Below are positions 1 to 64,000 of a stretch of 64,000 nucleotides of DNA, in pieces. The DNA is taken from positions 87,575 to 151,574 of the forward strand of contig JAJPEN010000033.1 of the NCBI GenBank assembly GCA_021166835.1, read 5' to 3'. Every line of letters begins with the position of its first letter. Position 1 is the stretch's first letter. Source of the DNA: Burkholderiaceae bacterium. Its GTDB lineage: Bacteria > Pseudomonadota > Gammaproteobacteria > Burkholderiales > Burkholderiaceae. The notes beneath the pieces were generated by a model. It worked only from the letters and a program-made list of their open reading frames with translations, made no database searches and was not told the origin of the DNA. The translations under genes and the position numbers were made by a program.

Positions 1-975
1 GCGCCGCCGGGCCGCATCGCCGGTCAGCAGCGGCGTGCGCGCGATCTCGGCGGCGATCGGCGCGCCGCGCAGGAAGGTCTGCGCGGCGAACTTCGCCAGC
101 TCGAAGCGGCGCGTGGTCGGGGCCACCGAGCCGGGCAGCGTGAGGAGCCGCTGCGCCTCGTCCCATTGCGCGAAGGGGGAGGCGTCGTGCACCGTACCGA
201 TGCGCACCCGCACGTCGTGCACGCGCTCGAGGTAGTCGGCGAGATCGCTCTCGCGGCAGGCGCCGCCGATCGACGCGGAGGCGCGGAAGTCGACGCTCGC
301 CCGCTCGAGCGACGGGAAGTGATTGCCGCGATCGAGGAGGAAATCGTCGACTTCCTCGGCCGGCGTCACCGACCGGGTTCCGGTATGCGCCTTGTCGAAG
401 AACGACGCGAGCGCCTGCGCGACGTCGGACAGCCGCGCGCTCTCCGCTCCGATGATCGACACGAAGCGCGCGCGCTGCCCCGGTTCGAGATCCTCCACCG
501 TCTCGAGGATCTCCGACGACGAGCGGATCGCCGCCACGCGGCTGAGCATCGAATGCACGGTCTCGCCGAGGACGGGGTCGTGGTGCAGGCGATCGGCGAG
601 CGCGCTCACCGCCTGCGTGCGATCGAGCAGCGCGCGGTGAAGCCGCACCACTGCCTGCGCCCATGCTTCCTGTCGGCCGGCGAGTTCTTCCGCGCTGTCG
701 GCATCGAGCCGCAAGCCGGCAAGCTCGGGCTCGGCGGATACCGACGCGAGGTCGTCGACCAGGCGCCGCTGCGCGGCGCCGTCCAGTTCGTCCAGCGGAA
801 CGTCGAGCGCCGCGCCCACGCGCTTGAGCAGCGAGCCGCCGATGTTGCGCTTGTTGCTCTCGATCAGGTTCAGGTACGACGCGGAGATGCCCAGCGTGGC
901 CGCCAGGCCTGCCTGCGTGATCCCCAGCGCGCGCCGTCGCTCGCGGATGCGCGCGCCGATCAGCGAGCGCGGCAC
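1..975 (-). CDS. XRE/ScfR-type short-chain fatty-acyl metabolism regulator, C-terminus cut by window edge
   Basis: This is a reading frame of 325 codons that runs off the left edge. The N-terminus (about residues 5–60) is a classic XRE helix-turn-helix containing ITQAGLAATLGIS and SYLNLIESNKRNIGG. The remainder resembles the central part of ScfR/IrrE-associated transcription factors: it has the R-R-F-E-L-A-K-F-A-A segment where related proteins carry an ImmA/IrrE-like HExxH site, but that motif is not intact here. The start is a GTG at 975, chosen because a GAGG ribosome site precedes it by five bases and the HTH begins at once. ScfR proteins commonly control acyl-CoA metabolism. Divergence from the LIV-type transporter operon suggests it regulates that operon, itself, or both; this is inference. 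The C-terminal DUF2083-type region would lie outside the window. Confidence 0.8.
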   Translation of the reverse strand, partial: MPRSLIGARIRERRRALGITQAGLAATLGISASYLNLIESNKRNIGGSLLKRVGAALDVPLDELDGAAQRRLVDDLASVSAEPELAGLRLDADSAEELAGRQEAWAQAVVRLHRALLDRTQAVSALADRLHHDPVLGETVHSMLSRVAAIRSSSEILETVEDLEPGQRARFVSIIGAESARLSDVAQALASFFDKAHTGTRSVTPAEEVDDFLLDRGNHFPSLERASVDFRASASIGGACRESDLADYLERVHDVRVRIGTVHDASPFAQWDEAQRLLTLPGSVAPTTRRFELAKFAAQTFLRGAPIAAEIARTPLLTGDAARRR

Positions 976-1176
976 ATTCCCCTCGTCAGCGCCCGATGCT
1001 GCGTTGCAAGGTCAATTTTCGACAGATTTTCTCGCGGCACATTTTATTGTTCACAAAAATACCCAATCAAGTCAATCAGCTATTGCCGCATTGACTCGCG
1101 GGAACCATTCTCTCGCGAAGATTCGGCGCAACTCGGCGTCGGCTCGACGATTCCCAACGGACACGAAGGAGGCGAG
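976..1176. promoter_or_regulatory. Divergent promoter region between regulator and ABC transporter operon
   Basis: These 201 bases separate two divergent genes. The stretch from about 1015 to 1090 is clearly richer in A and T than its surroundings. It holds a TTGT–tc–ACAA inverted motif near 1047–1056 and a short direct repeat, CAATCA, at 1064–1069 and 1073–1078. No convincing −35/−10 pair was found. An operator for the divergent XRE/ScfR protein is likely here but not pinned down. Confidence 0.4.
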
Positions 1177-2550
1177 ATGGGCAGACACGACGACAGGAGC
1201 CGCAGCGAGGGCGAGGCAGCGCGCAGGGAAGGAATCTCGCGCCGCGACGCGCTGCGCCTGGGTACCGGAGCGGTTCTCATTCCTGGGCTCGGCCACATCA
1301 ACTGGGCTTTCGCGCAGGACAAGCCGGCGATCGGCACCTGGCCGGCCGGCTCGCAGGGCGACACGGTCTATGTCGCCGCCGCGGTTCCGCTCACCGGCAC
1401 CTACGCCGTGCAGGGCGCCGACGAGCTGAAGGGCTGGGAGCTTGCCGTCGAGCACATGAACACGAATCACGAGCTGATGAAGAAGCTCGCGCCGAAAGTC
1501 GACAAGGGCGTGCTCGGCAAGAAAGTGGAACTGCTCTACGCCGACTCGGCAGCCAAGCCGAACCAGGCGGTGCAGGCGCAGCAGACCTTCATCAACCAGA
1601 AGAAGGTCATCCTGATGACCGGCTCGACCTCGTCGGCGGTCGCGGTCGCGCTGAACAAGTTCGCGCAGCGCGAGAAGATCCTGTACATGCCCGGCATCTC
1701 GGGGTCGAACGACACCACCGGCAAGGACTGCGTGCGCTACGGCTTCCGCCAGGGCTATTTCGGCGAGATGGCCGCCAACGCGATCGGGCCGATCCTGCTC
1801 AAGCAGTTCGGCAAGAATCGCAAGATGGCGTTCATGACGCCGGACTACACCTACGGCCACACCACCACCGAATCGACCGAGCGCTTCCTGCGCGACAAGG
1901 GCGGCTGGACAACCGTCACCAACCAGGTATCGCCGCTGGGCACGCAGGACTTCAGCCAGTACCTGACCAACATCGCGAACTCGGGCGCCGAATTCCTGAT
2001 GAACGTCAACTGGGGGCGCGACGCCGTGCTGTCGAGCCAGCAGGCCAGGCAGTTCGGCATCCTGCCGAAGATGACGCTGGTGCTGCCGTACCAGATTCCG
2101 TTCTTCGCCAAGGAAACCGGAGTCGACATCAGCGCAGGCGTGTTCGCCGCCACCGACTTCTGGTGGACGCTGGAGGACAAATATCCGCTCTCCAAGATGT
2201 TCGTCGATGCCTTCCACAAGAAGTACGGCTACCGCCCGGAATGGGGCGCCGAGAACGCCTACACGAGCTTCGCGCACTGGGCGCGCATGGTGACCGAGAC
2301 GGGCAGCTTCTATCCGCCCGACGTCATCAAGCACTGGGAGAAGGGCGAGACCATCCCGTCGCTGGTCGGTGACGTGCACTACCGGCCCGAGGACCACCAG
2401 TGCATACGCCCGGTGTTCGTCGTGCGCGGCAAGGCGAAGAAGGACATGCGCAACGACGAGGACTTCTGGGAGGTCGTCGACGAGGTCAAGGGCGAGGAGG
2501 TGATCCAGAAGCCCGACGCCTTCGGCTGCAAGCTCGGCGACTACACCTGA
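1177..2550 (+). CDS. LIV-type ABC transporter substrate-binding protein with Tat-like signal
   Basis: This 457-residue protein is a periplasmic binding protein of the Leu/Ile/Val–amide family (Peripla_BP_6 fold) for a branched-chain amino acid or related amide or aromatic-acid transporter. The N-terminus carries a twin-arginine-like signal, SRRDALRLG, followed by a hydrophobic stretch ending near AFA–QD, so export by Tat is likely. The mature part begins with the family pattern VYVAAAVPLTGTYAVQGADE. The start at 1177 is preceded by a strong AAGGAGG ribosome site; the open frame continues far upstream but there is antisense to the regulator. LivH, LivM–LivG and LivF follow in the same direction, completing the transporter. 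The ligand cannot be read from the sequence. The benzoyl-CoA reductase genes nearby make an aromatic acid possible, but that is only proximity. Confidence 0.9.
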   Translation: MGRHDDRSRSEGEAARREGISRRDALRLGTGAVLIPGLGHINWAFAQDKPAIGTWPAGSQGDTVYVAAAVPLTGTYAVQGADELKGWELAVEHMNTNHELMKKLAPKVDKGVLGKKVELLYADSAAKPNQAVQAQQTFINQKKVILMTGSTSSAVAVALNKFAQREKILYMPGISGSNDTTGKDCVRYGFRQGYFGEMAANAIGPILLKQFGKNRKMAFMTPDYTYGHTTTESTERFLRDKGGWTTVTNQVSPLGTQDFSQYLTNIANSGAEFLMNVNWGRDAVLSSQQARQFGILPKMTLVLPYQIPFFAKETGVDISAGVFAATDFWWTLEDKYPLSKMFVDAFHKKYGYRPEWGAENAYTSFAHWARMVTETGSFYPPDVIKHWEKGETIPSLVGDVHYRPEDHQCIRPVFVVRGKAKKDMRNDEDFWEVVDEVKGEEVIQKPDAFGCKLGDYT

Positions 2551-2596
2551 CGGCTTCGGGCGCCCTCCGGTCCGGGCACGCCGGAGGCCTCGACCT

Positions 2597-2622
2597 GCCT
2601 GCCGCCGCCTCCGGCGGCAGGC
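2597..2622 (+). other. Intercistronic stem-loop between binding protein and livH
   Basis: A perfect 11-bp inverted repeat (left arm 2597–2607, loop CCTC, right arm 2612–2622) lies between the binding-protein gene and the permease gene. It lacks a T-run, so it is not a typical intrinsic terminator. Such hairpins often stabilise the upstream mRNA or damp read-through, giving more binding protein than permease. Confidence 0.55.
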
Positions 2623-2712
2623 GTCCCTGCAGGCGCCTTCGCTCGCGTCGCGCATCGGACCCTTCCTCGTGAAACGAATGCTCGTATCGATCCACTCTCC
2701 GGGCGGAACAGC

Positions 2713-3588
2713 GTGATCAACTGGGCGAACTTCATCTCGCAATGCTTCAACGGGCTCGTGCTGGGCGCGCTGCTGGCGCTGATCTCCTCGGGCCTGACGA
2801 TCATCTACGGCACGCTCGGCGTGCTGAACCTCGCGCACGGCGCGATGTTCATGCTCGGCGGCTACGCCGGCTGGGTCGCCTTCGATTACACCGGATCGTT
2901 CGTCGCGGCGGTGATCGCGGGGTCGCTGTTCGTGATGCTGGTGGGCGTGGTCACCGAGCGGCTGATCATTCGCCACTTCTATTCGCGCCCGCCCGAAGAC
3001 CAGTTGCTCGTCACCTTCGGCCTGGGCATCGTCTTCGTCGAGGCCGTGCGCTTCTTCTTCGGCAGCCTGTCGAAAGCGGTTCCGCCGCCCGAGCCGCTGC
3101 TCGGCATCACGCAGCTCGGCTTCATGGTCTATCCCACCTATCGGCTGGGGCTGCTCGGCATCGTGGCGGTGGCGCTGCTGGTGCTGTACTTCGTGCTCTA
3201 CCGCACGCGCATCGGCATGATCGTGCGCGCCGGCATCGAGGACTCGACGATGGTCGATGCGCTCGGCATCGACGTCTACAAGATCTTCATGCTGGTGTTC
3301 GGCATCGGCGCGATGGCGGCCGGCTTCTCGGGCATCGTCAACGCTCCCGTGGTGTCCATTGCGCCCGACGTCGGTGACGCGATCCTGGTGCAGACCTTCG
3401 TCGTCGTCGTCATCGGCGGCGTCGGCTCGTTCCCCGGGGCGATCCTGGGCGGCCTGATCGCCGGCGAAATCCTCAGCATTACCTCGATGTTCAATCCGGC
3501 CTATTCCTACGTGATGCTGTTCGTGGCAATGACGCTCGTGCTGATGTTCCGCCCCCGCGGACTGCTCGGCGCGGCGGGACGGGAGTAA
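2713..3588 (+). CDS. livH: Branched-chain amino acid-type ABC transporter permease LivH
   Basis: This 291-residue integral membrane protein is the first permease of a LIV-type importer. It has about eight hydrophobic segments and the family's opening signature, in which LVLGALLALISSGLTIIYG is followed by GVLNLAHGAMFMLGGY. The conserved loop with GLGIVFVEAVRFFFG and the C-terminal G-G-V-G-S-F-P-G-A-I-L-G-G loop, which contacts the ATPase, are both present. The likely start is a GTG at 2713 with only a weak ribosome site. The gene sits 162 bases after the binding protein, behind a stem-loop, and 5 bases before the LivM–LivG fusion, so it is in one operon with them. Confidence 0.93.
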   Translation: MINWANFISQCFNGLVLGALLALISSGLTIIYGTLGVLNLAHGAMFMLGGYAGWVAFDYTGSFVAAVIAGSLFVMLVGVVTERLIIRHFYSRPPEDQLLVTFGLGIVFVEAVRFFFGSLSKAVPPPEPLLGITQLGFMVYPTYRLGLLGIVAVALLVLYFVLYRTRIGMIVRAGIEDSTMVDALGIDVYKIFMLVFGIGAMAAGFSGIVNAPVVSIAPDVGDAILVQTFVVVVIGGVGSFPGAILGGLIAGEILSITSMFNPAYSYVMLFVAMTLVLMFRPRGLLGAAGRE

Positions 3589-3593
3589 CGGCG

Positions 3594-5464
3594 ATGCCGA
3601 TGTCCAGACCCAGCCGCCCGTACCTCGTCGAGGCGCTGACGATCCTCGGGCTGATCGCCGCGCCCTACGTCCTGCCGTATCTCGGCTTCACGCCCACGAC
3701 GATCAACCGCATCCTCATCTGGGGCCTGGTCGGGATCGGCTTCGACCTCCTGTTCGGCTACGCCGGCCTGCTCTCTTTCGGCCAGTCGGCGTTCTTCGGC
3801 ACCGGCGGCATGTTCGCCGCGTACCTGCTCACGCAGACAGCGTTCACCAACACGATCGCTGCCGTCGTCATCGGCACGATCGTCGCGGGCATCGTCGGCT
3901 ACCTGGTGGGGCTGATCGCGTTGCGGCGCACCGGCATCTACTTCGCCATGATCACGGTAGCGATCGCCGAGGTGTTCTTCTTCCTCGAGTTCAATCCGCT
4001 GTCGGCGTACACCGGCGGCGAGAACGGGTTGCCGGGGGTGCCGTCGCCGAACCTCGAGCTCGGCTTCACCACCATCGAGTTCGACAACAACTTCTCGATG
4101 TACATCTTCCTGGCGTTCTGGTACTTCGTCGGGCTGGTGGTGGCGCTGCGCATCGTGCGTTCGCCGGTCGGACTGCTGCTGCGCGCGATCCGCGACAACC
4201 CGCTGCGTGCCCAGGCGCTCGGACACAACATCCACGGCTACAAGCTCACGGTGTTCGTCGTCGCCGCGATGTACGCGGGTTTCGCCGGCGGGCTGCTCGG
4301 CCTGATGCAGGGATTCATGCCGCCCGACGCGTTCATGTTCCATACGTCGGGCGAGATCATCATGCAGACGGCGATCGGCGGCGCAGGCACGCTGTTCGGT
4401 CCGCTGCTCGGCGCGGCCACGTGGCTGTACCTGGCCGACTTCTTCCAGACCACGCTGAACCTCGGCGCCACCTGGAAGCTCGTGCTCGGCATCGTCTTCG
4501 TGCTGCTGGTGGTGTTCCTGCGCCGCGGCCTGGCCGGCGCCATCATCGACCTCTACCATTGGGTCCGCGGCCGCGCAAAGCCGGCGCAGGCAACCGCGCC
4601 AGCGCAACCCGCCCGCAGCGCGGCCCCCGCCTCGTCCGCCCACACCGTCGTGCCGATGCCGGCGCGGCGCAAGCCCACCGGCACCACCAGCGGCCCGATC
4701 CTGCAGGCGACCGGCCTGAGCAAGCGCTACGGCGGCCTGATCGCCAACCGCGACATCGACTTCGGCGTGAACCGCGGCGAGATCCGCGGGATCATCGGAC
4801 CGAACGGCGCCGGCAAGAGCACCTTCTTCAAGATGCTGACCTGCGAGGTGCAGCCGACGTCGGGCTCGATCACCTTCGAGGGGCGCGACATCACCCACCT
4901 GGGCGTCACCGACGTCTGCCAGCTCGGGCTCACCAAGAGCTACCAGATCAACCAGCTCTTCGATCGCCTGAGCGTGCGGCAGAACCTGGCGATCGCTGCG
5001 CTCGGCGAGACGCGCGGCAAGTTCAAGCTCGACCTGTTCCGCAACCTGCGCAAGGTGCCGGGCCTGTCCGCACGCGTCGAGAGCACGGCTGCGCTGGTGC
5101 ACCTCAGCGAGCGGCTCGAGGCGCCGGTCTCCGAGCTGGCCTACGGCGAGAAGCGCCGCCTGGAGATCGGACTGGCGCTGGCCACCTCGCCGAGCCTGCT
5201 GCTGCTCGACGAGCCGCTGGCCGGCATGAGCCCGCAGGAGCGCGTCGAGACGGTGGCGCTGCTCAAGTCGATCGCGCAGGGCCGCACGATGATCGTCATC
5301 GATCACGACATGGATTCGCTGTTCGAGCTGGTCGAGAAGGTCACCGTGCTGCAGGAGGGCAAGGTCCTCGTCGAAGGCACGCCCGAGCAGATCAAGAACG
5401 ACGTCAAGGTCCAGGAAGCCTATCTCGGCGGTGTGAACGGAGAGCTGGCGTTCGGAGAAATTGC

Positions 5465-5468
<4 letters not shown>
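3594..5468 (+). CDS. Fused LivM permease–LivG ATPase of LIV-type ABC transporter
   Basis: One 624-residue frame joins two subunits that are usually separate. Residues 1 to about 320 are LivM: multiple membrane segments, the GYAGLLSFGQSAFFGTGG signature and a terminal FLRRGLAGAI. An Ala/Pro/Thr-rich linker (about 321–366) leads to a LivG-type ABC ATPase with Walker A GPNGAGKST near residue 404, the signature segment LAYGEKRRLEIG, and Walker B LLLLDEPLAGMSP near 536. The C-terminal ...LEGTPEQIKNDVKVQEAYLG block is typical of LivG. No stop or frameshift separates the parts and the linker keeps the frame, so this looks like a true fusion, a known arrangement in some Burkholderiales. The stop overlaps the start of livF by four bases (ATGA). 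Confidence 0.93.
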
Positions 5469-6160
<692 letters not shown>

Positions 6161-6163
<3 letters not shown>

Positions 6164-6238
6164 CGCGGGCGGCGCGGGCCGGCAGCGGGGCTGCCGGCGT
6201 CGCAGGCTACACGGCAGTGCTGCCGGCGCCCCGCGCTA
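6161..6238. terminator. Large inverted repeat, probable bidirectional terminator
   Basis: TAGCGCGGG at 6161–6169 is repeated in perfect inverse at 6230–6238. Inside it lies a perfect 9-bp hairpin (6178–6186 and 6190–6198, loop GGG). The element spans the gap between the convergent livF and alcohol dehydrogenase genes and overlaps the livF stop codon and the last dehydrogenase codon. No T-run is present, so it may block RNA degradation rather than act as a classical intrinsic terminator. Confidence 0.5.
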
Positions 6239-7222
6239 CGGCAGCAGCACCGCCGCGCCGGTCACCCTGCCTTCGCGCAGCGCGGCGAGCGCTTCGTTCG
6301 CCTGATCGAGCGGCCAGGTCTGCACGTCGACGCGGATCGGGTTCGCGCGCACCCAGTCGAGGAACTCGCGGCCGTCGTCGCGCGTGAGGTTCGCCACCGA
6401 GCGGATCTCGCGCTCGTTCCACAGGATCTCGTAGGGGAACGACGGAATGTCGCTCATGTGGATGCCGCCGCAGACCACGGTGCCTCCCTTGCGCAACGCG
6501 CGCAGCGCCTGCGGCACGAGCGCGCCCACCGGCGCGAAGAGGATCGCGGCGTCCAGCGCTTCGGGAGGCGTCTCGTCGGAGCCGCCTGCCCATTGCACGC
6601 CGAGCGTGCGCGCGTGCGCCGCGGCCGCCGAATCGCCGGGCCGCACGAACGCGTAGACGCGGCGTCCCTGGCGGATCGCGACCTGCGCGATCAGGTGCGC
6701 TGCCGCGCCGAAGCCATACAGCCCGAGTGCCTGCGCGTCGCCGGCGAACTTCAACGAGCGCCAGCCGATCAGCCCCGCGCACAGCAGCGGCGCCGCCTGC
6801 GCGTCGGACAGGGCGATGCCTTCGAGCGAATGGCAGAAGCGCGCGTCGGCCACTACCTGCGTCGCATAGCCGCCGTCGCGGTGCAGGCCGGTGAAGCTCG
6901 GCGTGTCGCACAGGTTCTCGCGGTCCTGATCACAGTACGGGCAGTGCCCGCACGCCTGCCCCAGCCAGGGGACGCCGACCCGCTCGCCGATCGACACGCC
7001 CCGTGCGCCGTCGCCGAGCGCCTCCACCACGCCGACGATCTCGTGCCCGGGCACTACCGGCAGCTTCGGCAGCGCCAGCTCGCCGTCGACGATGTGCAGG
7101 TCGGTGCGGCACACGCCGCACGCCGTGACGCGCAGCAGAACCTCGCCTTTTCCGGGTAGCGGATCCTGTTGCTGCTCCGGCACGAGCGGGGTGCCGGGCG
7201 CATGCAGTCTCATTGCGAGCAT
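6236..7222 (-). CDS. Zinc-dependent alcohol dehydrogenase family protein
   Basis: This 328-residue medium-chain dehydrogenase oxidises alcohols or reduces aldehydes with NAD(P). The catalytic zinc site is suggested by GVCRTDLH and PGHEIVG, and the structural zinc site by the four cysteines of CGHCPYCDQDRENLCD. The proline-rich PLLCAGLIGWRSL segment and a Rossmann start GLYGFGAAAHLIAQVA follow. The best match in kind is the AdhP/AdhA-like zinc-binding alcohol dehydrogenase group. No clear ribosome site decides between the ATG at 7222 and one three codons later. It stands alone between the LIV operon and a toxin–antitoxin pair, so its substrate is unknown. Confidence 0.9.
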   Translation of the reverse strand: MLAMRLHAPGTPLVPEQQQDPLPGKGEVLLRVTACGVCRTDLHIVDGELALPKLPVVPGHEIVGVVEALGDGARGVSIGERVGVPWLGQACGHCPYCDQDRENLCDTPSFTGLHRDGGYATQVVADARFCHSLEGIALSDAQAAPLLCAGLIGWRSLKFAGDAQALGLYGFGAAAHLIAQVAIRQGRRVYAFVRPGDSAAAAHARTLGVQWAGGSDETPPEALDAAILFAPVGALVPQALRALRKGGTVVCGGIHMSDIPSFPYEILWNEREIRSVANLTRDDGREFLDWVRANPIRVDVQTWPLDQANEALAALREGRVTGAAVLLP

Positions 7223-7243
7223 CGGCAGCTGTCGTTTATGTAG

Positions 7244-7253
7244 AATACGTATT
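7244..7253. promoter_or_regulatory. Palindrome AATACGTATT, likely antitoxin operator
   Basis: A perfect 10-bp palindrome lies 17 bases before the antitoxin start and overlaps a −10-like TAGAAT at 7241–7246. Phd/YefM antitoxins usually repress their own promoter through such palindromes, so this is a reasonable operator candidate. Confidence 0.45.
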
Positions 7254-7270
7254 GATCAGGATGATACGCC

Positions 7271-7531
7271 ATGGATACGCGCCGGATTACCGCCACCGAA
7301 CTCGCCCGCAACACGCGTGAAGTGCTCGACGCCGTCGCGGCGCGCGGAGAAGTCGTGATCGTCGAACGGAATCGCGCTCCGATTGCCCGCATCGCGCCGG
7401 CCGAACGGACGATGACGGCCGCGCAGGCGCTCGCCGGGCTGCGGCCGACGCTCACGCGCCGGCAGGCGCAAGACTGGCTCAGGGAGAGCCGGGGAAGCTT
7501 CGGCGAAGAACTGCGCGATCCGTGGGCGTGA
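7271..7531 (+). CDS. Phd/YefM-family antitoxin
   Basis: This 86-residue protein has the N-terminal prevent-host-death fold: RRITATELARNTREVLDAV, then EVVIVERNRAPIARIAP, the β-strand-rich DNA-binding and dimerisation part. The C-terminal third (residues about 50–86) is the variable toxin-neutralising tail. It overlaps the start of the PIN-domain gene, the usual antitoxin-first order of a type II module. The start at 7271 follows a region with an operator-like palindrome. Confidence 0.9.
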   Translation: MDTRRITATELARNTREVLDAVAARGEVVIVERNRAPIARIAPAERTMTAAQALAGLRPTLTRRQAQDWLRESRGSFGEELRDPWA

Positions 7532-7971
7532 TCGTCGACAGCTGCGTATGGGTGGCGCTGGGCTCGGGTGAACTCGGCTCGCAGGCGGTAATCGATGCGG
7601 CGGGAGAGGAGCCCGTCTTCCTGTCGGCGATCACGCTGGGGGAGTTGAGCTTCGGCGTCGAGTCCTGCGCCGATCCCGCGACCCGCGCGCTGCGCGCGTC
7701 GTTTCTTCGGCAACTCGAAACCCGGCCTGTGCTGGATATCACTCGCCGCACGGCTGCCGCCTTCGGCGTGCTCGCCGCGTCGGTGAAGCGCAGCGGCCGT
7801 TCGCCGCGTCCGCGCTACAACGACCTCTGGCTGGCAGCGCAGGCGATCGAGAACGGATACACCCTGATGACCTCGAACGCGAAGGATTTCGCCGGGCTGC
7901 CCGGGCTGCGCGTGATCGCGCTCGAGGAAAGAAGAGAAGGGAGAAGGAGGAAGAGGGAAGGGCAGAGATAG
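7522..7971 (+). CDS. VapC-like PIN-domain ribonuclease toxin
   Basis: This protein of about 149 residues is a PIN-domain nuclease, the toxin of a type II pair, expected to cut RNA with Mg2+. The acidic residues of the active site are visible: D in VIVDSCVWVAL, E in ITLGELSFG, D in YNDLWLAAQ and D in TSNAKDFAG. Two GTG starts are possible, at 7522 and 7528; the second makes a GTGA overlap with the antitoxin stop and begins right at the first β-strand. The last 16 residues are a run of Arg, Lys and Glu encoded by an all-purine tract, an unusual tail for this family. An antitoxin of the Phd type with a VapC-type toxin is a common combination. Confidence 0.9.
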   Translation: MGVIVDSCVWVALGSGELGSQAVIDAAGEEPVFLSAITLGELSFGVESCADPATRALRASFLRQLETRPVLDITRRTAAAFGVLAASVKRSGRSPRPRYNDLWLAAQAIENGYTLMTSNAKDFAGLPGLRVIALEERREGRRRKREGQR

Positions 7972-8011
7972 CCGTCGCGTGCAGCGAGACTTTTCCCCTT
8001 CCCCCTTCCTC
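7947..8011. terminator. Polypurine/polypyrimidine inverted repeat between convergent genes
   Basis: A 16-base purine arm (7947–7962, part of an unbroken purine tract from 7924) pairs with a pyrimidine arm (7996–8011) with one mismatch, separated by 33 bases. It lies at the convergent ends of the toxin gene and the hemerythrin-like gene, overlapping the last toxin codons and the hemerythrin stop. A bidirectional terminator or mRNA 3'-end structure is the simplest reading. Confidence 0.5.
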
Positions 8012-8456
8012 AGGCCGTCATCGACGCCTTCGCTTCGTCCAGCAGGGCGCGCGTGTCGGGTCCCATCGCGTCGTCGATCATCGGGTACATCATCGTCTCC
8101 TCTTTCTGATTGTGCGGCGTGAGGATCTGGACGAGCTGCGCGGCTGCACTCAGGTACCCGGCGGCGTCGCGCGCGGCGACCGCCTCGCGCATCGCATCGA
8201 AGATCGGCTCCATCTCCCGGTGCTCCTCGCGCATCGTCACGGACGGTCCCGCCTGCGTCATTCCGGTGCGCTCCTCGAACGCGGCGAAGAGCAGCCGGTC
8301 CTCGACGTCGATGTGCACGGCGATCCGGGTCAGGAACTCGTTCGCTTCGCGCTCGAGCGTCGCGAAGTCGGCGGCCTTCGCCGCCTCTTCCGCACGCTCG
8401 AAGAAGCCGTCGATGACCTGGTGATCCTTCATCATGTAGTCGTTGATCGTTTCCAT
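8010..8456 (-). CDS. Hemerythrin-like HHE-domain protein
   Basis: This 148-residue all-helical protein carries the spaced metal ligands of hemerythrin-like domains: H in YMMKDHQVID, H and D/E in VHIDVEDRLLF, H and E in REEHREMEPIF, and H plus E in LTPHNQKEETMMYP. Such proteins bind a di-iron centre and O2 or NO. It is the last gene of the leftward benzoyl-CoA reductase operon, only 25 bases after the ferredoxin gene. A role in sensing, storing or removing oxygen or nitric oxide near the oxygen-sensitive reductase is plausible, but it is inferred from position only. Confidence 0.88.
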   Translation of the reverse strand: METINDYMMKDHQVIDGFFERAEEAAKAADFATLEREANEFLTRIAVHIDVEDRLLFAAFEERTGMTQAGPSVTMREEHREMEPIFDAMREAVAARDAAGYLSAAAQLVQILTPHNQKEETMMYPMIDDAMGPDTRALLDEAKASMTA

Positions 8457-8481
8457 TTCCTTGCTCCGCGAGCGTTGTCGG

Positions 8482-8811
8482 TCAGGCCGCTTCCTTCAGT
8501 TCCGCGCGCTTGTCGGTGACGGTGGCCCAGTGATCGGCATCGGGAAGGGCGTCTTCCTTGATCGTGATCTCCGGCCATACCTGCGCCAGTTCGGCGTTCA
8601 GCGCCACGTACGCGTGCATCGACCCTGGAACGTCGCCGTCGATGTAGATCGCCTCGACCGGGCAGGCCGGAACGCATGCTGCGCAGTCGATGCAGACCTC
8701 CGGATCGATGACGAGGAAGTTCGGTCCTGCGTGGAAGGCGTCGACCGGGCAGGTTTCGACGCAGTCGGTGTGCCGGCAGTTGATGCAGGCTTCGGTAACG
8801 ACGTGTGTCAT
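8482..8811 (-). CDS. Seven-iron [3Fe-4S][4Fe-4S] ferredoxin, BzdM-like
   Basis: This 109-residue protein has the cysteine pattern of FdxA/FdI-type ferredoxins. First comes C-x2-C-x4-C-x3-C-P in ACINCRHTDCVETCPVD, and later C-x2-C-x2-C-x3-C-P in CIDCAACVPACPVE. This is expected to hold one three-iron and one four-iron cluster. The start at 8811 has a GGAGGG ribosome site; the open frame upstream overlaps the preceding subunit gene. The gene follows the four reductase subunits. In the Azoarcus bzd operon the ferredoxin gene bzdM holds the same place and supplies low-potential electrons to the reductase, so the same role is likely here. Confidence 0.9.
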   Translation of the reverse strand: MTHVVTEACINCRHTDCVETCPVDAFHAGPNFLVIDPEVCIDCAACVPACPVEAIYIDGDVPGSMHAYVALNAELAQVWPEITIKEDALPDADHWATVTDKRAELKEAA

Positions 8812-8830
8812 CGCATTTTCCCTCCTGGGT

Positions 8831-9865
8831 TCAGCTGGCCGCCGGAACCGCCTTCCCGGCTTCGGCCTTGACTTCGTCGGCGCTGATCCGATGCACCGGG
8901 GCCTTGCCGCGGTTCGTCTCGGTCGTGACGACCGGGCATTCGCCGGTATCGCCGGTATCGGCGGGCAGCTCGAAGCGTCGCTCGGTGAGCGCCATCGCCG
9001 ACCAGCGGCGCGCCGGCTTCTTCTCTTCGCCGCCGAGTTCGGCGGCGGTGGGCGGAATCGGCTTGCCCTCGGCACGCAGCTTCTCGACGCGACGCAGGCC
9101 CAGATAGGCCGCGCCGTAGGCGCCGTTCAACTGGCCGAGCCCGTCGGGCGCCACGTGGAAGCGCGAACCGAGCGCGCTTTGCAGCGCGTCGATCATCGCG
9201 ATGTTGCGCGTCATGCCGCCGGTGAGCATGAAGCCCGGCTCGAGGCCGACGCGGCGCATCAGCTGGATCGCGCGGCCGCCCAGGGAGACCATCGCGCCCA
9301 TCATGATGTCTTCGGCGGGGATGCCGTTGGCCAGGTGGTTGATGACCTCCGATTCGGCGAACACGGCGCACACGCTGCTGATCGCCTTCGGCGAGGTCGA
9401 GCGCTTGGCGTAGGGGCCGATGTCCTCGGTGCTCAGGCCCAGGTAGCGCGCGGTCTTCTCGAGGAAGGCGCCGGTGCCGGCCGCGCACTTGTCGTTCAGG
9501 CGGAAGGCCTTGACGCGTCCTTCGGCGTCGACCTTGATCGCCTTGATGTCCTGCCCGCCGATGTCGAGGATCGTGCGCGTGTCGGGGAACAGCTGCGTGG
9601 CGGCCTGCGCGTGGGCGGTCAGCTCGGTGACCTGCGCATGGCGGAAGTCGACGACGTAGCGCCCGTATCCGGTGGAGCTGACGTAGGTCACCTCGGAGCG
9701 GTCGAGCTTGCAGTTCTTCAGCAGGTCTTCGAAGACGGCTTCGGCGGCCTGCGCCAGCTTGAAGCCGGTCTTGCGCACGGCCATGCCGACGACCTTGCGG
9801 TCGCCGTTCAGGCAGATTGCCTTGGTATAGGTGGAGCCGATGTCGATGCCGACGGCGTTGATCAT
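8831..9865 (-). CDS. bzdQ: Benzoyl-CoA reductase ATPase subunit, BzdQ-like (BcrAD/BadFG family)
   Basis: This 344-residue protein belongs to the BadF/BadG/BcrA/BcrD ATPase family of the acetate-kinase/Hsp70 fold. The phosphate loops GIDIGSTYTKAI and LDIGGQDIKAI are present. So are the two cysteines that bridge a [4Fe-4S] cluster at the dimer interface, in [13 protein letters not shown] and SSVCAVFAESEV, and the adenosine motif TGGMTRN. ATP hydrolysis drives electrons into the catalytic subunits. It is about 75 residues longer than its neighbour because of a charged C-terminal tail after residue 265 or so. It lies fourth in the operon, 10 bases after the BzdP-like gene. The P/Q naming rests on gene order. 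Confidence 0.87.
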   Translation of the reverse strand: MINAVGIDIGSTYTKAICLNGDRKVVGMAVRKTGFKLAQAAEAVFEDLLKNCKLDRSEVTYVSSTGYGRYVVDFRHAQVTELTAHAQAATQLFPDTRTILDIGGQDIKAIKVDAEGRVKAFRLNDKCAAGTGAFLEKTARYLGLSTEDIGPYAKRSTSPKAISSVCAVFAESEVINHLANGIPAEDIMMGAMVSLGGRAIQLMRRVGLEPGFMLTGGMTRNIAMIDALQSALGSRFHVAPDGLGQLNGAYGAAYLGLRRVEKLRAEGKPIPPTAAELGGEEKKPARRWSAMALTERRFELPADTGDTGECPVVTTETNRGKAPVHRISADEVKAEAGKAVPAAS

Positions 9866-9875
9866 GTCTTTCTCC

Positions 9876-10682
9876 TCAGGCGACCGCCGGTTCGGCGGTG
9901 AGGCCGAACGCGTGGTCGCGCGCGAAAAGCGCCGCGCCGAGCGCGCCGCAGAAGTGCGCCTCGGGGCTCACGTTGAGCTTCGTTCCGATCGCGTCCTCGA
10001 TCAGCTTGACCATCGCCTGGTTGCGGCTCACGCCGCCGGTGAAGGTCACTTCCGGGTTGATGCCCACGCGCCGCGCGAGCGAGACGCAGCGCGCGGTGAT
10101 GGCCTGGTGCACGCCCATCAGCACGTCCTCGGGGAGGATGCCCTTGGCGAGGTGGCTGATGATTTCCGACTCGGCGAACACCGTGCAGGTGGTGGTGATG
10201 CGCACCGGATTCTTCGAACGCAGCGCCAGCGTGCCGAGTTCCGACAGCGGCAGCTCGAGCGCGTACGACGCCGCGCCGAGGAAGCGGCCGGTGCCGGCCG
10301 CGCACTTGTCGTTCATCGTGAAGTCGTCCACCTGGCCGTCGGGCTTCACCGAGATCGCCTTCGTGTCCTGTCCGCCGATGTCGATGACGGTGCGCGTGTT
10401 CGGGAAGAGCGAGACGGCGCCCTTCGCGTGGCAGGTGATCTCGGTCACCTGCTCGTGGCCGAACTTGACGTTGTATCGCCCGTAGCCGGTGCCCGCGATG
10501 CGCACCACCTGCGACTGCTCGATGCCCGCGTTCTCCAGCGCCGCCTTGAACGCGTCTTCGGCCACGGTGATCATGCTGGTTTCCATGTCGACCAACGCGC
10601 GGCCGACGACCGTGCCGTTCTCGTCGATGATCACGGCCTTGGTCTGCGTCGACCCGACGTCGACTCCGCCAACGTATTTCAT
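9876..10682 (-). CDS. bzdP: Benzoyl-CoA reductase ATPase subunit, BzdP-like (BcrAD/BadFG family)
   Basis: This is a 268-residue partner of the neighbouring ATPase subunit. It shows [26 protein letters not shown], the cluster cysteines in [12 protein letters not shown] and [12 protein letters not shown], and [10 protein letters not shown]. Together the two ATPases form the electron activase of a class I benzoyl-CoA reductase. The start at 10682 overlaps the stop of the BzdO-like gene by four bases; the open frame extends further upstream but only as a shadow of that gene. The length agrees with the smaller ATPase subunit of the family. Confidence 0.87.
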
Positions 10683-12031
10683 GCCTGACTCCCGAGGGTG
10701 TGAGCGTTGGACTTGGTCGTTCCCGGCGCCGCGCCGCCGCGGTTCTGCAGCGATTCGAAGAACGCGTCCACGCGGTTCTTGATCTGCGCGTCGGACCAGT
10801 AGCGCGGGTCGATCAGGTCCGACTCGATGTACAGGCTCGGCAGCCGCAGGCGCTCGTTCAGGTAGTTGCGCGTGTCGGCCATGCCCGAGGAGACGAAGCG
10901 GCAGCTCTTGATGCCGTGGAAGACGATGCCGTCGACGTCGTAGTCCTTGATCTGCTGCGCCAGGCGCTCGTGCGAGAAGAACTGGTTCGACAGCCCGCGC
11001 TGCGCGGCGAGCGCGGTGACCTCGGCCAGGCTCTCGAGCGGGCGCGACGTGTCGTAGCGCACGTCGGCCGCGTCCATTCCGCCGGCGGCGAAGGTGAGGT
11101 AGTCGGAGTACGCGAAGACGCCGCCCCAGGTCTCGAACAGCTCGATCAGGCGGCGCATCGACACGTAGCAGGGCGTGCCGGAGAACAGCAGCCGGAAGCG
11201 CTCCTCGGCGACTCGTCCTTCGCCGCGCGCGACCTTGGCGCGCAGCGACTCCTCGAGGCGGCGCATGAACTCGGTGCCTTCCGGCGTGCCGCGATAGATG
11301 TTCATGATGCCGATGTAGGTCAGCCCGTCGAGCATCGCGTTGTACGGCGCCGGGCACGTGCGGTTCAGCGCCATCACGTTGTTCCAGTGCCCGACCGTCT
11401 TGTTGACGTTGTCCTCGATCTCGGCGAGCCGGTCCATGTCGAACTTCTTGCCGGTGATCTTCTCGCAGCGCTCGATCAGGTCGCGGAACTGCGCCTCGAC
11501 CCATTGCGCATCGGCCATGTGCTGCGCGTCGCCCGGGCGCACCGTCCAGTTCGCCGAGCGCTGGCCGGGCAGGTCGAGCGTGAAGGTCGGCGTGTTCAGC
11601 ATGTGCTCCCAGATCTCGCCCCACTTGATGAACGTGCTGCACATGTTCGAGGTGATGGCGATGTCGGCCTTCGGGATGATGCCGGCCGGGTGCTTGTGCT
11701 CGCGCAGGATGAGCCCCACGTCGGCCTTGACGTACGAGCAGACGTCGGGCGAGTAGCCGTAGTCTTCGGATTCGCGCAGGTAGTCCTCGGAGACCTTGCG
11801 CACGCCCATCTGCAGCGAGGTGATCTCGGGGAAGACGAGGCGGAAATCGAAGGCGCGCAGGATCTCGACGGCGTTGCCCATCACGAACACGTTCGCCACG
11901 TGCTCGCCTCGCTGGTTGGCGCCTTCCAGGCCGGCGTACCAGTCCTTGAAGAGCTTCTGCCCTTCCACGTGGGCATTGAACTCGCCGCCTTCGGCGGGGG
12001 CCGCGGATTTCTCGACGGTTGCGGTGGTCAT
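10679..12031 (-). CDS. bzdO: Benzoyl-CoA reductase catalytic subunit, BzdO/BcrB-like
   Basis: This 450-residue protein is of the HgdB/BcrB/BcrC superfamily, which binds benzoyl-CoA and an active-site [4Fe-4S] cluster where the aromatic ring is reduced to a dienoyl-CoA. Conserved cysteines occur in [29 protein letters not shown] and [14 protein letters not shown]. It is second in the operon, 15 bases after the BzdN-like gene, with a four-base overlap into bzdP. Its length fits BzdO (about 450) better than shorter dehydratase homologues. The two-ATPase, ferredoxin-linked context separates it from the 2-hydroxyglutaryl-CoA dehydratases, which use a single activator. Confidence 0.88.
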
Positions 12032-12046
12032 GATTGCAGTCTCCGG

Positions 12047-13234
12047 TCAGGCGATCGCGAACAGGAGCGATTCGGCGAAGGTTTCCAGTTGCATCGACAT
12101 CTGTTCGAACGACGTCATCTTTTCTTCGAACTCGAGCACCAGGTGCTGCACGCCCACCTTGTCGAGGTGCTTCGACCAGGTGACCTGCTCGTCCAGGCCC
12201 GGTTCGCAGAACTTCGCGGCCGTGACGACCGCGGCGTCGGCGCGGCTCGTGCGGATCATGTCCATCAGGTAGCCGGCCTTGGTCTTGCGCTCGTCGTGCT
12301 GCACGGGGCTTGCGGCCGAGCGGTCGATGAAGCTCTCGGCGAGCGCCCACACGGGGTCGCCGGTTTCGGGCACGTCGGAGGTGATCCAGCGCAGGCCGAT
12401 CAGCAGATCGTCGTCCACCACGTAGCAGGTGTCGTCGAGCGCCTCGAGCATCTCGAGCGGCGGCTGCTCGCAGAAGCCGCCGACGAAGACGACGCGCGGC
12501 TTGTCCTGCGCGGCACGCTTGCGCGCGCGCAGCAGGCCGAGCGCCTCTTCGAGGAGAACGTTGTGCTGCTCGGCCGGCATGCGCGTGCGCGCGCGCATCA
12601 GCAGGTACAGCTCGCTGGTGCTGACCTTCCACGGCTCGTCGCAGCGTAGCGCGTACAGCTCGCGCAGCAGCGCGCGATTGCGGTTGTAGATGCGGATGCT
12701 GCGCCAGATCGCCGCGTCGTCGATCGTGCGGCCGATCTTCTTCTCGACGTCGCTGCGCAGCCGCTGGTATTCGGCGCTCGTGTAGCGCACCGACCCGGGG
12801 GTGTTGGGGTTCTGCGGCAGGTACAGGATCTGCCCGAGCTTGTCGGGGAAGTTGCGCGACCAGATGCCGCCCAGGTGCTTGGCCGCGTCGCAGATCGGGT
12901 GCGTGACGAAGCCGGTGAGGCCGTCGAGCGAGCCGTTCAGCCCCAGCTCTGTGGTCGAGCGGCAGATCGAGCAGATGAACGAGCCCATGTGCGCGTCGGC
13001 GTGCTTGAGCTCGAGCTTGTTGCCCCCGCCGAGCACGCTCACCGGGATCAGTCCCGCGGCGTGCACGATCTCTTCGGGAAAGTAGACGGGGAAGTGGCCG
13101 AAGGTTCCCGTATAGCCCTCGGGCAGCGAATCGATCGACGGCATCGGTCCGAGACGCAGGTTGTTGCAGTGCTCGAAAATGTCGCCGAGACGCTGCTCGG
13201 AGTCGGTCGGGGCCGGCTTGGCCTGGTCGATCAT
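12047..13234 (-). CDS. bzdN: Benzoyl-CoA reductase catalytic subunit, BzdN/BcrC-like
   Basis: This 395-residue protein is the first gene of the leftward reductase operon and the second member of the HgdB/BcrB/BcrC superfamily. Typical sections are [20 protein letters not shown] near residues 45–65, the cysteine pair in [16 protein letters not shown], and [19 protein letters not shown] in the C-terminal half. The ATG at 13234 is preferred over one four codons upstream because GGAGG sits five bases before it. The whole set N-O-P-Q plus ferredoxin matches the Azoarcus-type bzd operon in order and size. A methylbenzoyl-CoA or other aryl-CoA substrate cannot be excluded. Confidence 0.88.
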
Positions 13235-13260
13235 TTGCGCCTCCATCGGCTTAATTTGGT

Positions 13261-13276
13261 ATTCCGGTACCGGAAT
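13261..13276. promoter_or_regulatory. Perfect 16-bp palindrome, candidate operator of the bzd operon
   Basis: ATTCCGGT is followed directly by its exact inverse, ACCGGAAT. The centre lies 34 bases before the bzdN start and about 48 bases from the centre of the FNR-type box. If the FNR box activates at the usual −41.5 position, transcription would begin at about 13275, inside this palindrome, a good place for a repressor. It does not resemble the TGCA-containing BzdR operators I know of, so the binding protein is unknown. Confidence 0.55.
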
Positions 13277-13309
13277 GCGTAAATTGTCGCCCAGCCAACC
13301 GTAGCGCCC

Positions 13310-13323
13310 TTGATACGGATCAA
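13310..13323. promoter_or_regulatory. Perfect FNR/Anr-type box TTGATACGGATCAA
   Basis: The 14 bases fit the FNR-family consensus TTGAT-N4-ATCAA at every defined position. The box lies 76 bases before the bzdN start and 152 bases before the Rrf2 regulator start. An FNR-like protein (AcpR) activates the bzd operon of Azoarcus sp. CIB under anaerobiosis, so the same control is expected here. It could also affect the divergent suf promoter. Confidence 0.8.
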
Positions 13324-13335
13324 GAAAGCCGGGTC

Positions 13336-13384
13336 GGACCGAAGAAAAAGCGGGTGCGCAGCTTTGACATATAGAGGACCGAAG
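13336..13384 (+). repeat. Direct repeat GGACCGAAG, two copies 40 bp apart
   Basis: The 9-mer GGACCGAAG occurs at 13336–13344 and again at 13376–13384. The offset of 40 bp is close to four helical turns. The second copy lies in the spacer of the predicted suf promoter. It may be a regulator site or chance. Confidence 0.35.
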
Positions 13385-13393
13385 TGGTACTGT
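13364..13393 (+). promoter_or_regulatory. Predicted sigma-70 promoter for the rrf2–suf operon
   Basis: A perfect −35 TTGACA (13364–13369) is followed after 18 bases by TACTGT (13388–13393). Transcription would start near 13400, giving a leader of about 75 bases before the regulator ATG at 13475. It points away from the bzd operon. Confidence 0.55.
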
Positions 13394-13474
13394 TTGTGCC
13401 GTTCCAGACGCGAAGCGAGGCACCGTCTCGCCGCGCCAGGATCGCGAAAGCCGCACGAATGCGCACCATTTAAG

Positions 13475-14004
13475 ATGCTCCGGATCAACCGCCTCACCGA
13501 CTACGGAACGCTCGCGCTGACGTACCTTGCGATGCATCCCGAGCGGATGCACAGCGCCGCCGACGTCGCCGCGGAACTGGGCCTGGGCGTGCCCACCGTG
13601 AGCAAGGTGCTCAAGGCACTGGGCCGTCACGACCTCGTGCGCAGCATTCGCGGCCTGCGCGGCGGCTACTCGCTCAGCCGCGCGCCCGAGGCGATCAGCG
13701 TCGCCGACATCGTCGACGCGCTCGAAGACCAGCCCTTCGGCCTTACCGAGTGCAGCGCGTCGGCGGGGCTGTGCGGCTTCGAGCGCAACTGCCGCATCCG
13801 CTCGAACTGGCAGCGCATCAACCGGATCGTGCGGCGCACGCTCGAGAGCGTGAGCCTGGCCGACATGATGCGCGTCGTTCCGCTGGACGAGCCGCCGGAG
13901 CAGGCGCCGAAGACGAAGCCCGACAGGACGAAGGCGGCTTCGCGCAGGCGGGCCTCGCGCCCGCCCGCGGCGCAGCTCGCGCAACCCCGAGAGGAATCCA
14001 TCGC

Positions 14005-14008
<4 letters not shown>
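13475..14008 (+). CDS. Rrf2-family SUF operon regulator
   Basis: This 177-residue Rrf2-type transcription factor begins with [19 protein letters not shown] and a winged helix containing [19 protein letters not shown] and [10 protein letters not shown]. Three cysteines in the C-terminal part ([14 protein letters not shown]) are placed like the cluster ligands of IscR-type proteins, so it probably senses iron–sulfur status. It matches the SUF-system regulator group found at the head of proteobacterial suf operons. The ATG at 13475 is chosen; an upstream in-frame extension has no similarity and would start inside the promoter. The stop overlaps the sufB start (ATGA), so it is co-translated with the operon. 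The last 35 residues are a basic tail. Confidence 0.9.
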
Positions 14009-15453
<1,445 letters not shown>

Positions 15454-15466
15454 GGAGAATTCCGAG

Positions 15467-16239
<773 letters not shown>

Positions 16240-16243
<4 letters not shown>

Positions 16244-17579
16244 TGAGCGCCGCTCAGCCCTGGGTCGACGCCTTCCGCGAGCGCGCGCCTGCGCTTGCCG
16301 GCGCCGCGCTTCCCTGGCTCGCGGAAACCCGCCGCCGCGCGCTCGATCGCTTCGCCGCCGAAGGCTGGCCGAGCGCGCGCACCGACGCATGGCGCCATAC
16401 CTCGCTGCTGGCGCTCGAGCAGGAGAATTTCGCCGTGTCGGCGCCTGCCGCGCAGCAACCCTCGGCGGCGCGGTTGCGCGCCGTCGTCGATGCGCTGCGC
16501 GAGGGTGACGGCGGTCATTGGGCCGTGTTCGTCGACGGCAGCCACGTTGCCTCGTTGTCCGCGCCGGGGCGGCTGCCCGGCGGCGCCGAGGTTGCGTCGC
16601 TGGCGCGCATTCTCGACGAGTCGCCCGAGCGCGTCGAGGCGCATTTCGGCGCGGCCGAGGACGGTTACAGCCCCGCGGCGCTGAACACGGCCTTTGCCGC
16701 CGACGGCGCCTTCGTGCATCTGCGCCGGGGCGTCGTCGTCGAGGAGCCCATCCACCTCGTGTTCGTCGGCGCCACGGCGCGAGCGGCAATCCACGTCCGC
16801 AACCTCGTCGTCGCCGAAGCCGGGGCGCAGGCGACAATCGTCGAGCATCACGTGAAGGTGCACGACGAACCGTTGCTGTCGAACGTCGTCACGCGCGTCG
16901 ATTGCGCGGACGACGCGCGCATCACCCACCTGAAACTGCAGCAGGAGTCCGAGCGTGCGGTGCATCTGGCGCGCATCCAGGCGCGGCAGTCGCGCGGCTC
17001 GATGTTCGCGTCGCACTCGCTGTCGTTCGGCGCCCGGCTGGCGCGCAACGACATCGTCACGCGCTTCGACGGCACCGGTTGCGAAGCGCTGCTCAACGGG
17101 CTGTATCACGTCGACGGCAAGCGTCACGTCGACCACCACACGGTGATCGATCACGCCCAGCCGTACGGCACGAGCCGCGAGTTCTATCGTGGCATCCTCG
17201 ACGAAGCCGGGCGCGGCGTGTTCGCCGGCCGCATCGTGGTTGCCCCCGGCGCATTGCGCACCGACGCGATCCAGCGCACCGACAACCTGCTGTTGTCGCG
17301 CCAGGCCGAGGCCGACGCGCGACCCGAGCTCGAAATCTACGCCGACGACGTCAAGTGCGCGCACGGCGCCACCGTCGGGCGCATCGACGAATCGGCGCTG
17401 TTCTACCTGCGCTCGCGCGGCATCGACGAGGAACGCTCGCGCAACCTGCTCACCTGGGCCTTCGCCGCGGAGACGCTGTCGCGCATCGGTGTCGCGTCGC
17501 TGCAGCGGCGCGCGCGCGCAGCGTTGCTGGCCCGGCTACCCGGCGGGGCGGCACTCGATCGCGCGCTGGAGGAACTGGG

Positions 17580-17583
<4 letters not shown>
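16240..17583 (+). CDS. sufD: Fe-S cluster assembly protein SufD
   Basis: This 447-residue SufD partners SufB in the scaffold complex. The N-terminal helical part has P-S-A-R-T-D-A-W-R-H-T, and the C-terminal β-helix part contains ARNDIVTRFDGTGCEALLNG, then HVDHHTVIDHAQPYGTSREF and the conserved ADDVKCAHGATVGRIDESAL with LFYLRSRGID. These are SufD signatures. It overlaps sufC at its start and sufS at its end, each by four bases, so the whole operon is translationally coupled. Confidence 0.96.
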
Positions 17584-18848
<1,265 letters not shown>

Positions 18849-18867
18849 GCGAAGGCATGAGGCAACG

Positions 18868-19320
18868 ATGAGTTCGCGCGGCGATCTACGCGAGCTGTAC
18901 CAGGAAGTGATCTTCGATCACAACCGAAAGCCGCGGAATTTCCATGAAATGCCCGAGGCCAACCACAGCGCCGACGGGCACAATCCGTTGTGCGGCGACC
19001 AGCTCACCGTCTACCTGCGCGTGAGCGACGGACGCATCGACGACGTGAGCTTCGTCGGTCACGGGTGCGCGATTTCCACCGCTTCCGCGTCGCTGATGAC
19101 CGAGGCGGTGAAGGGGCGATCGATCGACGAGATCGAGGCGCTGTTTCGCGACGTACACACTCTTCTCACCGACCAGCAGCCGCCCGAGCGCGATTTCGGC
19201 AAGCTGATCGCGCTATCGGGCGTGCGCGAGTTTCCGGTGCGGGTGAAGTGCGCGACGCTCGCCTGGCACACCCTGCACAATGCGCTCGCCGGCCACGGCG
19301 AGCAGGCGAAAACCGAGTGA
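18868..19320 (+). CDS. sufU: SufU-type zinc-dependent sulfurtransferase/scaffold
   Basis: This 150-residue IscU-like protein has the three cysteines in NPLCGDQLTVYL, GHGCAISTASASL and VKCATLAWHTL. The last sequence, with a Trp after the third cysteine, and the insertion before it are SufU-type features. SufU accepts persulfide from SufS through a zinc site. Many Gram-negative suf operons use SufE instead, so SufS–SufU is the variant found here. The start at 18868 is 19 bases after sufS. Confidence 0.93.
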   Translation: MSSRGDLRELYQEVIFDHNRKPRNFHEMPEANHSADGHNPLCGDQLTVYLRVSDGRIDDVSFVGHGCAISTASASLMTEAVKGRSIDEIEALFRDVHTLLTDQQPPERDFGKLIALSGVREFPVRVKCATLAWHTLHNALAGHGEQAKTE

Positions 19321-19330
19321 GGTACGAGTG

Positions 19331-19903
19331 ATGGGCAGCAGACATGGACAGGCTCAGGAGTTCACGATCGAGCAGTCGTGCCCCGCGGTCGAGGTGCCGT
19401 GGGGAACGTCGGTGAACCTGATGGCCGGCAGGCCCGGGCAGGTCACGCAGCGGCTCGGCGGAACGATCACGGTGATGGTCGACGGCAACCTGTACCGCGT
19501 CGAGGAGCAGTACGCCGACGCGCTCGGCCTCGAGCCGCTGGTCCTGCCCGACGTCGCCGAGCTGTTCGTCGACAAGGCGCCCACGCCCGAACTGATCGAG
19601 GCGGCCGCATGGAAGGTGCTCGGCACCTGCTTCGACCCCGAGATTCCGATGGACATCGTGAATCTCGGTCTTGTCTACAGCTGCGTCTGCAGTAACATCG
19701 ACCACGGCAGCTTCCGGCTGGACGTGCAGATGACCGTGACCGCGCCCGGTTGCGGCATGGGCACGCTGATGTGCGACGAAGCCCGCGAGAAGCTGCTGAA
19801 GATCCCGGGCGTGGACCAGGCGAAGGTGGAACTCGTGTTCGACCCGCCCTGGACGCGCTACATGATGAGCGAAGCGGCGCGGCTCGAGATGGGGATGTTC
19901 TAG
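19331..19903 (+). CDS. sufT: Fe-S assembly protein SufT (MIP18/DUF59 family)
   Basis: This 190-residue protein has an N-terminal extension followed by a DUF59/MIP18 domain: CFDPEIPMDIVNLGLVY, a conserved TAPGCGMG cysteine loop and FDPPWTRYMMSEAARLEMGM. SufT-type proteins help mature or deliver iron–sulfur clusters. The start at 19331 lies 10 bases after the sufU stop; an earlier in-frame start overlaps sufU. It is the last suf gene and is followed after 28 bases by sdhC. Confidence 0.92.
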   Translation: MGSRHGQAQEFTIEQSCPAVEVPWGTSVNLMAGRPGQVTQRLGGTITVMVDGNLYRVEEQYADALGLEPLVLPDVAELFVDKAPTPELIEAAAWKVLGTCFDPEIPMDIVNLGLVYSCVCSNIDHGSFRLDVQMTVTAPGCGMGTLMCDEAREKLLKIPGVDQAKVELVFDPPWTRYMMSEAARLEMGMF

Positions 19904-19931
19904 CGGGCTCACTGGCGACGGAGGAATCGCG

Positions 19932-20339
19932 ATGCAACGACAGGCGGCGGCACACGGGGCGGCCCGGTCGTTGCCGAAGTTCCTGAATCTCGCGCAGATC
20001 CGCTTCCCGATCGGGGCAATCGCATCGATCCTGCACCGCGTCTCCGGCGTCGTGCTCCTCGTCTCGCTGCCTCTGCTGGCGAGCGCGCTGGGCGAATCGC
20101 TGCGCAGTCCGCAGGACTTCGACGCCGTCGTGCACTCGGCGACGCGCTCGTGGTTCGCGCCGCTGCTGTTCATCGGCGTCTGGGCACTGGTGCACCACAT
20201 CTTCGCCGGCGTGCGGCACCTGTTCATGGACGCCGGCTTCGGCTACAGGCTGCCGCAGGCGCGCACCAGCGCCTTCGTCTCCATCGCCGCCGGCATCATT
20301 GCGGCGCTGCTGTGGCTTCTCGCCTGGGCACTGCGATGA
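19932..20339 (+). CDS. sdhC: Succinate dehydrogenase cytochrome b556 subunit SdhC
   Basis: This 135-residue membrane protein has three hydrophobic segments (about residues 35–55, 75–95 and 112–133). The SdhC signature SILHRVSGVVLL includes the histidine near quinone and haem, followed by VHHIFAGVRHLFMDAGFG, which holds the axial haem histidine region. It anchors succinate:quinone oxidoreductase. It follows sufT by 28 bases and overlaps sdhD (ATGA). Confidence 0.93.
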   Translation: MQRQAAAHGAARSLPKFLNLAQIRFPIGAIASILHRVSGVVLLVSLPLLASALGESLRSPQDFDAVVHSATRSWFAPLLFIGVWALVHHIFAGVRHLFMDAGFGYRLPQARTSAFVSIAAGIIAALLWLLAWALR

Positions 20340-20668
20340 GAGTCTTCTCCGGGCAGCGCGCCTGGCTGCTGCAGCGTTTCAGCGCGATCGCGATCCTCGT
20401 CCTGCTCGTGCTCGGAATCGTGCGCATGGCCGTCATGGACGGCTCCGCCTACGACCGCTGGCACGCCATCGCCACCAGTACGCACGGCGCCGTGCTGATC
20501 CTCGCCTTCTTCATGTCGATGGCGCTGCACGGATGGATCGGCGTGCGCGACGTCGTCCTCGATTACGTGCACGCTCCTGCGCTGCGCCTGCCGCTGCTCG
20601 CAGTGATCGCGTTCATCCTCGTCGCGGTGCAGATCCGCGTCGCGATGATCCTGCTGGGGCAGCCATGA
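20336..20668 (+). CDS. sdhD: Succinate dehydrogenase membrane anchor SdhD
   Basis: This 110-residue protein has three membrane helices. SdhD features include WLLQRFSAIAIL at the N-terminus, ALHGWIGVRDVVLDY in the second to third helix and a terminal hydrophobic span. It pairs with SdhC to bind haem b and quinone. The stop overlaps the start of sdhB directly; in most proteobacteria sdhA would stand here. Confidence 0.9.
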   Translation: MRVFSGQRAWLLQRFSAIAILVLLVLGIVRMAVMDGSAYDRWHAIATSTHGAVLILAFFMSMALHGWIGVRDVVLDYVHAPALRLPLLAVIAFILVAVQIRVAMILLGQP

Positions 20669-21360
20669 AGGTCAGCATCTATCGTTTCGATCCCGATGTC
20701 GACGAACGCCCGCGCATGCAGCACTACGACATCGAGCTGCGCCATACCGACCGGATGCTGCTCGACGTGCTGCTGCGGCTGAAGGAGGTCGACGACAGCC
20801 TTTCGTTTCGTCGTTCGTGCCGCGAGGGCGTATGCGGCTCGGACGCGATGAACATCAACGGCCGCAACGGCCTGGCGTGCATCCATCCCGTGGCCGAGCT
20901 GAAGGAGCCGGTCGTGCTGCGGCCGCTGCCCGGTTTTCCGGTCGTGCGCGATCTGGTCGTCGACATGACGCAGTTCTTCGCCCACTACCATTCCATCCGT
21001 CCGTACGTAGTCGACGACCGTCCGATGCCCGAGCGCGAGCGGCTGCAGTCGCCCGAGGAGCGCGACCGGTTGAACGGCCTGTACGAGTGCATCCTGTGCG
21101 CCTGCTGCAGTTCGTTCTGCCCGTCGTACTGGTGGAATCCCGACAAGTTCATCGGCCCGGCCGGACTGCTGCAGGCCTGGCGCTTCATCACCGACAGCCG
21201 CGACACGGCGCGCGGCGAGCGTCTTGCCTTCCTCGACGACGTCTATCGGCTGTACCGCTGCCGCACGATCATGAACTGCACCGAGGTGTGCCCCAAAGGG
21301 CTCAGCCCGTCGCACGCGATCGAGCAGATTCGCACCGCGCTGGTGAAGGATTCCTCGTAG
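20665..21360 (+). CDS. sdhB: Succinate dehydrogenase iron–sulfur subunit SdhB
   Basis: This 231-residue protein has all three cluster motifs: the [2Fe-2S] plant-ferredoxin type site in SCREGVCGSDAMNINGRNG followed by LAC, the [4Fe-4S] site in CILCACCSSFCPSYWW, and the [3Fe-4S] site completed by CRTIMNCTEVCPKGLSP. The length is normal. It overlaps the sdhD stop by four bases. The flavoprotein SdhA is absent from the cluster, so this subunit must use one encoded elsewhere or a different partner. Confidence 0.95.
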   Translation: MKVSIYRFDPDVDERPRMQHYDIELRHTDRMLLDVLLRLKEVDDSLSFRRSCREGVCGSDAMNINGRNGLACIHPVAELKEPVVLRPLPGFPVVRDLVVDMTQFFAHYHSIRPYVVDDRPMPERERLQSPEERDRLNGLYECILCACCSSFCPSYWWNPDKFIGPAGLLQAWRFITDSRDTARGERLAFLDDVYRLYRCRTIMNCTEVCPKGLSPSHAIEQIRTALVKDSS

Positions 21361-21452
21361 TCGCGCCCGATGGCGCAAGGCGTGCGTTCGGCGCGCCGGG
21401 CGCATTCTCGCGTACATTGGAACCCGTCGATCACCGTCCACGGGAGTTCCCG

Positions 21453-21818
21453 ATGAAGCCACGCCCGCACCGGGCGGTTCCGCGCGCGCGCCCCGGTGCA
21501 AGCGCGCTGGCCGGCGCGGCCGTCGTCGCTGCTGCGATCGCGGGCAGCCTGCCCGCGGCGCGCGCAGCCGGTGAAGACTCCCTCGGCGCAGCGTTGTACG
21601 AGAGCCGCTGCACCGGTTGCCACGAGCGCAGCGTGCACACGCGCAGTCCGCGGCGCGCCGGCAATTTCGACCAGATCCGTGCCTATGTCTGGCGCTGGGA
21701 TCGCTATCTCGGCGGTGCCTGGCAGCAGGGCGAGATCGACGCCGTCGCGCGGTACCTGAACGAGCGCTACTACCACTTTCCGTGTCCGCAGGACGTCTGC
21801 GGCCTGGCGGCGCGCTGA
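21453..21818 (+). CDS. Small secreted c-type cytochrome
   Basis: This 121-residue protein has a signal peptide (hydrophobic core about residues 17–35, cleavage near ARA–AG) and one haem-binding motif, CTGCH, at the start of the mature part. The mature domain is only about 85 residues, typical of class I mono-haem cytochromes, but it has no clear methionine ligand (no M after the haem site), so ligation is uncertain. A CPQDVC pair near the end could form a disulfide. It follows sdhB after 92 bases and precedes a DUF808 gene by three bases. Confidence 0.8.
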   Translation: MKPRPHRAVPRARPGASALAGAAVVAAAIAGSLPAARAAGEDSLGAALYESRCTGCHERSVHTRSPRRAGNFDQIRAYVWRWDRYLGGAWQQGEIDAVARYLNERYYHFPCPQDVCGLAAR

Positions 21819-21821
21819 CGC

Positions 21822-22781
21822 ATGGCGTCCACGCTGCTCGCGCTGCTCGATGACATCACGAGCGTGCTCGACGATGTCTCGACGATGACGAAGATCGCCA
21901 CGAAGAAGACCGCCGGCGTTCTGGGCGACGACCTCGCACTGAACGCGCAGCAGGTCACGGGCGTGCATGCCGATCGCGAACTGCCCGTCGTGTGGGCGGT
22001 GGCCAAGGGGTCGCTGCGCAACAAGGTGATCCTGGTGCCGGCGGCGCTTGCGATCAGCACCTTTGCGCCATGGGCGATCACGCCGCTGCTGATGGTCGGT
22101 GGCGCGTACCTCTGCTACGAAGGTTTCGAGAAGGTCGCGCACCGCCTCTTCCAGGGCAAGCGGCACCAGGCGCGCGGACCGACCGCGCCGGTCGTCGGCG
22201 AGTCGATGGCGCCGGCGGAGGTGAAGGCGCTCGAGAAGACGAAGATCGAAGGCGCGGTGCGCACCGACTTCATCCTGTCGGCCGAGATCATCACGATCTC
22301 GCTCGGTGCGGTGGCCAGCGCCACCTTCGGCGTGAAGGTCGGGGCTCTCGTGGCCGTCGCCCTGCTGATGACGGTCGGTGTCTACGGACTCGTCGCCGGC
22401 ATCGTCAAGCTCGACGATCTCGGCCTGCATCTGCTCGCGAAACGCGGTTCGAGCCTGTTCGACCGGATGCGCCGCCTGCTGGGTGCGGCCGTCGTGCGCG
22501 CGGCGCCGTGGCTGATGAAGACGCTCTCGGTCGTCGGCACCGCGGCGATGTTCCTCGTCGGCGGCGGCATTCTCTCGCACGGGATTCCCGGCGTGGAGTC
22601 GTGGCTGCATCGATTGATCGATCCGATCGACGACGCACCGGTCTTCGGCGACGCGGTGGAGATGATCGGTCCGATGCTGTTCAACGCCGCGCTCGGCATC
22701 GGTGCCGGCGCGATCGTCCTGGCTGCGTCGCTTTCGGCGCAGCGCGCGATTGCGGCACTGCGTCCCGCCGGTCCGCGATGA
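21822..22781 (+). CDS. DUF808 family inner-membrane protein
   Basis: This 319-residue protein matches the DUF808/YedI family: MASTLLALLDDITSVLDDVS, KTAGVLGDDLALNAQQVTG, AVAKGSLRNKVILVPAAL and LLMVGGAYLCYEGFEKVAHR are all family hallmarks. It has about six hydrophobic spans. The function of the family is not established. The stop overlaps the start of the Pat-like gene (ATGA), indicating coupling. Confidence 0.93.
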   Translation: MASTLLALLDDITSVLDDVSTMTKIATKKTAGVLGDDLALNAQQVTGVHADRELPVVWAVAKGSLRNKVILVPAALAISTFAPWAITPLLMVGGAYLCYEGFEKVAHRLFQGKRHQARGPTAPVVGESMAPAEVKALEKTKIEGAVRTDFILSAEIITISLGAVASATFGVKVGALVAVALLMTVGVYGLVAGIVKLDDLGLHLLAKRGSSLFDRMRRLLGAAVVRAAPWLMKTLSVVGTAAMFLVGGGILSHGIPGVESWLHRLIDPIDDAPVFGDAVEMIGPMLFNAALGIGAGAIVLAASLSAQRAIAALRPAGPR

Positions 22782-25465
22782 GCGTGCGCAGCCTGGTCCA
22801 CCTGTTCGAGCCGCGCTCGGTCGCGGTGGTCGGCGCATCGAACAAGCCGCGCCACGTCGGCAACGTGCTGATGCGCAACCTTCTCGAGGGCGGTATCGAT
22901 GCGCCGGTGATGCCGGTGAATCCGCGCTATCGCTCGGTGGCCGGCGTGCTCACCTACCCCGACGTGGAAAGCCTGCCGCAGGCGCCGGAGCTCGCGGTCA
23001 TCTGCAGCCCGGCAACGACGATTGCCGCGGCGATCGACGCGCTCGGGCGCCGCGGCACGGCGGTGGCGATCGTCGTGCACGACGATCTGCTCGGGCGGCA
23101 TGACGCGGGCGGCGCGTCGGTGCGCGACGCGATGCTCGCCGCCGCGCGGCGACACTCGATGCGTGTGCTCGGGGCAGGCAGCCTCGGCGTGCTCGTGCCG
23201 CGCGTCGGCCTGAACGCGAGCCTGAGCCACGTGTCGGCATTGCCGGGCAAGCTCGCCTTCGTTTCGCAGTCGGGCGCGATGTGTACCGCGGTGCTCGACT
23301 GGGCGCGCGCCAAGGGGATCGGCTTCTCGCATTTCGTCGCCCTCGGCGATTGCGACGACGTGGACTTCGGCGACGTCCTCGATTACCTCGCCAGCGACCC
23401 CGACACCGACGCGATCCTGCTGTACATCGAGCGCATCCGCGAGCGGCGCAACTTCATGGCGGCAGCACGCGCGGCGGCGCGCAACAAGCCCGTGCTCGCC
23501 GTGAAGGCGGGGCGCGTCGCGCGCGACGATGCCGACCTTCAGTCGCCGGCAACACTTTCCGGTGCGCTGGCACGTCCCGACGACGTTTTCGACGCCGCGC
23601 TGCGCCGGGCCGGCATCCTGCGCGTCTACGACATCGACGAACTCTTCGCCGCGGTCGAGACGCTCAGCCGCGCGAAGGCGTTCCGCGGCGAGAAGCTGGC
23701 GATCATCCACAACGGCGGCGGTGCAGGGCTGATGGCGCTCGACGAGTTGCTGCTGGGCGGCGGCACCTGCGCGCGGTTGGGCGACGAAACGACGCGGAGG
23801 CTGGCCGAGATGCTGCCGGCTGCCTCGGCCCCCGGCAATCCGGTCGACGTCGGTGTCAATGCGCCCGGGCAGCGTTACGCCGATTGCCTGAAGGCCGTGC
23901 TGACCGACCCGCAGGTCAACGCAGCGCTCGTCATGCACGCGCCGACCGCGACCACTCGCGGCGAGGAAGCCGCGCAGGCGGTAATCGGCGTCGCGCGCGA
24001 GTTGCGCGCGGCGCGCATCCTCACCTGCTGGGTGGGCGCCGACGCGGCGACCGCTCCGCGCCGCCTGTTCGCGGAGGCGGGCCTTCCGACCTACGAGACG
24101 CCGTCGAGCGCAGTGAAGGCTTTCCTGCACGTGGTGAATTTCCATCGCAACCAGGAAATGCTGATGCAGACGCCGCCGTCGCTGCCGAGCGAATTCCGGC
24201 CCGACGCCGCCGCCGCGCGCGCCGTGGTCGAGCGCGCGCTCGCTTCGGGCGACGTGCTGCTGTCCGAGCCCGACGCGAAGGCGGTGCTCGCGGCCTACGG
24301 CATTCCGGTCGTGCCGACGCGCATTGCCGAGTCGCTCGAGCATGCGGCACAGGTCGCCGACACCGTCGGCTATCCGCTCGCCCTCACCGTGCTGTCGCCG
24401 GACATCGCTCGCAAGTGGGACGTCGGCGGCGTGGCACTGAACCTGGAGAGCGCCGACGCCGTGCGCACCGCGGCGCTCGGCATGACGCGGCGCGTCTCCG
24501 AGCGCATGCCCAGTGCGCGGATCACCGGGTTCACGCTGCAGCCGATGGTGCCGCGGCGCAACGCGCGCCAATTGATCGTCGGCGTCACCACGGATCCGCT
24601 GTTCGGCCCGGTGATCCTGTTCGGCGAGGGCGGCCGCGCGGTGGAGGTGATCCGCGACCACGCGATCGGCCTGCCGCCGCTGAACCTGCCGCTGGCGCGC
24701 GAACTCATCGCGCGCACGCGCATCGACAAACTGCTCGGCGCGTATCACGACCGGCCGGCGGCCGACGTCGATGCGATCTGCCTGACTCTCGTGCAAGTCT
24801 CCCAGCTCGTCGTCGATCTTCCCGAGATCGTGGAGATCGACATCAACCCGCTGTTCGCCGGCGACCAGGGCGTCGTCTGTGTCGATGCGCACATGCGCGT
24901 CGATGCCGCAGCGCGCCGACCGGGGCGGCTGGCGATCCGTCCGTATCCGAAGAACCTCGAAGAGAAGGCGCAGCTGCGCAGCGGTCGCGCGATCCTGCTG
25001 CGCCCGATCCGTCCGGAGGACGAGCCGGCGCACCAGACGCTGCTCGCGCACATGACGCCGGAAGACCTGCGCTTTCGCTTCTTCGACTCGGTGCGCCAGC
25101 TCGGGCACTCGCAGATGGCGCGGCTCACGCAGATCGACTACGACCGCGAGATGGCCTTCATCGCCGTCGCGCAGGGCGAAAGCGGCGAAGCCGAGACGCT
25201 CGGCGTCGTGCGCACGGTCACCGATCCCGACAACGTCGTTGCCGAGTTCGCGGTGCTCGTGCGCTCCGACCTGAAGGGGCAGGGTTTGGGCCGCCTGCTG
25301 ATGGCAAAGATCATCGACTACTGCCGCCGGCAGGGCACGCGCGAGATCGTCGGCGAGATCCTCGGCGAGAACGACGACATGCTGCGCCTGGCGAGCCGGC
25401 TCGGATTCGCGCTCGAGCCGGATCGCGAGACGGGGACGATCCGCGCGCGACTCGCACTCGCCTGA
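22778..25465 (+). CDS. Pat-like protein acetyltransferase: NDP-forming acyl-CoA synthetase–GNAT fusion
   Basis: This 895-residue protein joins an acyl-CoA-synthetase (NDP-forming) module to a C-terminal GNAT domain, the plan of the Salmonella Pat/YfiQ lysine acetyltransferase. In order: CoA-binding domain (FEPRSVAVVGASNKP, about 8–130), succinyl-CoA-ligase-like domains (about 140–450, with FVSQSGAMCTAVLDWA), ATP-grasp-like domain (about 475–700, with EIVEIDINPLFAG), and GNAT (about 730–895, with VRSDLKGQGLGRLLMAKII). The phospho-histidine loop, usually S-H-T-G-A-L-A-G, reads SPATLSGALA here and has no histidine. This fits Pat proteins, where the ligase part is thought to sense acetyl-CoA rather than catalyse. 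Likely targets are acyl-CoA synthetases. Confidence 0.9.
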   Translation: MSVRSLVHLFEPRSVAVVGASNKPRHVGNVLMRNLLEGGIDAPVMPVNPRYRSVAGVLTYPDVESLPQAPELAVICSPATTIAAAIDALGRRGTAVAIVVHDDLLGRHDAGGASVRDAMLAAARRHSMRVLGAGSLGVLVPRVGLNASLSHVSALPGKLAFVSQSGAMCTAVLDWARAKGIGFSHFVALGDCDDVDFGDVLDYLASDPDTDAILLYIERIRERRNFMAAARAAARNKPVLAVKAGRVARDDADLQSPATLSGALARPDDVFDAALRRAGILRVYDIDELFAAVETLSRAKAFRGEKLAIIHNGGGAGLMALDELLLGGGTCARLGDETTRRLAEMLPAASAPGNPVDVGVNAPGQRYADCLKAVLTDPQVNAALVMHAPTATTRGEEAAQAVIGVARELRAARILTCWVGADAATAPRRLFAEAGLPTYETPSSAVKAFLHVVNFHRNQEMLMQTPPSLPSEFRPDAAAARAVVERALASGDVLLSEPDAKAVLAAYGIPVVPTRIAESLEHAAQVADTVGYPLALTVLSPDIARKWDVGGVALNLESADAVRTAALGMTRRVSERMPSARITGFTLQPMVPRRNARQLIVGVTTDPLFGPVILFGEGGRAVEVIRDHAIGLPPLNLPLARELIARTRIDKLLGAYHDRPAADVDAICLTLVQVSQLVVDLPEIVEIDINPLFAGDQGVVCVDAHMRVDAAARRPGRLAIRPYPKNLEEKAQLRSGRAILLRPIRPEDEPAHQTLLAHMTPEDLRFRFFDSVRQLGHSQMARLTQIDYDREMAFIAVAQGESGEAETLGVVRTVTDPDNVVAEFAVLVRSDLKGQGLGRLLMAKIIDYCRRQGTREIVGEILGENDDMLRLASRLGFALEPDRETGTIRARLALA

Positions 25466-25529
25466 ACCCGACCGTCCTGTGCGTACGCTCTTGCTTCCGC
25501 TTCGGGCTGCGGCGAGAATCCCGACGACC

Positions 25530-27776
25530 ATGGCGAACGCCCCGCGTACCGCGGCCTTCGAGATCGACGCGATCGAAGTGCTCGAGAGCATCTCGGACGG
25601 CTTCCTCGCCTGCGATTCGCACTTTCGCTTCCTCTACGTGAACGCCTCGGCCGAGCGCCAGCTGGCGCGCTCGCGCGACGAGCTGATCGGACAGAACGTC
25701 TACGAGGTGTATCCGGAGCTCGCCGCTACCGCCGGCGTCGATGCGGCGGCGCTGCGCGAGGCCGCCCGTACCGGCAAGACCATCGATCTCGAGTACTACA
25801 GCCCGATCGTCGGACGCTGGTATCGCGCCTGCGTGCATCCGCGCAGCTGGGGCTGGGCGCTGTACTTCCACGACGTGACGCGGCGTCATCTCGCGCGCAA
25901 GGCGCTCGACCGGAGCGAGCGGCAATACCATACGTTGATCGATTCGATCGACCAGGGCTACTGCGTCGTCGAGATGCTGTTCGACGAGCGCGGCGCGCCG
26001 ATCGATTTTCGCTACCTCGAGGTCAACGAAGCCTTTTCGGCGCAAACCGGACTCGTCGATGCTGCCGGTCGAAGGGCGCGCGAGCTCACGCCGCAGATCG
26101 ACCCGTACTGGCTCGAGAACTACGCACGGGTGGCGCGCACGGGCGAGCCCGCGAGCCTCGAGCACTACTCGACGCCGCTCGGCCGCTGGTTCGACGTCTA
26201 TGCGTTCCGTCCCGATCAGGCACCGTCGAACCGCGTGGCGCTGCTGTTTCGCGATATCACCGCGCGCCGACGCATCGACGACGCGCTGCGCGAGAGCGAG
26301 GAGCGCTTCCGCGTGCTCGTCGAGGCGATGGCGCAGGCGGTGTGGGAATCGGACCCGTCGGGCAACGTGCAGTCGTACTCGTCGTCCTGGCACGTGCTCA
26401 CCGGCCAGCTGTCCGGGCAATGGCGTGGCGAAGGCTGGCTCGATGCGGTGCACCCCGAGGACCGCGAAGCGACGCGACGGAAATGGTTCGACGCAATCGC
26501 GCGGCACCTGCCTTTCGAACTGGAGTACCGCATCGTCGTCGCCGACGGCAGCGTGCGATGGAGCAACGATCATGCGGCACCGCTGTTCGCCTCGGACGGT
26601 ACCGTGCGCAAGTGGGTCGGGATGAACGTCGACATCACCGAGCGGCGCAGCGCCGAGGAGGCATTGCGCGAAGCCGATCGTCGCAAGGACGAGTTCCTTG
26701 CGATCCTCGCGCACGAACTGCGCAACCCGTTGGCGCCGTTGCGCACCGGCATCGAGATCATGCGCATGGGACGCATCGATGCGGAGCGCGGCGAGCGCGT
26801 GCGCGCGATGATGGGCCGGCAGGTGGACCACATGGTGGCCCTGGTGGATGACCTGATGGACGTCAGCCGGATCAGCAGCGGACGCATCGTGCTCGACCGG
26901 CGCCCGGTCGAGCTTGCCACGGTGATCCGCAGCGCGCTGGAAGCGTCCGACCCGATCATCCGCAACAAGCGCCACGAGGTGAGCCTCACGCTGCCGGCCG
27001 AGGCGGTATGGGTGGACGGCGATCTGCATCGGCTCACGCAGGCGATCGCCAACCTGCTGACCAACGCCGCCAAGTACATGGAACCCAACGGGCACGTCGT
27101 CGTCGCACTGGGGCGCGACGACGGCGAGGCGGTCGTCAGCGTGAAGGACACCGGCATGGGCATTCCGCCGACGATGCTGGAGAAGGTCTTCGACCTGTTC
27201 GCGCAGGTGGACAGCGCGATCGACCGCCGGCAGGGCGGCCTCGGCATCGGGCTGACGATCGTGCGCCAGCTCGTCGAGCTGCACGGCGGGCGCGTCGAAG
27301 CGCGCAGCGAAGGTGCGGGTCGCGGCAGCGAGTTCATCGTTCACCTGCCGTTGTCGACGACGCCGGACGACGAGCTGCAGGCGCCGCACGTGTCCGATCC
27401 TGCCGTTCGCGCGCGGCGCATCCTGGTCGTCGACGACAACGAGGACGCCGCGCAGGCGATGGCGACCATGCTCGGACTGCTCGGGCACGAGGTCGAAGTC
27501 GCCCTCGACGGGGAGCAGGCGCTGCGCAGGGCCGAGCGCGGCCGTCCCGAGGTGATCCTGATGGATCTGGGGATGCCGAACATGAACGGATACGTCGCCG
27601 CGCGACGAATCCGGCAGAGCGAGTGGGGGCGCGAACTGTTGCTCATCGCCGTCACCGGCTGGGGCCAGCAGGCCGATCGCCAGGCCTCCGAGCAGGCCGG
27701 CTTCGACCATCATCTGGTCAAGCCGGTGGAGCTCGATGCGGTCCAGTCGCTGATCGCGCAGCTCGATGCGCGCTGA
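25530..27776 (+). CDS. PAS-domain hybrid histidine kinase with C-terminal receiver
   Basis: This soluble sensor kinase has about 748 residues and no membrane segment. Three PAS domains occupy about residues 10–120, 125–240 and 250–380. The dimerisation and phospho-acceptor domain follows with H-box FLAILAHELRNPLAPLR. The ATPase domain has NLLTNAAKYM, DTGMGIPP and GGLGIGLTIV. The receiver domain (about 630–745) has ILVVDDNEDAAQAM, phospho-acceptor Asp in ILMDLGMPNMNG, AVTGWG and KPVELD. The ATG at 25530 is used; a GTG 17 codons upstream is also possible. No cognate regulator is adjacent. The transporter genes that follow may be its targets, by position only. Confidence 0.93.
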   Translation: MANAPRTAAFEIDAIEVLESISDGFLACDSHFRFLYVNASAERQLARSRDELIGQNVYEVYPELAATAGVDAAALREAARTGKTIDLEYYSPIVGRWYRACVHPRSWGWALYFHDVTRRHLARKALDRSERQYHTLIDSIDQGYCVVEMLFDERGAPIDFRYLEVNEAFSAQTGLVDAAGRRARELTPQIDPYWLENYARVARTGEPASLEHYSTPLGRWFDVYAFRPDQAPSNRVALLFRDITARRRIDDALRESEERFRVLVEAMAQAVWESDPSGNVQSYSSSWHVLTGQLSGQWRGEGWLDAVHPEDREATRRKWFDAIARHLPFELEYRIVVADGSVRWSNDHAAPLFASDGTVRKWVGMNVDITERRSAEEALREADRRKDEFLAILAHELRNPLAPLRTGIEIMRMGRIDAERGERVRAMMGRQVDHMVALVDDLMDVSRISSGRIVLDRRPVELATVIRSALEASDPIIRNKRHEVSLTLPAEAVWVDGDLHRLTQAIANLLTNAAKYMEPNGHVVVALGRDDGEAVVSVKDTGMGIPPTMLEKVFDLFAQVDSAIDRRQGGLGIGLTIVRQLVELHGGRVEARSEGAGRGSEFIVHLPLSTTPDDELQAPHVSDPAVRARRILVVDDNEDAAQAMATMLGLLGHEVEVALDGEQALRRAERGRPEVILMDLGMPNMNGYVAARRIRQSEWGRELLLIAVTGWGQQADRQASEQAGFDHHLVKPVELDAVQSLIAQLDAR

Positions 27777-27871
27777 GGGCCTCGGAGCGGCTGCCGGATT
27801 CGGCACTACCCCTATTCGCGGGGCATGCTCGGCGCGTTAAGCTCCCGGTTCGCCAACGAGGAGTCACTGCA

Positions 27872-29095
27872 ATGAGCCCGACGCGTCGAACCGTCCTCGC
27901 CACCGCCGTCATCGCGGCCGCCACGTTTGCCGCAGCGGGAGCCTTCGCGCAGCCCAGGCCGATCCGCATCGGCGTGATGAACGACCAGTCGAGCGTCTAT
28001 GCCGACTTCCAGGGGCCGGGTTCGGTGCTCGCGGCGAAGATGGCGGTGGAAGACTACGGCGGCAAGGCGGCTGGCCGCACCGTCGAAGTCGTCTCGGCCG
28101 ACCACCAGAACAAGCCCGACGTCGGCAGCGCGATCGCGCGTCGCTGGATCGACGAGGACGGTGTGGACATGATCGCCGACCTGCCGAACTCGGCGGTCGC
28201 TTTCGCCGTCAGCGACGTCGTGCGCGACCGCAACAAGGTGATGATCGGCTCGGGTGCCGGCTCGGCGGAGCTCACCGGGTCGAAGTGCTCGCCCAACACC
28301 GTGCACTGGACCTACGACACCTGGTCGTACGGTCACTCGCTCGCCAAGGCGGTGATGCAGCGTGGCGGCAAGAGCTGGTTCTTCGTCACCGCAGACTACG
28401 CCTTCGGCCACGACCTCGAGAAGCAGGCCTCCGACGAGGTGAAGAGCGGTGGCGGAAAAGTGCTCGGCGCCGTGCGGGCGCCGATCGGCACGATGGACTA
28501 TTCGTCGTTCCTGATCAGCGCTCAGTCGTCGGGCGCCGATGTCGTCGCGCTGGCGGTGGCCGGCGGCGACACGACCACTTCGATGAAGCAGGCCGCCGAG
28601 TTCGGGCTGACCGCGAAGCAGACGATCGCGCCGCTGATCTTCGGCATCAACAACGTTCCCGCACTCGGGCTGGCGGCGGCGAAGGGCGCGCTGCTGGTGA
28701 ACCCGTTCTACTGGGACATGAACGACGGCACGCGCAAGTGGTCGCGCGAGTTTCGCAAGCGCGCGCACAACCACGCGATGCCCAACGACATGCAGGCGGG
28801 CGTCTACGCGGGCGTGCTGCACTACCTGAAGGCGGTCGACAAGGTCGGCAATGCCGAGGACGGCAAGGCGATCGTCGCAGCGATGAAGGCGATGCCCACC
28901 GACGATCCGCTGTTCGGCAAGGGCCGTATCCGCGAGGACGGCCGCAAGCTGCACCCGATGTACCTCTTCCAGGTAAAGTCGCCGGAAGAATCGAAGGAGG
29001 AATGGGATTACTTCAAGCTGCTCTCGTCGGTGCCGGCCGATCAGGCCTTCCGCCCGATGAGCGAAGGGAAGTGTCCGCTGGTTGCCAACAAGTGA
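27872..29095 (+). CDS. LIV-type ABC transporter substrate-binding protein, orphan
   Basis: This 407-residue periplasmic binding protein has a signal peptide (MSPTRRTVLATAVIAAATFA, cleavage near AFA–QP). The Peripla_BP_6 fold is seen in IRIGVMNDQSSVYADFQGPG, the ASADHQ-type segment around position 65, and TADYAFGHDLEKQASDEVKS. It resembles aliphatic-amide or aromatic-acid binding proteins. GAGGAG precedes the start by nine bases. No ABC permease or ATPase is nearby; instead a TRAP transporter follows after 41 bases. It must therefore serve a transporter encoded elsewhere, or the two uptake systems share a substrate and promoter. Confidence 0.9.
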   Translation: MSPTRRTVLATAVIAAATFAAAGAFAQPRPIRIGVMNDQSSVYADFQGPGSVLAAKMAVEDYGGKAAGRTVEVVSADHQNKPDVGSAIARRWIDEDGVDMIADLPNSAVAFAVSDVVRDRNKVMIGSGAGSAELTGSKCSPNTVHWTYDTWSYGHSLAKAVMQRGGKSWFFVTADYAFGHDLEKQASDEVKSGGGKVLGAVRAPIGTMDYSSFLISAQSSGADVVALAVAGGDTTTSMKQAAEFGLTAKQTIAPLIFGINNVPALGLAAAKGALLVNPFYWDMNDGTRKWSREFRKRAHNHAMPNDMQAGVYAGVLHYLKAVDKVGNAEDGKAIVAAMKAMPTDDPLFGKGRIREDGRKLHPMYLFQVKSPEESKEEWDYFKLLSSVPADQAFRPMSEGKCPLVANK

Positions 29096-29136
29096 GGCCG
29101 CGAGGCCTCGATCCCGAAACGAGGAGGAGACATCCG

Positions 29137-30180
29137 ATGAACCCGCATCGATTGGGCCGCCGTGCCTTCGCGCTCGCCGCGGCCGCCGCGCTCGCCGCAA
29201 CGGCTCCCGTGCTGCACGCGCAGGAGCAGACCTTCGACCTGAAGATCTCTCACTGGGTGCCCCCGTCGCATCCGCTGCAGAAGGCGCTCGAGGAGTGGGC
29301 CGCGTCCGTGGAGAAGGCGTCGAACGGAACGATCCACTCGAAGGTCTACCCGTCGCAGCAGCTGGGCAAGGCCTTCGACCACTACGACATGGCGCGCGAC
29401 GGCATCGCCGACATGACCTACGTGAATCCGGGTTACCAGCCGGGGCGCTTCCCGATCATCGGCGCCGGCGAGCTGCCGTTCCTGCTGTCGAACGCGAAGG
29501 GCGGCACGCAGGCGATCGACGAGTGGTATCGCAAGTACGCCGAGCGCGAGATGAAGGACGTGAAGTTCTGCTTCGCGTTCGTGCACGACCCCGGCAGCTT
29601 CCATTCGCGCACGAAGAAGATCATGGTGCCGGAGGACGTCTCCGGGATGAAGATCCGTCCGGCGCACGCGACAATGGCCACCTTCGTCACGATGCTCGGC
29701 GGCACCAACGTGCAGGCGTCGGCCCCCGAGGTGCGCGACGTCATCGAGAAGGGCGTCGCTGACGCCGTGACGTTCCCGTGGGGCTCGGTGATCCTGTTCG
29801 GCATCGACAAGGTCACCAAGTACCACATGAACGCGCCGTTGTACGCGACCACCTTCGCGATGGTGTTCAACAAGTCGAAGTACAACCGGATGTCGGCCGC
29901 TCAGAAGAAGGTGATCGACGATCACTGCAACAACGAATGGGCGGTGCGGGTGGCTTCGCCGTGGGCCGACTTCGAGCACGCTGGCATCGCCAAGCTCGCC
30001 GCGGAGGAGGGGCACGAGGTCTACAATATCACGCCCCAGCATACGGCGGCATGGAAGAGGGCTGCCCAGCCGCAGCACAACACGTTGGCCGACAACGTGC
30101 GCAAGGTCGGCGTCGATCCCGATGTGGCGATGAAGGAGTTCGAGGCGCTGCTCGAGAAGTACGGCGCCGCGGCGAAGTGA
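29137..30180 (+). CDS. TRAP transporter substrate-binding protein DctP
   Basis: This 347-residue periplasmic protein of the DctP family has a signal peptide ending near LHA–QE. Typical regions are LKISHWVPPSHPLQKALEEW, VYPSQQLGKAFDHYDMARDG, the substrate-carboxylate region around SGMKIRPAHATM with its conserved Arg, and FVMVF-type FAMVFNKSKYNRM. The ligand is probably a carboxylic acid. A strong GAGGAGGAG site precedes the start. The stop overlaps the GTG start of the small membrane subunit. Confidence 0.94.
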   Translation: MNPHRLGRRAFALAAAAALAATAPVLHAQEQTFDLKISHWVPPSHPLQKALEEWAASVEKASNGTIHSKVYPSQQLGKAFDHYDMARDGIADMTYVNPGYQPGRFPIIGAGELPFLLSNAKGGTQAIDEWYRKYAEREMKDVKFCFAFVHDPGSFHSRTKKIMVPEDVSGMKIRPAHATMATFVTMLGGTNVQASAPEVRDVIEKGVADAVTFPWGSVILFGIDKVTKYHMNAPLYATTFAMVFNKSKYNRMSAAQKKVIDDHCNNEWAVRVASPWADFEHAGIAKLAAEEGHEVYNITPQHTAAWKRAAQPQHNTLADNVRKVGVDPDVAMKEFEALLEKYGAAAK

Positions 30181-30752
30181 CGACTGGCGCTGGCGCACCG
30201 CCGGAGGGCGGCGCGGCGCCGCCGCCGGCGGCCGTCGCCGCCCATCCGGGGCTCGACCGCTTCATCCACGTGATCGAGGTCACGGCGGCGTGGTTCCTCG
30301 CCGTCGTGACCGCGCTCACTTTCGTGTCGGTGATCCTGCGCTACTTCTTCGCCTGGCAGATTCCCGACACCTACGACTTCAGCCGCCTGCTGCTCGCCAC
30401 GCTGATCTTCTGGGGCATGGCGGGCACCGGCTATCGCGGCGAGCACATCACGGTCGACCTGATCTGGGGGGCGTTGGGGCGTGGCTGGCAGCGCGCGCTC
30501 GACGTCTTCGCCACGGCACTGACGCTGTTCGCGATGACCGCGTTCGCGATCATGATGGGCAGCAAGGTCCTCGACACGCGCGCCGAGAACGTGCTCACCT
30601 TCGATCTGCGACAACCGGTCTGGCTGTATTACGCGCTCGCATGGATCGGCCTGGTCGCCGCCGTGCTGCTGCTCGTGATCCGGCTGTACCGACTGCTGCT
30701 GCATCCGCTCGCGCTCGAGGACGGGTCGCGCGCCCACGTTTCCACCGAATGA
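30177..30752 (+). CDS. TRAP transporter small permease DctQ
   Basis: This 191-residue protein has four membrane helices in its C-terminal 160 residues, after a Pro/Ala-rich start. The DctQ pattern is seen in FVSVILRYFFAWQIPDTYDF, WGMAGTGYRGEHITVDLIW and the closing WIGLVAAVLLLVIRLYRLL. The GTG start at 30177 overlaps the dctP stop (GTGA). It forms the membrane complex with DctM. Confidence 0.92.
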   Translation: MTTGAGAPPEGGAAPPPAAVAAHPGLDRFIHVIEVTAAWFLAVVTALTFVSVILRYFFAWQIPDTYDFSRLLLATLIFWGMAGTGYRGEHITVDLIWGALGRGWQRALDVFATALTLFAMTAFAIMMGSKVLDTRAENVLTFDLRQPVWLYYALAWIGLVAAVLLLVIRLYRLLLHPLALEDGSRAHVSTE

Positions 30753-30756
30753 TTCG

Positions 30757-32058
30757 ATGAACGAGCACGCGGTAGCGGTCACCGGTTTCGTCGTCCTTTT
30801 CGTCCTGATGCTGTTGCGCGTGCCGGTCGGCATCGCGATGGGGCTGGTCGGCATCATCGGCTTCGGCTACCTGAACCAGGACTGGGGCTCGGCGATGAGC
30901 CTGCTGGCGCAGTCGCCGATCCGCACCGTTGCCGACGTGCAGTTCGCGGTGATCCCGCTGTTCCTGCTGATGGGCGCCTTCGCTTCGGCGTCGGGCATGA
31001 GCCGCGAACTGTTTCGCGCTTCGAACGCGTTTGTCGGGCACTTCAAGGGCGGGCTGGGAATTGCCACGATCGCAGCCTGCGGCGGTTTCGCGGCGATCTG
31101 CGGCTCGTCGGTAGCGACCGCGGCCACCTTCTCGTCGGTGGCGTATCCGGAGATGCGTCGCTACGGGTATCCGCAGAGCTTCTCCACCGGCGTCATCGCG
31201 GCCGGCGGCTCGCTGGGCATCATGATTCCGCCTTCGACCGTGCTCGCCGTCTACGGTCTGATCACCGAGCAGGACATCGGCAAGCTGTTCATCGCCGGGA
31301 TCCTGCCCGGCATTCTCGCCGTCTCGATGTACATCTTCACGATCAACCTGATCGGCATGGTGCGGCCCGGCTTCCTGCCCGCCGGCGAGCGGCAGACGCT
31401 GCGCGAAAGGCTCGCCTCGCTGCGCGACATCTGGGCCGTGGTGCTGCTGTTCCTGTTCATCATCGGCGGGCTGTATGGCGGTCTGTTCACTGCGACCGAG
31501 GCCGGCGGCATGGGGGCGGCCGGGGCGTTCATCATCGGCGTGCTGCGGCGCAGGCTGTCGCGCAGCCAGTTCATGCGGTGCCTGATCGAGTCGCTGCGAA
31601 CGACCGCCGCGGTGTTCACGATCCTGATCGGCGCACTGCTGTTCGGCTATTTCCTCACCATCACCCAGACGCCGCAGGCGCTCACGTCGTGGCTCACCGG
31701 GCTGGGGCTCGGCCCCTACGGCGTGCTTGCGCTGATCCTGCTGATGTACCTGCTGCTCGGCTGCATCATGGACGCGATGGCGATGATCATCCTCACCGTG
31801 CCGATCGTGTTTCCGCTGATCCTGCAGCTGGGCTTCGACCCGATCTGGTTCGGCGTCATCGTCGTCGTCACCGTCGAACTGGGCCTCATCCATCCGCCGG
31901 TAGGGATGAACGTGTTCGTCATCAAGAGCGTCGTGCGCGACGTGAAGCTGTCGACGATCTTCCTCGGCGTGGCGCCGTTCGTCGTCACCGACATCGTGCG
32001 GCTCGTGCTGCTCGTCGCGTTCCCGGTCATCGCGACGTACCTGCCCGCGCACATGTGA
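30757..32058 (+). CDS. TRAP transporter large permease DctM
   Basis: This 433-residue protein has about twelve membrane segments and is the transport-catalysing subunit of the TRAP system, driven by sodium or proton gradients. Family features include VIPLFLLMGAFASASG, AACGGFAAICGSSVATAATF, GGSLGIMIPPSTVLAVYG and LGLIHPPVGMNVFVI. It starts four bases after dctQ. Confidence 0.95.
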   Translation: MNEHAVAVTGFVVLFVLMLLRVPVGIAMGLVGIIGFGYLNQDWGSAMSLLAQSPIRTVADVQFAVIPLFLLMGAFASASGMSRELFRASNAFVGHFKGGLGIATIAACGGFAAICGSSVATAATFSSVAYPEMRRYGYPQSFSTGVIAAGGSLGIMIPPSTVLAVYGLITEQDIGKLFIAGILPGILAVSMYIFTINLIGMVRPGFLPAGERQTLRERLASLRDIWAVVLLFLFIIGGLYGGLFTATEAGGMGAAGAFIIGVLRRRLSRSQFMRCLIESLRTTAAVFTILIGALLFGYFLTITQTPQALTSWLTGLGLGPYGVLALILLMYLLLGCIMDAMAMIILTVPIVFPLILQLGFDPIWFGVIVVVTVELGLIHPPVGMNVFVIKSVVRDVKLSTIFLGVAPFVVTDIVRLVLLVAFPVIATYLPAHM

Positions 32059-32195
32059 GGGCGTCGGTGCTCGCGCTCGCCGTCGTGCTCCCGCTCGCCG
32101 GCTGCACGCCGTTCCCGGCGCCCGACGGACGGACGACCCGGACGGCGCAACGCTGCGCGGGCGCAGTTCAGGCTTCGTGCAGGCGCCGGAAATAG
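32055..32195 (+). CDS. Possible small lipoprotein downstream of dctM
   Basis: A GTG at 32055 makes a GTGA overlap with the dctM stop and opens a 46-codon frame. Its N-terminus looks like a lipoprotein signal: RASVLALAVVLPLAGCT, with a lipobox LAGC at residues 14–17. The mature part is short and basic, with two more cysteines. The end overlaps the 3' end of the opposite-strand peptidase gene by 28 bases. The coupling and lipobox argue for a real gene; the short length and lack of recognisable family argue against. Confidence 0.35.
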   Translation: MRASVLALAVVLPLAGCTPFPAPDGRTTRTAQRCAGAVQASCRRRK

Positions 32196-34108
32196 CCGCC
32201 CTGGCATCGGTACTCGCCGTCGATCGCCGACCAGTAGCGCTGCGCGTCGCGGCTCGCCAGGTACCTTCGGCGCTTTTCGAGCCGCCCGCGACCGACAACG
32301 CTCTTCAACACGACGTAGCGCACCCTGGCGTCCGGCGCGAGCAGGATCGTGCAGCCTCCATGGTAGGAGAACGCCGGTCCGGCGGGGCCCGCGCGTACGT
32401 GCCGCAACTGCGTGACCTCGGCGACCAGGTCGAACGCGACCTGTCCGTCGGGTCCGATGCGTCGCGCCGTGCGGATCGACTCGACGCAGGGCGCATCGAC
32501 GCGATCGCCGGCCAGCCGCGGATCGTCCGACGCTACGAGACCGAACTCGTCCAGATGCGCCGCGTGCGTGACGAATCGTCCGAGTGCTTCGGCCTGGCGG
32601 CGTCGTTCACGGACGTCCGCGACGTCGGCGGGATCGCAGCGAAAGCGCCGCTCGTCGAAGCCGAGCGCCGACACCGGAGGCAGGTCGATGCGCGGCGGAT
32701 GCCACAACAGCGCGTCCTCCGACAGGCTCGGCACCGACTCGGGATAGATCCGGCGCCGCCGGAACGCGTCGACGAGCGCGCCCCGGTAGTCCCACGGGTC
32801 GTCGGGTACGAGGTCGTGGTCCGCGGTGACGAGTGCGCGCAGGTAGTCGCCGAAGGTGAGCCCGACGGGAGGGCAGTAGTCGATGGCGCGAATGCAGATG
32901 GCGAGGAACTGCCCGGCGAGCCTGCTCGCCTGGTCGGCGAGCAGGCGCCGCAGGTCGTGCGCGAGTTCGCCTGGCGAGAGCATGCCGCTGCCGTCGGTAG
33001 CCAGTCGCACGTAGCGCTCGGTCTTGCGACGATAGATCGTCACGAACGCTTCGAACACGGCGCTCATCAGCACCGCGCCGAGCCGGTGCGCCTCGAACTG
33101 TTCGCTGTACAGCGTCGGATGCTCAGGGTCGTCGTCCACCGCGCTGCGCATCGGGCCTTCGCGCTCGGTCGTGTGGCCGAACTGCTGCGCGAGGCCGTTG
33201 AGCAGCGAGCGATGCGCGAGCTCGCCGCGACAGCGCCGGATCGCCTGCGCGACCACCTCGCGATAGCTGAAGTGCTGGAACAGCGCGACGAGATCGGCGA
33301 ACGCCTCGTGGAAGGCGACGACGTCGGCGCCGCTGGGCTCGGCGAGCTTCGCGCGCAATCCGTCGAGAAGCGCATGCGTCACCTCGTGCGCGACGATGTC
33401 GTGCGACAGGCAGGTGAAGACCACGCCGCGCGGAAGCGTCCGATCGCTCGGCGCGTCGGGCGCAGCGTAGTAGCCGAAGCACAGTGCGCCTTGCGTGCCG
33501 CGGTTCTCGTACCACGCGTTGCGCGCCTCGCCGCCGTGCGGCTGCAGCAGCAGCCTTGCCGGCGTCGGCGATGCCGGATCGCCGAAGCCCCATTCCGGAT
33601 TGCGACCCAGCGCCTTGCGGAAAGTCGCGTACACGTTGCAGCACACCGCATACACCATCTGCTGATGGAAGCGCGGATCGGACGGCGACGGCGCGTAACC
33701 GTCGGCGATCAGCACGTTCGGATCGTCTAGATCGGCGCATCGATACGACGCGCCGAGCGAGAGGTCGCGGTTGTCGACGACGAAGAGCCGGCCCGCCGGT
33801 CCGGGTTGCAGCGGCTCCCACGGTACGTCGATGGTCGCGATCGCACCCTCGAGCCTCGACGCCGACGGATCGATGGCATAGATGCGCAGCGGGCGGTACA
33901 GCGGCTCGTCCCGGCGGCGCTGGTGCGGTGCCATCGGAACACGGCCGATCGCCGCCGACAGCGAGAACGGCTGTGCTTCGATCGAAGGGGGCGGCGCGGG
34001 CGGCAGCGGGGCGCGCACCGGCGCCGTCGTTCCGTCACGACTCTGTGCCTCGGCGGCGACGGCCTCGGTCGTCGTCGCGGCGCTGTCCGCGGTCGGGTTC
34101 TCCGCCAT
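32168..34108 (-). CDS. M4-like (gluzincin) zinc metallopeptidase without signal peptide
   Basis: This 646-residue protein has a zinc site of the thermolysin type: HEVTH at residues 241–245, and the third ligand E268 in HEAFADL, 27 residues from the first histidine. The N-terminal 70 residues are Ala/Pro-rich and contain no signal peptide, so it appears cytoplasmic, unlike secreted M4 proteases. A cysteine-containing VYAVCCNVYATF segment and several repeats of acidic residues around 330–350 follow the family only loosely. The C-terminal 200 residues are unrecognised. It is the third gene of a leftward operon, 12 bases after the amidase–hydrolase–caspase fusion. A role as a downstream protease, or one activated by the caspase domain, is an inference. 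Confidence 0.8.
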   Translation of the reverse strand: MAENPTADSAATTTEAVAAEAQSRDGTTAPVRAPLPPAPPPSIEAQPFSLSAAIGRVPMAPHQRRRDEPLYRPLRIYAIDPSASRLEGAIATIDVPWEPLQPGPAGRLFVVDNRDLSLGASYRCADLDDPNVLIADGYAPSPSDPRFHQQMVYAVCCNVYATFRKALGRNPEWGFGDPASPTPARLLLQPHGGEARNAWYENRGTQGALCFGYYAAPDAPSDRTLPRGVVFTCLSHDIVAHEVTHALLDGLRAKLAEPSGADVVAFHEAFADLVALFQHFSYREVVAQAIRRCRGELAHRSLLNGLAQQFGHTTEREGPMRSAVDDDPEHPTLYSEQFEAHRLGAVLMSAVFEAFVTIYRRKTERYVRLATDGSGMLSPGELAHDLRRLLADQASRLAGQFLAICIRAIDYCPPVGLTFGDYLRALVTADHDLVPDDPWDYRGALVDAFRRRRIYPESVPSLSEDALLWHPPRIDLPPVSALGFDERRFRCDPADVADVRERRRQAEALGRFVTHAAHLDEFGLVASDDPRLAGDRVDAPCVESIRTARRIGPDGQVAFDLVAEVTQLRHVRAGPAGPAFSYHGGCTILLAPDARVRYVVLKSVVGRGRLEKRRRYLASRDAQRYWSAIDGEYRCQGGYFRRLHEA

Positions 34109-34120
34109 TTCTGCCGCCGT

Positions 34121-37060
34121 TCAGTGCGTCGTTTCGATGGCGTCGATCGCCCCGGTTGCCGCTTGCGCAGCGTCGCGCAGCGGCTGCAGCAGCCGCAGCG
34201 AGAGCGCGTCCGGGGCGCAGTCGAGCATCGGGTGCTGGCGCGGGTTCGCGCCGAACGCTTCGGTCACGCGGTGTACGAACTGTTCGTTCGTCGTCGCGCC
34301 GACGCCTTCGGTGAGCAGGTGCGTCGCGCGCAGCGTGAACTCGCCGTGCCCATCGCTCTCCCAGGCCACCTCGCTGTCCAGGCAGGCGGCGAACTTCACG
34401 TCGCGCATGCGGCTTCGCCCTCCGGTTCCCTGCGGCGAGGCCGAGCGCATCGCGAAGCGCGGCTGTTGGCGGAAGCGTCGATGCGCGTCGATCAACTCGG
34501 CGGTCGGCACGACGAAGCGCTTGCGCTCGTCCGAGGCCGTAGCGCGCGGCCGGCTGTCGGGGGCGCCGACGGCGAAGCGGCTGTTGGTGCCCGAGTGACA
34601 GCAGTCCATGAAGAAAGTCAGGCTCACGCCGTCGGGCAGCTTGCGCAGCACGCGTGCGATGTCGTCGTCGATGTACAGAGCGCCCGAGGCGAAATCCACC
34701 GGGCAGATCGCCTCGTCCTCGCGGTCGTCCTCGTCGCCATCGAGATCGGGTAGATGCGTTCCGTGTCCCGAGTATTGAAAGACGAGGACGTCGCCGGCGC
34801 GGCTGCTCGTCACCAGGCTGTCCAGTTCGCGATCGATCGCTTCGCGCGTGGCTTCCTGGTCGATGAGCATCGTCCTTTCGAAGCCCAGGCTCGACAGCGC
34901 CTCCGACCACATCCGGGCGTCGGCCACGCAGCCGGCAAGTCGGTGCTTCGGATCGGGATAGCGATCCACGCCGATGCACAACGCGGCGCGACGTCCGTTG
35001 CGGGCGATCGCCGGAGGAAGGCCGAGCGCGGTCGGTGTCGGCATCTCGCCGTTCGACGGGATCGCCACGATCGACGGCTCGAGCGGTTCGAGCGACGTCG
35101 GCGCAGTCCAGCTCGTTGCCGACGACGGCCATTCGTACGTGGTGCCCGCTGGCCAGTCGATCTCCTCGGACCAGGGACGCGGTTCACGCCGCGAGCGCAC
35201 GACACTCGCGTAGTCGACGATCGCGTCCGCGTCGGCGCGGCCCAGTACCCGCCGCGCGAGGCTGTTCATCGTCGGCGCGTCGTCGTCGAAGGCGGCGTGC
35301 GCGCGCGCCGTGCTCGCCGAGGCTCCGGTGTCGCCGGGCGTGACCGACCAGACGACGCCGCCCGTGGTGGACGGCGTGCTGCCCAGTCCGAAAAGGCGTT
35401 TCATCTGCGGGTCGGCGCGCAGGCTTTCCTCGAGCCCGAGGATCGGCGCACCGCGCTCGCGCTCGAGCGCGTTGGACACCAGGTACAGCAGCGACTTGTG
35501 GTAGATCCCGGCGCAATCGTCGTCGCGCTCGTAGTCGCGCTGCATGGTGAAGAGCGTCAGTCGACGCACTGCTCCGTTCTCGCCGACGCGCTCCGCGAGA
35601 CGATCGCGGAAAGTGTCGATCCGCACGGCCGGTGCGAGGAACTGCGCCGACTCGAAGGTCTGCACGCCGAGTTCGTGCGCACAGGCGAGGAAATGCGAAT
35701 GAAGAATCGTGCCCGCGCTGTGGCCTGCCGCGTGCAGTTCGACCTGTTCCGGATGCGCGTCGCAGAACGCCTTCAGCTTCGCGGCGACGTAGCGGGCACC
35801 TCCGCCCAGGGGATCGTCTGCGCCGGGCGCATCGACCGAGCGTTCGGCGCTCGCTTTCATCCCCGCCCAGATTCGCCCGCCCTGCAGTGCGCGCGCGCCC
35901 ACCTCGATCAGCGGATCGAGCGTGTGATCCCACAGGTCGCGCGGAATCCCGCGCATCGCTCCCTGTTGCGCGCGCGTGAGCAACTGCGAGATGGTCTCCA
36001 GCAGCCCGGTCTCCCAGATGAAGTGGATCGGATAGACCTCGTTGCGCTTCCACCATTCGACGTGACGCGCCGCGATCTGCAGGCCGCTCGATTCGGAGAC
36101 GAGCCCGCCGTGCGCGTAGAGCAGCACCCGCAGTTTTCTGCCGCGCCCGCGCGCCTCCCGCAGCGCGCGCGGCAGCGACTGCTCGAAGATCGCATCGACG
36201 TCGGCAGCTGTGGTCGAAAGCTCGCCGCCCGCGGAAAGCCGGCCGAACCGCAGGTTGACCAGGTGCGGACGCAGCGACGCGAGCAGCGCTGCATCGATCG
36301 ACGCGCCGCGCGGCCGCTCGGCCGGGGCGCGTCCGGCGCCTGCCGCCGCGGGCTGTGCGCCGGGAACGCGATATTCGGCGGGCGTGGCTTCCTCGTCGTG
36401 CGACAACTCGGCGTCGCCCGGTTCGGGCGGCGCGGTCGACGCGCGACCGAGCGCGTCGATTGCCTCGCGCACGACCAGGTCGGATTCGTCGGGGAACGGA
36501 CCGCGCGATTCCTGCGCGGGCTTCGCCGCGCGTCCGCGCGTTGCCGACAGGTGCTCGACCTCGGCGAGGATCTGCGCGAAGTCCAGCGAAGTGCCTGGAC
36601 AGGTCTTCGTGGACATCGCGTTGTGGAACACGAGCGAATCGGCGTGCAGGCCGAACCTTGCCTGCACCTGCGCGACGACTCCGAGCGCCGTCTCGCGCTG
36701 CGCGCCATCGAAAGGATCGCAGCCGCGGTCGAAGTTGCCGATCATCTCGAACATGAACGGCCCGAACCGGGCGTTGCCGTTGTGTCCCGCCGCGCTCACC
36801 GGCGGCAGGTTCCAGTTGCGGCCGAGCCAGACCCAGCCTTCCGGATCGATCGTCAGGTGCTGCGCGATGTCCCGCCAGCCTTTCTCCCGGGTGTGGAAGC
36901 GCCACATCGCGACGATCGTTTCGTGGCCGCGAAAGTCGCTTCGTTGCGGCCGCCAGGTGTGGTGCATGTGCACGGCGTTGACGTGCCTCGTGAACGGGAA
37001 ACGGTCGAGCAGTTGCGAGAACTGATCGAGCGACAAGCGCTTGAACACGGGCGTCGGCAT
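34121..37060 (-). CDS. Amidase/PGRP–serine hydrolase–metacaspase fusion protein
   Basis: This 979-residue protein has three parts. Residues about 25–170 are an Amidase_2/PGRP fold; the zinc ligands H33, H146 and C154 and the lysine K152 have the same spacing as in T7 lysozyme, but Q67 occupies the position of its catalytic tyrosine. Residues about 255–545 look like an α/β hydrolase, with LLYAHGGLVSE near 314–324 and a nucleophile elbow GHSAG at 446–450 (S448). Residues about 688–960 are a metacaspase-like peptidase: ALCIGVDRYPD, H766 in YSGHGTH, the acidic segment up to DEAICPVDF, and C821 in DCCHSGT. There is no signal peptide or membrane segment. Linkers around 175–255 and 560–685 are low in complexity. 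The ATG at 37060 is chosen because GAGGAG is six bases before it. It is the second gene of the three-gene operon. Confidence 0.88.
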   Translation of the reverse strand: MPTPVFKRLSLDQFSQLLDRFPFTRHVNAVHMHHTWRPQRSDFRGHETIVAMWRFHTREKGWRDIAQHLTIDPEGWVWLGRNWNLPPVSAAGHNGNARFGPFMFEMIGNFDRGCDPFDGAQRETALGVVAQVQARFGLHADSLVFHNAMSTKTCPGTSLDFAQILAEVEHLSATRGRAAKPAQESRGPFPDESDLVVREAIDALGRASTAPPEPGDAELSHDEEATPAEYRVPGAQPAAAGAGRAPAERPRGASIDAALLASLRPHLVNLRFGRLSAGGELSTTAADVDAIFEQSLPRALREARGRGRKLRVLLYAHGGLVSESSGLQIAARHVEWWKRNEVYPIHFIWETGLLETISQLLTRAQQGAMRGIPRDLWDHTLDPLIEVGARALQGGRIWAGMKASAERSVDAPGADDPLGGGARYVAAKLKAFCDAHPEQVELHAAGHSAGTILHSHFLACAHELGVQTFESAQFLAPAVRIDTFRDRLAERVGENGAVRRLTLFTMQRDYERDDDCAGIYHKSLLYLVSNALERERGAPILGLEESLRADPQMKRLFGLGSTPSTTGGVVWSVTPGDTGASASTARAHAAFDDDAPTMNSLARRVLGRADADAIVDYASVVRSRREPRPWSEEIDWPAGTTYEWPSSATSWTAPTSLEPLEPSIVAIPSNGEMPTPTALGLPPAIARNGRRAALCIGVDRYPDPKHRLAGCVADARMWSEALSSLGFERTMLIDQEATREAIDRELDSLVTSSRAGDVLVFQYSGHGTHLPDLDGDEDDREDEAICPVDFASGALYIDDDIARVLRKLPDGVSLTFFMDCCHSGTNSRFAVGAPDSRPRATASDERKRFVVPTAELIDAHRRFRQQPRFAMRSASPQGTGGRSRMRDVKFAACLDSEVAWESDGHGEFTLRATHLLTEGVGATTNEQFVHRVTEAFGANPRQHPMLDCAPDALSLRLLQPLRDAAQAATGAIDAIETTH

Positions 37061-37074
37061 GATCATCTCCTCGT

Positions 37075-38646
37075 TCAGGCGGCCGCCTGCGCGGCCGGCA
37101 CTGCGGCAGCGGCCGGCTGCGGCGCGGACTTCTTGCGGTACAGGTGGGGAACGAACCAGCCGATCGTCGCGCCGATCAGCAGCGACGTCGCGGCCATCGT
37201 CGGAACGCGCTCGGCCATCCGCGCGGGCGCCGCGCCGACCGCGATCAGCAGTTCGACGATCATCCACTGCAGCAGTGCGAACGCGAGCGCCAGACCCACC
37301 GTCTCGGCAACGCGCAGCCACCCGGGCGCTTTCCCCGGATCGTCGGCGTAATCGTCGGCGGTCCATGCGATCGCCACCGTCGCGAAGAACACCATCAGCA
37401 GCCACGGCCAGCGCTCGACCGTCACCGTGAAAACCTCGCGGAAGCGGCCGGGCGAGCCGAGCGCGTCGAACAGGTTCCCCGAAAACTCGAACACGTAGCG
37501 GAACAGCAGCGAAACGAAGAAGGCGGCGGCCGCGGCGAGCGCGCCCGAGGCGCAATAGCCGGCGACCGGACGGAAGCCGACGCGACGGATGTCGGCGAAG
37601 GGCCAGATCGCCTTCGGATAGATCGCCAGCACCACCGCGATCGCGTAGATCATCGGAACCATGACGAGCACGCGCAGGTTCGGTGCGAGCGGCGCCGGCG
37701 AGACGAAGCGGCGCGCGACGAGCGTGATCAGCAGCATGCCGAAGAAGATCAGCCCGGCCACGAGGAACACCTCGTGCACGTCGAGCACGGGGCGCGACTG
37801 GCCGATGCCGGGAAAGCCGAGGCGCGCGAGCGCAGCGTGGCGCTGGCGCGGACCGAGCTCTACCTGCAGCACGCCGCCGGCGACGAAGTCGCACAGGCGC
37901 TGCTCCAGATCGTCGATGTCGCGCGGAAGTCGTCGGCGCAACGGCTGTCCGGCCAGAAGCTGCGCGTCACCGTCCAGCGTGCGCAGCGTCTTCTCGTCGA
38001 GCCCCGCCATCGCGTCGAAGCGCTCGCCCAGTGCCACGAAGGCAACTTTCTGCTCTTCCACGTAGCGCGCGTAACCGGCGGTCTGCGCCCACGGCCGGAT
38101 CGACGCATAGAGCACGGTCGCGCGCGCCCAGCGGTGCAGCAGCGAGGATTCCGGCGCGAGCAGCCAGCGTTCGTCGACCTGCAGTTCCGCGAGCGTCGGG
38201 CGCAGCCGCTCGATCGACTCCGGGTACAGCACGAGCGGCGTAGCGGCGATGCGGCCCGACAGCTCGCGCGCCTCGAACGGGATGTTGCCGATGCGTTGAA
38301 ACCATCGCTTGACGGCGTCGTCGATCTTGTTCAGGTAGGGAAAGTGCGGCAGCAGCGACGTCAGCACGAGCGCGGCGAACAGCGGGCCGGGCATCTGCTC
38401 GACCTGGTCGGAGACGGCGTCCACCTGCAGGAACTTCCAGACGGCGTCGAGGTCGATGTCGGTGAATGCGCCGCCGAGGACGAGGAACAGCGCGAGCATC
38501 GAGAATACGTAGCCGACGCGCGCCATCCAGTAGCGCAGGAACGTGGTGGTCGGCCGCGTGGGCCCGGGTGTGTCGAAGCGGTCGAGCGCGTAGAGCCAGA
38601 CGACGACAGCCCCGAGAACCCATTGCAGGAGCAGCGAGCGGTTCAT
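37075..38646 (-). CDS. Polytopic membrane protein, first gene of the caspase operon
   Basis: This 523-residue protein has about nine hydrophobic spans: three in the first 110 residues, then a cytosolic or periplasmic region of about 180 residues, and six in the C-terminal half. I recognise no family. The middle region is rich in Arg, Leu and Glu and includes PESSLLHRWARATVLYASI. The C-terminus is an Ala/Pro tail after a basic HLYRKKS. A GGGAG site precedes the ATG at 38646. It is followed 14 bases later by the amidase–hydrolase–caspase fusion, so it probably anchors, senses for, or is the target of that effector. Confidence 0.75.
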   Translation of the reverse strand: MNRSLLLQWVLGAVVVWLYALDRFDTPGPTRPTTTFLRYWMARVGYVFSMLALFLVLGGAFTDIDLDAVWKFLQVDAVSDQVEQMPGPLFAALVLTSLLPHFPYLNKIDDAVKRWFQRIGNIPFEARELSGRIAATPLVLYPESIERLRPTLAELQVDERWLLAPESSLLHRWARATVLYASIRPWAQTAGYARYVEEQKVAFVALGERFDAMAGLDEKTLRTLDGDAQLLAGQPLRRRLPRDIDDLEQRLCDFVAGGVLQVELGPRQRHAALARLGFPGIGQSRPVLDVHEVFLVAGLIFFGMLLITLVARRFVSPAPLAPNLRVLVMVPMIYAIAVVLAIYPKAIWPFADIRRVGFRPVAGYCASGALAAAAAFFVSLLFRYVFEFSGNLFDALGSPGRFREVFTVTVERWPWLLMVFFATVAIAWTADDYADDPGKAPGWLRVAETVGLALAFALLQWMIVELLIAVGAAPARMAERVPTMAATSLLIGATIGWFVPHLYRKKSAPQPAAAAVPAAQAAA

Positions 38647-38870
38647 GGCGGCTCCCGTTTCGGGCAAAGCCGTGCCATGGCGCTTCGGCCGACTGCCAAG
38701 ACGACTGCGCAACTGCGGTACTGCACGCTGCTCGCCCAGGATGACACGCGGGCGTCGTCTCCGCGGCGGCCGCCGGAAACGAACGACTGCATCATAGGAG
38801 CGCTTTCGCGGGAATCGATAATGGAGCGATCGAAGGACAGGGACATTCACCCGCCCGGGCGCACCCGGCG
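38647..38870. promoter_or_regulatory. Divergent promoter region of caspase operon and ABC1 kinase gene
   Basis: These 224 bases separate the leftward operon from the rightward kinase gene. A leftward −10-like TATGAT is seen at 38791–38796 and a rightward GATAAT at 38817–38822, each without a good −35. No clear operator was found. Confidence 0.35.
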
Positions 38871-40262
38871 ATGAAGCGCGCTCGGGGCGGGCCGGGTTCC
38901 GGCGGCACGGACGACGACGCGCATTCCGGCAAAGTCCGGCCGTCGCCGGCGCGCGTGCCGCAGACGCGCATCGGACGGCTGGCCAACGTGGCGCTGGCCG
39001 TGGGCGAACTGGCGCTGGCCGGGCTGGGCGAGGGTGCGCGTCGCGTGCTGGCCGACGGCAACGTCGCCTCGCTCGGCGCAGGCGCCTGGGTGTCGGCCGA
39101 CAACGCGCGGCGCCTCGCGGCCCGGCTCGCGCGGCTGCGCGGCGGCGCAATGAAGCTCGGGCAGATGATGTCGATGCAAGGGCCCGATCTGCTGCCGCCG
39201 GAGTTCGCGCAGGCGCTGGCGATCCTTCGCGCGCAGGCGGCGCCGATGCCGCCGGCGCAACTGCATCGCGTGCTCGGGCGGGAGTACGGCAAGGGCTGGC
39301 GCGCGCGCTTCGAGCGCTTCGACGAGCAGCCGATCGCCGCCGCATCGATCGGGCAGGTGCATCGAGCGCGCACCATCGACGGGCGCGAGCTCGCGCTGAA
39401 GATCCAGTATCCGGGCGTCGCCCGCTCGATTCGCGGCGACATCGACAACGTGGTGGCCCTGCTTCGGCTGCTGAAGCTGCTGCCGCGCGACGCGGACATC
39501 GACGCGCTCGCCCGCGAGGCAGTGCGGCAGTTGTCGCAGGAGGCCGATTACCTGGCCGAGGCCGCAGCGCTCGGGCGCTTCGCCGCGCTCGTTGCCGACG
39601 AGCCGCGCCTGTACGCGCCGCGCGCGCACGCCGACCTCACCACCAGCCGCGTTCTCGCGATGGACTTTGTCGACGGCGAGCCGCTCGACGCGCTCGCGCG
39701 GCCGGGGGTGACGCAGTCGGTTCGCAACGAAATCGGCACGCTGCTCGAACGACTCGTGTTTCGCGAGTTGTTCGAGTTCCGCACCATGCAGACGGACCCG
39801 AATTTCGCCAACTACCTTTGGCAGCCCGACCGCGGGCGCATCGTCCTGCTCGATTTCGGCTCGACGACCGATTTCGATGCCGACTTCGTCGCGGCCTACA
39901 CCCGCATAACGCAGGCGGCGATGAGCGGCGATCGCGACGCGGTTGCGCAGTACGCCATCGAGATCGGCTATGTCGATGCCGCCGATCCTGTGCCCCGCAT
40001 CGAGGCCACGGTCGACGTGATCCTGCTGGTCTGCGAACCATTGCGGCATCGCGGCCGCTATGACTTCGCCGCTTCGGACCTGCCGTCGCGCGCGGGGGCG
40101 CTCGGGTTGGACATCGGCATCCGCCAGGGATTGCTGCGCGTGCCGCCCGCGCAGACGATGTTCCTGCACCGAAAACTGATCGGCTCGTTCTTCCTGCTCG
40201 CTCACATCGGAGCGCGCGTGGACGTGCGCTCTCTCATGCTCGCGCTGCTGAAGCGGGCGTGA
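38871..40262 (+). CDS. ABC1/UbiB-family atypical kinase (AarF/ADCK-like)
   Basis: This 463-residue protein has the hallmark motifs of the ABC1 family: the KxGQ motif in GGAMKLGQMMSMQGPDLLPP, the Ala-rich loop in AAASIGQVHRART, the lysine in LALKIQYPGV, the substrate loop DPNFANYLW and the metal-binding LLDFGST. Members support ubiquinone synthesis or lipid homeostasis. It has no C-terminal membrane anchors typical of UbiB proper, so it may be a general AarF-domain kinase. It is divergent from the caspase operon; no link is evident. Confidence 0.9.
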   Translation: MKRARGGPGSGGTDDDAHSGKVRPSPARVPQTRIGRLANVALAVGELALAGLGEGARRVLADGNVASLGAGAWVSADNARRLAARLARLRGGAMKLGQMMSMQGPDLLPPEFAQALAILRAQAAPMPPAQLHRVLGREYGKGWRARFERFDEQPIAAASIGQVHRARTIDGRELALKIQYPGVARSIRGDIDNVVALLRLLKLLPRDADIDALAREAVRQLSQEADYLAEAAALGRFAALVADEPRLYAPRAHADLTTSRVLAMDFVDGEPLDALARPGVTQSVRNEIGTLLERLVFRELFEFRTMQTDPNFANYLWQPDRGRIVLLDFGSTTDFDADFVAAYTRITQAAMSGDRDAVAQYAIEIGYVDAADPVPRIEATVDVILLVCEPLRHRGRYDFAASDLPSRAGALGLDIGIRQGLLRVPPAQTMFLHRKLIGSFFLLAHIGARVDVRSLMLALLKRA

Positions 40263-40339
40263 ACAGCGTAGTGCGATCCGAAGGTGCGGGCACGCTGCTT
40301 GTAGCACCTGGCAGTCCATTGTTTCGACGGAGGCAGGTC

Positions 40340-40723
40340 ATGCCCGGACGCGAGAAACTTCCCGGCACGCTGAAGCGTTCGCCGCCGAAGGCGCAGCGCA
40401 CGTGGGCGAAGGCGCACGACAGCGCGGTCGATGAATACGGCGAGGGCGAGCGCGCGCATCGGGTCGCCTATGCGGCCCTGAAGCATTCGTTCGAGAAGCA
40501 GGGCGACCACTGGGTCCCGAAGGATCACAAGGGCCCGTCCGATCCGCGCGCCGAGAAGAGCGGCAAGGCAGCGCGCCGCGGCGAAGGCGAGAGCTTCGGC
40601 GGAGTCGATTACGAAGGCAGCACGCGCGACGAGTTGTATCGGCGCGCGCGAAAGCTCGACATTCCCGGGCGCTCCGGGATGAACAAGAAGGAACTCGCCC
40701 GCGCGATCGCCGGGCGGCAGTGA
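40340..40723 (+). CDS. ChaB family protein with C-terminal Rho-N-like/SAP motif
   Basis: This 127-residue basic protein begins with a ChaB domain (residues about 5–62: LPGTLKRSPPKAQRTWAKAH, then AHRVAYAALKHSFEKQGDHW). A Lys/Arg-rich linker leads to a helix–extended–helix motif with TRDELYRRARKLDIPGRSGM, like Rho-N or SAP nucleic-acid-binding motifs. The start at 40340 has a GGAGG-like site. Function of the family is poorly known; nucleic-acid binding is likely from the C-terminal part. Confidence 0.9.
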   Translation: MPGREKLPGTLKRSPPKAQRTWAKAHDSAVDEYGEGERAHRVAYAALKHSFEKQGDHWVPKDHKGPSDPRAEKSGKAARRGEGESFGGVDYEGSTRDELYRRARKLDIPGRSGMNKKELARAIAGRQ

Positions 40724-40754
40724 CCCGCTTTCCACGCGCCGCTCGCGCTTCGGC

Positions 40755-41594
40755 TCAGCGGCGCTGCAGGCGCCGGTACGCGTTGAAGTGCCGCACCGCC
40801 TGCTGCGCGTGGCCCAACTGGTCGTGCAGACGCGCGGCGTTGAAGTGCGCATCGGCCGATTTCGGCTCGAGCGCGAGGCAGCGCTCGTAGCTCTCGAGGG
40901 CGGCCTCGCGCTCGCCCAGATCCTCGAGTGCCACCGCGAGATTGAAGTGCAGCGAGCCCACGGCGGGCGAGCACCGCAGTCCTTCCCGGTAGACGGCCAC
41001 TGCGTCCGCGCTGCGGCCGAGGTCGCACAACAGCGCACCCAGGTTCAGCCTCGCGTCGGCGTGCGTGGGTTCGATGGCGAGCGTGCTGAGGTACGCCGCC
41101 TCCGCCTGCTCGGCACTGCCTTCGCTCTCCAGACGCTGCGCGCGGCGAAAATGCGTGTCGGCGTCATCTGCAGCGCGGCTTGCGCGCTGGCGATGCGCAA
41201 GCATGCGGATGCTTCCCGATGCACGGACGACGTCGAAGTCGATCAGCAGTTGCCCCGATTCGGGCTCCCATTGCACGTCGCCTTCGCGCACGGCCACGGT
41301 GCTGCCCACCGCGGTGACCCGCAGACCGCTCAGTGGAAGTTCCGCCGGAAGAGAGCGGCGCAACTGCCGGAGCGAGCGCAGGATCGTGCGCGGAGCGATT
41401 CTTTGTGTGCGCAGCGCCTGCGCGGTGCGCAGCAGCACGATGTCCCGGAAAGAGAAGCGCAACTCGTTGCGCGCGCCGCGCGACGGCGTGACGAAGCCGG
41501 CGCGCACGAGCGAGCGTGCGATGCCCGGCGAGATGCCGAGCATCGTCTCGAGGCTCTTCAACGTGTACGGCGCATCGTCCGGTTGCGTCGTCAC
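40755..41594 (-). CDS. MerR-like HTH plus TPR-repeat protein
   Basis: This 279-residue protein starts with a MerR-like winged helix (TLKSLETMLGISPGIARSLV and FSFRDIVLLRTAQALRTQRI). A middle region includes DVQWEPESGQLLIDFD. The C-terminal half has at least three tetratricopeptide repeats (AEAAYLSTLAIEPTHADARL, AVAVYREGLRCSPAVGSLHF, ALESYERCLALEPKSADAHF). Its GTG start overlaps the ku stop by four bases, so the two are co-translated. Such MerR/TPR proteins occur beside bacterial ku genes. A role in control or assembly of the end-joining system is inferred. Confidence 0.85.
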   Translation of the reverse strand: MTTQPDDAPYTLKSLETMLGISPGIARSLVRAGFVTPSRGARNELRFSFRDIVLLRTAQALRTQRIAPRTILRSLRQLRRSLPAELPLSGLRVTAVGSTVAVREGDVQWEPESGQLLIDFDVVRASGSIRMLAHRQRASRAADDADTHFRRAQRLESEGSAEQAEAAYLSTLAIEPTHADARLNLGALLCDLGRSADAVAVYREGLRCSPAVGSLHFNLAVALEDLGEREAALESYERCLALEPKSADAHFNAARLHDQLGHAQQAVRHFNAYRRLQRR

Positions 41595-42505
41595 TTCTTC
41601 GATCGCGCCCGGGCGCGCGCAGGCGGCTGCTCCTCCTGCGCGGTGGCGCGCCTGGGCGCCTTGCGGGCGCGTGCCGCAGGCGCGGCCTGCGGCTCGGCGT
41701 CCTGCTCGGCTGGTGCCCGCGCCCCGGACGCCTTCGCGCCCAGACTCGCGCGCAACGCCTGCATCAGATCGATCACCTGCGCGCCGGCCGTGGGGGTCGC
41801 CTCCTCCTGCACGACGATGCGCTTGCCGGCGATCTTCTCGTCGATGGCGGCGAGGATGCGCTTCTTCTCCTCGTCCTCGAACTCCCTCGGATCGTAGTGG
41901 TCGGTGGAGATCTGCTCGATCAGTTGCAGCGCGAGCTTCAGTTCGGCATCGGTGACCGCCGCCTTCTCGATGTCGAGGTCCTTCAGCGAGCGCACCTCGT
42001 CGGCGTAGAGCAGCTGTTGCAGCACCATGCCGTCTTCCGAAGGACGGATCTGCACGACGTATTGCTTGCCCTTCCACGCCCATTTCGCCAGCGCGCAGCG
42101 GCGGCTTTCGCGCATCGCCTTCACCAGCAGGCTGTACGGCTTCGCGCCGCGCTTGTCGGGCGCCAGGTAATACGCCTTGTCGTAGTAGATCGGGTCGACC
42201 GCCTTCTCCGGAATGAAGGCGACGATGTCGATCGTGTGGCTCGGGCTTTCCTGCAGCGCCTTCAACTCGTCGGGCGTGAAGGTGACGAAGCGGTCCTTCT
42301 CGAACTCGTAGCCCTTGATCAATTCGGAGCGATCGACGACCTGTTCGTCGCGCGCCGAAACGTATTGCTGCCGGACGCGCTGTCCTTCCGGCGTGAGCAG
42401 GTTGAAGCGGATGGCGGCCGAGCTCTCGGTGGCCGTGTACAGCTTCACCGGAATCGAGACGAGGCCGAAGGACAGCGACAGCGAAGCGATCGAGCGCGCA
42501 GCCAT
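41591..42505 (-). CDS. ku: Bacterial non-homologous end-joining protein Ku
   Basis: This 304-residue Ku protein binds DNA double-strand ends as a homodimer. Family features run from MAARSIASLSLSFGLVSIPV through FNLLTPEGQRVRQQY, a central YYLAPDKRGAKPYSLL, and LKLALQLIEQISTDHYDP near residue 200. The last 60 residues are a Lys/Arg/Ala-rich tail, as in bacterial Ku proteins that use it for DNA binding and ligase contact. AAGGAG precedes the ATG by seven bases. LigD, its usual partner, is not in the window. Confidence 0.96.
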   Translation of the reverse strand: MAARSIASLSLSFGLVSIPVKLYTATESSAAIRFNLLTPEGQRVRQQYVSARDEQVVDRSELIKGYEFEKDRFVTFTPDELKALQESPSHTIDIVAFIPEKAVDPIYYDKAYYLAPDKRGAKPYSLLVKAMRESRRCALAKWAWKGKQYVVQIRPSEDGMVLQQLLYADEVRSLKDLDIEKAAVTDAELKLALQLIEQISTDHYDPREFEDEEKKRILAAIDEKIAGKRIVVQEEATPTAGAQVIDLMQALRASLGAKASGARAPAEQDAEPQAAPAARARKAPRRATAQEEQPPARARARSKK

Positions 42506-42694
42506 GCGAGTCTCCTTGCCACCAGCGCAGGGCGCTGCGACGAGTATACGGTGCGTCAGGGAGGCAAGCGAAGTTCCCGGCTGGGCCACGCAAGCATGCA
42601 GGGGAGACCCCTTCGCCGGGAACGTCGACTCCGCGCCGGCCGGCGATCGGTCGGGGGACTCTTCGGCGGCCGGACGCCGCACCCGGGCCGCGCG

Positions 42695-42725
42695 GGCGAC
42701 GGCCCGCGTAGCGCGGGTCGCCGCC
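42695..42725. other. Strong stem-loop upstream of ku
   Basis: The arms 42695–42708 and 42712–42725 form a 14-bp hairpin with two G·U pairs around a TAG loop. It lies in the 267-base gap between the ku start and the SPW gene stop on the same strand. It shares the sequence GTAGCGCGGG and a following GCTACA with the inverted repeat near 6161, so it may belong to a dispersed repeat family or serve as a terminator for the SPW gene. Confidence 0.45.
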
Positions 42726-42772
42726 CCTCGAGCTACAGCATCAGCTCGGTGCTGTTTTCACTGCGTCGGTCG

Positions 42773-43144
42773 TTACTGCGTCGTCGCGTGACTCCACCAG
42801 CCGCCGATGCTTCGGTCGCTGCCCAGTTCCCACAGCGCGAGGATGAAGACGATCGCGCCCAGGACCCAGGCGCTCCAGGCGGCCGCGATCGACGTACCGA
42901 CGAAGCCAAGCACCCACGGCGAGATGAACAGCCAGGCGCCGAGGATGACGTTGACCCATTCTTTCCAGGCTCTCAGGTTCACCATCGCGGCGATGGCAAA
43001 GATGCCGATCAGGATGCCGAGCAGCACCGCATTGTCGGTGGCCCTGCCCGCGGTCGAGTAGCTGAGTACCCAAGGCGATATCAGCGACAGGATGCCGAGG
43101 ATGAGGTTCACCGGGTCTTGCCAATGTCTTGAAGAGTTGGACAT
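42773..43144 (-). CDS. SPW-repeat membrane protein
   Basis: This 123-residue protein has four hydrophobic segments arranged as two SPW repeats: LSLISPWVLSYSTA and AWLFISPWVLGFVGT. The SPW family is made of small predicted membrane proteins of unknown function. AAGGAGG lies just upstream of the start. It stands between ku and a divergent small charged-protein gene. Confidence 0.92.
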   Translation of the reverse strand: MSNSSRHWQDPVNLILGILSLISPWVLSYSTAGRATDNAVLLGILIGIFAIAAMVNLRAWKEWVNVILGAWLFISPWVLGFVGTSIAAAWSAWVLGAIVFILALWELGSDRSIGGWWSHATTQ

Positions 43145-43401
43145 GAATCGACCTCCTTGAAAATTCGGTCGCCTTGCGACCCGAGGCCAGATAGATGAGG
43201 GCGAACGGGCTCGCCATCAAGATGATTTGGTCGATGGGATCGCGAACAGGCGTCATTTGCTTCCACGGAATGTGTCGCAAATTTCGCACCCGGGAGCAGG
43301 GGCGCGCAGGCCGTCTTGCAACGCGACAGCGAGCGCATCTGGGCCGCGCGAGGGCATGACCGTTGCTGCGAATCGGTGTCACCGTTCGGAGAGCGAAAGT
43401 C

Positions 43402-43674
43402 ATGAGCAACAACGAGAGCAAGTCGAACCAGGCGCTGGGGCGTCACGAGCCGCGCCACCCGGATGACGTGCTGCCGCAGGACGATGCGGCGCGCGAGCAG
43501 CAGGCCAAGGACAAGTCGGCGCGCAGCGCGAGGCGCGACGCCGAGCGCGAAAGGCCCGACGCCAGGCCCGGGCGCGAATACCAGGGGAGCGGCGTGATGA
43601 ACGAACACCAGCGTTACGGGAGTTCGGCGCGCCCGGAGGACCTAACCCAGGCCGAGCGCGACGAGCGGAAATAG
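43402..43674 (+). CDS. Small charged hypothetical protein
   Basis: This 90-residue protein is very hydrophilic, rich in Arg, Asp, Glu, Gln and Ser, and probably disordered. It includes HPDDVLPQDDAAREQQAKDK and ends QAERDERK. No family is recognised. GGAGAG precedes the ATG at 43402 by eight bases, which is why it is preferred over an in-frame start 13 codons earlier. Its neighbours (SPW, ChaB, DUF4148, OsmC) suggest a stress-induced set. Confidence 0.6.
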   Translation: MSNNESKSNQALGRHEPRHPDDVLPQDDAAREQQAKDKSARSARRDAERERPDARPGREYQGSGVMNEHQRYGSSARPEDLTQAERDERK

Positions 43675-43803
43675 CGGCGCGAACGAAGCGGGGAACAAGC
43701 GGGGAACATTTCGCTCGCTGACTCGTTCCAATGAGCAGGGCAGCGACTTTCCTGCCTCGCGGCTCGCAACGGAGTCGCCATGCTCATCGAAGGAGTTTTC
43801 GTG

Positions 43804-44124
43804 ATGAAAGAACTTTACGCTTCCCTCGCCGCAGTCTCGCTCGTGGTCCTGGCTGTGCCTGCATTTGCCGACGAGGCGCGTTTCGTCGACAACCAGATCG
43901 GTTATCAGGTCGTGGTCACGCCGGGCGAGCTCACGCGCGCGCAGGTGATCGCCGAGCTCGAGCAGGCGCAGCGCAGCGGCGAACTCGCCTCCAGCCACGA
44001 GTTCGCGCAGCCGCTACACCTCGCGCCGTCGGCGAAGTCGCGCCAGCAGGTTCAACGCGAAGCTGCGCAGGTCAGCGCACGCGAGCGCACGGCGCAGAAC
44101 GCGCTGTACGGACCGAATGCGTGA
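43804..44124 (+). CDS. DUF4148 periplasmic protein
   Basis: This 106-residue protein has a cleavable signal peptide (MKELYASLAAVSLVVLAVPA, cut near AFA–DE). The mature part carries the DUF4148 pattern LTRAQVIAELEQAQRSGEL. Such small periplasmic proteins are common in Burkholderiales and of unknown function. AAGGAG stands nine bases before the ATG at 43804; a GTG one codon earlier is possible. Confidence 0.85.
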   Translation: MKELYASLAAVSLVVLAVPAFADEARFVDNQIGYQVVVTPGELTRAQVIAELEQAQRSGELASSHEFAQPLHLAPSAKSRQQVQREAAQVSARERTAQNALYGPNA

Positions 44125-44412
44125 TCGACGGTGCGGCCGGTGATCGCACGCCCACTCGCCCGCGGAAGCGAAGCGGCGGGCGTCGCGGTCCGTCGAGCCG
44201 CGTCTCCGCGGACGTTGCTCGACAGTCTGCTGCCTGCGCCTGCTGCGCGATCGGGAGGTAAAGACGATCGAACGTGAATATGCTTAAGCGTCGATGCATC
44301 TTTGATTCAACGAGCGTTGCGTTGCCTTTAGCATCGTCGTCGTCGCGAATGGCGAATCGGGTGGACGCCCGAGCGCCGTTTCGCCCGTTCACCGCCATGA
44401 AGGAAAGACGTG
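44125..44412. other. Intergenic region before osmC-like gene
   Basis: These 288 bases hold a GC-rich hairpin near 44160–44185 (CCCGC...GCGGG) and a less GC-rich patch at about 44267–44335. TTGATT and CTTTAGCAT in that patch may be promoter parts for the OsmC gene. No open frame or RNA gene was recognised. Confidence 0.3.
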
Positions 44413-44910
44413 ATGACGACGTACTCGAAACTGTTTGCCGATACCCGCGCGGCGTTGACCGCCGAGGGCGCCGACCCCGGCGCGCTGTTCAGCGTGACCA
44501 GCCAGGAGAAGGACGGACTGAACCGGACCGTACGGATTCGCGGTTTCTCGATCGAGGTGGACGAACCGCCCGCGCTCGGCGGCAACGACAAGGCGCCGAA
44601 CCCCGTCGAGTATGCATTGGCAGCGCTGGCGACGTGCCAGGAGATCACCTACCGATTGCACGCGGATGCGCTCGGCATTCCGCTCGACGACGTGTCGGTG
44701 ACGCTCGAAGGCGATCTCGACCTTCGCGGTTTCTTCGGCGCCGCGCCGGGCGTTCGCCCCGGTTTCCAGAAGATCACCGGATCGGTGCGTTTCGACAGCA
44801 CCGCATCGGCGGACGAACTCGCGCGCCTCAAGGAGATCGTCGACGCGCACTGCCCGGTCCTGGACCTGTTCAGCAACGCCACGCCGGTGCGAATCGCGAT
44901 CGCTGCGTGA
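44413..44910 (+). CDS. OsmC/Ohr family protein
   Basis: This 165-residue protein has the OsmC fold. PPALGGNDKAPNPVEYALAA leads into the helix with the resolving position in LATCQEITYRLHADA, and the peroxidatic-type cysteine is in DAHCPVLDLFSNATPV. OsmC/Ohr proteins reduce organic hydroperoxides with thiols. AAGGAAAG precedes the ATG at 44413. Confidence 0.9.
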   Translation: MTTYSKLFADTRAALTAEGADPGALFSVTSQEKDGLNRTVRIRGFSIEVDEPPALGGNDKAPNPVEYALAALATCQEITYRLHADALGIPLDDVSVTLEGDLDLRGFFGAAPGVRPGFQKITGSVRFDSTASADELARLKEIVDAHCPVLDLFSNATPVRIAIAA

Positions 44911-44942
44911 GCGCGCTCCCCTGGCGAGGTCCGGTGGCTTTC

Positions 44943-45017
44943 TGGTGGGCGGTACTGGGATCGAACCAGTGACTTCCACCGTGTGAAGGTGGCACTCTAC
45001 CGCTGAGTTAACCGCCC
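44943..45017 (-). tRNA. tRNA-Val (anticodon CAC)
   Basis: Read on the minus strand, the 75 bases fold as a complete tRNA with the 3' CCA encoded. The acceptor arm pairs GGGCGGT with ACCGCCC, the D-arm holds AGCGGTAGA, the anticodon stem CCACC/GGTGG encloses TTCACAC, giving anticodon CAC (valine), and the T-loop is GGTTCGATCCC. Confidence 0.95.
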
Positions 45018-45063
45018 GGGAGAGGAGGCGAAATTGTAAGCAGTTTCGCCGGGTGCGCCAAAC

Positions 45064-45657
45064 TCAGCGTCGGCGCTCCCAGACGATGCACCGGTTGTTG
45101 GCCGGCATCGCCCGATCTTCCACGAGTTCGAAGCCGGCGGCCCGGGCGAGCGCGTCGACCTGCTCGAAGTCGCGCAGCCCACGCTGTGCGTCTTCGCTGC
45201 GCAGCCAGCGATCGAACTGCGCGTTGCTGTCGCTCGTCGCGTGCCCGTCGTAGTTGAAGGGGCCGTACACGACGAGACGCGCATCTTCCGTAGTGATGTC
45301 CGGCAGCACCGAGAACAGGCGCTCGACTTCCTCCCAACTCATGATGTGCAGCGTGTTCGCGGTGAAGACGCCGTCGAAGCCGTGTGCGGGCGGCTCGTCG
45401 CGCACGTTCCACGCAATCGGCGCCGGCGTGTTCGGCAGCCCGAATTCGTCGAGCCAGGTGCTTATGCCGGAAAGATTCTCCTCGACGTCGCTCGCCTGCC
45501 ATTCGAGGTGCGGCAGTGCGTCGGCGAAGTGCACTGCGTGCTGTCCGGTGCCGCTGCCGACTTCGAGGACGCGGCCGCGATCGCCGAAATGCTGATGCAG
45601 CACGCCGAGAATCGGTTCGCGATTGCGCTCGCACGCGAGGGAGAAGGGCTTGTCCAT
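45064..45657 (-). CDS. DUF938 SAM-dependent methyltransferase-like protein
   Basis: This 197-residue protein matches the DUF938 class: [20 protein letters not shown], then motif [52 protein letters not shown] and [20 protein letters not shown]. Its SAM-binding fold is clear but the substrate is unknown. The ATG at 45657 is the first start fitting the family N-terminus. It faces gltX divergently. Confidence 0.9.
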
Positions 45658-45822
45658 TCGCGCACGATACTGAAATCGGTGCCGGGGCTCGTTGTGCGCG
45701 TTCTCGTGCGCAGCGGCGCGGGAGGTGGCCGGGCGCTTTTCGCCTGCGCCGGTCGGTCGGGGCCTGCGGGCGCTCACGTAGAATCGGACGTCTCCCGCAG
45801 CCCCCGAGGCACGCTCCGCGCG

Positions 45823-47220
45823 ATGGTCCGCACGCGTTTCGCTCCCAGTCCCACCGGCTTCCTGCACATCGGGGGCGCGCGCACGGCGCTGTTCGCCTGG
45901 GCCTACGCGCGCCACTTCGGCGGCACCTTCGTCCTGCGCATCGAGGACACCGATCTGGAGCGCTCGACGCCCCAGGCCACGCAGGCGATCCTCGACGGCA
46001 TGCGCTGGCTGGGGCTCGATGCGGACGAGGGACCGTACTACCAGACGCAGCGGATGGATCGCTATCGCGCAGTGATTGCGCAAATGCTCGGGAACGGCAC
46101 TGCGTATCGCTGCTGGTGCACGCGCGAGGAACTCGATGCGATGCGTGCCGCGCAGGAGGCGAAGGGCCTGAAGCCGCGCTACGACGGGCGCTGGCGTCCC
46201 GAGCCGGGTCGCACGCTGCCCGAGCCGCCGGCCGGCGTCGACCCGGTGGTGCGCTTTCGCAATCCGCTCGACGGCTCAACCGGCTGGAACGACCTCGTCA
46301 AGGGTCCGATCGCCTTCGACAACGCCGAACTCGACGACCTGATCATCGCGCGCTCCGACGGCACGCCGACCTACAACTTCTGCGTCGTCGTCGACGACCG
46401 CGACATGCGGATCACGCACGTGCTGCGCGGCGACGACCACGTGAACAACACGCCGCGGCAGATCAACATCCTGCGCGCGCTCGGCGCGCCGGTGCCCGAG
46501 TACGGGCACCTGCCGATGATCCACGGTCCCGACGGGCAGAAGCTGTCGAAGCGCCACGGCGCGGTGTCGGTCATGCAGTACGACGACGACGGCTACCTTC
46601 CCGACGCGGTCGTCAACTATCTCGCGCGGCTGGGCTGGAGCCACGGCGACGAGGAAATCTTCTCGCGCGAGCAACTGCTGCAGTGGTTCGACGGCTCGCA
46701 CATCAGCCGCTCGCCGTCGCGTTTCGACTTCGACAAGCTGCGCTGGCTGAATGCGCATTACCTGAAAGCGACGTCGGACGAGGACCTCGCCGTGCTCGTG
46801 CGGCCCCGTCTCGAGGCGGCAGGCGTCTCGATCGAGGCCGGCGCCGCCGACCTCGCGCTCGTCTGCGCGTTGCTGAAGGAGCGGGCGCAGACCTTGAACG
46901 AACTGGCGATGCAGGCGCGAATGTTCTACGCGCAGCCAGCGATCGGCGACGACGATCGCGCGCGTCACCTCGATTCCGCGCCGCCCGCGCTGGCGGCGGC
47001 GCTCGGCAGTCTGGCTTCGAGGCTGGAATCGTCCGACTGGACGCCCGCGGCGATCGGAGCGTCGCTGAAGGCGACGCTGGCCGAGCACGGACTGAAGATG
47101 CCGCAACTGGCGGTGCCGGTGCGGCTGCTCGTGTTCGGCGTAGCGCAGACGCCCTCGGTAGACGCGATGCTCGCCGCGATGCCGCGGCCGACCGTCCTGG
47201 CAAGGCTGCGCGGCGACTGA
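45823..47220 (+). CDS. gltX: Glutamate–tRNA ligase
   Basis: This 465-residue class I synthetase charges tRNA-Glu. It has the HIGH-type motif in [32 protein letters not shown], the KMSKS-type motif in [14 protein letters not shown], and the C-terminal anticodon-binding domain of the bacterial enzyme. A CWC pair in [13 protein letters not shown] recalls the partial zinc site of some GltX. The ATG at 45823 is used. Confidence 0.97.
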
Positions 47221-47382
47221 GGCTCCGACATGTACATGGTCCCGCCCGGCTTCCGGCTTTCCGCCGCGCGCGCTCGATCGGCGCTACGCTCGTCACGAAC
47301 CAGATTGGGGAGTTCGAGCGCGTGGAGGGCCTGCGCGTGACGAACGGGGCGCGCTGACCCGATTTCTCTCGAGGAAACAACC

Positions 47383-48507
47383 TTGTCCGGCAGCAGCTTC
47401 GGCCACGTCTTTCGAGTCACCACCTTCGGCGAGTCGCACGGCCCGGCGATCGGCTGCATCGTCGACGGCTGCCCGCCGGGGCTCGTGCTGTCCGAGGCCG
47501 ACATCCAGCCCGAACTCGATCGCCGCCGCCCCGGCACCTCGCGGCACGTCACGCAACGGCGTGAATCCGACCGCGTCGAGATCCTGTCGGGCGTCTTCGA
47601 AGGGCGCACCACCGGCACGCCGATCGCGCTGGCGATCCGCAACGAGGACGCGCGCAGCAGCGATTACGCGGAGATCGCGCGCACCTTCCGACCCGGGCAC
47701 GCCGATTACGCGTACTGGCAGAAATACGGCATTCGCGATCCGCGCGGCGGCGGGCGCTCGTCGGCGCGCCTCACGGCGCCGGCAGTCGCCGCCGCTGCCA
47801 TTGCGAAGAAGTGGCTGCACGAACGCTACGGCACGCGCATCCGCGGTTGCATGACGCAACTCGGCGAGATCGCCATTCCGGTCAACGACTGGAACGAGGT
47901 GGCGAACAACGCGTTCTTCGCTGCCGACGCGGCCGTCGTCGCGCAACTCGAGCGCTACATGGACGACCTGCGCAAGGCGGGTGATTCCTGCGGCGCGCGT
48001 GTGCGCGTCGTCGCCGAAGGTGTCCCCGTGGGGCTCGGCGAGCCGCTCTACGACAAGCTCGACGCCGACATCGCCTACGCGATGATGGGCATCAACGCGG
48101 TCAAGGGCGTCGAGATCGGCGCCGGATTCCGCTGCGTCACGCAAAAGGGCAGCGAGCACGGCGACGAGCTCACGCCGGACGGCTTCGCGACGAACAATGC
48201 CGGCGGCGTGCTGGGCGGCATTTCCACCGGCCAGCCGATCGTCGTCGAACTGGCGATCAAGCCGACCTCCAGCATCCGCCTGCCGCGGCGATCGATCGAT
48301 CTGGACGGCGCGCTCACTACCGTGCAGACGCATGGAAGACACGACCCCTGCGTCGGCATCCGGGCCGCTCCGATCGCGGAGGCGATGCTCGCGCTCGTGC
48401 TGATCGACCACGCGTTGCGCGATCGCGGGCAGAATGCCGACGTCGCCGTCGGCACGCCGCGCATCGGCGGCGCGCCGCGCAGTACCGGTGGCCGTGCGGG
48501 CAAGTGA
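47383..48507 (+). CDS. aroC: Chorismate synthase
   Basis: This 374-residue enzyme makes chorismate from EPSP with reduced FMN, the last step of the shikimate path feeding the trp genes further right. Family features: [52 protein letters not shown], and [15 protein letters not shown]. The start is a TTG at 47383, directly before SGSSFGHVF, with GAGGAA nine bases upstream; no other start fits. Confidence 0.96.
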
Positions 48508-48555
48508 GTTGCTCGCGTTGCGGACCGCCGACGTTTCGACAACGAGCCCGTGACC

Positions 48556-49380
48556 ATGAAAGCCATGCGCCTGCTCGCCGCGATCACCGCCGCGGCGTCG
48601 CTCTTCCTTGCAGCCTGCAGCACCGTCCAGACGACCAATCCGGGTGCGGTCGGCGTCGATCGCACGCAGCGGATGTCCTCGCTGGTTTCCGAAGCGCAGA
48701 TGCAGCAGGAGGCCAACCAGGCATACGCGCAGATCGTCCAGCAGCAGCGCCAGAAGGGAACGTTGAACGACGACCCGGCGCTGACCCGCCGCGTGCGTGC
48801 GATCACGTCGCGGCTGATTCCGGCCAGCACGGCGTTCCGGCCCGATGCGCGGTCGTGGAACTGGGAAGTCAACGTGTTCGATTCGCCCGAGATCAACGCC
48901 TGGGTGATGCCCGGCGGCAAGATCGGCGTCTACAGCGGGCTGGTGAAGAAGCTGAACCTCACCGACGACGAGATCGCCGCGGTGCTCGGTCACGAGATCG
49001 CGCACGCGCTGCGCGAGCACGCGCGCGAGCGGGCGTCCGAGCAGGTCGGCGCCCAGGTGCTGATCAGCGGCGCCGCGGTGCTGCTCGGCGCAGGCGACGC
49101 GGCCACCGACCTCGGCAACGTCTTCTACAAGACCTTCTTCGGCCTGCCGCACAGCCGCCTTCAGGAAACCGAGGCCGACCGCATCGGCGTGGAAATCGCC
49201 GCGCGCGCCGGCTACGATCCGCGCGCGGCGGTCACGCTGTGGCAGAAGATGGCCCAGAAGGCGGGCGGAAGCAGCGGCCCCGAGTTCCTCAGCACGCACC
49301 CGTCCGCGGAGAACCGGCTGAAGGACCTCCAGGTCTACGCGCAGCGCGTGATGCCGCTGTACCAACAGGCCAGTCGCTGA
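48556..49380 (+). CDS. M48-family lipoprotein metallopeptidase
   Basis: This 274-residue protein has a lipoprotein signal with lipobox LAAC near residue 20. The M48 zinc site is HEIAH in AVLGHEIAHALREHARER, with the third ligand in ETEADRIGVEIAARAGYDP and the substrate-pocket region FLSTHPSAENRL. It resembles LoiP/BepA-type outer-membrane quality-control proteases, though it lacks TPRs. The ATG at 48556 is preferred over a GTG two codons before. Confidence 0.93.
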   Translation: MKAMRLLAAITAAASLFLAACSTVQTTNPGAVGVDRTQRMSSLVSEAQMQQEANQAYAQIVQQQRQKGTLNDDPALTRRVRAITSRLIPASTAFRPDARSWNWEVNVFDSPEINAWVMPGGKIGVYSGLVKKLNLTDDEIAAVLGHEIAHALREHARERASEQVGAQVLISGAAVLLGAGDAATDLGNVFYKTFFGLPHSRLQETEADRIGVEIAARAGYDPRAAVTLWQKMAQKAGGSSGPEFLSTHPSAENRLKDLQVYAQRVMPLYQQASR

Positions 49381-49482
49381 CGTTCCGACGGTTGCCGATA
49401 TCGATCGCGCGCGCCGCCTGCCGCATTGCGGACGGCGGGCACCGGGCGTTGTCGCCCTGCGCGCTCGGCAGCCACCTGCGTG

Positions 49483-49517
49483 GTGCAGTGCAATAACTGC
49501 GCTGCACGTGGCATAAT
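49483..49517 (+). promoter_or_regulatory. leuC promoter with overlapping inverted repeat
   Basis: The arms GTGCAGTGCA (49483–49492) and TGCGCTGCAC (49498–49507) form an inverted repeat with one mismatch around ATAAC. They overlap a −35-like TGCAAT (49489–49494), which is 17 bases from a −10-like CATAAT (49512–49517). The layout suggests an operator controlling leuC transcription, with a start near 49524. Confidence 0.5.
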
Positions 49518-49585
49518 CGAGACTCTGTTGCAATACCGCCGCGGCCCGCCGTTTCCGATGGCCGCCGGGCCCGGATCCGACCGCC

Positions 49586-50998
49586 ATGCCGTTCGCCGCT
49601 CGCACGCTGTACGACAAGCTGTGGGACGCTCACGTCGTCCATCAGGAGGACGACGGCACAGCGCTGATCTACATCGACCGCCATCTGGTTCACGAGGTCA
49701 CGAGTCCGCAGGCTTTCGAAGGTCTGCGCCTGGCCGGGCGCAAGCCGTGGCGCGTGTCGGCCAACCTCGCGGTGGTCGATCACAACGTGCCCACCACCGA
49801 TCGCTCGCGCGGCATCGCCGATCCGATCTCCCGCCTGCAGGTCGAGACGCTCGATGCGAACGCGCGCGAGCACGGCATCACCTATTTCGACCTGCTCGAC
49901 CGCCGCCAGGGCATCGTCCACATCATCGGACCCGAGCAGGGCGCGACGCTGCCCGGCATGACCGTCGTCTGCGGCGACTCGCACACCAGCACGCACGGCG
50001 CCTTTGCCTGCCTGGCCTTCGGCATCGGCACTTCCGAGGTCGAGCACGTGCTCGCCACGCAGACGCTGGTCGCGCGCAAGATGAAGAACCTGCTGGTGCG
50101 CGTCGAGGGAGCGCTGCCGCGCGGCGTCACCGCAAAAGACGTCGTTCTCGCCATCATCGGCCGCATCGGAACCGCCGGCGGCACGGGCTACGCGATCGAG
50201 TTCGCCGGCTCCACCATCCGGGCGCTGTCGATGGAAGGCCGGATGACGATCTGCAACATGGCGATCGAGGCCGGCGCTCGCTCCGGGATGGTCGCCGCCG
50301 ACGAAAGCACGATCCGCTACCTGAAGGGTCGGCCGATGGCGCCCGCCGGCACCGACTGGGACCGCGCGGTCGAGCACTGGCGCACGCTGCATTCCGACGA
50401 GGGAGCGCGTTTCGATCTGGTCGTCGACATCGACGCGACGAAGCTCTCGCCGTACGTCAGCTGGGGCACCTCGCCCGAGATGGTCACCACCATCGACTCG
50501 CGCGTGCCCGATCCCGAGAAGGAGAAGGATCCGGTGCGCCGCGAGGGCTACGAGCGCGCGCTGCAGTACATGGGCTTGAAGCCGAATACGCCGATCGTCG
50601 ACATCCGCATCGACAAGGTGTTCATCGGCTCGTGCACGAACTCGCGCATCGAAGACCTGCGGGAAGCTGCCGCCGTCGTTCGCGGCAAGCGCAAGGCGTC
50701 GAACGTCAGGCTCGCGATGGTCGTTCCCGGCTCGGGCCTGGTGAAGGCGCAGGCCGAGCAGGAAGGGCTCGACCGCGTTTTCCTCGACGCCGGTTTCGAG
50801 TGGCGCGAGCCGGGTTGCTCGATGTGCCTGGCGATGAACGCCGACCGCCTCGAACCGGGTGAACGCTGCGCCTCCACGTCGAACCGCAATTTCGAAGGTC
50901 GCCAGGGCGCGGGCGGGCGCACGCATCTGGTCAGCCCGGCGATGGCGGCCGCTGCCGCGCTCGCCGGTCATTTCGTCGACGTGCGCGCGTTGCGCTGA
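49586..50998 (+). CDS. leuC: 3-isopropylmalate dehydratase large subunit
   Basis: This 470-residue aconitase-family subunit isomerises isopropylmalate in leucine synthesis. The N-terminal [40 protein letters not shown], and the [4Fe-4S] ligands in [11 protein letters not shown] and [14 protein letters not shown] are all present. It is the first gene of the leu group; the small subunit follows after an entericidin gene. Confidence 0.97.
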
Positions 50999-51013
50999 CT
51001 GCGGAGCCGGCGG

Positions 51014-51145
51014 ATGAAACGATCCCTGTACGCAATCGCGATCGCGCTGTGCGGCATCGTGCTGGCCGGCTGCAACACGTTCGCCGGCATGGGCAAGGAC
51101 ATCCAGCGAGCCGGCGAAACCATCCAGGGCGCTGCCAAGCGATAG
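51014..51145 (+). CDS. Entericidin A/B-family small lipoprotein
   Basis: This 43-residue protein begins [20 protein letters not shown] and has a lipobox LAGC with the lipidated cysteine at residue 20. The mature part, [20 protein letters not shown], is typical of entericidin EcnA/EcnB-like peptides. GCCGGCGG lies before the ATG. It sits between leuC (15 bases) and leuD (2 bases), an arrangement known in Burkholderiales. It probably localises to the membrane; its function here is unknown. Confidence 0.9.
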
Positions 51146-51147
51146 CC

Positions 51148-51801
51148 ATGCGAAGTCTTTCCGTGCATCGTGGCGTCGTCGTGCCGCTCGATCGAGCGAA
51201 CGTCGACACCGACGCGATCATCCCCAAGCAGTTCCTGAAATCGATTCGGCGCAGCGGCTTCGGCCCGAACCTGTTCGATGCGTGGCGCTACCTGGACCCG
51301 GGCGAGCCCGGCATGGACAACACCCGTCGGCCGCTGAACCCTGACTTCCCGCTGAACCAGCCGCGCTATCGCAATGCGTCGATCCTGCTTACGCGCAAGA
51401 ACTTCGGCTGCGGTTCGTCGCGCGAACACGCTCCGTGGGCGCTGGAAGACTACGGCTTCCGGGCGATTGTCGCTCCCTCGTACGCCGACATTTTCTACAA
51501 CAACTGCTTCAAGAACGGCCTGCTTCCCGTGCGACTGGCGCAACCTGACGTCGACTGGCTGTTCGATCAGGTGGACGCGTTCCCCGGTTTCGAGCTGATC
51601 GTCGACCTGCCCGCTCAGCAGGTACGCACCGTCGACGGTGCGCGCGTGTTCGACTTCGACGTCGATGCGTTTCGCAAGGAGTGCCTGGTTCAGGGGCTCG
51701 ACGAGATCGGTCTCACGCTCAAGCACGCCGACCAGATCCGCGAATACGAGCGCAAACGGCTTACCGGGCAGCCCTGGCTGGCGAAGACGCTGGCCGGCTG
51801 A
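51148..51801 (+). CDS. leuD: 3-isopropylmalate dehydratase small subunit
   Basis: This 217-residue subunit completes the LeuCD enzyme. The swivel-domain motifs are [40 protein letters not shown], and [18 protein letters not shown]. The start at 51148 is two bases after the entericidin stop. A strong terminator follows. Confidence 0.97.
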
Positions 51802-51830
51802 ACGCCAGCCTGGCGAGCGCCACCCGACGG

Positions 51831-51868
51831 CGGCCCGGCTTGGCAGGCAAGCCGGGCCGTTTCCTTTC
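51831..51868 (+). terminator. Intrinsic terminator between leuD and leuB
   Basis: A perfect 12-bp stem (CGGCCCGGCTTG at 51831–51842 and its inverse at 51848–51859, loop GCAGG) is followed by TTTCCTTTC. It lies 30 bases after the leuD stop and 58 bases before leuB, which should therefore have its own promoter or depend on read-through. Confidence 0.8.
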
Positions 51869-51925
51869 GTCGGCTCGGCGAGCGAATCGAACGAACGACG
51901 CAGAACGACATCGAGGAACATCCGG

Positions 51926-52990
51926 ATGAGGATCGCAGTCCTGGCAGGAGACGGAATCGGCCCCGAGATCACCGCGCAGGCGGTGCGCGTGCTCGAGGCA
52001 TTGGGGCGCGACGGGCTGGAACTGGCGATCGAGCACGCGGCGGTGGGCGGTGCCGGATATGACGTCGCCGGCGATCCGCTGCCGGAGGCAACGCTGAAAC
52101 TCGCCGAGCGCGCCGACGCCATCCTGTTCGGCTCGGTGGGCGGGCCCAAGTACGACACGCTGCCGCGCGCCAAGCGTCCCGAGCAGGGGCTGCTGCGGCT
52201 GCGCAAGCACTTCGACCTGTTCGCCAACCTTCGTCCGGCGATCGTCTATCCGGAACTCGCGCACGCGTCCACGCTGAAGGACGAGGTCGTCGCCGGACTC
52301 GACCTGCTCATCCTGCGCGAGCTGACCAGCGACATCTACTTCGGACAGCCGCGCGGCGTACGCGTCAACGAGAACGGCGAGCGCGAGGGCTTCGACACGA
52401 TGCGCTATACGGAGAGCGAGATCCGTCGCATCGCCGTGCTCGCGTTCGAGGCGGCGCGCAAGCGCCGCCGCCGCGTCTGCTCGGTGGACAAGGCCAACGT
52501 CCTCGAGACGACGCAGTTCTGGCGCGACGTGGTCACCGAGGTACACACCGAATACCGTGATGTGGAGCTGGTCCATATGTACGTGGACAATGCCGCCATG
52601 CAGCTCGTGCGCAACCCGAAGCAGTTCGACGTGATCGTCACCGGCAACATGTTCGGCGACATCCTGTCCGACGAGGCGTCGATGCTCACCGGCTCGATCG
52701 GCATGTTGCCGTCGGCATCGCTGAACGCGCGCGGCTTCGGGCTGTACGAGCCGATCCACGGGTCCGCTCCCGACATCGCCGGGCGTGACGCGGCCAATCC
52801 GCTGGCGACGATCCTGTCGGCGGCGATGCTGCTGCGGCACAGCGTCGGCAACGAAGCAGCGGCGCAGCGCATCGAGCGCGCGGTGCGCAAGGTGCTCGCG
52901 CAGGGCTATCGCACCGCGGACATCGCCGAGCCGGGCAAGCGCACGGTCGGCACGAAGGAAATGGGCGAAGCGGTGCTCGCCGCGCTCTGA
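51926..52990 (+). CDS. leuB: 3-isopropylmalate dehydrogenase
   Basis: This 354-residue NAD-dependent enzyme oxidises and decarboxylates isopropylmalate. [48 protein letters not shown], the substrate loop with [15 protein letters not shown], and [20 protein letters not shown] are family marks. The start has GAGGAA upstream. The gene lies after an intrinsic terminator. Confidence 0.97.
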
Positions 52991-53038
52991 TCGAAGCGCA
53001 CCGCAGGACGGTCTCATCGGCCAAGGTATGGAGCAATC

Positions 53039-54160
53039 ATGTTGAAGGTCGCAATGGTCGGGTGGCGCGGAATGGTCGGTTCCGTGCTGATGCAGCGCAT
53101 GCGCGAGGAAGACGACTTCGCCCACGTCGAGACGGTGTTCTTCAGCACGTCGAACGCCGGCGGCAAGGCGCCGACCGTGCCGAACCTCGGCGACGAGCGC
53201 CTGCACGATGCGTCCGACATCGAGCGGCTGAAGGCGATGGACGTCGTCCTCACCTGCCAGGGCGGCGACTGGACCAACGAGGTCTTCCCGAAGCTGCGGG
53301 CCGCCGGATGGAAGGGCTACTGGATCGACGCGGCGTCGGCGCTGCGCATGAAGGACGATGCCGTCATCGTTCTCGATCCGCTGAACCTGCACGTGATCCG
53401 CGATGCGCTGGAGCGCGGCACGCGCGTTTTCGTCGGCGGCAACTGCACGGTGAGCCTGATGATGATGGCGCTCGCCGGACTGCTGCGCGAGAACCTCGTC
53501 GAGTGGATCGCCGCGACGACCTACCAGGCGGCTTCGGGCGCCGGCGCGCAGAACATGCGCGAGCTGCTCGCGCAGATGGGCGCCGCGCACGAGTCGGTCG
53601 CGCCGCTGCTGGCCGACCCCGCTTCGGCGATCCTCGAGATCGATGCGAAGGTTTCCGCGGCGATGCGCGCCGAATCGTTCCCCACGAAGCACTTCGGCGT
53701 TCCGCTCGCCGGCAGCCTCATTCCCTGGATCGACAAGGATCTCGGTAACGGCAGTTCGCGCGAGGAGTGGAAGGGCGACGCCGAACTGAACAAGATCCTC
53801 GGGCTGGCGCCCTCCGGCTCCGCCCGCATCCCGGTCGAGAGCCTGTGCGTGCGCATCGGCGCGATGCGCTGTCACAGCCAGGCGATGACGATCAAGCTGC
53901 GGCGCGACCTGCCGCTGTCCGAAGTCGAATCGCTGATCGCTTCGGGCAACGACTGGGTGAAGCTCGTGCCGAACACCCGCGAAGAGTCGATTCGTGCGCT
54001 GACGCCCACGGCGGTGAACGGCCGGCTCGACATCCCGGTGGGGCGACTGCGCAAGCTCTCGTTCGGTCCGGGCTACCTGGGCGCGTTCACCGTCGGCGAC
54101 CAGCTGCTATGGGGCGCTGCCGAGCCGTTGCGTCGGATGCTGCGCCTGCTGGCGGCCTGA
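53039..54160 (+). CDS. asd: Aspartate-semialdehyde dehydrogenase
   Basis: This 373-residue NADPH enzyme makes aspartate semialdehyde for lysine, threonine and methionine. It opens with [19 protein letters not shown] and shows the catalytic cysteine in [31 protein letters not shown], and the substrate histidine region [11 protein letters not shown]. The length and the WRGMVGSVL start mark the Gram-negative type. It follows leuB in the same order as in many betaproteobacteria. Confidence 0.97.
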
Positions 54161-54367
54161 GCCGGCAGGCCGTCTCACGCTGTTCGGCCCGGCCCGGCCC
54201 GGCGCGCCGCGGTGCCTTGCACGAGACGCGCGGGCGCCGCCAGACCCTTCAGAGATGCCGTTCGTCACATGACGGCCACAGGCGCGAGTTCAGCCAACGT
54301 GCGATCTTGCACCTGTAAATGGCTGATGTTAGCCTCAAAAAATCACTTCCAGCGTCCGGGGAATAGC

Positions 54368-57300
54368 GTGGCTGAAGGCGAAAAACAACCGATCTCGGAA
54401 CGCTTCACGGGCGGGACGAAGCTTCTGGCCGCAGCGATCGCAGCTGCGTTGTCCGGTACCGTGCCGCTCTCTGCCGACGCCGCCGGCCTCGGCAGGCTCA
54501 CCGTCCAGTCGGCGCTCGGCCAGCCGTTGCGTGCCGAGGTGGAAGTCACCGCTCTCGGACGCGAGGAAATCGGCTCGCTCACCGCACGGCTCGCGCCGCC
54601 CGAGGCGTTTCGCCAGGCCGGACTCGAATACAACCCGGCGCTCGGCGGGCTGCGATTCGCCGTCGAGCAGCGCCCGAACGGCAGCGCGGTGGTTCACGTC
54701 ACGTCGTCGCAGCCGGTCAACGAGCCTTTCGTCGACCTGCTGGTCGAGTTGAACTGGGCCTCCGGCAAGTTCGTGCGCGAATACACCTTCCTGCTCGATC
54801 CGCCCGAGTTGCGGATGGGCCGCGACGCGATGGTCGCCGGCGGCGCCGCGACTTCCACGCCGGCGCTGGTCAGAACGGCGGCGCCGACCGCAAGTTCTGC
54901 GCCCGCAGGCGCAGCCGCTGCCGCCACGCGTCCGGTCGCGGTCGCGCCGGTAGCTTCGTCGAATGTCGCCGCGCGAGCGGTGCCGGCAGTCGCGTCGGCA
55001 CCGGCACCGTCGCCGGCAGCCAGTAGCGGCTTGCTCGCGCCGGCAACGATCCGCGTCCAGGCGGGCGACACGCTCGCGAAAATCGCGGCACGGGTCAGGC
55101 CGGCCGACGTCAGCGTCGAGCAGGCGGCAATGGCGATCTATCGCGCCAACCCGCGCGCGTTCTTCGGAACGGTCCATCAATTGTTTGCCGGCGCCGAGCT
55201 TGCGATCCCCGACGTCGCGCAGATGAAGGCGATCGATACCGCCGAAGCGCGTCGCGAGATTCGCGCGCAGGCGGCCGAGTTCAATGCCTACCGCTCGCGG
55301 CTCGCGTCTGCGGCGCGCACGGTGGAGCCGACGAAGGCGGGGCAGTCCGCCGAAGGCTCGGTTGCTGCCAGGGCCGACGAGTCGAGTCCGCCGGTGGCCA
55401 GCGGCGATCAATTGAAGCTCTCCCGCTCGGCCGGGCAGAAGGCGGCCGCGGGCGCTTCCGCCACCGGCTCGGCCGGCGCGTCGAACGCCGAGATGCAGGT
55501 GGCGCAGGATGCCGCGCTGCGCGAGCAGCAGGAGCGCGTCAGCGCCCTCGAACGTAACGTCGCCGATCTGCAGCAGCTCGTCGAACTGAAGAACCGCCAG
55601 CTGGCCGAACTGCAGCGCCAGGTCGAAGCGGCACGCGCTGCCGGCGCAACGGCCACCGGCACGATCGGCGCCCCCGGTGCCGGTGCGGCGCCGGCCGCCG
55701 CATCGGCTGCCGCTCCCGGCGCTGCATCGCTCGCCGATGCCCGGGCGCCTGACTCGTCGGTGCAGACTCCCGCTGCCGCTACCCCGGCCGCGACCGACAC
55801 CGCCCCGTCGACCGGTACCGTTCCATCGACCGACCGCTCGCCGATGACCGATACCGTTGCGGCAGCGGCGGCGCCCGCAGCTTCGGAAGCACCCGCCTCG
55901 GTTGCGCCGCCCGCATCGGGTGAAGCGATATCGAGCGCAGAGCCGAAGCCGGCTGCCGAATCGACCGCGTCCGTCACGAGCGAGTCTTCCGCAACGGCCA
56001 CGCCTGCAGCGACGCCGGCTCCGGCCCCTGCGGCTGCGCCTGCGGCCGCAAACGCGCCGAGCGTGCTCGACACGCTGATGGACAATCCGCTCGTGCTGCC
56101 GGCGCTGGTCGCGATCGCGCTCGGCCTGGGCGCCTATGGCGTCTACGCCGCTCGCAGGCGCCGCAAGGGCGAAGAGGCCGAGGACACGCTCAGTTCGGCC
56201 GATGCTTTCACGGCGAATTCGTTGTTCGGCTCCACCGGCGGCCAGTCGGTGGACACGCACGCGAGCCTTTTCGCCACCAGTGCACGTGACAGCGGAGTCG
56301 ACGTTCATTCCACCGAGGTCGACCCGATCGCCGAGGCCGAGGTCTACATCGCCTATGGTCGCGAGGCGCAGGCCGAGGAAATCCTGAAGGAGGCGCTCAA
56401 GCGCCAGCCCGAGCGCCAGGCGATCCGGCTGAAATTGCTCGAGATTCACGCCGCGCGCAAGGACCCGGTGGCATTCGGCGCGCTCGCGCAGGAGATGTAC
56501 GACCAGGCCGGTGGCCTGAACGAGGAGTGGGCGAAAGTGGTCACCCTCGGGTTGGCAATCGACCCGGCGAATCCGCTGTACACCGGCCAGGGTGGCACCG
56601 TTTCGACTTCTCATCCGGCCGTTGACGCGCCGCCGGAATCGCCGAGCGCTCCGGTGGACGATATTCCTGCCGTGGCGGACCTCGGCCGGGAAGCCGACGC
56701 AGCGGCTGCGATGTTCGGCGAGCCCGCGTTCGATGCGGCCGCTTCGGCGCAGCGTGCCTTCGGGGAATCGTTCGCCGAGACGGTGCCGATGGACGGCGCC
56801 GGCGCTGCTTCCGCCGACCGCGCGCTGCCGGAAGACGAGATCCCGGCGCTGGATTTCGATCTCGACCTCGAAACGACGGTCGGACGTGCAGGCGACGCCC
56901 TCGGGCGCGATGCCGACCAGGCCGCTGCGTCGTCCGATTCGGCGCTCGAGCGCGCGATCGACGGGCGCTTCGACCTGCCGTCGCTCGATCTCGACCTGGC
57001 GTCGCCGGCAGGCAGGAGCGGCGCGGGAGCCCCCGGTGAGTCGCACGACAGAGCCGAAGACATCCCCGCGCTCGCCGATCTCGGCGACTTCGAGATCGAC
57101 CTGCCGTCGCTCGAGGAAGTCGGTTCGCACGCCGAGACGCACGACGACGAGCGGCCGGCGGTCGATCTGGCCGACCTGGAAAGCGGCGGCCTGGGCGACC
57201 TGGACCTCTCGTCGGTCGATCTGGAGTTGTCCGACGGCGACGTCGGGCTGGCGGCGGCCGACACCGCAGTGGCGCCGGTGGTGGCGTCGTCGCGTTGGCA

Positions 57301-57448
57301 GGAGATGGCCACCAAGCTCGATCTCGCTTCGGCCTACGAGGAGATAGGCGACAAGGAAGGCGCTCGCGAGTTGTTGCAGGAAGTGCTCGACGGCGGCGAC
57401 GTGTCGCAGCAGCAGAAGGCGCGCACGATGCTCGCAAAGATCGGCTGA
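54368..57448 (+). CDS. fimV: FimV/HubP-like polar hub protein
   Basis: This protein of about 1026 residues has the FimV plan. After a signal-like hydrophobic stretch comes AAGLGRLTVQSALGQPLRAE (N-terminal FimV domain to about 150), then a LysM-type motif with IRVQAGDTLAKIAARVRP, an Ala/Pro/Ser-rich region, a coiled coil (LREQQERVSALERNVADLQQ and on), one membrane span near LVLPALVAIALGLGAYGVYA, and an acidic cytoplasmic tail. The tail has a TPR-like AEAEVYIAYGREAQAEEILK and the C-terminal FimV domain ending LDLASAYEEIGDKEGARELL. It organises type IV pili and polar proteins. The GTG at 54368 is used; an ATG 14 codons upstream is possible. Confidence 0.92.
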   Translation: MAEGEKQPISERFTGGTKLLAAAIAAALSGTVPLSADAAGLGRLTVQSALGQPLRAEVEVTALGREEIGSLTARLAPPEAFRQAGLEYNPALGGLRFAVEQRPNGSAVVHVTSSQPVNEPFVDLLVELNWASGKFVREYTFLLDPPELRMGRDAMVAGGAATSTPALVRTAAPTASSAPAGAAAAATRPVAVAPVASSNVAARAVPAVASAPAPSPAASSGLLAPATIRVQAGDTLAKIAARVRPADVSVEQAAMAIYRANPRAFFGTVHQLFAGAELAIPDVAQMKAIDTAEARREIRAQAAEFNAYRSRLASAARTVEPTKAGQSAEGSVAARADESSPPVASGDQLKLSRSAGQKAAAGASATGSAGASNAEMQVAQDAALREQQERVSALERNVADLQQLVELKNRQLAELQRQVEAARAAGATATGTIGAPGAGAAPAAASAAAPGAASLADARAPDSSVQTPAAATPAATDTAPSTGTVPSTDRSPMTDTVAAAAAPAASEAPASVAPPASGEAISSAEPKPAAESTASVTSESSATATPAATPAPAPAAAPAAANAPSVLDTLMDNPLVLPALVAIALGLGAYGVYAARRRRKGEEAEDTLSSADAFTANSLFGSTGGQSVDTHASLFATSARDSGVDVHSTEVDPIAEAEVYIAYGREAQAEEILKEALKRQPERQAIRLKLLEIHAARKDPVAFGALAQEMYDQAGGLNEEWAKVVTLGLAIDPANPLYTGQGGTVSTSHPAVDAPPESPSAPVDDIPAVADLGREADAAAAMFGEPAFDAAASAQRAFGESFAETVPMDGAGAASADRALPEDEIPALDFDLDLETTVGRAGDALGRDADQAAASSDSALERAIDGRFDLPSLDLDLASPAGRSGAGAPGESHDRAEDIPALADLGDFEIDLPSLEEVGSHAETHDDERPAVDLADLESGGLGDLDLSSVDLELSDGDVGLAAADTAVAPVVASSRWQEMATKLDLASAYEEIGDKEGARELLQEVLDGGDVSQQQKARTMLAKIG

Positions 57449-57456
57449 CGACACGG

Positions 57457-58266
57457 TTGGCGCGCTATGCGCTGACCGTCGCCTACGACGGTAGCTGCTT
57501 CTCGGGCTGGCAGACGCAACCGGACGCGGCCGCTGCGCAGGACGTGCTCGAGCGTGCGCTATCGGCAGTGGCCGGCGAGGCGATCCGCACCGTCTGCGCC
57601 GGGCGCACGGATGCCGGCGTGCACGCGCTTCGCCAGGTCGTGCATTTCGACAGCGCCGCGCAGCGGCCGCTTGCGGCGTGGGTACGCGGGACCAACGCGC
57701 ATCTGCCGGCCGCGCTCGCGGTGCGCAGCGCCACCGCCGTGGCCGATTCCTTCCACGCGCGCTACGGCGCGGCACGAAGGCGCTACCGATACCTGCTGTA
57801 CCGTTCGCCGGTGCGCCATCCGCTGCTCGCACAGCGGGTGGGCTGGACCTTCCGCCAGATCGATGTCGAGCGGATGCGGGCGGCGGCGGCGGCACTGATC
57901 GGCGAGCACGACTTCTCCGCGTTTCGTTCCGCCCAATGCCAGGCCGCCTCGCCGGTACGCCGGCTCGAAGAACTCTCGCTGTGCGAGCGCGGACCCTTCG
58001 TCGTCTTCACCTTCGTCGCGAACGCTTTCTTGCACCACATGATCCGCAACATCGTCGGTTCGCTGCTCGCCGTTGGCGAGGGACGGCGCGATCCGCAATG
58101 GCTTGCCGAACTCCTCGCCGGGCGAGATCGCACGCGCGCCGCGGCCACCTTCGCGCCCCACGGCCTCTATCTCGACGGCGCGCAGTACGACGAGCATCAC
58201 GGCGTGCCGTCGTGGGGCGGCGGGGACGACGCGCTGTTCGACGCGCCGTTCGAGGCGATGCGGTGA
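57457..58266 (+). CDS. truA: tRNA pseudouridine(38-40) synthase TruA
   Basis: This enzyme of about 269 residues modifies tRNA positions 38–40. It has YALTVAYDGSCFSGWQTQPD, the catalytic Asp in VCAGRTDAGVHALRQVVHFD, and the C-terminal NAFLHHMIRNIVGSLLAVGEG. No ATG fits. A TTG at 57457 is the most likely start, directly before the first β-strand and nine bases after the fimV stop, but no ribosome site is clear. Confidence 0.93.
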   Translation: MARYALTVAYDGSCFSGWQTQPDAAAAQDVLERALSAVAGEAIRTVCAGRTDAGVHALRQVVHFDSAAQRPLAAWVRGTNAHLPAALAVRSATAVADSFHARYGAARRRYRYLLYRSPVRHPLLAQRVGWTFRQIDVERMRAAAAALIGEHDFSAFRSAQCQAASPVRRLEELSLCERGPFVVFTFVANAFLHHMIRNIVGSLLAVGEGRRDPQWLAELLAGRDRTRAAATFAPHGLYLDGAQYDEHHGVPSWGGGDDALFDAPFEAMR

Positions 58267-58309
58267 GCGGCACCGCGCCCGTCGGCGCCGCTCGGAGCAG
58301 TGCCGTGCG

Positions 58310-58984
58310 ATGAGCCGCACGCGCGTCAAGTTCTGTGGACTCGTCGACCCGCGCGATGCGCGCGACGCGGTCGCGCTCGGCGTGGATGCGATCGGTCTCG
58401 TTTTCTATTCGCGCAGCCCGCGCGCGCTCGATCTCGCGCATGCCGCCGGGATCCGTCGCGCCTTGCCGTCGTACGTCGCCGCGGTCGGCCTTTTCGTCGA
58501 CGCGCCGCCCGAAGAGGTGCGGCGCGTGGCGGGCGCGGTCGGGCTCGACGCACTGCAGTTCCACGGCAACGAATCGCCGACCGACTGCGAGACCTCGACG
58601 CCGGCCGGCGTGCGCTGGTGGCGCGCCGTGCGAATGCGCGCCGAGGTCGATTTGCTAGAATCGTTCGTTTGCTTCGAGCACGCCGAGGCCCTGTTGCTCG
58701 ACTCGTTCAGCCCCGCGTACGGCGGCAGCGGCACTGCCTTCGACTGGTCGTTGATTCCCGCGCACCGGCCGCGACCCATCGTCCTGTCGGGCGGACTGTC
58801 GCCTGACAACGTAGCCGACGCGATCGCGCAGGTGCGGCCCGACGCGGTGGACGTCTCCAGCGGAATCCAGGCCGACGCCGCCGATGGAACGCCGCGCGGC
58901 GAGCCCCGACGCAAGTCGTTGCAGCGCATGGAGCGATTCATGGCCGAGGTGTTGCGCGCCGACGCCGCATTGCAGTTTCGATGA
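58310..58984 (+). CDS. trpF: Phosphoribosylanthranilate isomerase
   Basis: This 224-residue β/α barrel performs the third step of tryptophan synthesis. [20 protein letters not shown] holds the catalytic cysteine (C9), [16 protein letters not shown] and LQFHGNESP follow, and the catalytic Asp lies in [20 protein letters not shown]. The usual K-F-C-G-hydrophobic-T reads KFCGLVD. The stop overlaps the trpB start (ATGA). Confidence 0.96.
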
Positions 58985-60183
58985 AGCCCTACGACCTTCC
59001 CGATGCCAGCGGCCATTTCGGCCCGTACGGCGGCCGCTTCGTGGCCGAGACGCTCGTGCACGCGCTCGACGAGTTGCGCGACGCCTGGGAGCACTATCGC
59101 GCCGATCCTGCCTTCGTCGAGGAACTTCGGTACGAACTGGCGCACTTCGTGGGCCGGCCTTCGCCGGTCTATCACGCGCGCCGGTGGTCCGGGCGGCTGG
59201 GCGGTGCGCAGATCTGGTTCAAGCGCGAGGACCTGAACCACACCGGCGCGCACAAGATCAACAACACGGTCGGGCAGGCGCTGCTTGCCGCGCGCATGGG
59301 CAAGCCCCGCGTGATCGCCGAAACGGGCGCCGGCCAGCACGGTGTCGCCACCGCCACCGTCGCCGCGCGCAACGGCATGCGCTGCGTCGTCTACATGGGC
59401 GCCGAAGACGTCGCTCGGCAAAAGCAGAACGTGTACCGGATGAGGCTGTTGGGCGCCGAGGTGGTGCCGGTGGAAAGCGGCTCGCGAACGCTGAAGGATG
59501 CACTGAACGAGGCGATGCGCGACTGGGTCGCCAACGTCGAGGACACCTTCTACATCATCGGCACGGTGGCCGGTCCGCATCCCTATCCGGCGATGGTGCG
59601 CGACTTCCAGTCGGTGATCGGCGAGGAGTGCAAGCGCCAGATGCCGGAGATGATCGGACGCCAGCCCGACGTCGTCGTCGCCTGCGTCGGTGGCGGCTCG
59701 AACGCGATCGGCATTTTCCATCCGTACATCGACGTCGAAGGCGTGCAACTCGTCGGCGTCGAGGCGGGTGGCGATGGCGTCGACACCGGGCGGCATTCGG
59801 CATCGCTCACCGCCGGCATTCCCGGCGTGCTGCACGGCAATCGCACCTACCTGTTGCAGGACGAGAACGGGCAGATCCTGGATACGCATTCGGTGTCGGC
59901 GGGCCTCGACTACCCGGGCGTCGGCCCCGAGCATGCGTGGCTGAAGGACAGCGGGCGCGCGCGGTACGTCGTCGTGAACGACGACGAAGCGCTGGCGGCC
60001 TTCCACGATTGCTGCCGCATCGAGGGAATCATTCCCGCGCTCGAATCGAGCCATGCGCTTGCCCACGCCGCGCGCATCGCGCCGGCGATGGCGAAAGACC
60101 GTGCAATCCTCGTCAACCTGTCGGGCCGCGGCGACAAGGACATGCACACCGTTGCGCAGCGCGCCGGCCTTTCCTTCGAATGA
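58981..60183 (+). CDS. trpB: Tryptophan synthase beta chain
   Basis: This 400-residue PLP enzyme joins indole and serine. [20 protein letters not shown], the PLP lysine in [35 protein letters not shown], and [15 protein letters not shown] are diagnostic of TrpB1. It overlaps trpF and trpA by four bases each, consistent with coupled synthesis of the α2β2 complex. Confidence 0.98.
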
Positions 60184-61001
60184 CCCGACTCGCCTCCACT
60201 TTCGTGCGCCTCGCCGCTCAACGGCGCAAGGCGCTGATCCCGTACGTCACCACCGGCTATCCGCGGCCCGAACTCGCACTGCCGGTTTTGCGCGCGCTCG
60301 TCGAGGGCGGCGCCGACGCGATCGAACTCGGCGTGCCGTTCTCCGATCCGATGGCCGACGGACCGGTCATCCAGCGCTCGAACGAGCAGGCGATCGCGCT
60401 CGGCGTCGGCTTGAACGAAGTGCTCGGCATCGTTCGCGCGTTCCGCGCGGGCGACGCCCAGACGCCGATCGTGCTGATGGGCTACGCCAATCCGATCGAG
60501 CGCTTCGGCGTGCAGCGCTTCCTCGCGCAGGCGGCCGAAGCCGGCGTCGACGGCGTGCTGGTCGTCGACTATCCGCCCGAGGAGTGCGAATCCTTCGCCG
60601 AAGCCGCGCGCGCCTGCGGCATCGATCCGGTGTTCCTGCTCGCGCCGACTTCCACCGATGCCCGTATCGAGCGCGTACTCCGCGCCGCGAGCGGCTACGT
60701 CTATTACGTGTCGATGAAAGGCACGACGGGCGGCACGCTCGACGCCGACGCGGTCGTCGCGCGCGTCGCCGCGATCCGCGCACGTACGTCGCTGCCGGTG
60801 GGTGTCGGCTTCGGCATTCGCGACGGCGCCGCGGCGCGCGCCGTCGCACGTGCCGCCGATGCAGTGATCATCGGCACGCGAACGATCGAGGTACTGCACG
60901 ACGGCCCGCTCGAGCAGGCGCCGCAGCGCGCGCGCGACTTCGTCGCGTCGATCCGTGCGGCGCTCGATGCGCCCGAACCGTTTCCGGAAATCCGACGATG
61001 A
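60180..61001 (+). CDS. trpA: Tryptophan synthase alpha chain
   Basis: This 273-residue barrel cleaves indole-glycerol phosphate. The catalytic Glu is in [20 protein letters not shown] and the catalytic Asp in [15 protein letters not shown]; the phosphate site includes [14 protein letters not shown]. It overlaps trpB at its start and accD at its end. Confidence 0.98.
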
Positions 61002-61867
61002 CCTGGCTCGACAAACTGCTGCCGCCGCGCATCAAGCGTTCGCCGGCCGGCGGCAAGAAGGTACCCGAAGGCGTCTGGGTCAAGTGCCCGTCGTGCGACG
61101 CCGTGCTGTATTCGGCCGACCTCGAGGCGAACCTGAACGTCTGTCCGAAGTGCGCGCACCACATGCGCCTGTCGGCGCGCAAGCGGCTCGACCTGTTGCT
61201 CGATCCGGAGGGGCGCTACGAGATCGGCCACGAGGTGCTTCCGGTCGATGCGCTGAAGTTCAAGGACAGTCGTAAGTACCCCGAGCGGCTGCGCGAGGCG
61301 ATCGACGAGACCGGCGAGACCGACGCGCTCGTAGTGCAGGGCGGGGCGATCCGCACCATTCCGGTCGTTGCCGCCTGCTTCGAGTTCGATTTCATGGGCG
61401 GCTCGATGGGTTCCGTGGTCGGCGAGCGTTTCGCGCGCGGCGTGCAGGCGGCGATCGAGCAGCGCGTTCCCTTCGTCTCGATCGCGGCTTCGGGCGGCGC
61501 GCGTATGCAGGAAGGACTGCTGTCGCTGATGCAAATGGCCAAGACCACGGCGATGCTCGCCCGGCTGTCCGAGAAGAAGCTGCCCTACGTCTCGGTGCTC
61601 ACCGATCCGACGATGGGCGGCGTCTCGGCGAGCTTCTGCTTCCTGGGCGACATCGTCGTCGCCGAACCGCGCGCGCTGATCGGTTTCGCCGGTCCGCGCG
61701 TCATCGAGCAGACCGTGCGCACGAAGCTGCCCGAAGGATTCCAGCGTGCCGAGTTCCTGCTCGAGAAAGGCGCGATCGATCGCATCGTGGATCGCCGGCA
61801 GATGCGCGACGAGATCGCGCGCATGCTCGCCATGCTGGGCCGCCAGCCGAGCGAGGCGCTGGCCTGA
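60998..61867 (+). CDS. accD: Acetyl-CoA carboxylase carboxyltransferase subunit beta
   Basis: This 289-residue subunit transfers carboxyl groups to acetyl-CoA with AccA for fatty-acid synthesis. The N-terminal zinc ribbon is C-x2-C ([12 protein letters not shown]) and C-x2-C ([18 protein letters not shown]). The crotonase-type part has [20 protein letters not shown] and [12 protein letters not shown]. It overlaps trpA and shares its last base with folC, the standard arrangement in this group. Confidence 0.98.
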
Positions 61868-63192
61868 TGTCCGCTTCGCTCGCCGACTGGCTCGACCGGA
61901 TCGAGACGCTTCATCCGAAGACGATCGATCTCGAACTGCAACGTGTTAGCGCGGTGGCGCAGCGCCTGTCGCTCGCGTTGTCGGCCACCGTCTTCACGGT
62001 GGGCGGCACCAACGGCAAGGGTTCGAGCTGCGCGATGCTCGAGGCGATCCTGCTTGCTGCCGGCTATCGCGTCGGCCTGTACACGTCGCCGCACCTCGTG
62101 CGCTTCAACGAGCGCATCCGGGTCGGCGGACGATCGGTGTCCGATGCCGCGATCGTCGAGCAGTTCGAGGCGGTCGACGCGGCGCGCGCAGGCACGGCGC
62201 TCACCTACTTCGAGTTCTCCACCCTGGCTGCGCTGCGCCTGTTTTCGCGCGAGCCGCTCGACGCGGTGATCCTCGAGGTGGGGCTGGGCGGCCGGCTCGA
62301 CGCCGTCAACATCGTCGATGCCGATTGCGCGATCGTCACCAGCATCGACGTGGACCACGTCGAATACCTCGGCGGCGATCGCGAACGCATCGGCTGGGAG
62401 AAGGCGCACATCTTCCGCAGCGGCCGCCCGGCGATCTGCAGCGATCCGATTCCGCCCGCATCGCTCGTGCAATACGCCGAATCGATCGGCGCCGACCTGT
62501 GGCTGTGCGGACGCGACTTTCATTACGTGGGCGACCGCCAGCAGTGGTCGTATCGCGGGCGCGCGCAGCGGCGCAGCTCGATCGCCTATCCGGCGCTGCG
62601 CGGCGCGAACCAGTTGCTCAACGCCTCGGGCGTGCTGGCCGCGCTCGAAGCGTTGCGCGAGCGGCTGCCGGTGAGCCAGCAGGCGGTGCGGCAGGGTTTC
62701 GCCGAGGTCGAACTGCCGGGACGCTTCCAGGTGCTCCCGGGCGTGCCCACCGTCGTGCTCGACGTCGCGCACAACCCGCACGCCGTCGCGCACCTGGCCA
62801 GCAACCTCGACTCCATGGGAAAGGGCGGGCGCAATTACGCGGTCTTCGGCGTAATGCGCGACAAGGACGTGGACGCGATCATCGCCGCGGTGAAGGACCG
62901 CTTCGACGCCTGGTTCGTCACCGACCTGCCGGGAACGCGTGCGGCGAGCGCCGCCTGGATCGCCGAGCGGCTGCAGGCGGTCGGCGTCAGCGCGCCCGCG
63001 GCCGAGGACGCCCAGACGGGTGGCGCGGCGCGCATCGAAACGCACGTCGCGCCGAACGCCGCACTGGCTGCCGCGCGTGCGGCAGCACAGCCCAATGATA
63101 GAATCATTGTCTTCGGATCTTTCCTCACTGTCGCGGACATTCTTGCCACACGTGCCAGCTCGCCGGATCCGTCGCTGCGACGTCCCCGCTGA
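61867..63192 (+). CDS. folC: Bifunctional dihydrofolate/folylpolyglutamate synthase
   Basis: This 441-residue Mur-ligase-like enzyme adds glycine-less glutamate units to folates. The P-loop is TVFTVGGTNGKGSSCAML, followed by YRVGLYTSPHLVRFNERIRV, FEFSTLAALRLF, VGLGGRLDAVN and the C-terminal VVLDVAHNPHAVAHLASNL. The ATG overlaps the accD stop by one base. The C-terminus is followed by the SPOR-domain gene after about 56 bases. Confidence 0.96.
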   Translation: MSASLADWLDRIETLHPKTIDLELQRVSAVAQRLSLALSATVFTVGGTNGKGSSCAMLEAILLAAGYRVGLYTSPHLVRFNERIRVGGRSVSDAAIVEQFEAVDAARAGTALTYFEFSTLAALRLFSREPLDAVILEVGLGGRLDAVNIVDADCAIVTSIDVDHVEYLGGDRERIGWEKAHIFRSGRPAICSDPIPPASLVQYAESIGADLWLCGRDFHYVGDRQQWSYRGRAQRRSSIAYPALRGANQLLNASGVLAALEALRERLPVSQQAVRQGFAEVELPGRFQVLPGVPTVVLDVAHNPHAVAHLASNLDSMGKGGRNYAVFGVMRDKDVDAIIAAVKDRFDAWFVTDLPGTRAASAAWIAERLQAVGVSAPAAEDAQTGGAARIETHVAPNAALAAARAAAQPNDRIIVFGSFLTVADILATRASSPDPSLRRPR

Positions 63193-63248
63193 AGCGCCAC
63201 CCGCCGCCGCAGCCACCCCCGCCGCCGTCGCAATATTCCGTTTCGCCG

Positions 63249-64000
63249 ATGGCGCGTCGTAATCCCGCCGACGGCGCCGCGCTCGACCCGGCCGTCACCC
63301 AGAAGAAGCGTGCGCGTCGACGCCTTGTCGGCGCCCTCGTGCTGGGCATCGCCGCAGCCATCGTCCTTCCGCTCGTGCTCGACTCCGAGCCGCGGCAGAC
63401 GATCACCGACGTCGAGATCGAGATTCCGCCGCGCGAGGCGGCGTTGCCCTCGCTCGATCCGCCGTCGCATGCCGACGCGGCCGCGTCGGCCGCTGCAGCG
63501 CCTGCCGATGACGCGGTAGTGCCGCCGACACCGGTCGAGGCGCAGGCGCCGACTGCGCATGCGAAGGCCGATGCGCCGGCGAAAGCCGATGCGCCGGCGA
63601 AGGACGACGCACCGGCGAAGGCCGGCTCGCCTTCACCGCCGCGATCGGCGCAGACGCCGGCGCAGGCCCGTACCGATGCACCTGCCGTGGCGGAGAAGCG
63701 CGGCAGCGCGAAGACCGAAGCGCCCAAAGTCGCCAGTGCAAAGCCGCACGCCGATGCGAGTACATCGGCTCGCAGCGAAGCCGGTGCGGCGAAGGCGCCG
63801 GCGAAACCGTCGCCGACCCCGACCGCAACGGCGGCAGCGCCGGCGGGCGCCGGTCGCTTCGCGCTGCAGGTGGGTGCCTTCGCCAACGCCGGCAGCGCCA
63901 GGGCACAACTCGACAAGGCGCGCCGCACCGGGCTGCGCGCCTACACGGAGAAGGTGAGCACCACGCAAGGCGAACGCACGCGCGTGCGCGTCGGCCCGTT
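63249..64000 (+). CDS. SPOR-domain DedD-like protein, cut by right window edge
   Basis: About 250 codons are visible; the end is outside the window. The protein has a short cytoplasmic head, one membrane span (LVGALVLGIAAAIVLPLVLD, residues about 27–46), a long Ala/Pro/Lys periplasmic linker, and the start of a SPOR domain, GRFALQVGAFANAGSARAQL. SPOR domains bind denuded septal glycan, and DedD acts in cell division. The position after folC is standard for dedD in betaproteobacteria. Confidence 0.88.
   Translation, partial: MARRNPADGAALDPAVTQKKRARRRLVGALVLGIAAAIVLPLVLDSEPRQTITDVEIEIPPREAALPSLDPPSHADAAASAAAAPADDAVVPPTPVEAQAPTAHAKADAPAKADAPAKDDAPAKAGSPSPPRSAQTPAQARTDAPAVAEKRGSAKTEAPKVASAKPHADASTSARSEAGAAKAPAKPSPTPTATAAAPAGAGRFALQVGAFANAGSARAQLDKARRTGLRAYTEKVSTTQGERTRVRVGP
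63561..63620 (+). repeat. 18-bp tandem repeat in the SPOR-protein linker
   Basis: Three copies of an 18-base unit (GCGAAGGCCGATGCGCCG and near variants at 63561–63578, 63579–63596, 63597–63614) and the start of a fourth encode AKADAP repeats in the linker. The number of copies may vary between strains without breaking the frame. Confidence 0.85.

What the first reader, a model, noticed from the sequence alone, without database searches (positions are those of the whole stretch)
32168..38646. Three-gene membrane protein / amidase–hydrolase–caspase / M4-peptidase operon: candidate undescribed system
Three leftward genes are separated by only 14 and 12 bases: a nine-span membrane protein of no recognised family, a triple-domain fusion with a metacaspase-like protease, and an M4-like zinc peptidase. 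Neither of the two soluble proteins has a signal peptide. A cell-wall-sensing fold, a serine hydrolase, a caspase and a second protease in one operon is the logic of an immune or cell-death module: sensor, self-processing protease, downstream effector. I know of bacterial caspase-based defence systems but not of this composition. The function is inference.
Basis: partly seen in the sequence, partly recalled or inferred. Interest (0 to 1): 0.85.

Follow-up and report, generated by a model that had tools for sequence, protein, structure and literature searches.

The report
Caspase-led two-protease self-destruct operon
Bacteria from several phyla carry the same two neighbouring genes, one for a fused protein with a wall-amidase domain, a predicted hydrolase and a caspase-like protease, the other for a second, zinc-type protease, and together they would likely act as an inducible self-destruction or defence device, which has not been tested by experiment here.

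Summary
The three genes, gaps and domains are real. The conserved unit is two genes, not three: an Amidase_2–serine hydrolase–metacaspase fusion followed by a thermolysin-fold zincin. In 78 related genome loci the zincin lies directly downstream in 48 of the 67 testable loci that keep the caspase part and in 0 of 8 that lack it. In one locus collinear with Polaromonas, the caspase core and the zincin gene are both gone while the rest of the fusion stays open. Active sites are conserved. The membrane gene belongs to the window's close relatives. Zincin relatives without the fusion, read at 18 loci, mostly have an MBL-fold partner (15), often with phospholipases nearby; two plasmid islands hold Hachiman genes and one also a CBASS cyclase. 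The fusion–zincin pair itself shows no consistent defence-gene neighbourhood. I read it as a metacaspase-switched proteolytic death module. The caspase–zincin link is well supported by genomics; trigger, cleavage and killing are inferred. Amidase_2–metacaspase fusions were listed in print in 2012 (PMC3501461); my searches found no description of the zincin partner or the MBL sister module.

The parts
34121..37060 (-). Amidase_2 – serine hydrolase – metacaspase fusion, 979 aa (alternative start 37066)
   Evidence: ORF; Pfam; M1 of the 979-aa form kept in the 120-row alignment
36605..37000 (-). Amidase_2 / PGRP-like domain, residues 21-152; zinc-ligand candidates H31/H33, H146, C154; K152; Q67 at the place of a T7 lysozyme Tyr
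35243..36292 (-). serine hydrolase domain, about residues 257-606; proposed triad S448, D514, H588 (inferred from conservation and strand order)
   Evidence: conservation; no Pfam match; strands in the model
34229..35005 (-). metacaspase (Peptidase_C14) domain, residues 686-944; H766, C821; acidic loop D772-E783
32168..34108 (-). thermolysin-fold zincin (M4-like), 646 aa, no Pfam family above cut-off
34037..34072 (-). conserved tail motif of the zincin, residues 13-24, ends in Ser-Arg; candidate metacaspase site or docking helix (role inferred)
33374..33388 (-). HEVTH zinc motif, residues 241-245
   Evidence: H241, E242, H245 in 48 of 48 fusion-linked rows (47 loci and the window) and 9 of 9 other rows
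33293..33313 (-). FHEAFAD, third zinc ligand E268 and D272
32168..32614 (-). C-terminal helix plus beta domain of the zincin, residues 499-646, fold not identified
   Evidence: model; outside the stretch spanned by the fold matches
37075..38646 (-). polytopic membrane protein, 523 aa, 6 strong and 3 weak hydrophobic segments; accessory of the window's close relatives

Best explanation
This is a conserved two-gene module in which a predicted metacaspase, fused to an amidase-like and a predicted hydrolase domain, likely switches on a dedicated intracellular zinc protease and would thereby kill or arrest the cell when its envelope is breached. Shown: the gene pair, the domains and predicted folds, the kept active sites, and that in the loci examined the zincin adjoins members of this family only where the caspase part is present. 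Inferred: the Amidase_2 domain reads or trims peptidoglycan fragments that reach the cytosol; calcium entering through a damaged envelope activates the metacaspase; the metacaspase acts after arginine in its own linkers and, where the zincin has the long tail, in that tail; freed zincin and hydrolase attack proteins and lipids. The membrane gene of the window would be a local sensor, anchor or safety device.
Against: No functional data. 19 of 67 caspase-bearing loci have no zincin: 9 with all three domains (one, L064, split over two genes) and 10 without the amidase part. The tail motif is absent in 21 of 46 fusion-linked zincins, and 2 of the 25 matches look like chance, so tail cleavage cannot be the general switch. 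Neighbourhoods of the pair are mixed, not defence islands. The amidase domain has Gln where T7 lysozyme has Tyr, and in L040 it is degenerate, so its activity is doubtful. L048 and L035 are metagenome bins; the loci are not phylogenetically independent. Co-divergence also follows from joint inheritance.
Confidence: 0.45

Rival explanations
1. The pair is an anti-phage immune system proper: phage infection, not general envelope damage, is the trigger, and suicide or arrest limits phage spread.
For: The zincin's sister branch occurs on plasmids with MBL-fold and phospholipase partners; two islands (R. leguminosarum L130, Agrobacterium L127) hold Hachiman HamA/HamB and L130 a CBASS cyclase. The window's branch is patchy and its zincin tree mixes phyla. 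PADLOC's generic caspase model matches.
Against: The fusion branch itself shows no consistent defence-gene neighbourhood. No evidence of phage response was available.
Confidence: 0.25
2. The amidase, hydrolase and proteases form a lysis or recycling toolkit: a programmed autolysis or post-death digestion system, not an immune one.
For: Amidase, hydrolase and protease domains in one unit; the 2012 survey argued for a cell-death role of Amidase_2 metacaspases and called a lipase-amidase-protease form in Chitinophaga a destructive weapon (PMC3501461, passages).
Against: The proteins lack export signals; the full fusion is rare within one order (4 of 300), unlike growth or recycling genes.
Confidence: 0.15
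3. The products are exported antibacterial effectors (type VI or contractile injection cargo), with the membrane protein as the immunity factor.
For: Amidase, lipase and protease domains are common cargo (recalled); one locus has a Tle1-like neighbour (L041); a membrane gene sits directly upstream in the window.
Against: No secretion gene is among the 25 commonest of 171 neighbour families (the rest not shown); actinobacterial loci carry the hydrolase-caspase form; among the 78 loci the membrane gene is only in L001.
Confidence: 0.07
4. Caspase and zincin are merely co-transcribed, each with separate housekeeping substrates.
For: Function is untested; 19 of 67 caspase-bearing loci lack the zincin.
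Against: 0 of 8 caspase-less loci keep the zincin; joint absence in L048 and L035; other proteases (CHAT, trypsin) stand at some loci without zincin.
Confidence: 0.08

Closest known systems
Amidase_2-bearing bacterial metacaspases of the 2012 survey (PMC3501461; passages seen)
   Same: Polaromonas naphthalenivorans is one of the four cases listed there, and a protein so named belongs to this family (P0038); a cell-death role was suggested there.
   Different: In the passages seen, no hydrolase domain in the Polaromonas protein, no zincin partner and no conserved gene pair are mentioned; a lipase domain is mentioned only for Chitinophaga.
Metacaspases/orthocaspases (Peptidase_C14)
   Same: His-Cys dyad, acidic loop, metacaspase fold.
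   Different: Carried as the last of three domains and coupled to a second protease gene.
Thermolysin-fold peptidases M4 and M36, protealysin
   Same: Fold over about residues 68-466, HExxH plus Glu.
   Different: 10-15% identity in those fold matches, PF01447 matched by 1 of 19 members at E 0.024, no signal peptide, extra C-terminal domain.
Multi-enzyme conflict systems with caspase, CHAT, trypsin and STAND parts (PMC7159879, PMC8195603; passages only)
   Same: Swappable peptidases and lipid hydrolases in one locus; one Microbacterium locus scanned here adds CHAT and NB-ARC genes (L057).
   Different: No NTPase domain found in the window's operon; 'amidase' and 'thermolysin' do not occur in PMC7159879, nor 'amidase' in PMC8195603.
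MBL-fold proteins of defence systems (PADLOC models LmuA, Avs1a, RTasMBL)
   Same: Three sister-branch MBL-fold proteins match these models weakly.
   Different: The window's operon has no MBL protein, and the MBL profile found none among the called genes of the 78 fusion loci.

Membership tests
Bacterial metacaspase (C14) | His-Cys dyad | tested here: met
   H766 and C821 in 69 of 69 rows that hold the domain (of 79 rows)
Bacterial metacaspase (C14) | caspase fold with metacaspases as nearest structures | tested here: met
Bacterial metacaspase (C14) | cleavage after Arg or Lys, calcium dependence | not testable with these tools
   acidic loop D772-E783 largely conserved; activity needs enzyme assays
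M4 peptidase (thermolysin family) | thermolysin-type fold | tested here: met
M4 peptidase (thermolysin family) | HExxH plus downstream Glu | tested here: met
   48 of 48 fusion-linked rows
M4 peptidase (thermolysin family) | match to the family model PF01447 | tested here: not met
   1 of 19 members, E 0.024; so it is called M4-like, not M4
Amidase_2 / PGRP | family model above its cut-off | tested here: met
   42 bits against 26
Amidase_2 / PGRP | His, His, Cys zinc ligands | tested here: met
   H31 53 of 54, H33 53 of 53, H146 54 of 54 and C154 53 of 54 rows with a letter; T7 lysozyme alignment; which residues bind zinc is recalled
Amidase_2 / PGRP | catalytic Tyr of T7 lysozyme | tested here: not met
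   Gln67 at that place in 53 of 54 rows with a letter; that this Tyr is catalytic is recalled, and some amidases use another residue
Avs1 / Lamassu type systems | NTPase (STAND or SMC) component in the operon | tested here: not met
   no NTPase domain in the three proteins
Known anti-phage systems in PADLOC | models for the partner proteins | tested here: not met
   only the generic caspase model matches; none for the zincin or membrane protein
Type VI or contractile injection effector | adjacent secretion genes | tested here: inconclusive
   none in the 25 commonest of 171 neighbour families; full list not shown by the tool

The most novel reading that the evidence does not exclude
A widespread bacterial execution system: an intracellular PGRP-like sensor, a hydrolase and a calcium-type metacaspase in one chain that turns on a dedicated thermolysin-fold executioner. 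Its sister arm, zincin plus MBL-fold protein often with a phospholipase, would be an unrecognised, often plasmid-borne anti-phage system, so that one protease family serves two alternative, mutually exclusive immune architectures.
Probability: 0.33. Interest if true: 0.82.

Novelty: new variant of a known kind. Interest (0 to 1): 0.64.

Why it matters
What bacterial caspases cut is largely open (general knowledge). Here comparative genomics names a specific candidate target or partner, an adjacent zincin that was absent in every testable locus without the caspase part (8 of 8). That makes a caspase-to-executioner cascade, the core logic of animal apoptosis, directly testable in bacteria. The same zincin family links to a second, MBL-based module, found on plasmids in some cases beside defence genes, which is a separate lead.

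Tried and rejected
Three-gene unit: rejected. Among the 78 loci the membrane gene is only in L001; it is in 0 of 300 order-level genomes, 1 of 74 family-level genomes (that one being L001's own), 0 of 21 of one genus, and on no plasmid record. Searches had no positive control; searches did. Equal contig lengths (for example 4013439 and 62544) suggest the triplet in further close relatives. Its context in the more distant relatives (58% identity and less) could not be read.

Defence-island setting of the pair: 120 neighbours (the 4 nearest genes of at least 170 aa in 30 of 78 loci) gave 11 PADLOC families with 13 member-matches at 1e-10 and no theme; there is no background control. The comparison set of 68 neighbours of zincins without the fusion matched 96 models, but many models are redundant and HamA/HamB come from two similar islands, so no rate is quoted.

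Tail cleavage as the general switch: rejected as general, since 21 of 46 fusion-linked zincins lack the motif (L012 left out as broken, L072 without a start found). The conserved Arg in the fusion linker (R251, 96% of 120 close relatives) fades in distant loci.

Dropped before counts: the non-fusion zincin set (18 loci) leaves out the four weakest matches (85-110 bits), most of the 60 plasmid records (11 read, not at random, besides the Kovacikia plasmid, which has the fusion), and extra zincin copies in genomes, which were not read. The 15 tails leave out L094/L138, L126 and L139, where the zincin lies in a longer ORF; the L141 call seems to start late.

Literature: 8 searches. In one search, 15 of 28 papers were listed, and of these only PMC3501461 holds Amidase_2 with caspase. 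PMC3501461, PMC8195603, PMC7159879 and PMC6426788 were seen as found passages, not in full; other papers as listings only.
Full report
Observation. The fusion has Amidase_2 at residues 21-152 and Peptidase_C14 at 686-944, both above Pfam's cut-off. Between them lies a hydrolase domain with no Pfam match but with GHSAG at S448. The third protein has no family match above cut-off in Pfam and none in NCBIfam or PADLOC, but carries HEVTH and a downstream HEAFAD. Neither soluble protein has a signal-like N-terminus; the membrane protein has six strong and three weak hydrophobic segments.

How common. The fusion has 1488 relatives and the zincin 7970 at E <= 0.001, both lower bounds because candidates were capped; the membrane protein has 70. 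A scan of one genome per species gave 424 confirmed fusion relatives, of which 78 distinct loci were kept, from Proteobacteria, Desulfobulbaceae, Acidobacteria, Armatimonadetes, Chloroflexi, Chlorobi, Planctomycetes, Gemmatimonadetes, Verrucomicrobia, Bacteroidetes and Actinobacteria; in the last two groups no zincin adjoins the fusion in these loci. A cyanobacterial plasmid also has fusion and zincin side by side, the zincin there in two frames.

The unit is a pair. Of the 78 loci, 75 have enough sequence downstream. The zincin follows directly on the same strand in 48 of the 67 testable loci that retain the caspase part and in 0 of the 8 that lack it. In 47 of the 48 the zincin match starts within 150 bases of the fusion's end or before it; in L072 a long leader precedes it, but its ORF starts at the fusion's end. 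One copy (L012) is broken across frames. The amidase part is absent in 5 of the 48 (one of them, L021, because the contig ends) and the hydrolase part in 2; the caspase is never absent. Against this, 19 of the 67 have no zincin: 9 with all three domains (L064 split over two genes) and 10 without the amidase part. In 300 genomes of the order of Polaromonas L003 (Burkholderiales, recalled), 4 carry a full-length fusion and all 4 have a zincin above 850 bits next to it; no other genome of the 300 has a zincin match that strong. The centre genome is one of the 4, another is the genome of L013, and one search scored at most two candidates per genome. Pairwise identities of fusion and zincin correlate with r = 0.91 over 44 pairs, which joint inheritance alone would also give. 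The zincin tree mixes phyla at supported nodes, for example Armatimonadota with Chlorobiota and Desulfobulbaceae with Nitrosomonas, and puts 8 rows without the fusion in one supported set. This suggests transfer, although metagenome bins may hold stray contigs.

A natural deletion. L048 is collinear with Polaromonas L002 at about 78-87% identity over about 17 kb, except that some 730 bases of L002 encoding the caspase core and about 1.9 kb holding the zincin gene have no counterpart, while the rest of the fusion's frame stays open to a stop. A search of that genome finds no zincin. L035 also has an amidase-hydrolase protein with no caspase and no zincin within its 14-kb locus; its genome was not searched. 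Both are metagenome bins, so isolates should be checked. The pattern says that the zincin is not kept without the caspase.

Partner replacement. Some loci without the zincin carry other proteases or lipid hydrolases. Hymenobacter L027 has a protein with LCAT, M17_N and CHAT matches. Azospirillum L014 has a CHAT tail on the fusion and an LCAT-like neighbour. Microbacterium L057 has a CHAT protein and an NB-ARC/DUF4062 protein. Sphingomonas L068 has no caspase in the fusion and a trypsin-like neighbour. Magnetococcales L041 has a Tle1-like lipase. L020 and L022 have no such neighbour among the genes scanned.

Active sites. Across 79 fusion rows (78 loci plus the window) the caspase His and Cys are kept in 69 of 69 that have the domain, the hydrolase Ser in 77 of 77, D514 in 75 of 76 and H588 in 76 of 76. 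The amidase ligand candidates are H31 53 of 54, H33 53 of 53, H146 54 of 54 and C154 53 of 54. The zincin's HExxH and E268 are kept in 48 of 48 fusion-linked rows (47 loci and the window) and in 9 of 9 other rows. The triad and ligand assignments rest on conservation and recalled templates. Where T7 lysozyme has a Tyr in the GW-D-x-x-Y-H stretch, the fusion has Gln, and L040's amidase part is degenerate, so this domain may bind rather than cut peptidoglycan, or be dispensable.

Tail motif. In 120 close relatives the zincin's variable N-terminus holds an island, T-x-x-A-V-A-A-x-A-Q/A-S-R, with the Arg in 92% of the rows that have a letter there; a lone helix is drawn at 14-24 in a low-confidence stretch. 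A simple form of the motif occurs in 25 of 46 fusion-linked zincins (shuffled mean 2.7); two of these (L029, L039) look like chance. It is in 23 of the 24 with a long tail and in 1 of 15 zincins without the fusion, which mostly start at or near the catalytic domain. In L001 the QSRE element is present three times. A conserved Arg followed by Asp or Gly also lies in the amidase-hydrolase linker of close relatives. Since orthocaspases cut after positively charged residues (PMC6426788 abstract), these are candidate sites; docking is the alternative. As about half of the pairs lack the tail, this cannot be the only switch.

Sister module. Zincin relatives without the fusion were read at 18 loci: 7 genomes of the order sample and 11 plasmids (what was left out is in Tried and rejected). 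An MBL-fold protein is next door in 15, two further neighbours were not tested, and one locus (L133) has none. A profile of that MBL protein finds nothing among the called genes of the 78 fusion loci, so the two partners look mutually exclusive. Of 68 neighbours scanned, 6 match patatin, 3 Tle1-like lipase and 2 PLD, besides two patatins left out of that set. On R. leguminosarum pRle248a the module lies between a CBASS cyclase and HamA/HamB; an Agrobacterium plasmid has the same DUF1837-helicase neighbours.

Interpretation. The best reading is a metacaspase-switched execution module. Well supported: pair, folds, active sites, dependence of the zincin's presence on the caspase. Inferred: trigger, order of cleavage, targets, outcome. 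The fusion branch is not tied to defence islands, so an immune role rests on the sister branch and on general logic.

What is known. A 2012 survey listed Amidase_2 metacaspases in four genomes, Polaromonas naphthalenivorans among them, and suggested a role in cell death (PMC3501461, passages). The zincin partner, the co-loss and the MBL sister module did not turn up in my searches, which cover only an open-licence library and listings cut short. Hence: a new variant of a known kind, the caspase-bearing bacterial conflict or death operon.

Noticed in passing
L130:4818-13163; L127:4881-13153; L140:6482-11421; L126:4735-9277; L129:5980-9458; L144:7983-11345: Zincin plus MBL-fold protein on plasmids, with a patatin (L130, L127) or PLD (L140) gene directly upstream; L130 and L127 beside Hachiman genes, L130 also near a CBASS cyclase. 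No PADLOC match for the zincin in L130 or L126.
   Followed up: partly
L057:4911-12208; similar gene sizes in L056, L058-L060: CHAT/DUF7363 protein and an NB-ARC/DUF4062 protein directly upstream of an amidase-less hydrolase-caspase fusion (Pfam run on L057 only).
   Followed up: partly
L012:13006-15137: Zincin broken across several frames next to an open fusion; L022 from the same bin has a fusion with the same coordinates and score but no zincin.
   Followed up: no
L001:13098-15074: The zincin tail carries the QSRE element three times.
   Followed up: no
L016:207-2141; L020:4374-7309; L023:4812-6266: A haem peroxidase gene (L016) or RoxA-like cytochrome genes (L020, L023) adjoin the fusion in three lineages.
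   Followed up: no
L132:5956-13371: Mesorhizobium plasmid with separate hydrolase, caspase, phospholipase D and trypsin-like genes in a row; the hydrolase gene is a relative of the fusion's middle domain.
   Followed up: no
MT836994.1:4687-5880: A 9.5-kb unannotated phage record holds a 45% identical zincin stretch covering 63% of the query.
   Followed up: no
window 30177-32058, 38871-40262 and 41591-42682: Flanks look like TRAP transporter, AarF/ABC1-type kinase and Ku-like genes; names are recalled from the sequences, not searched.
   Followed up: no
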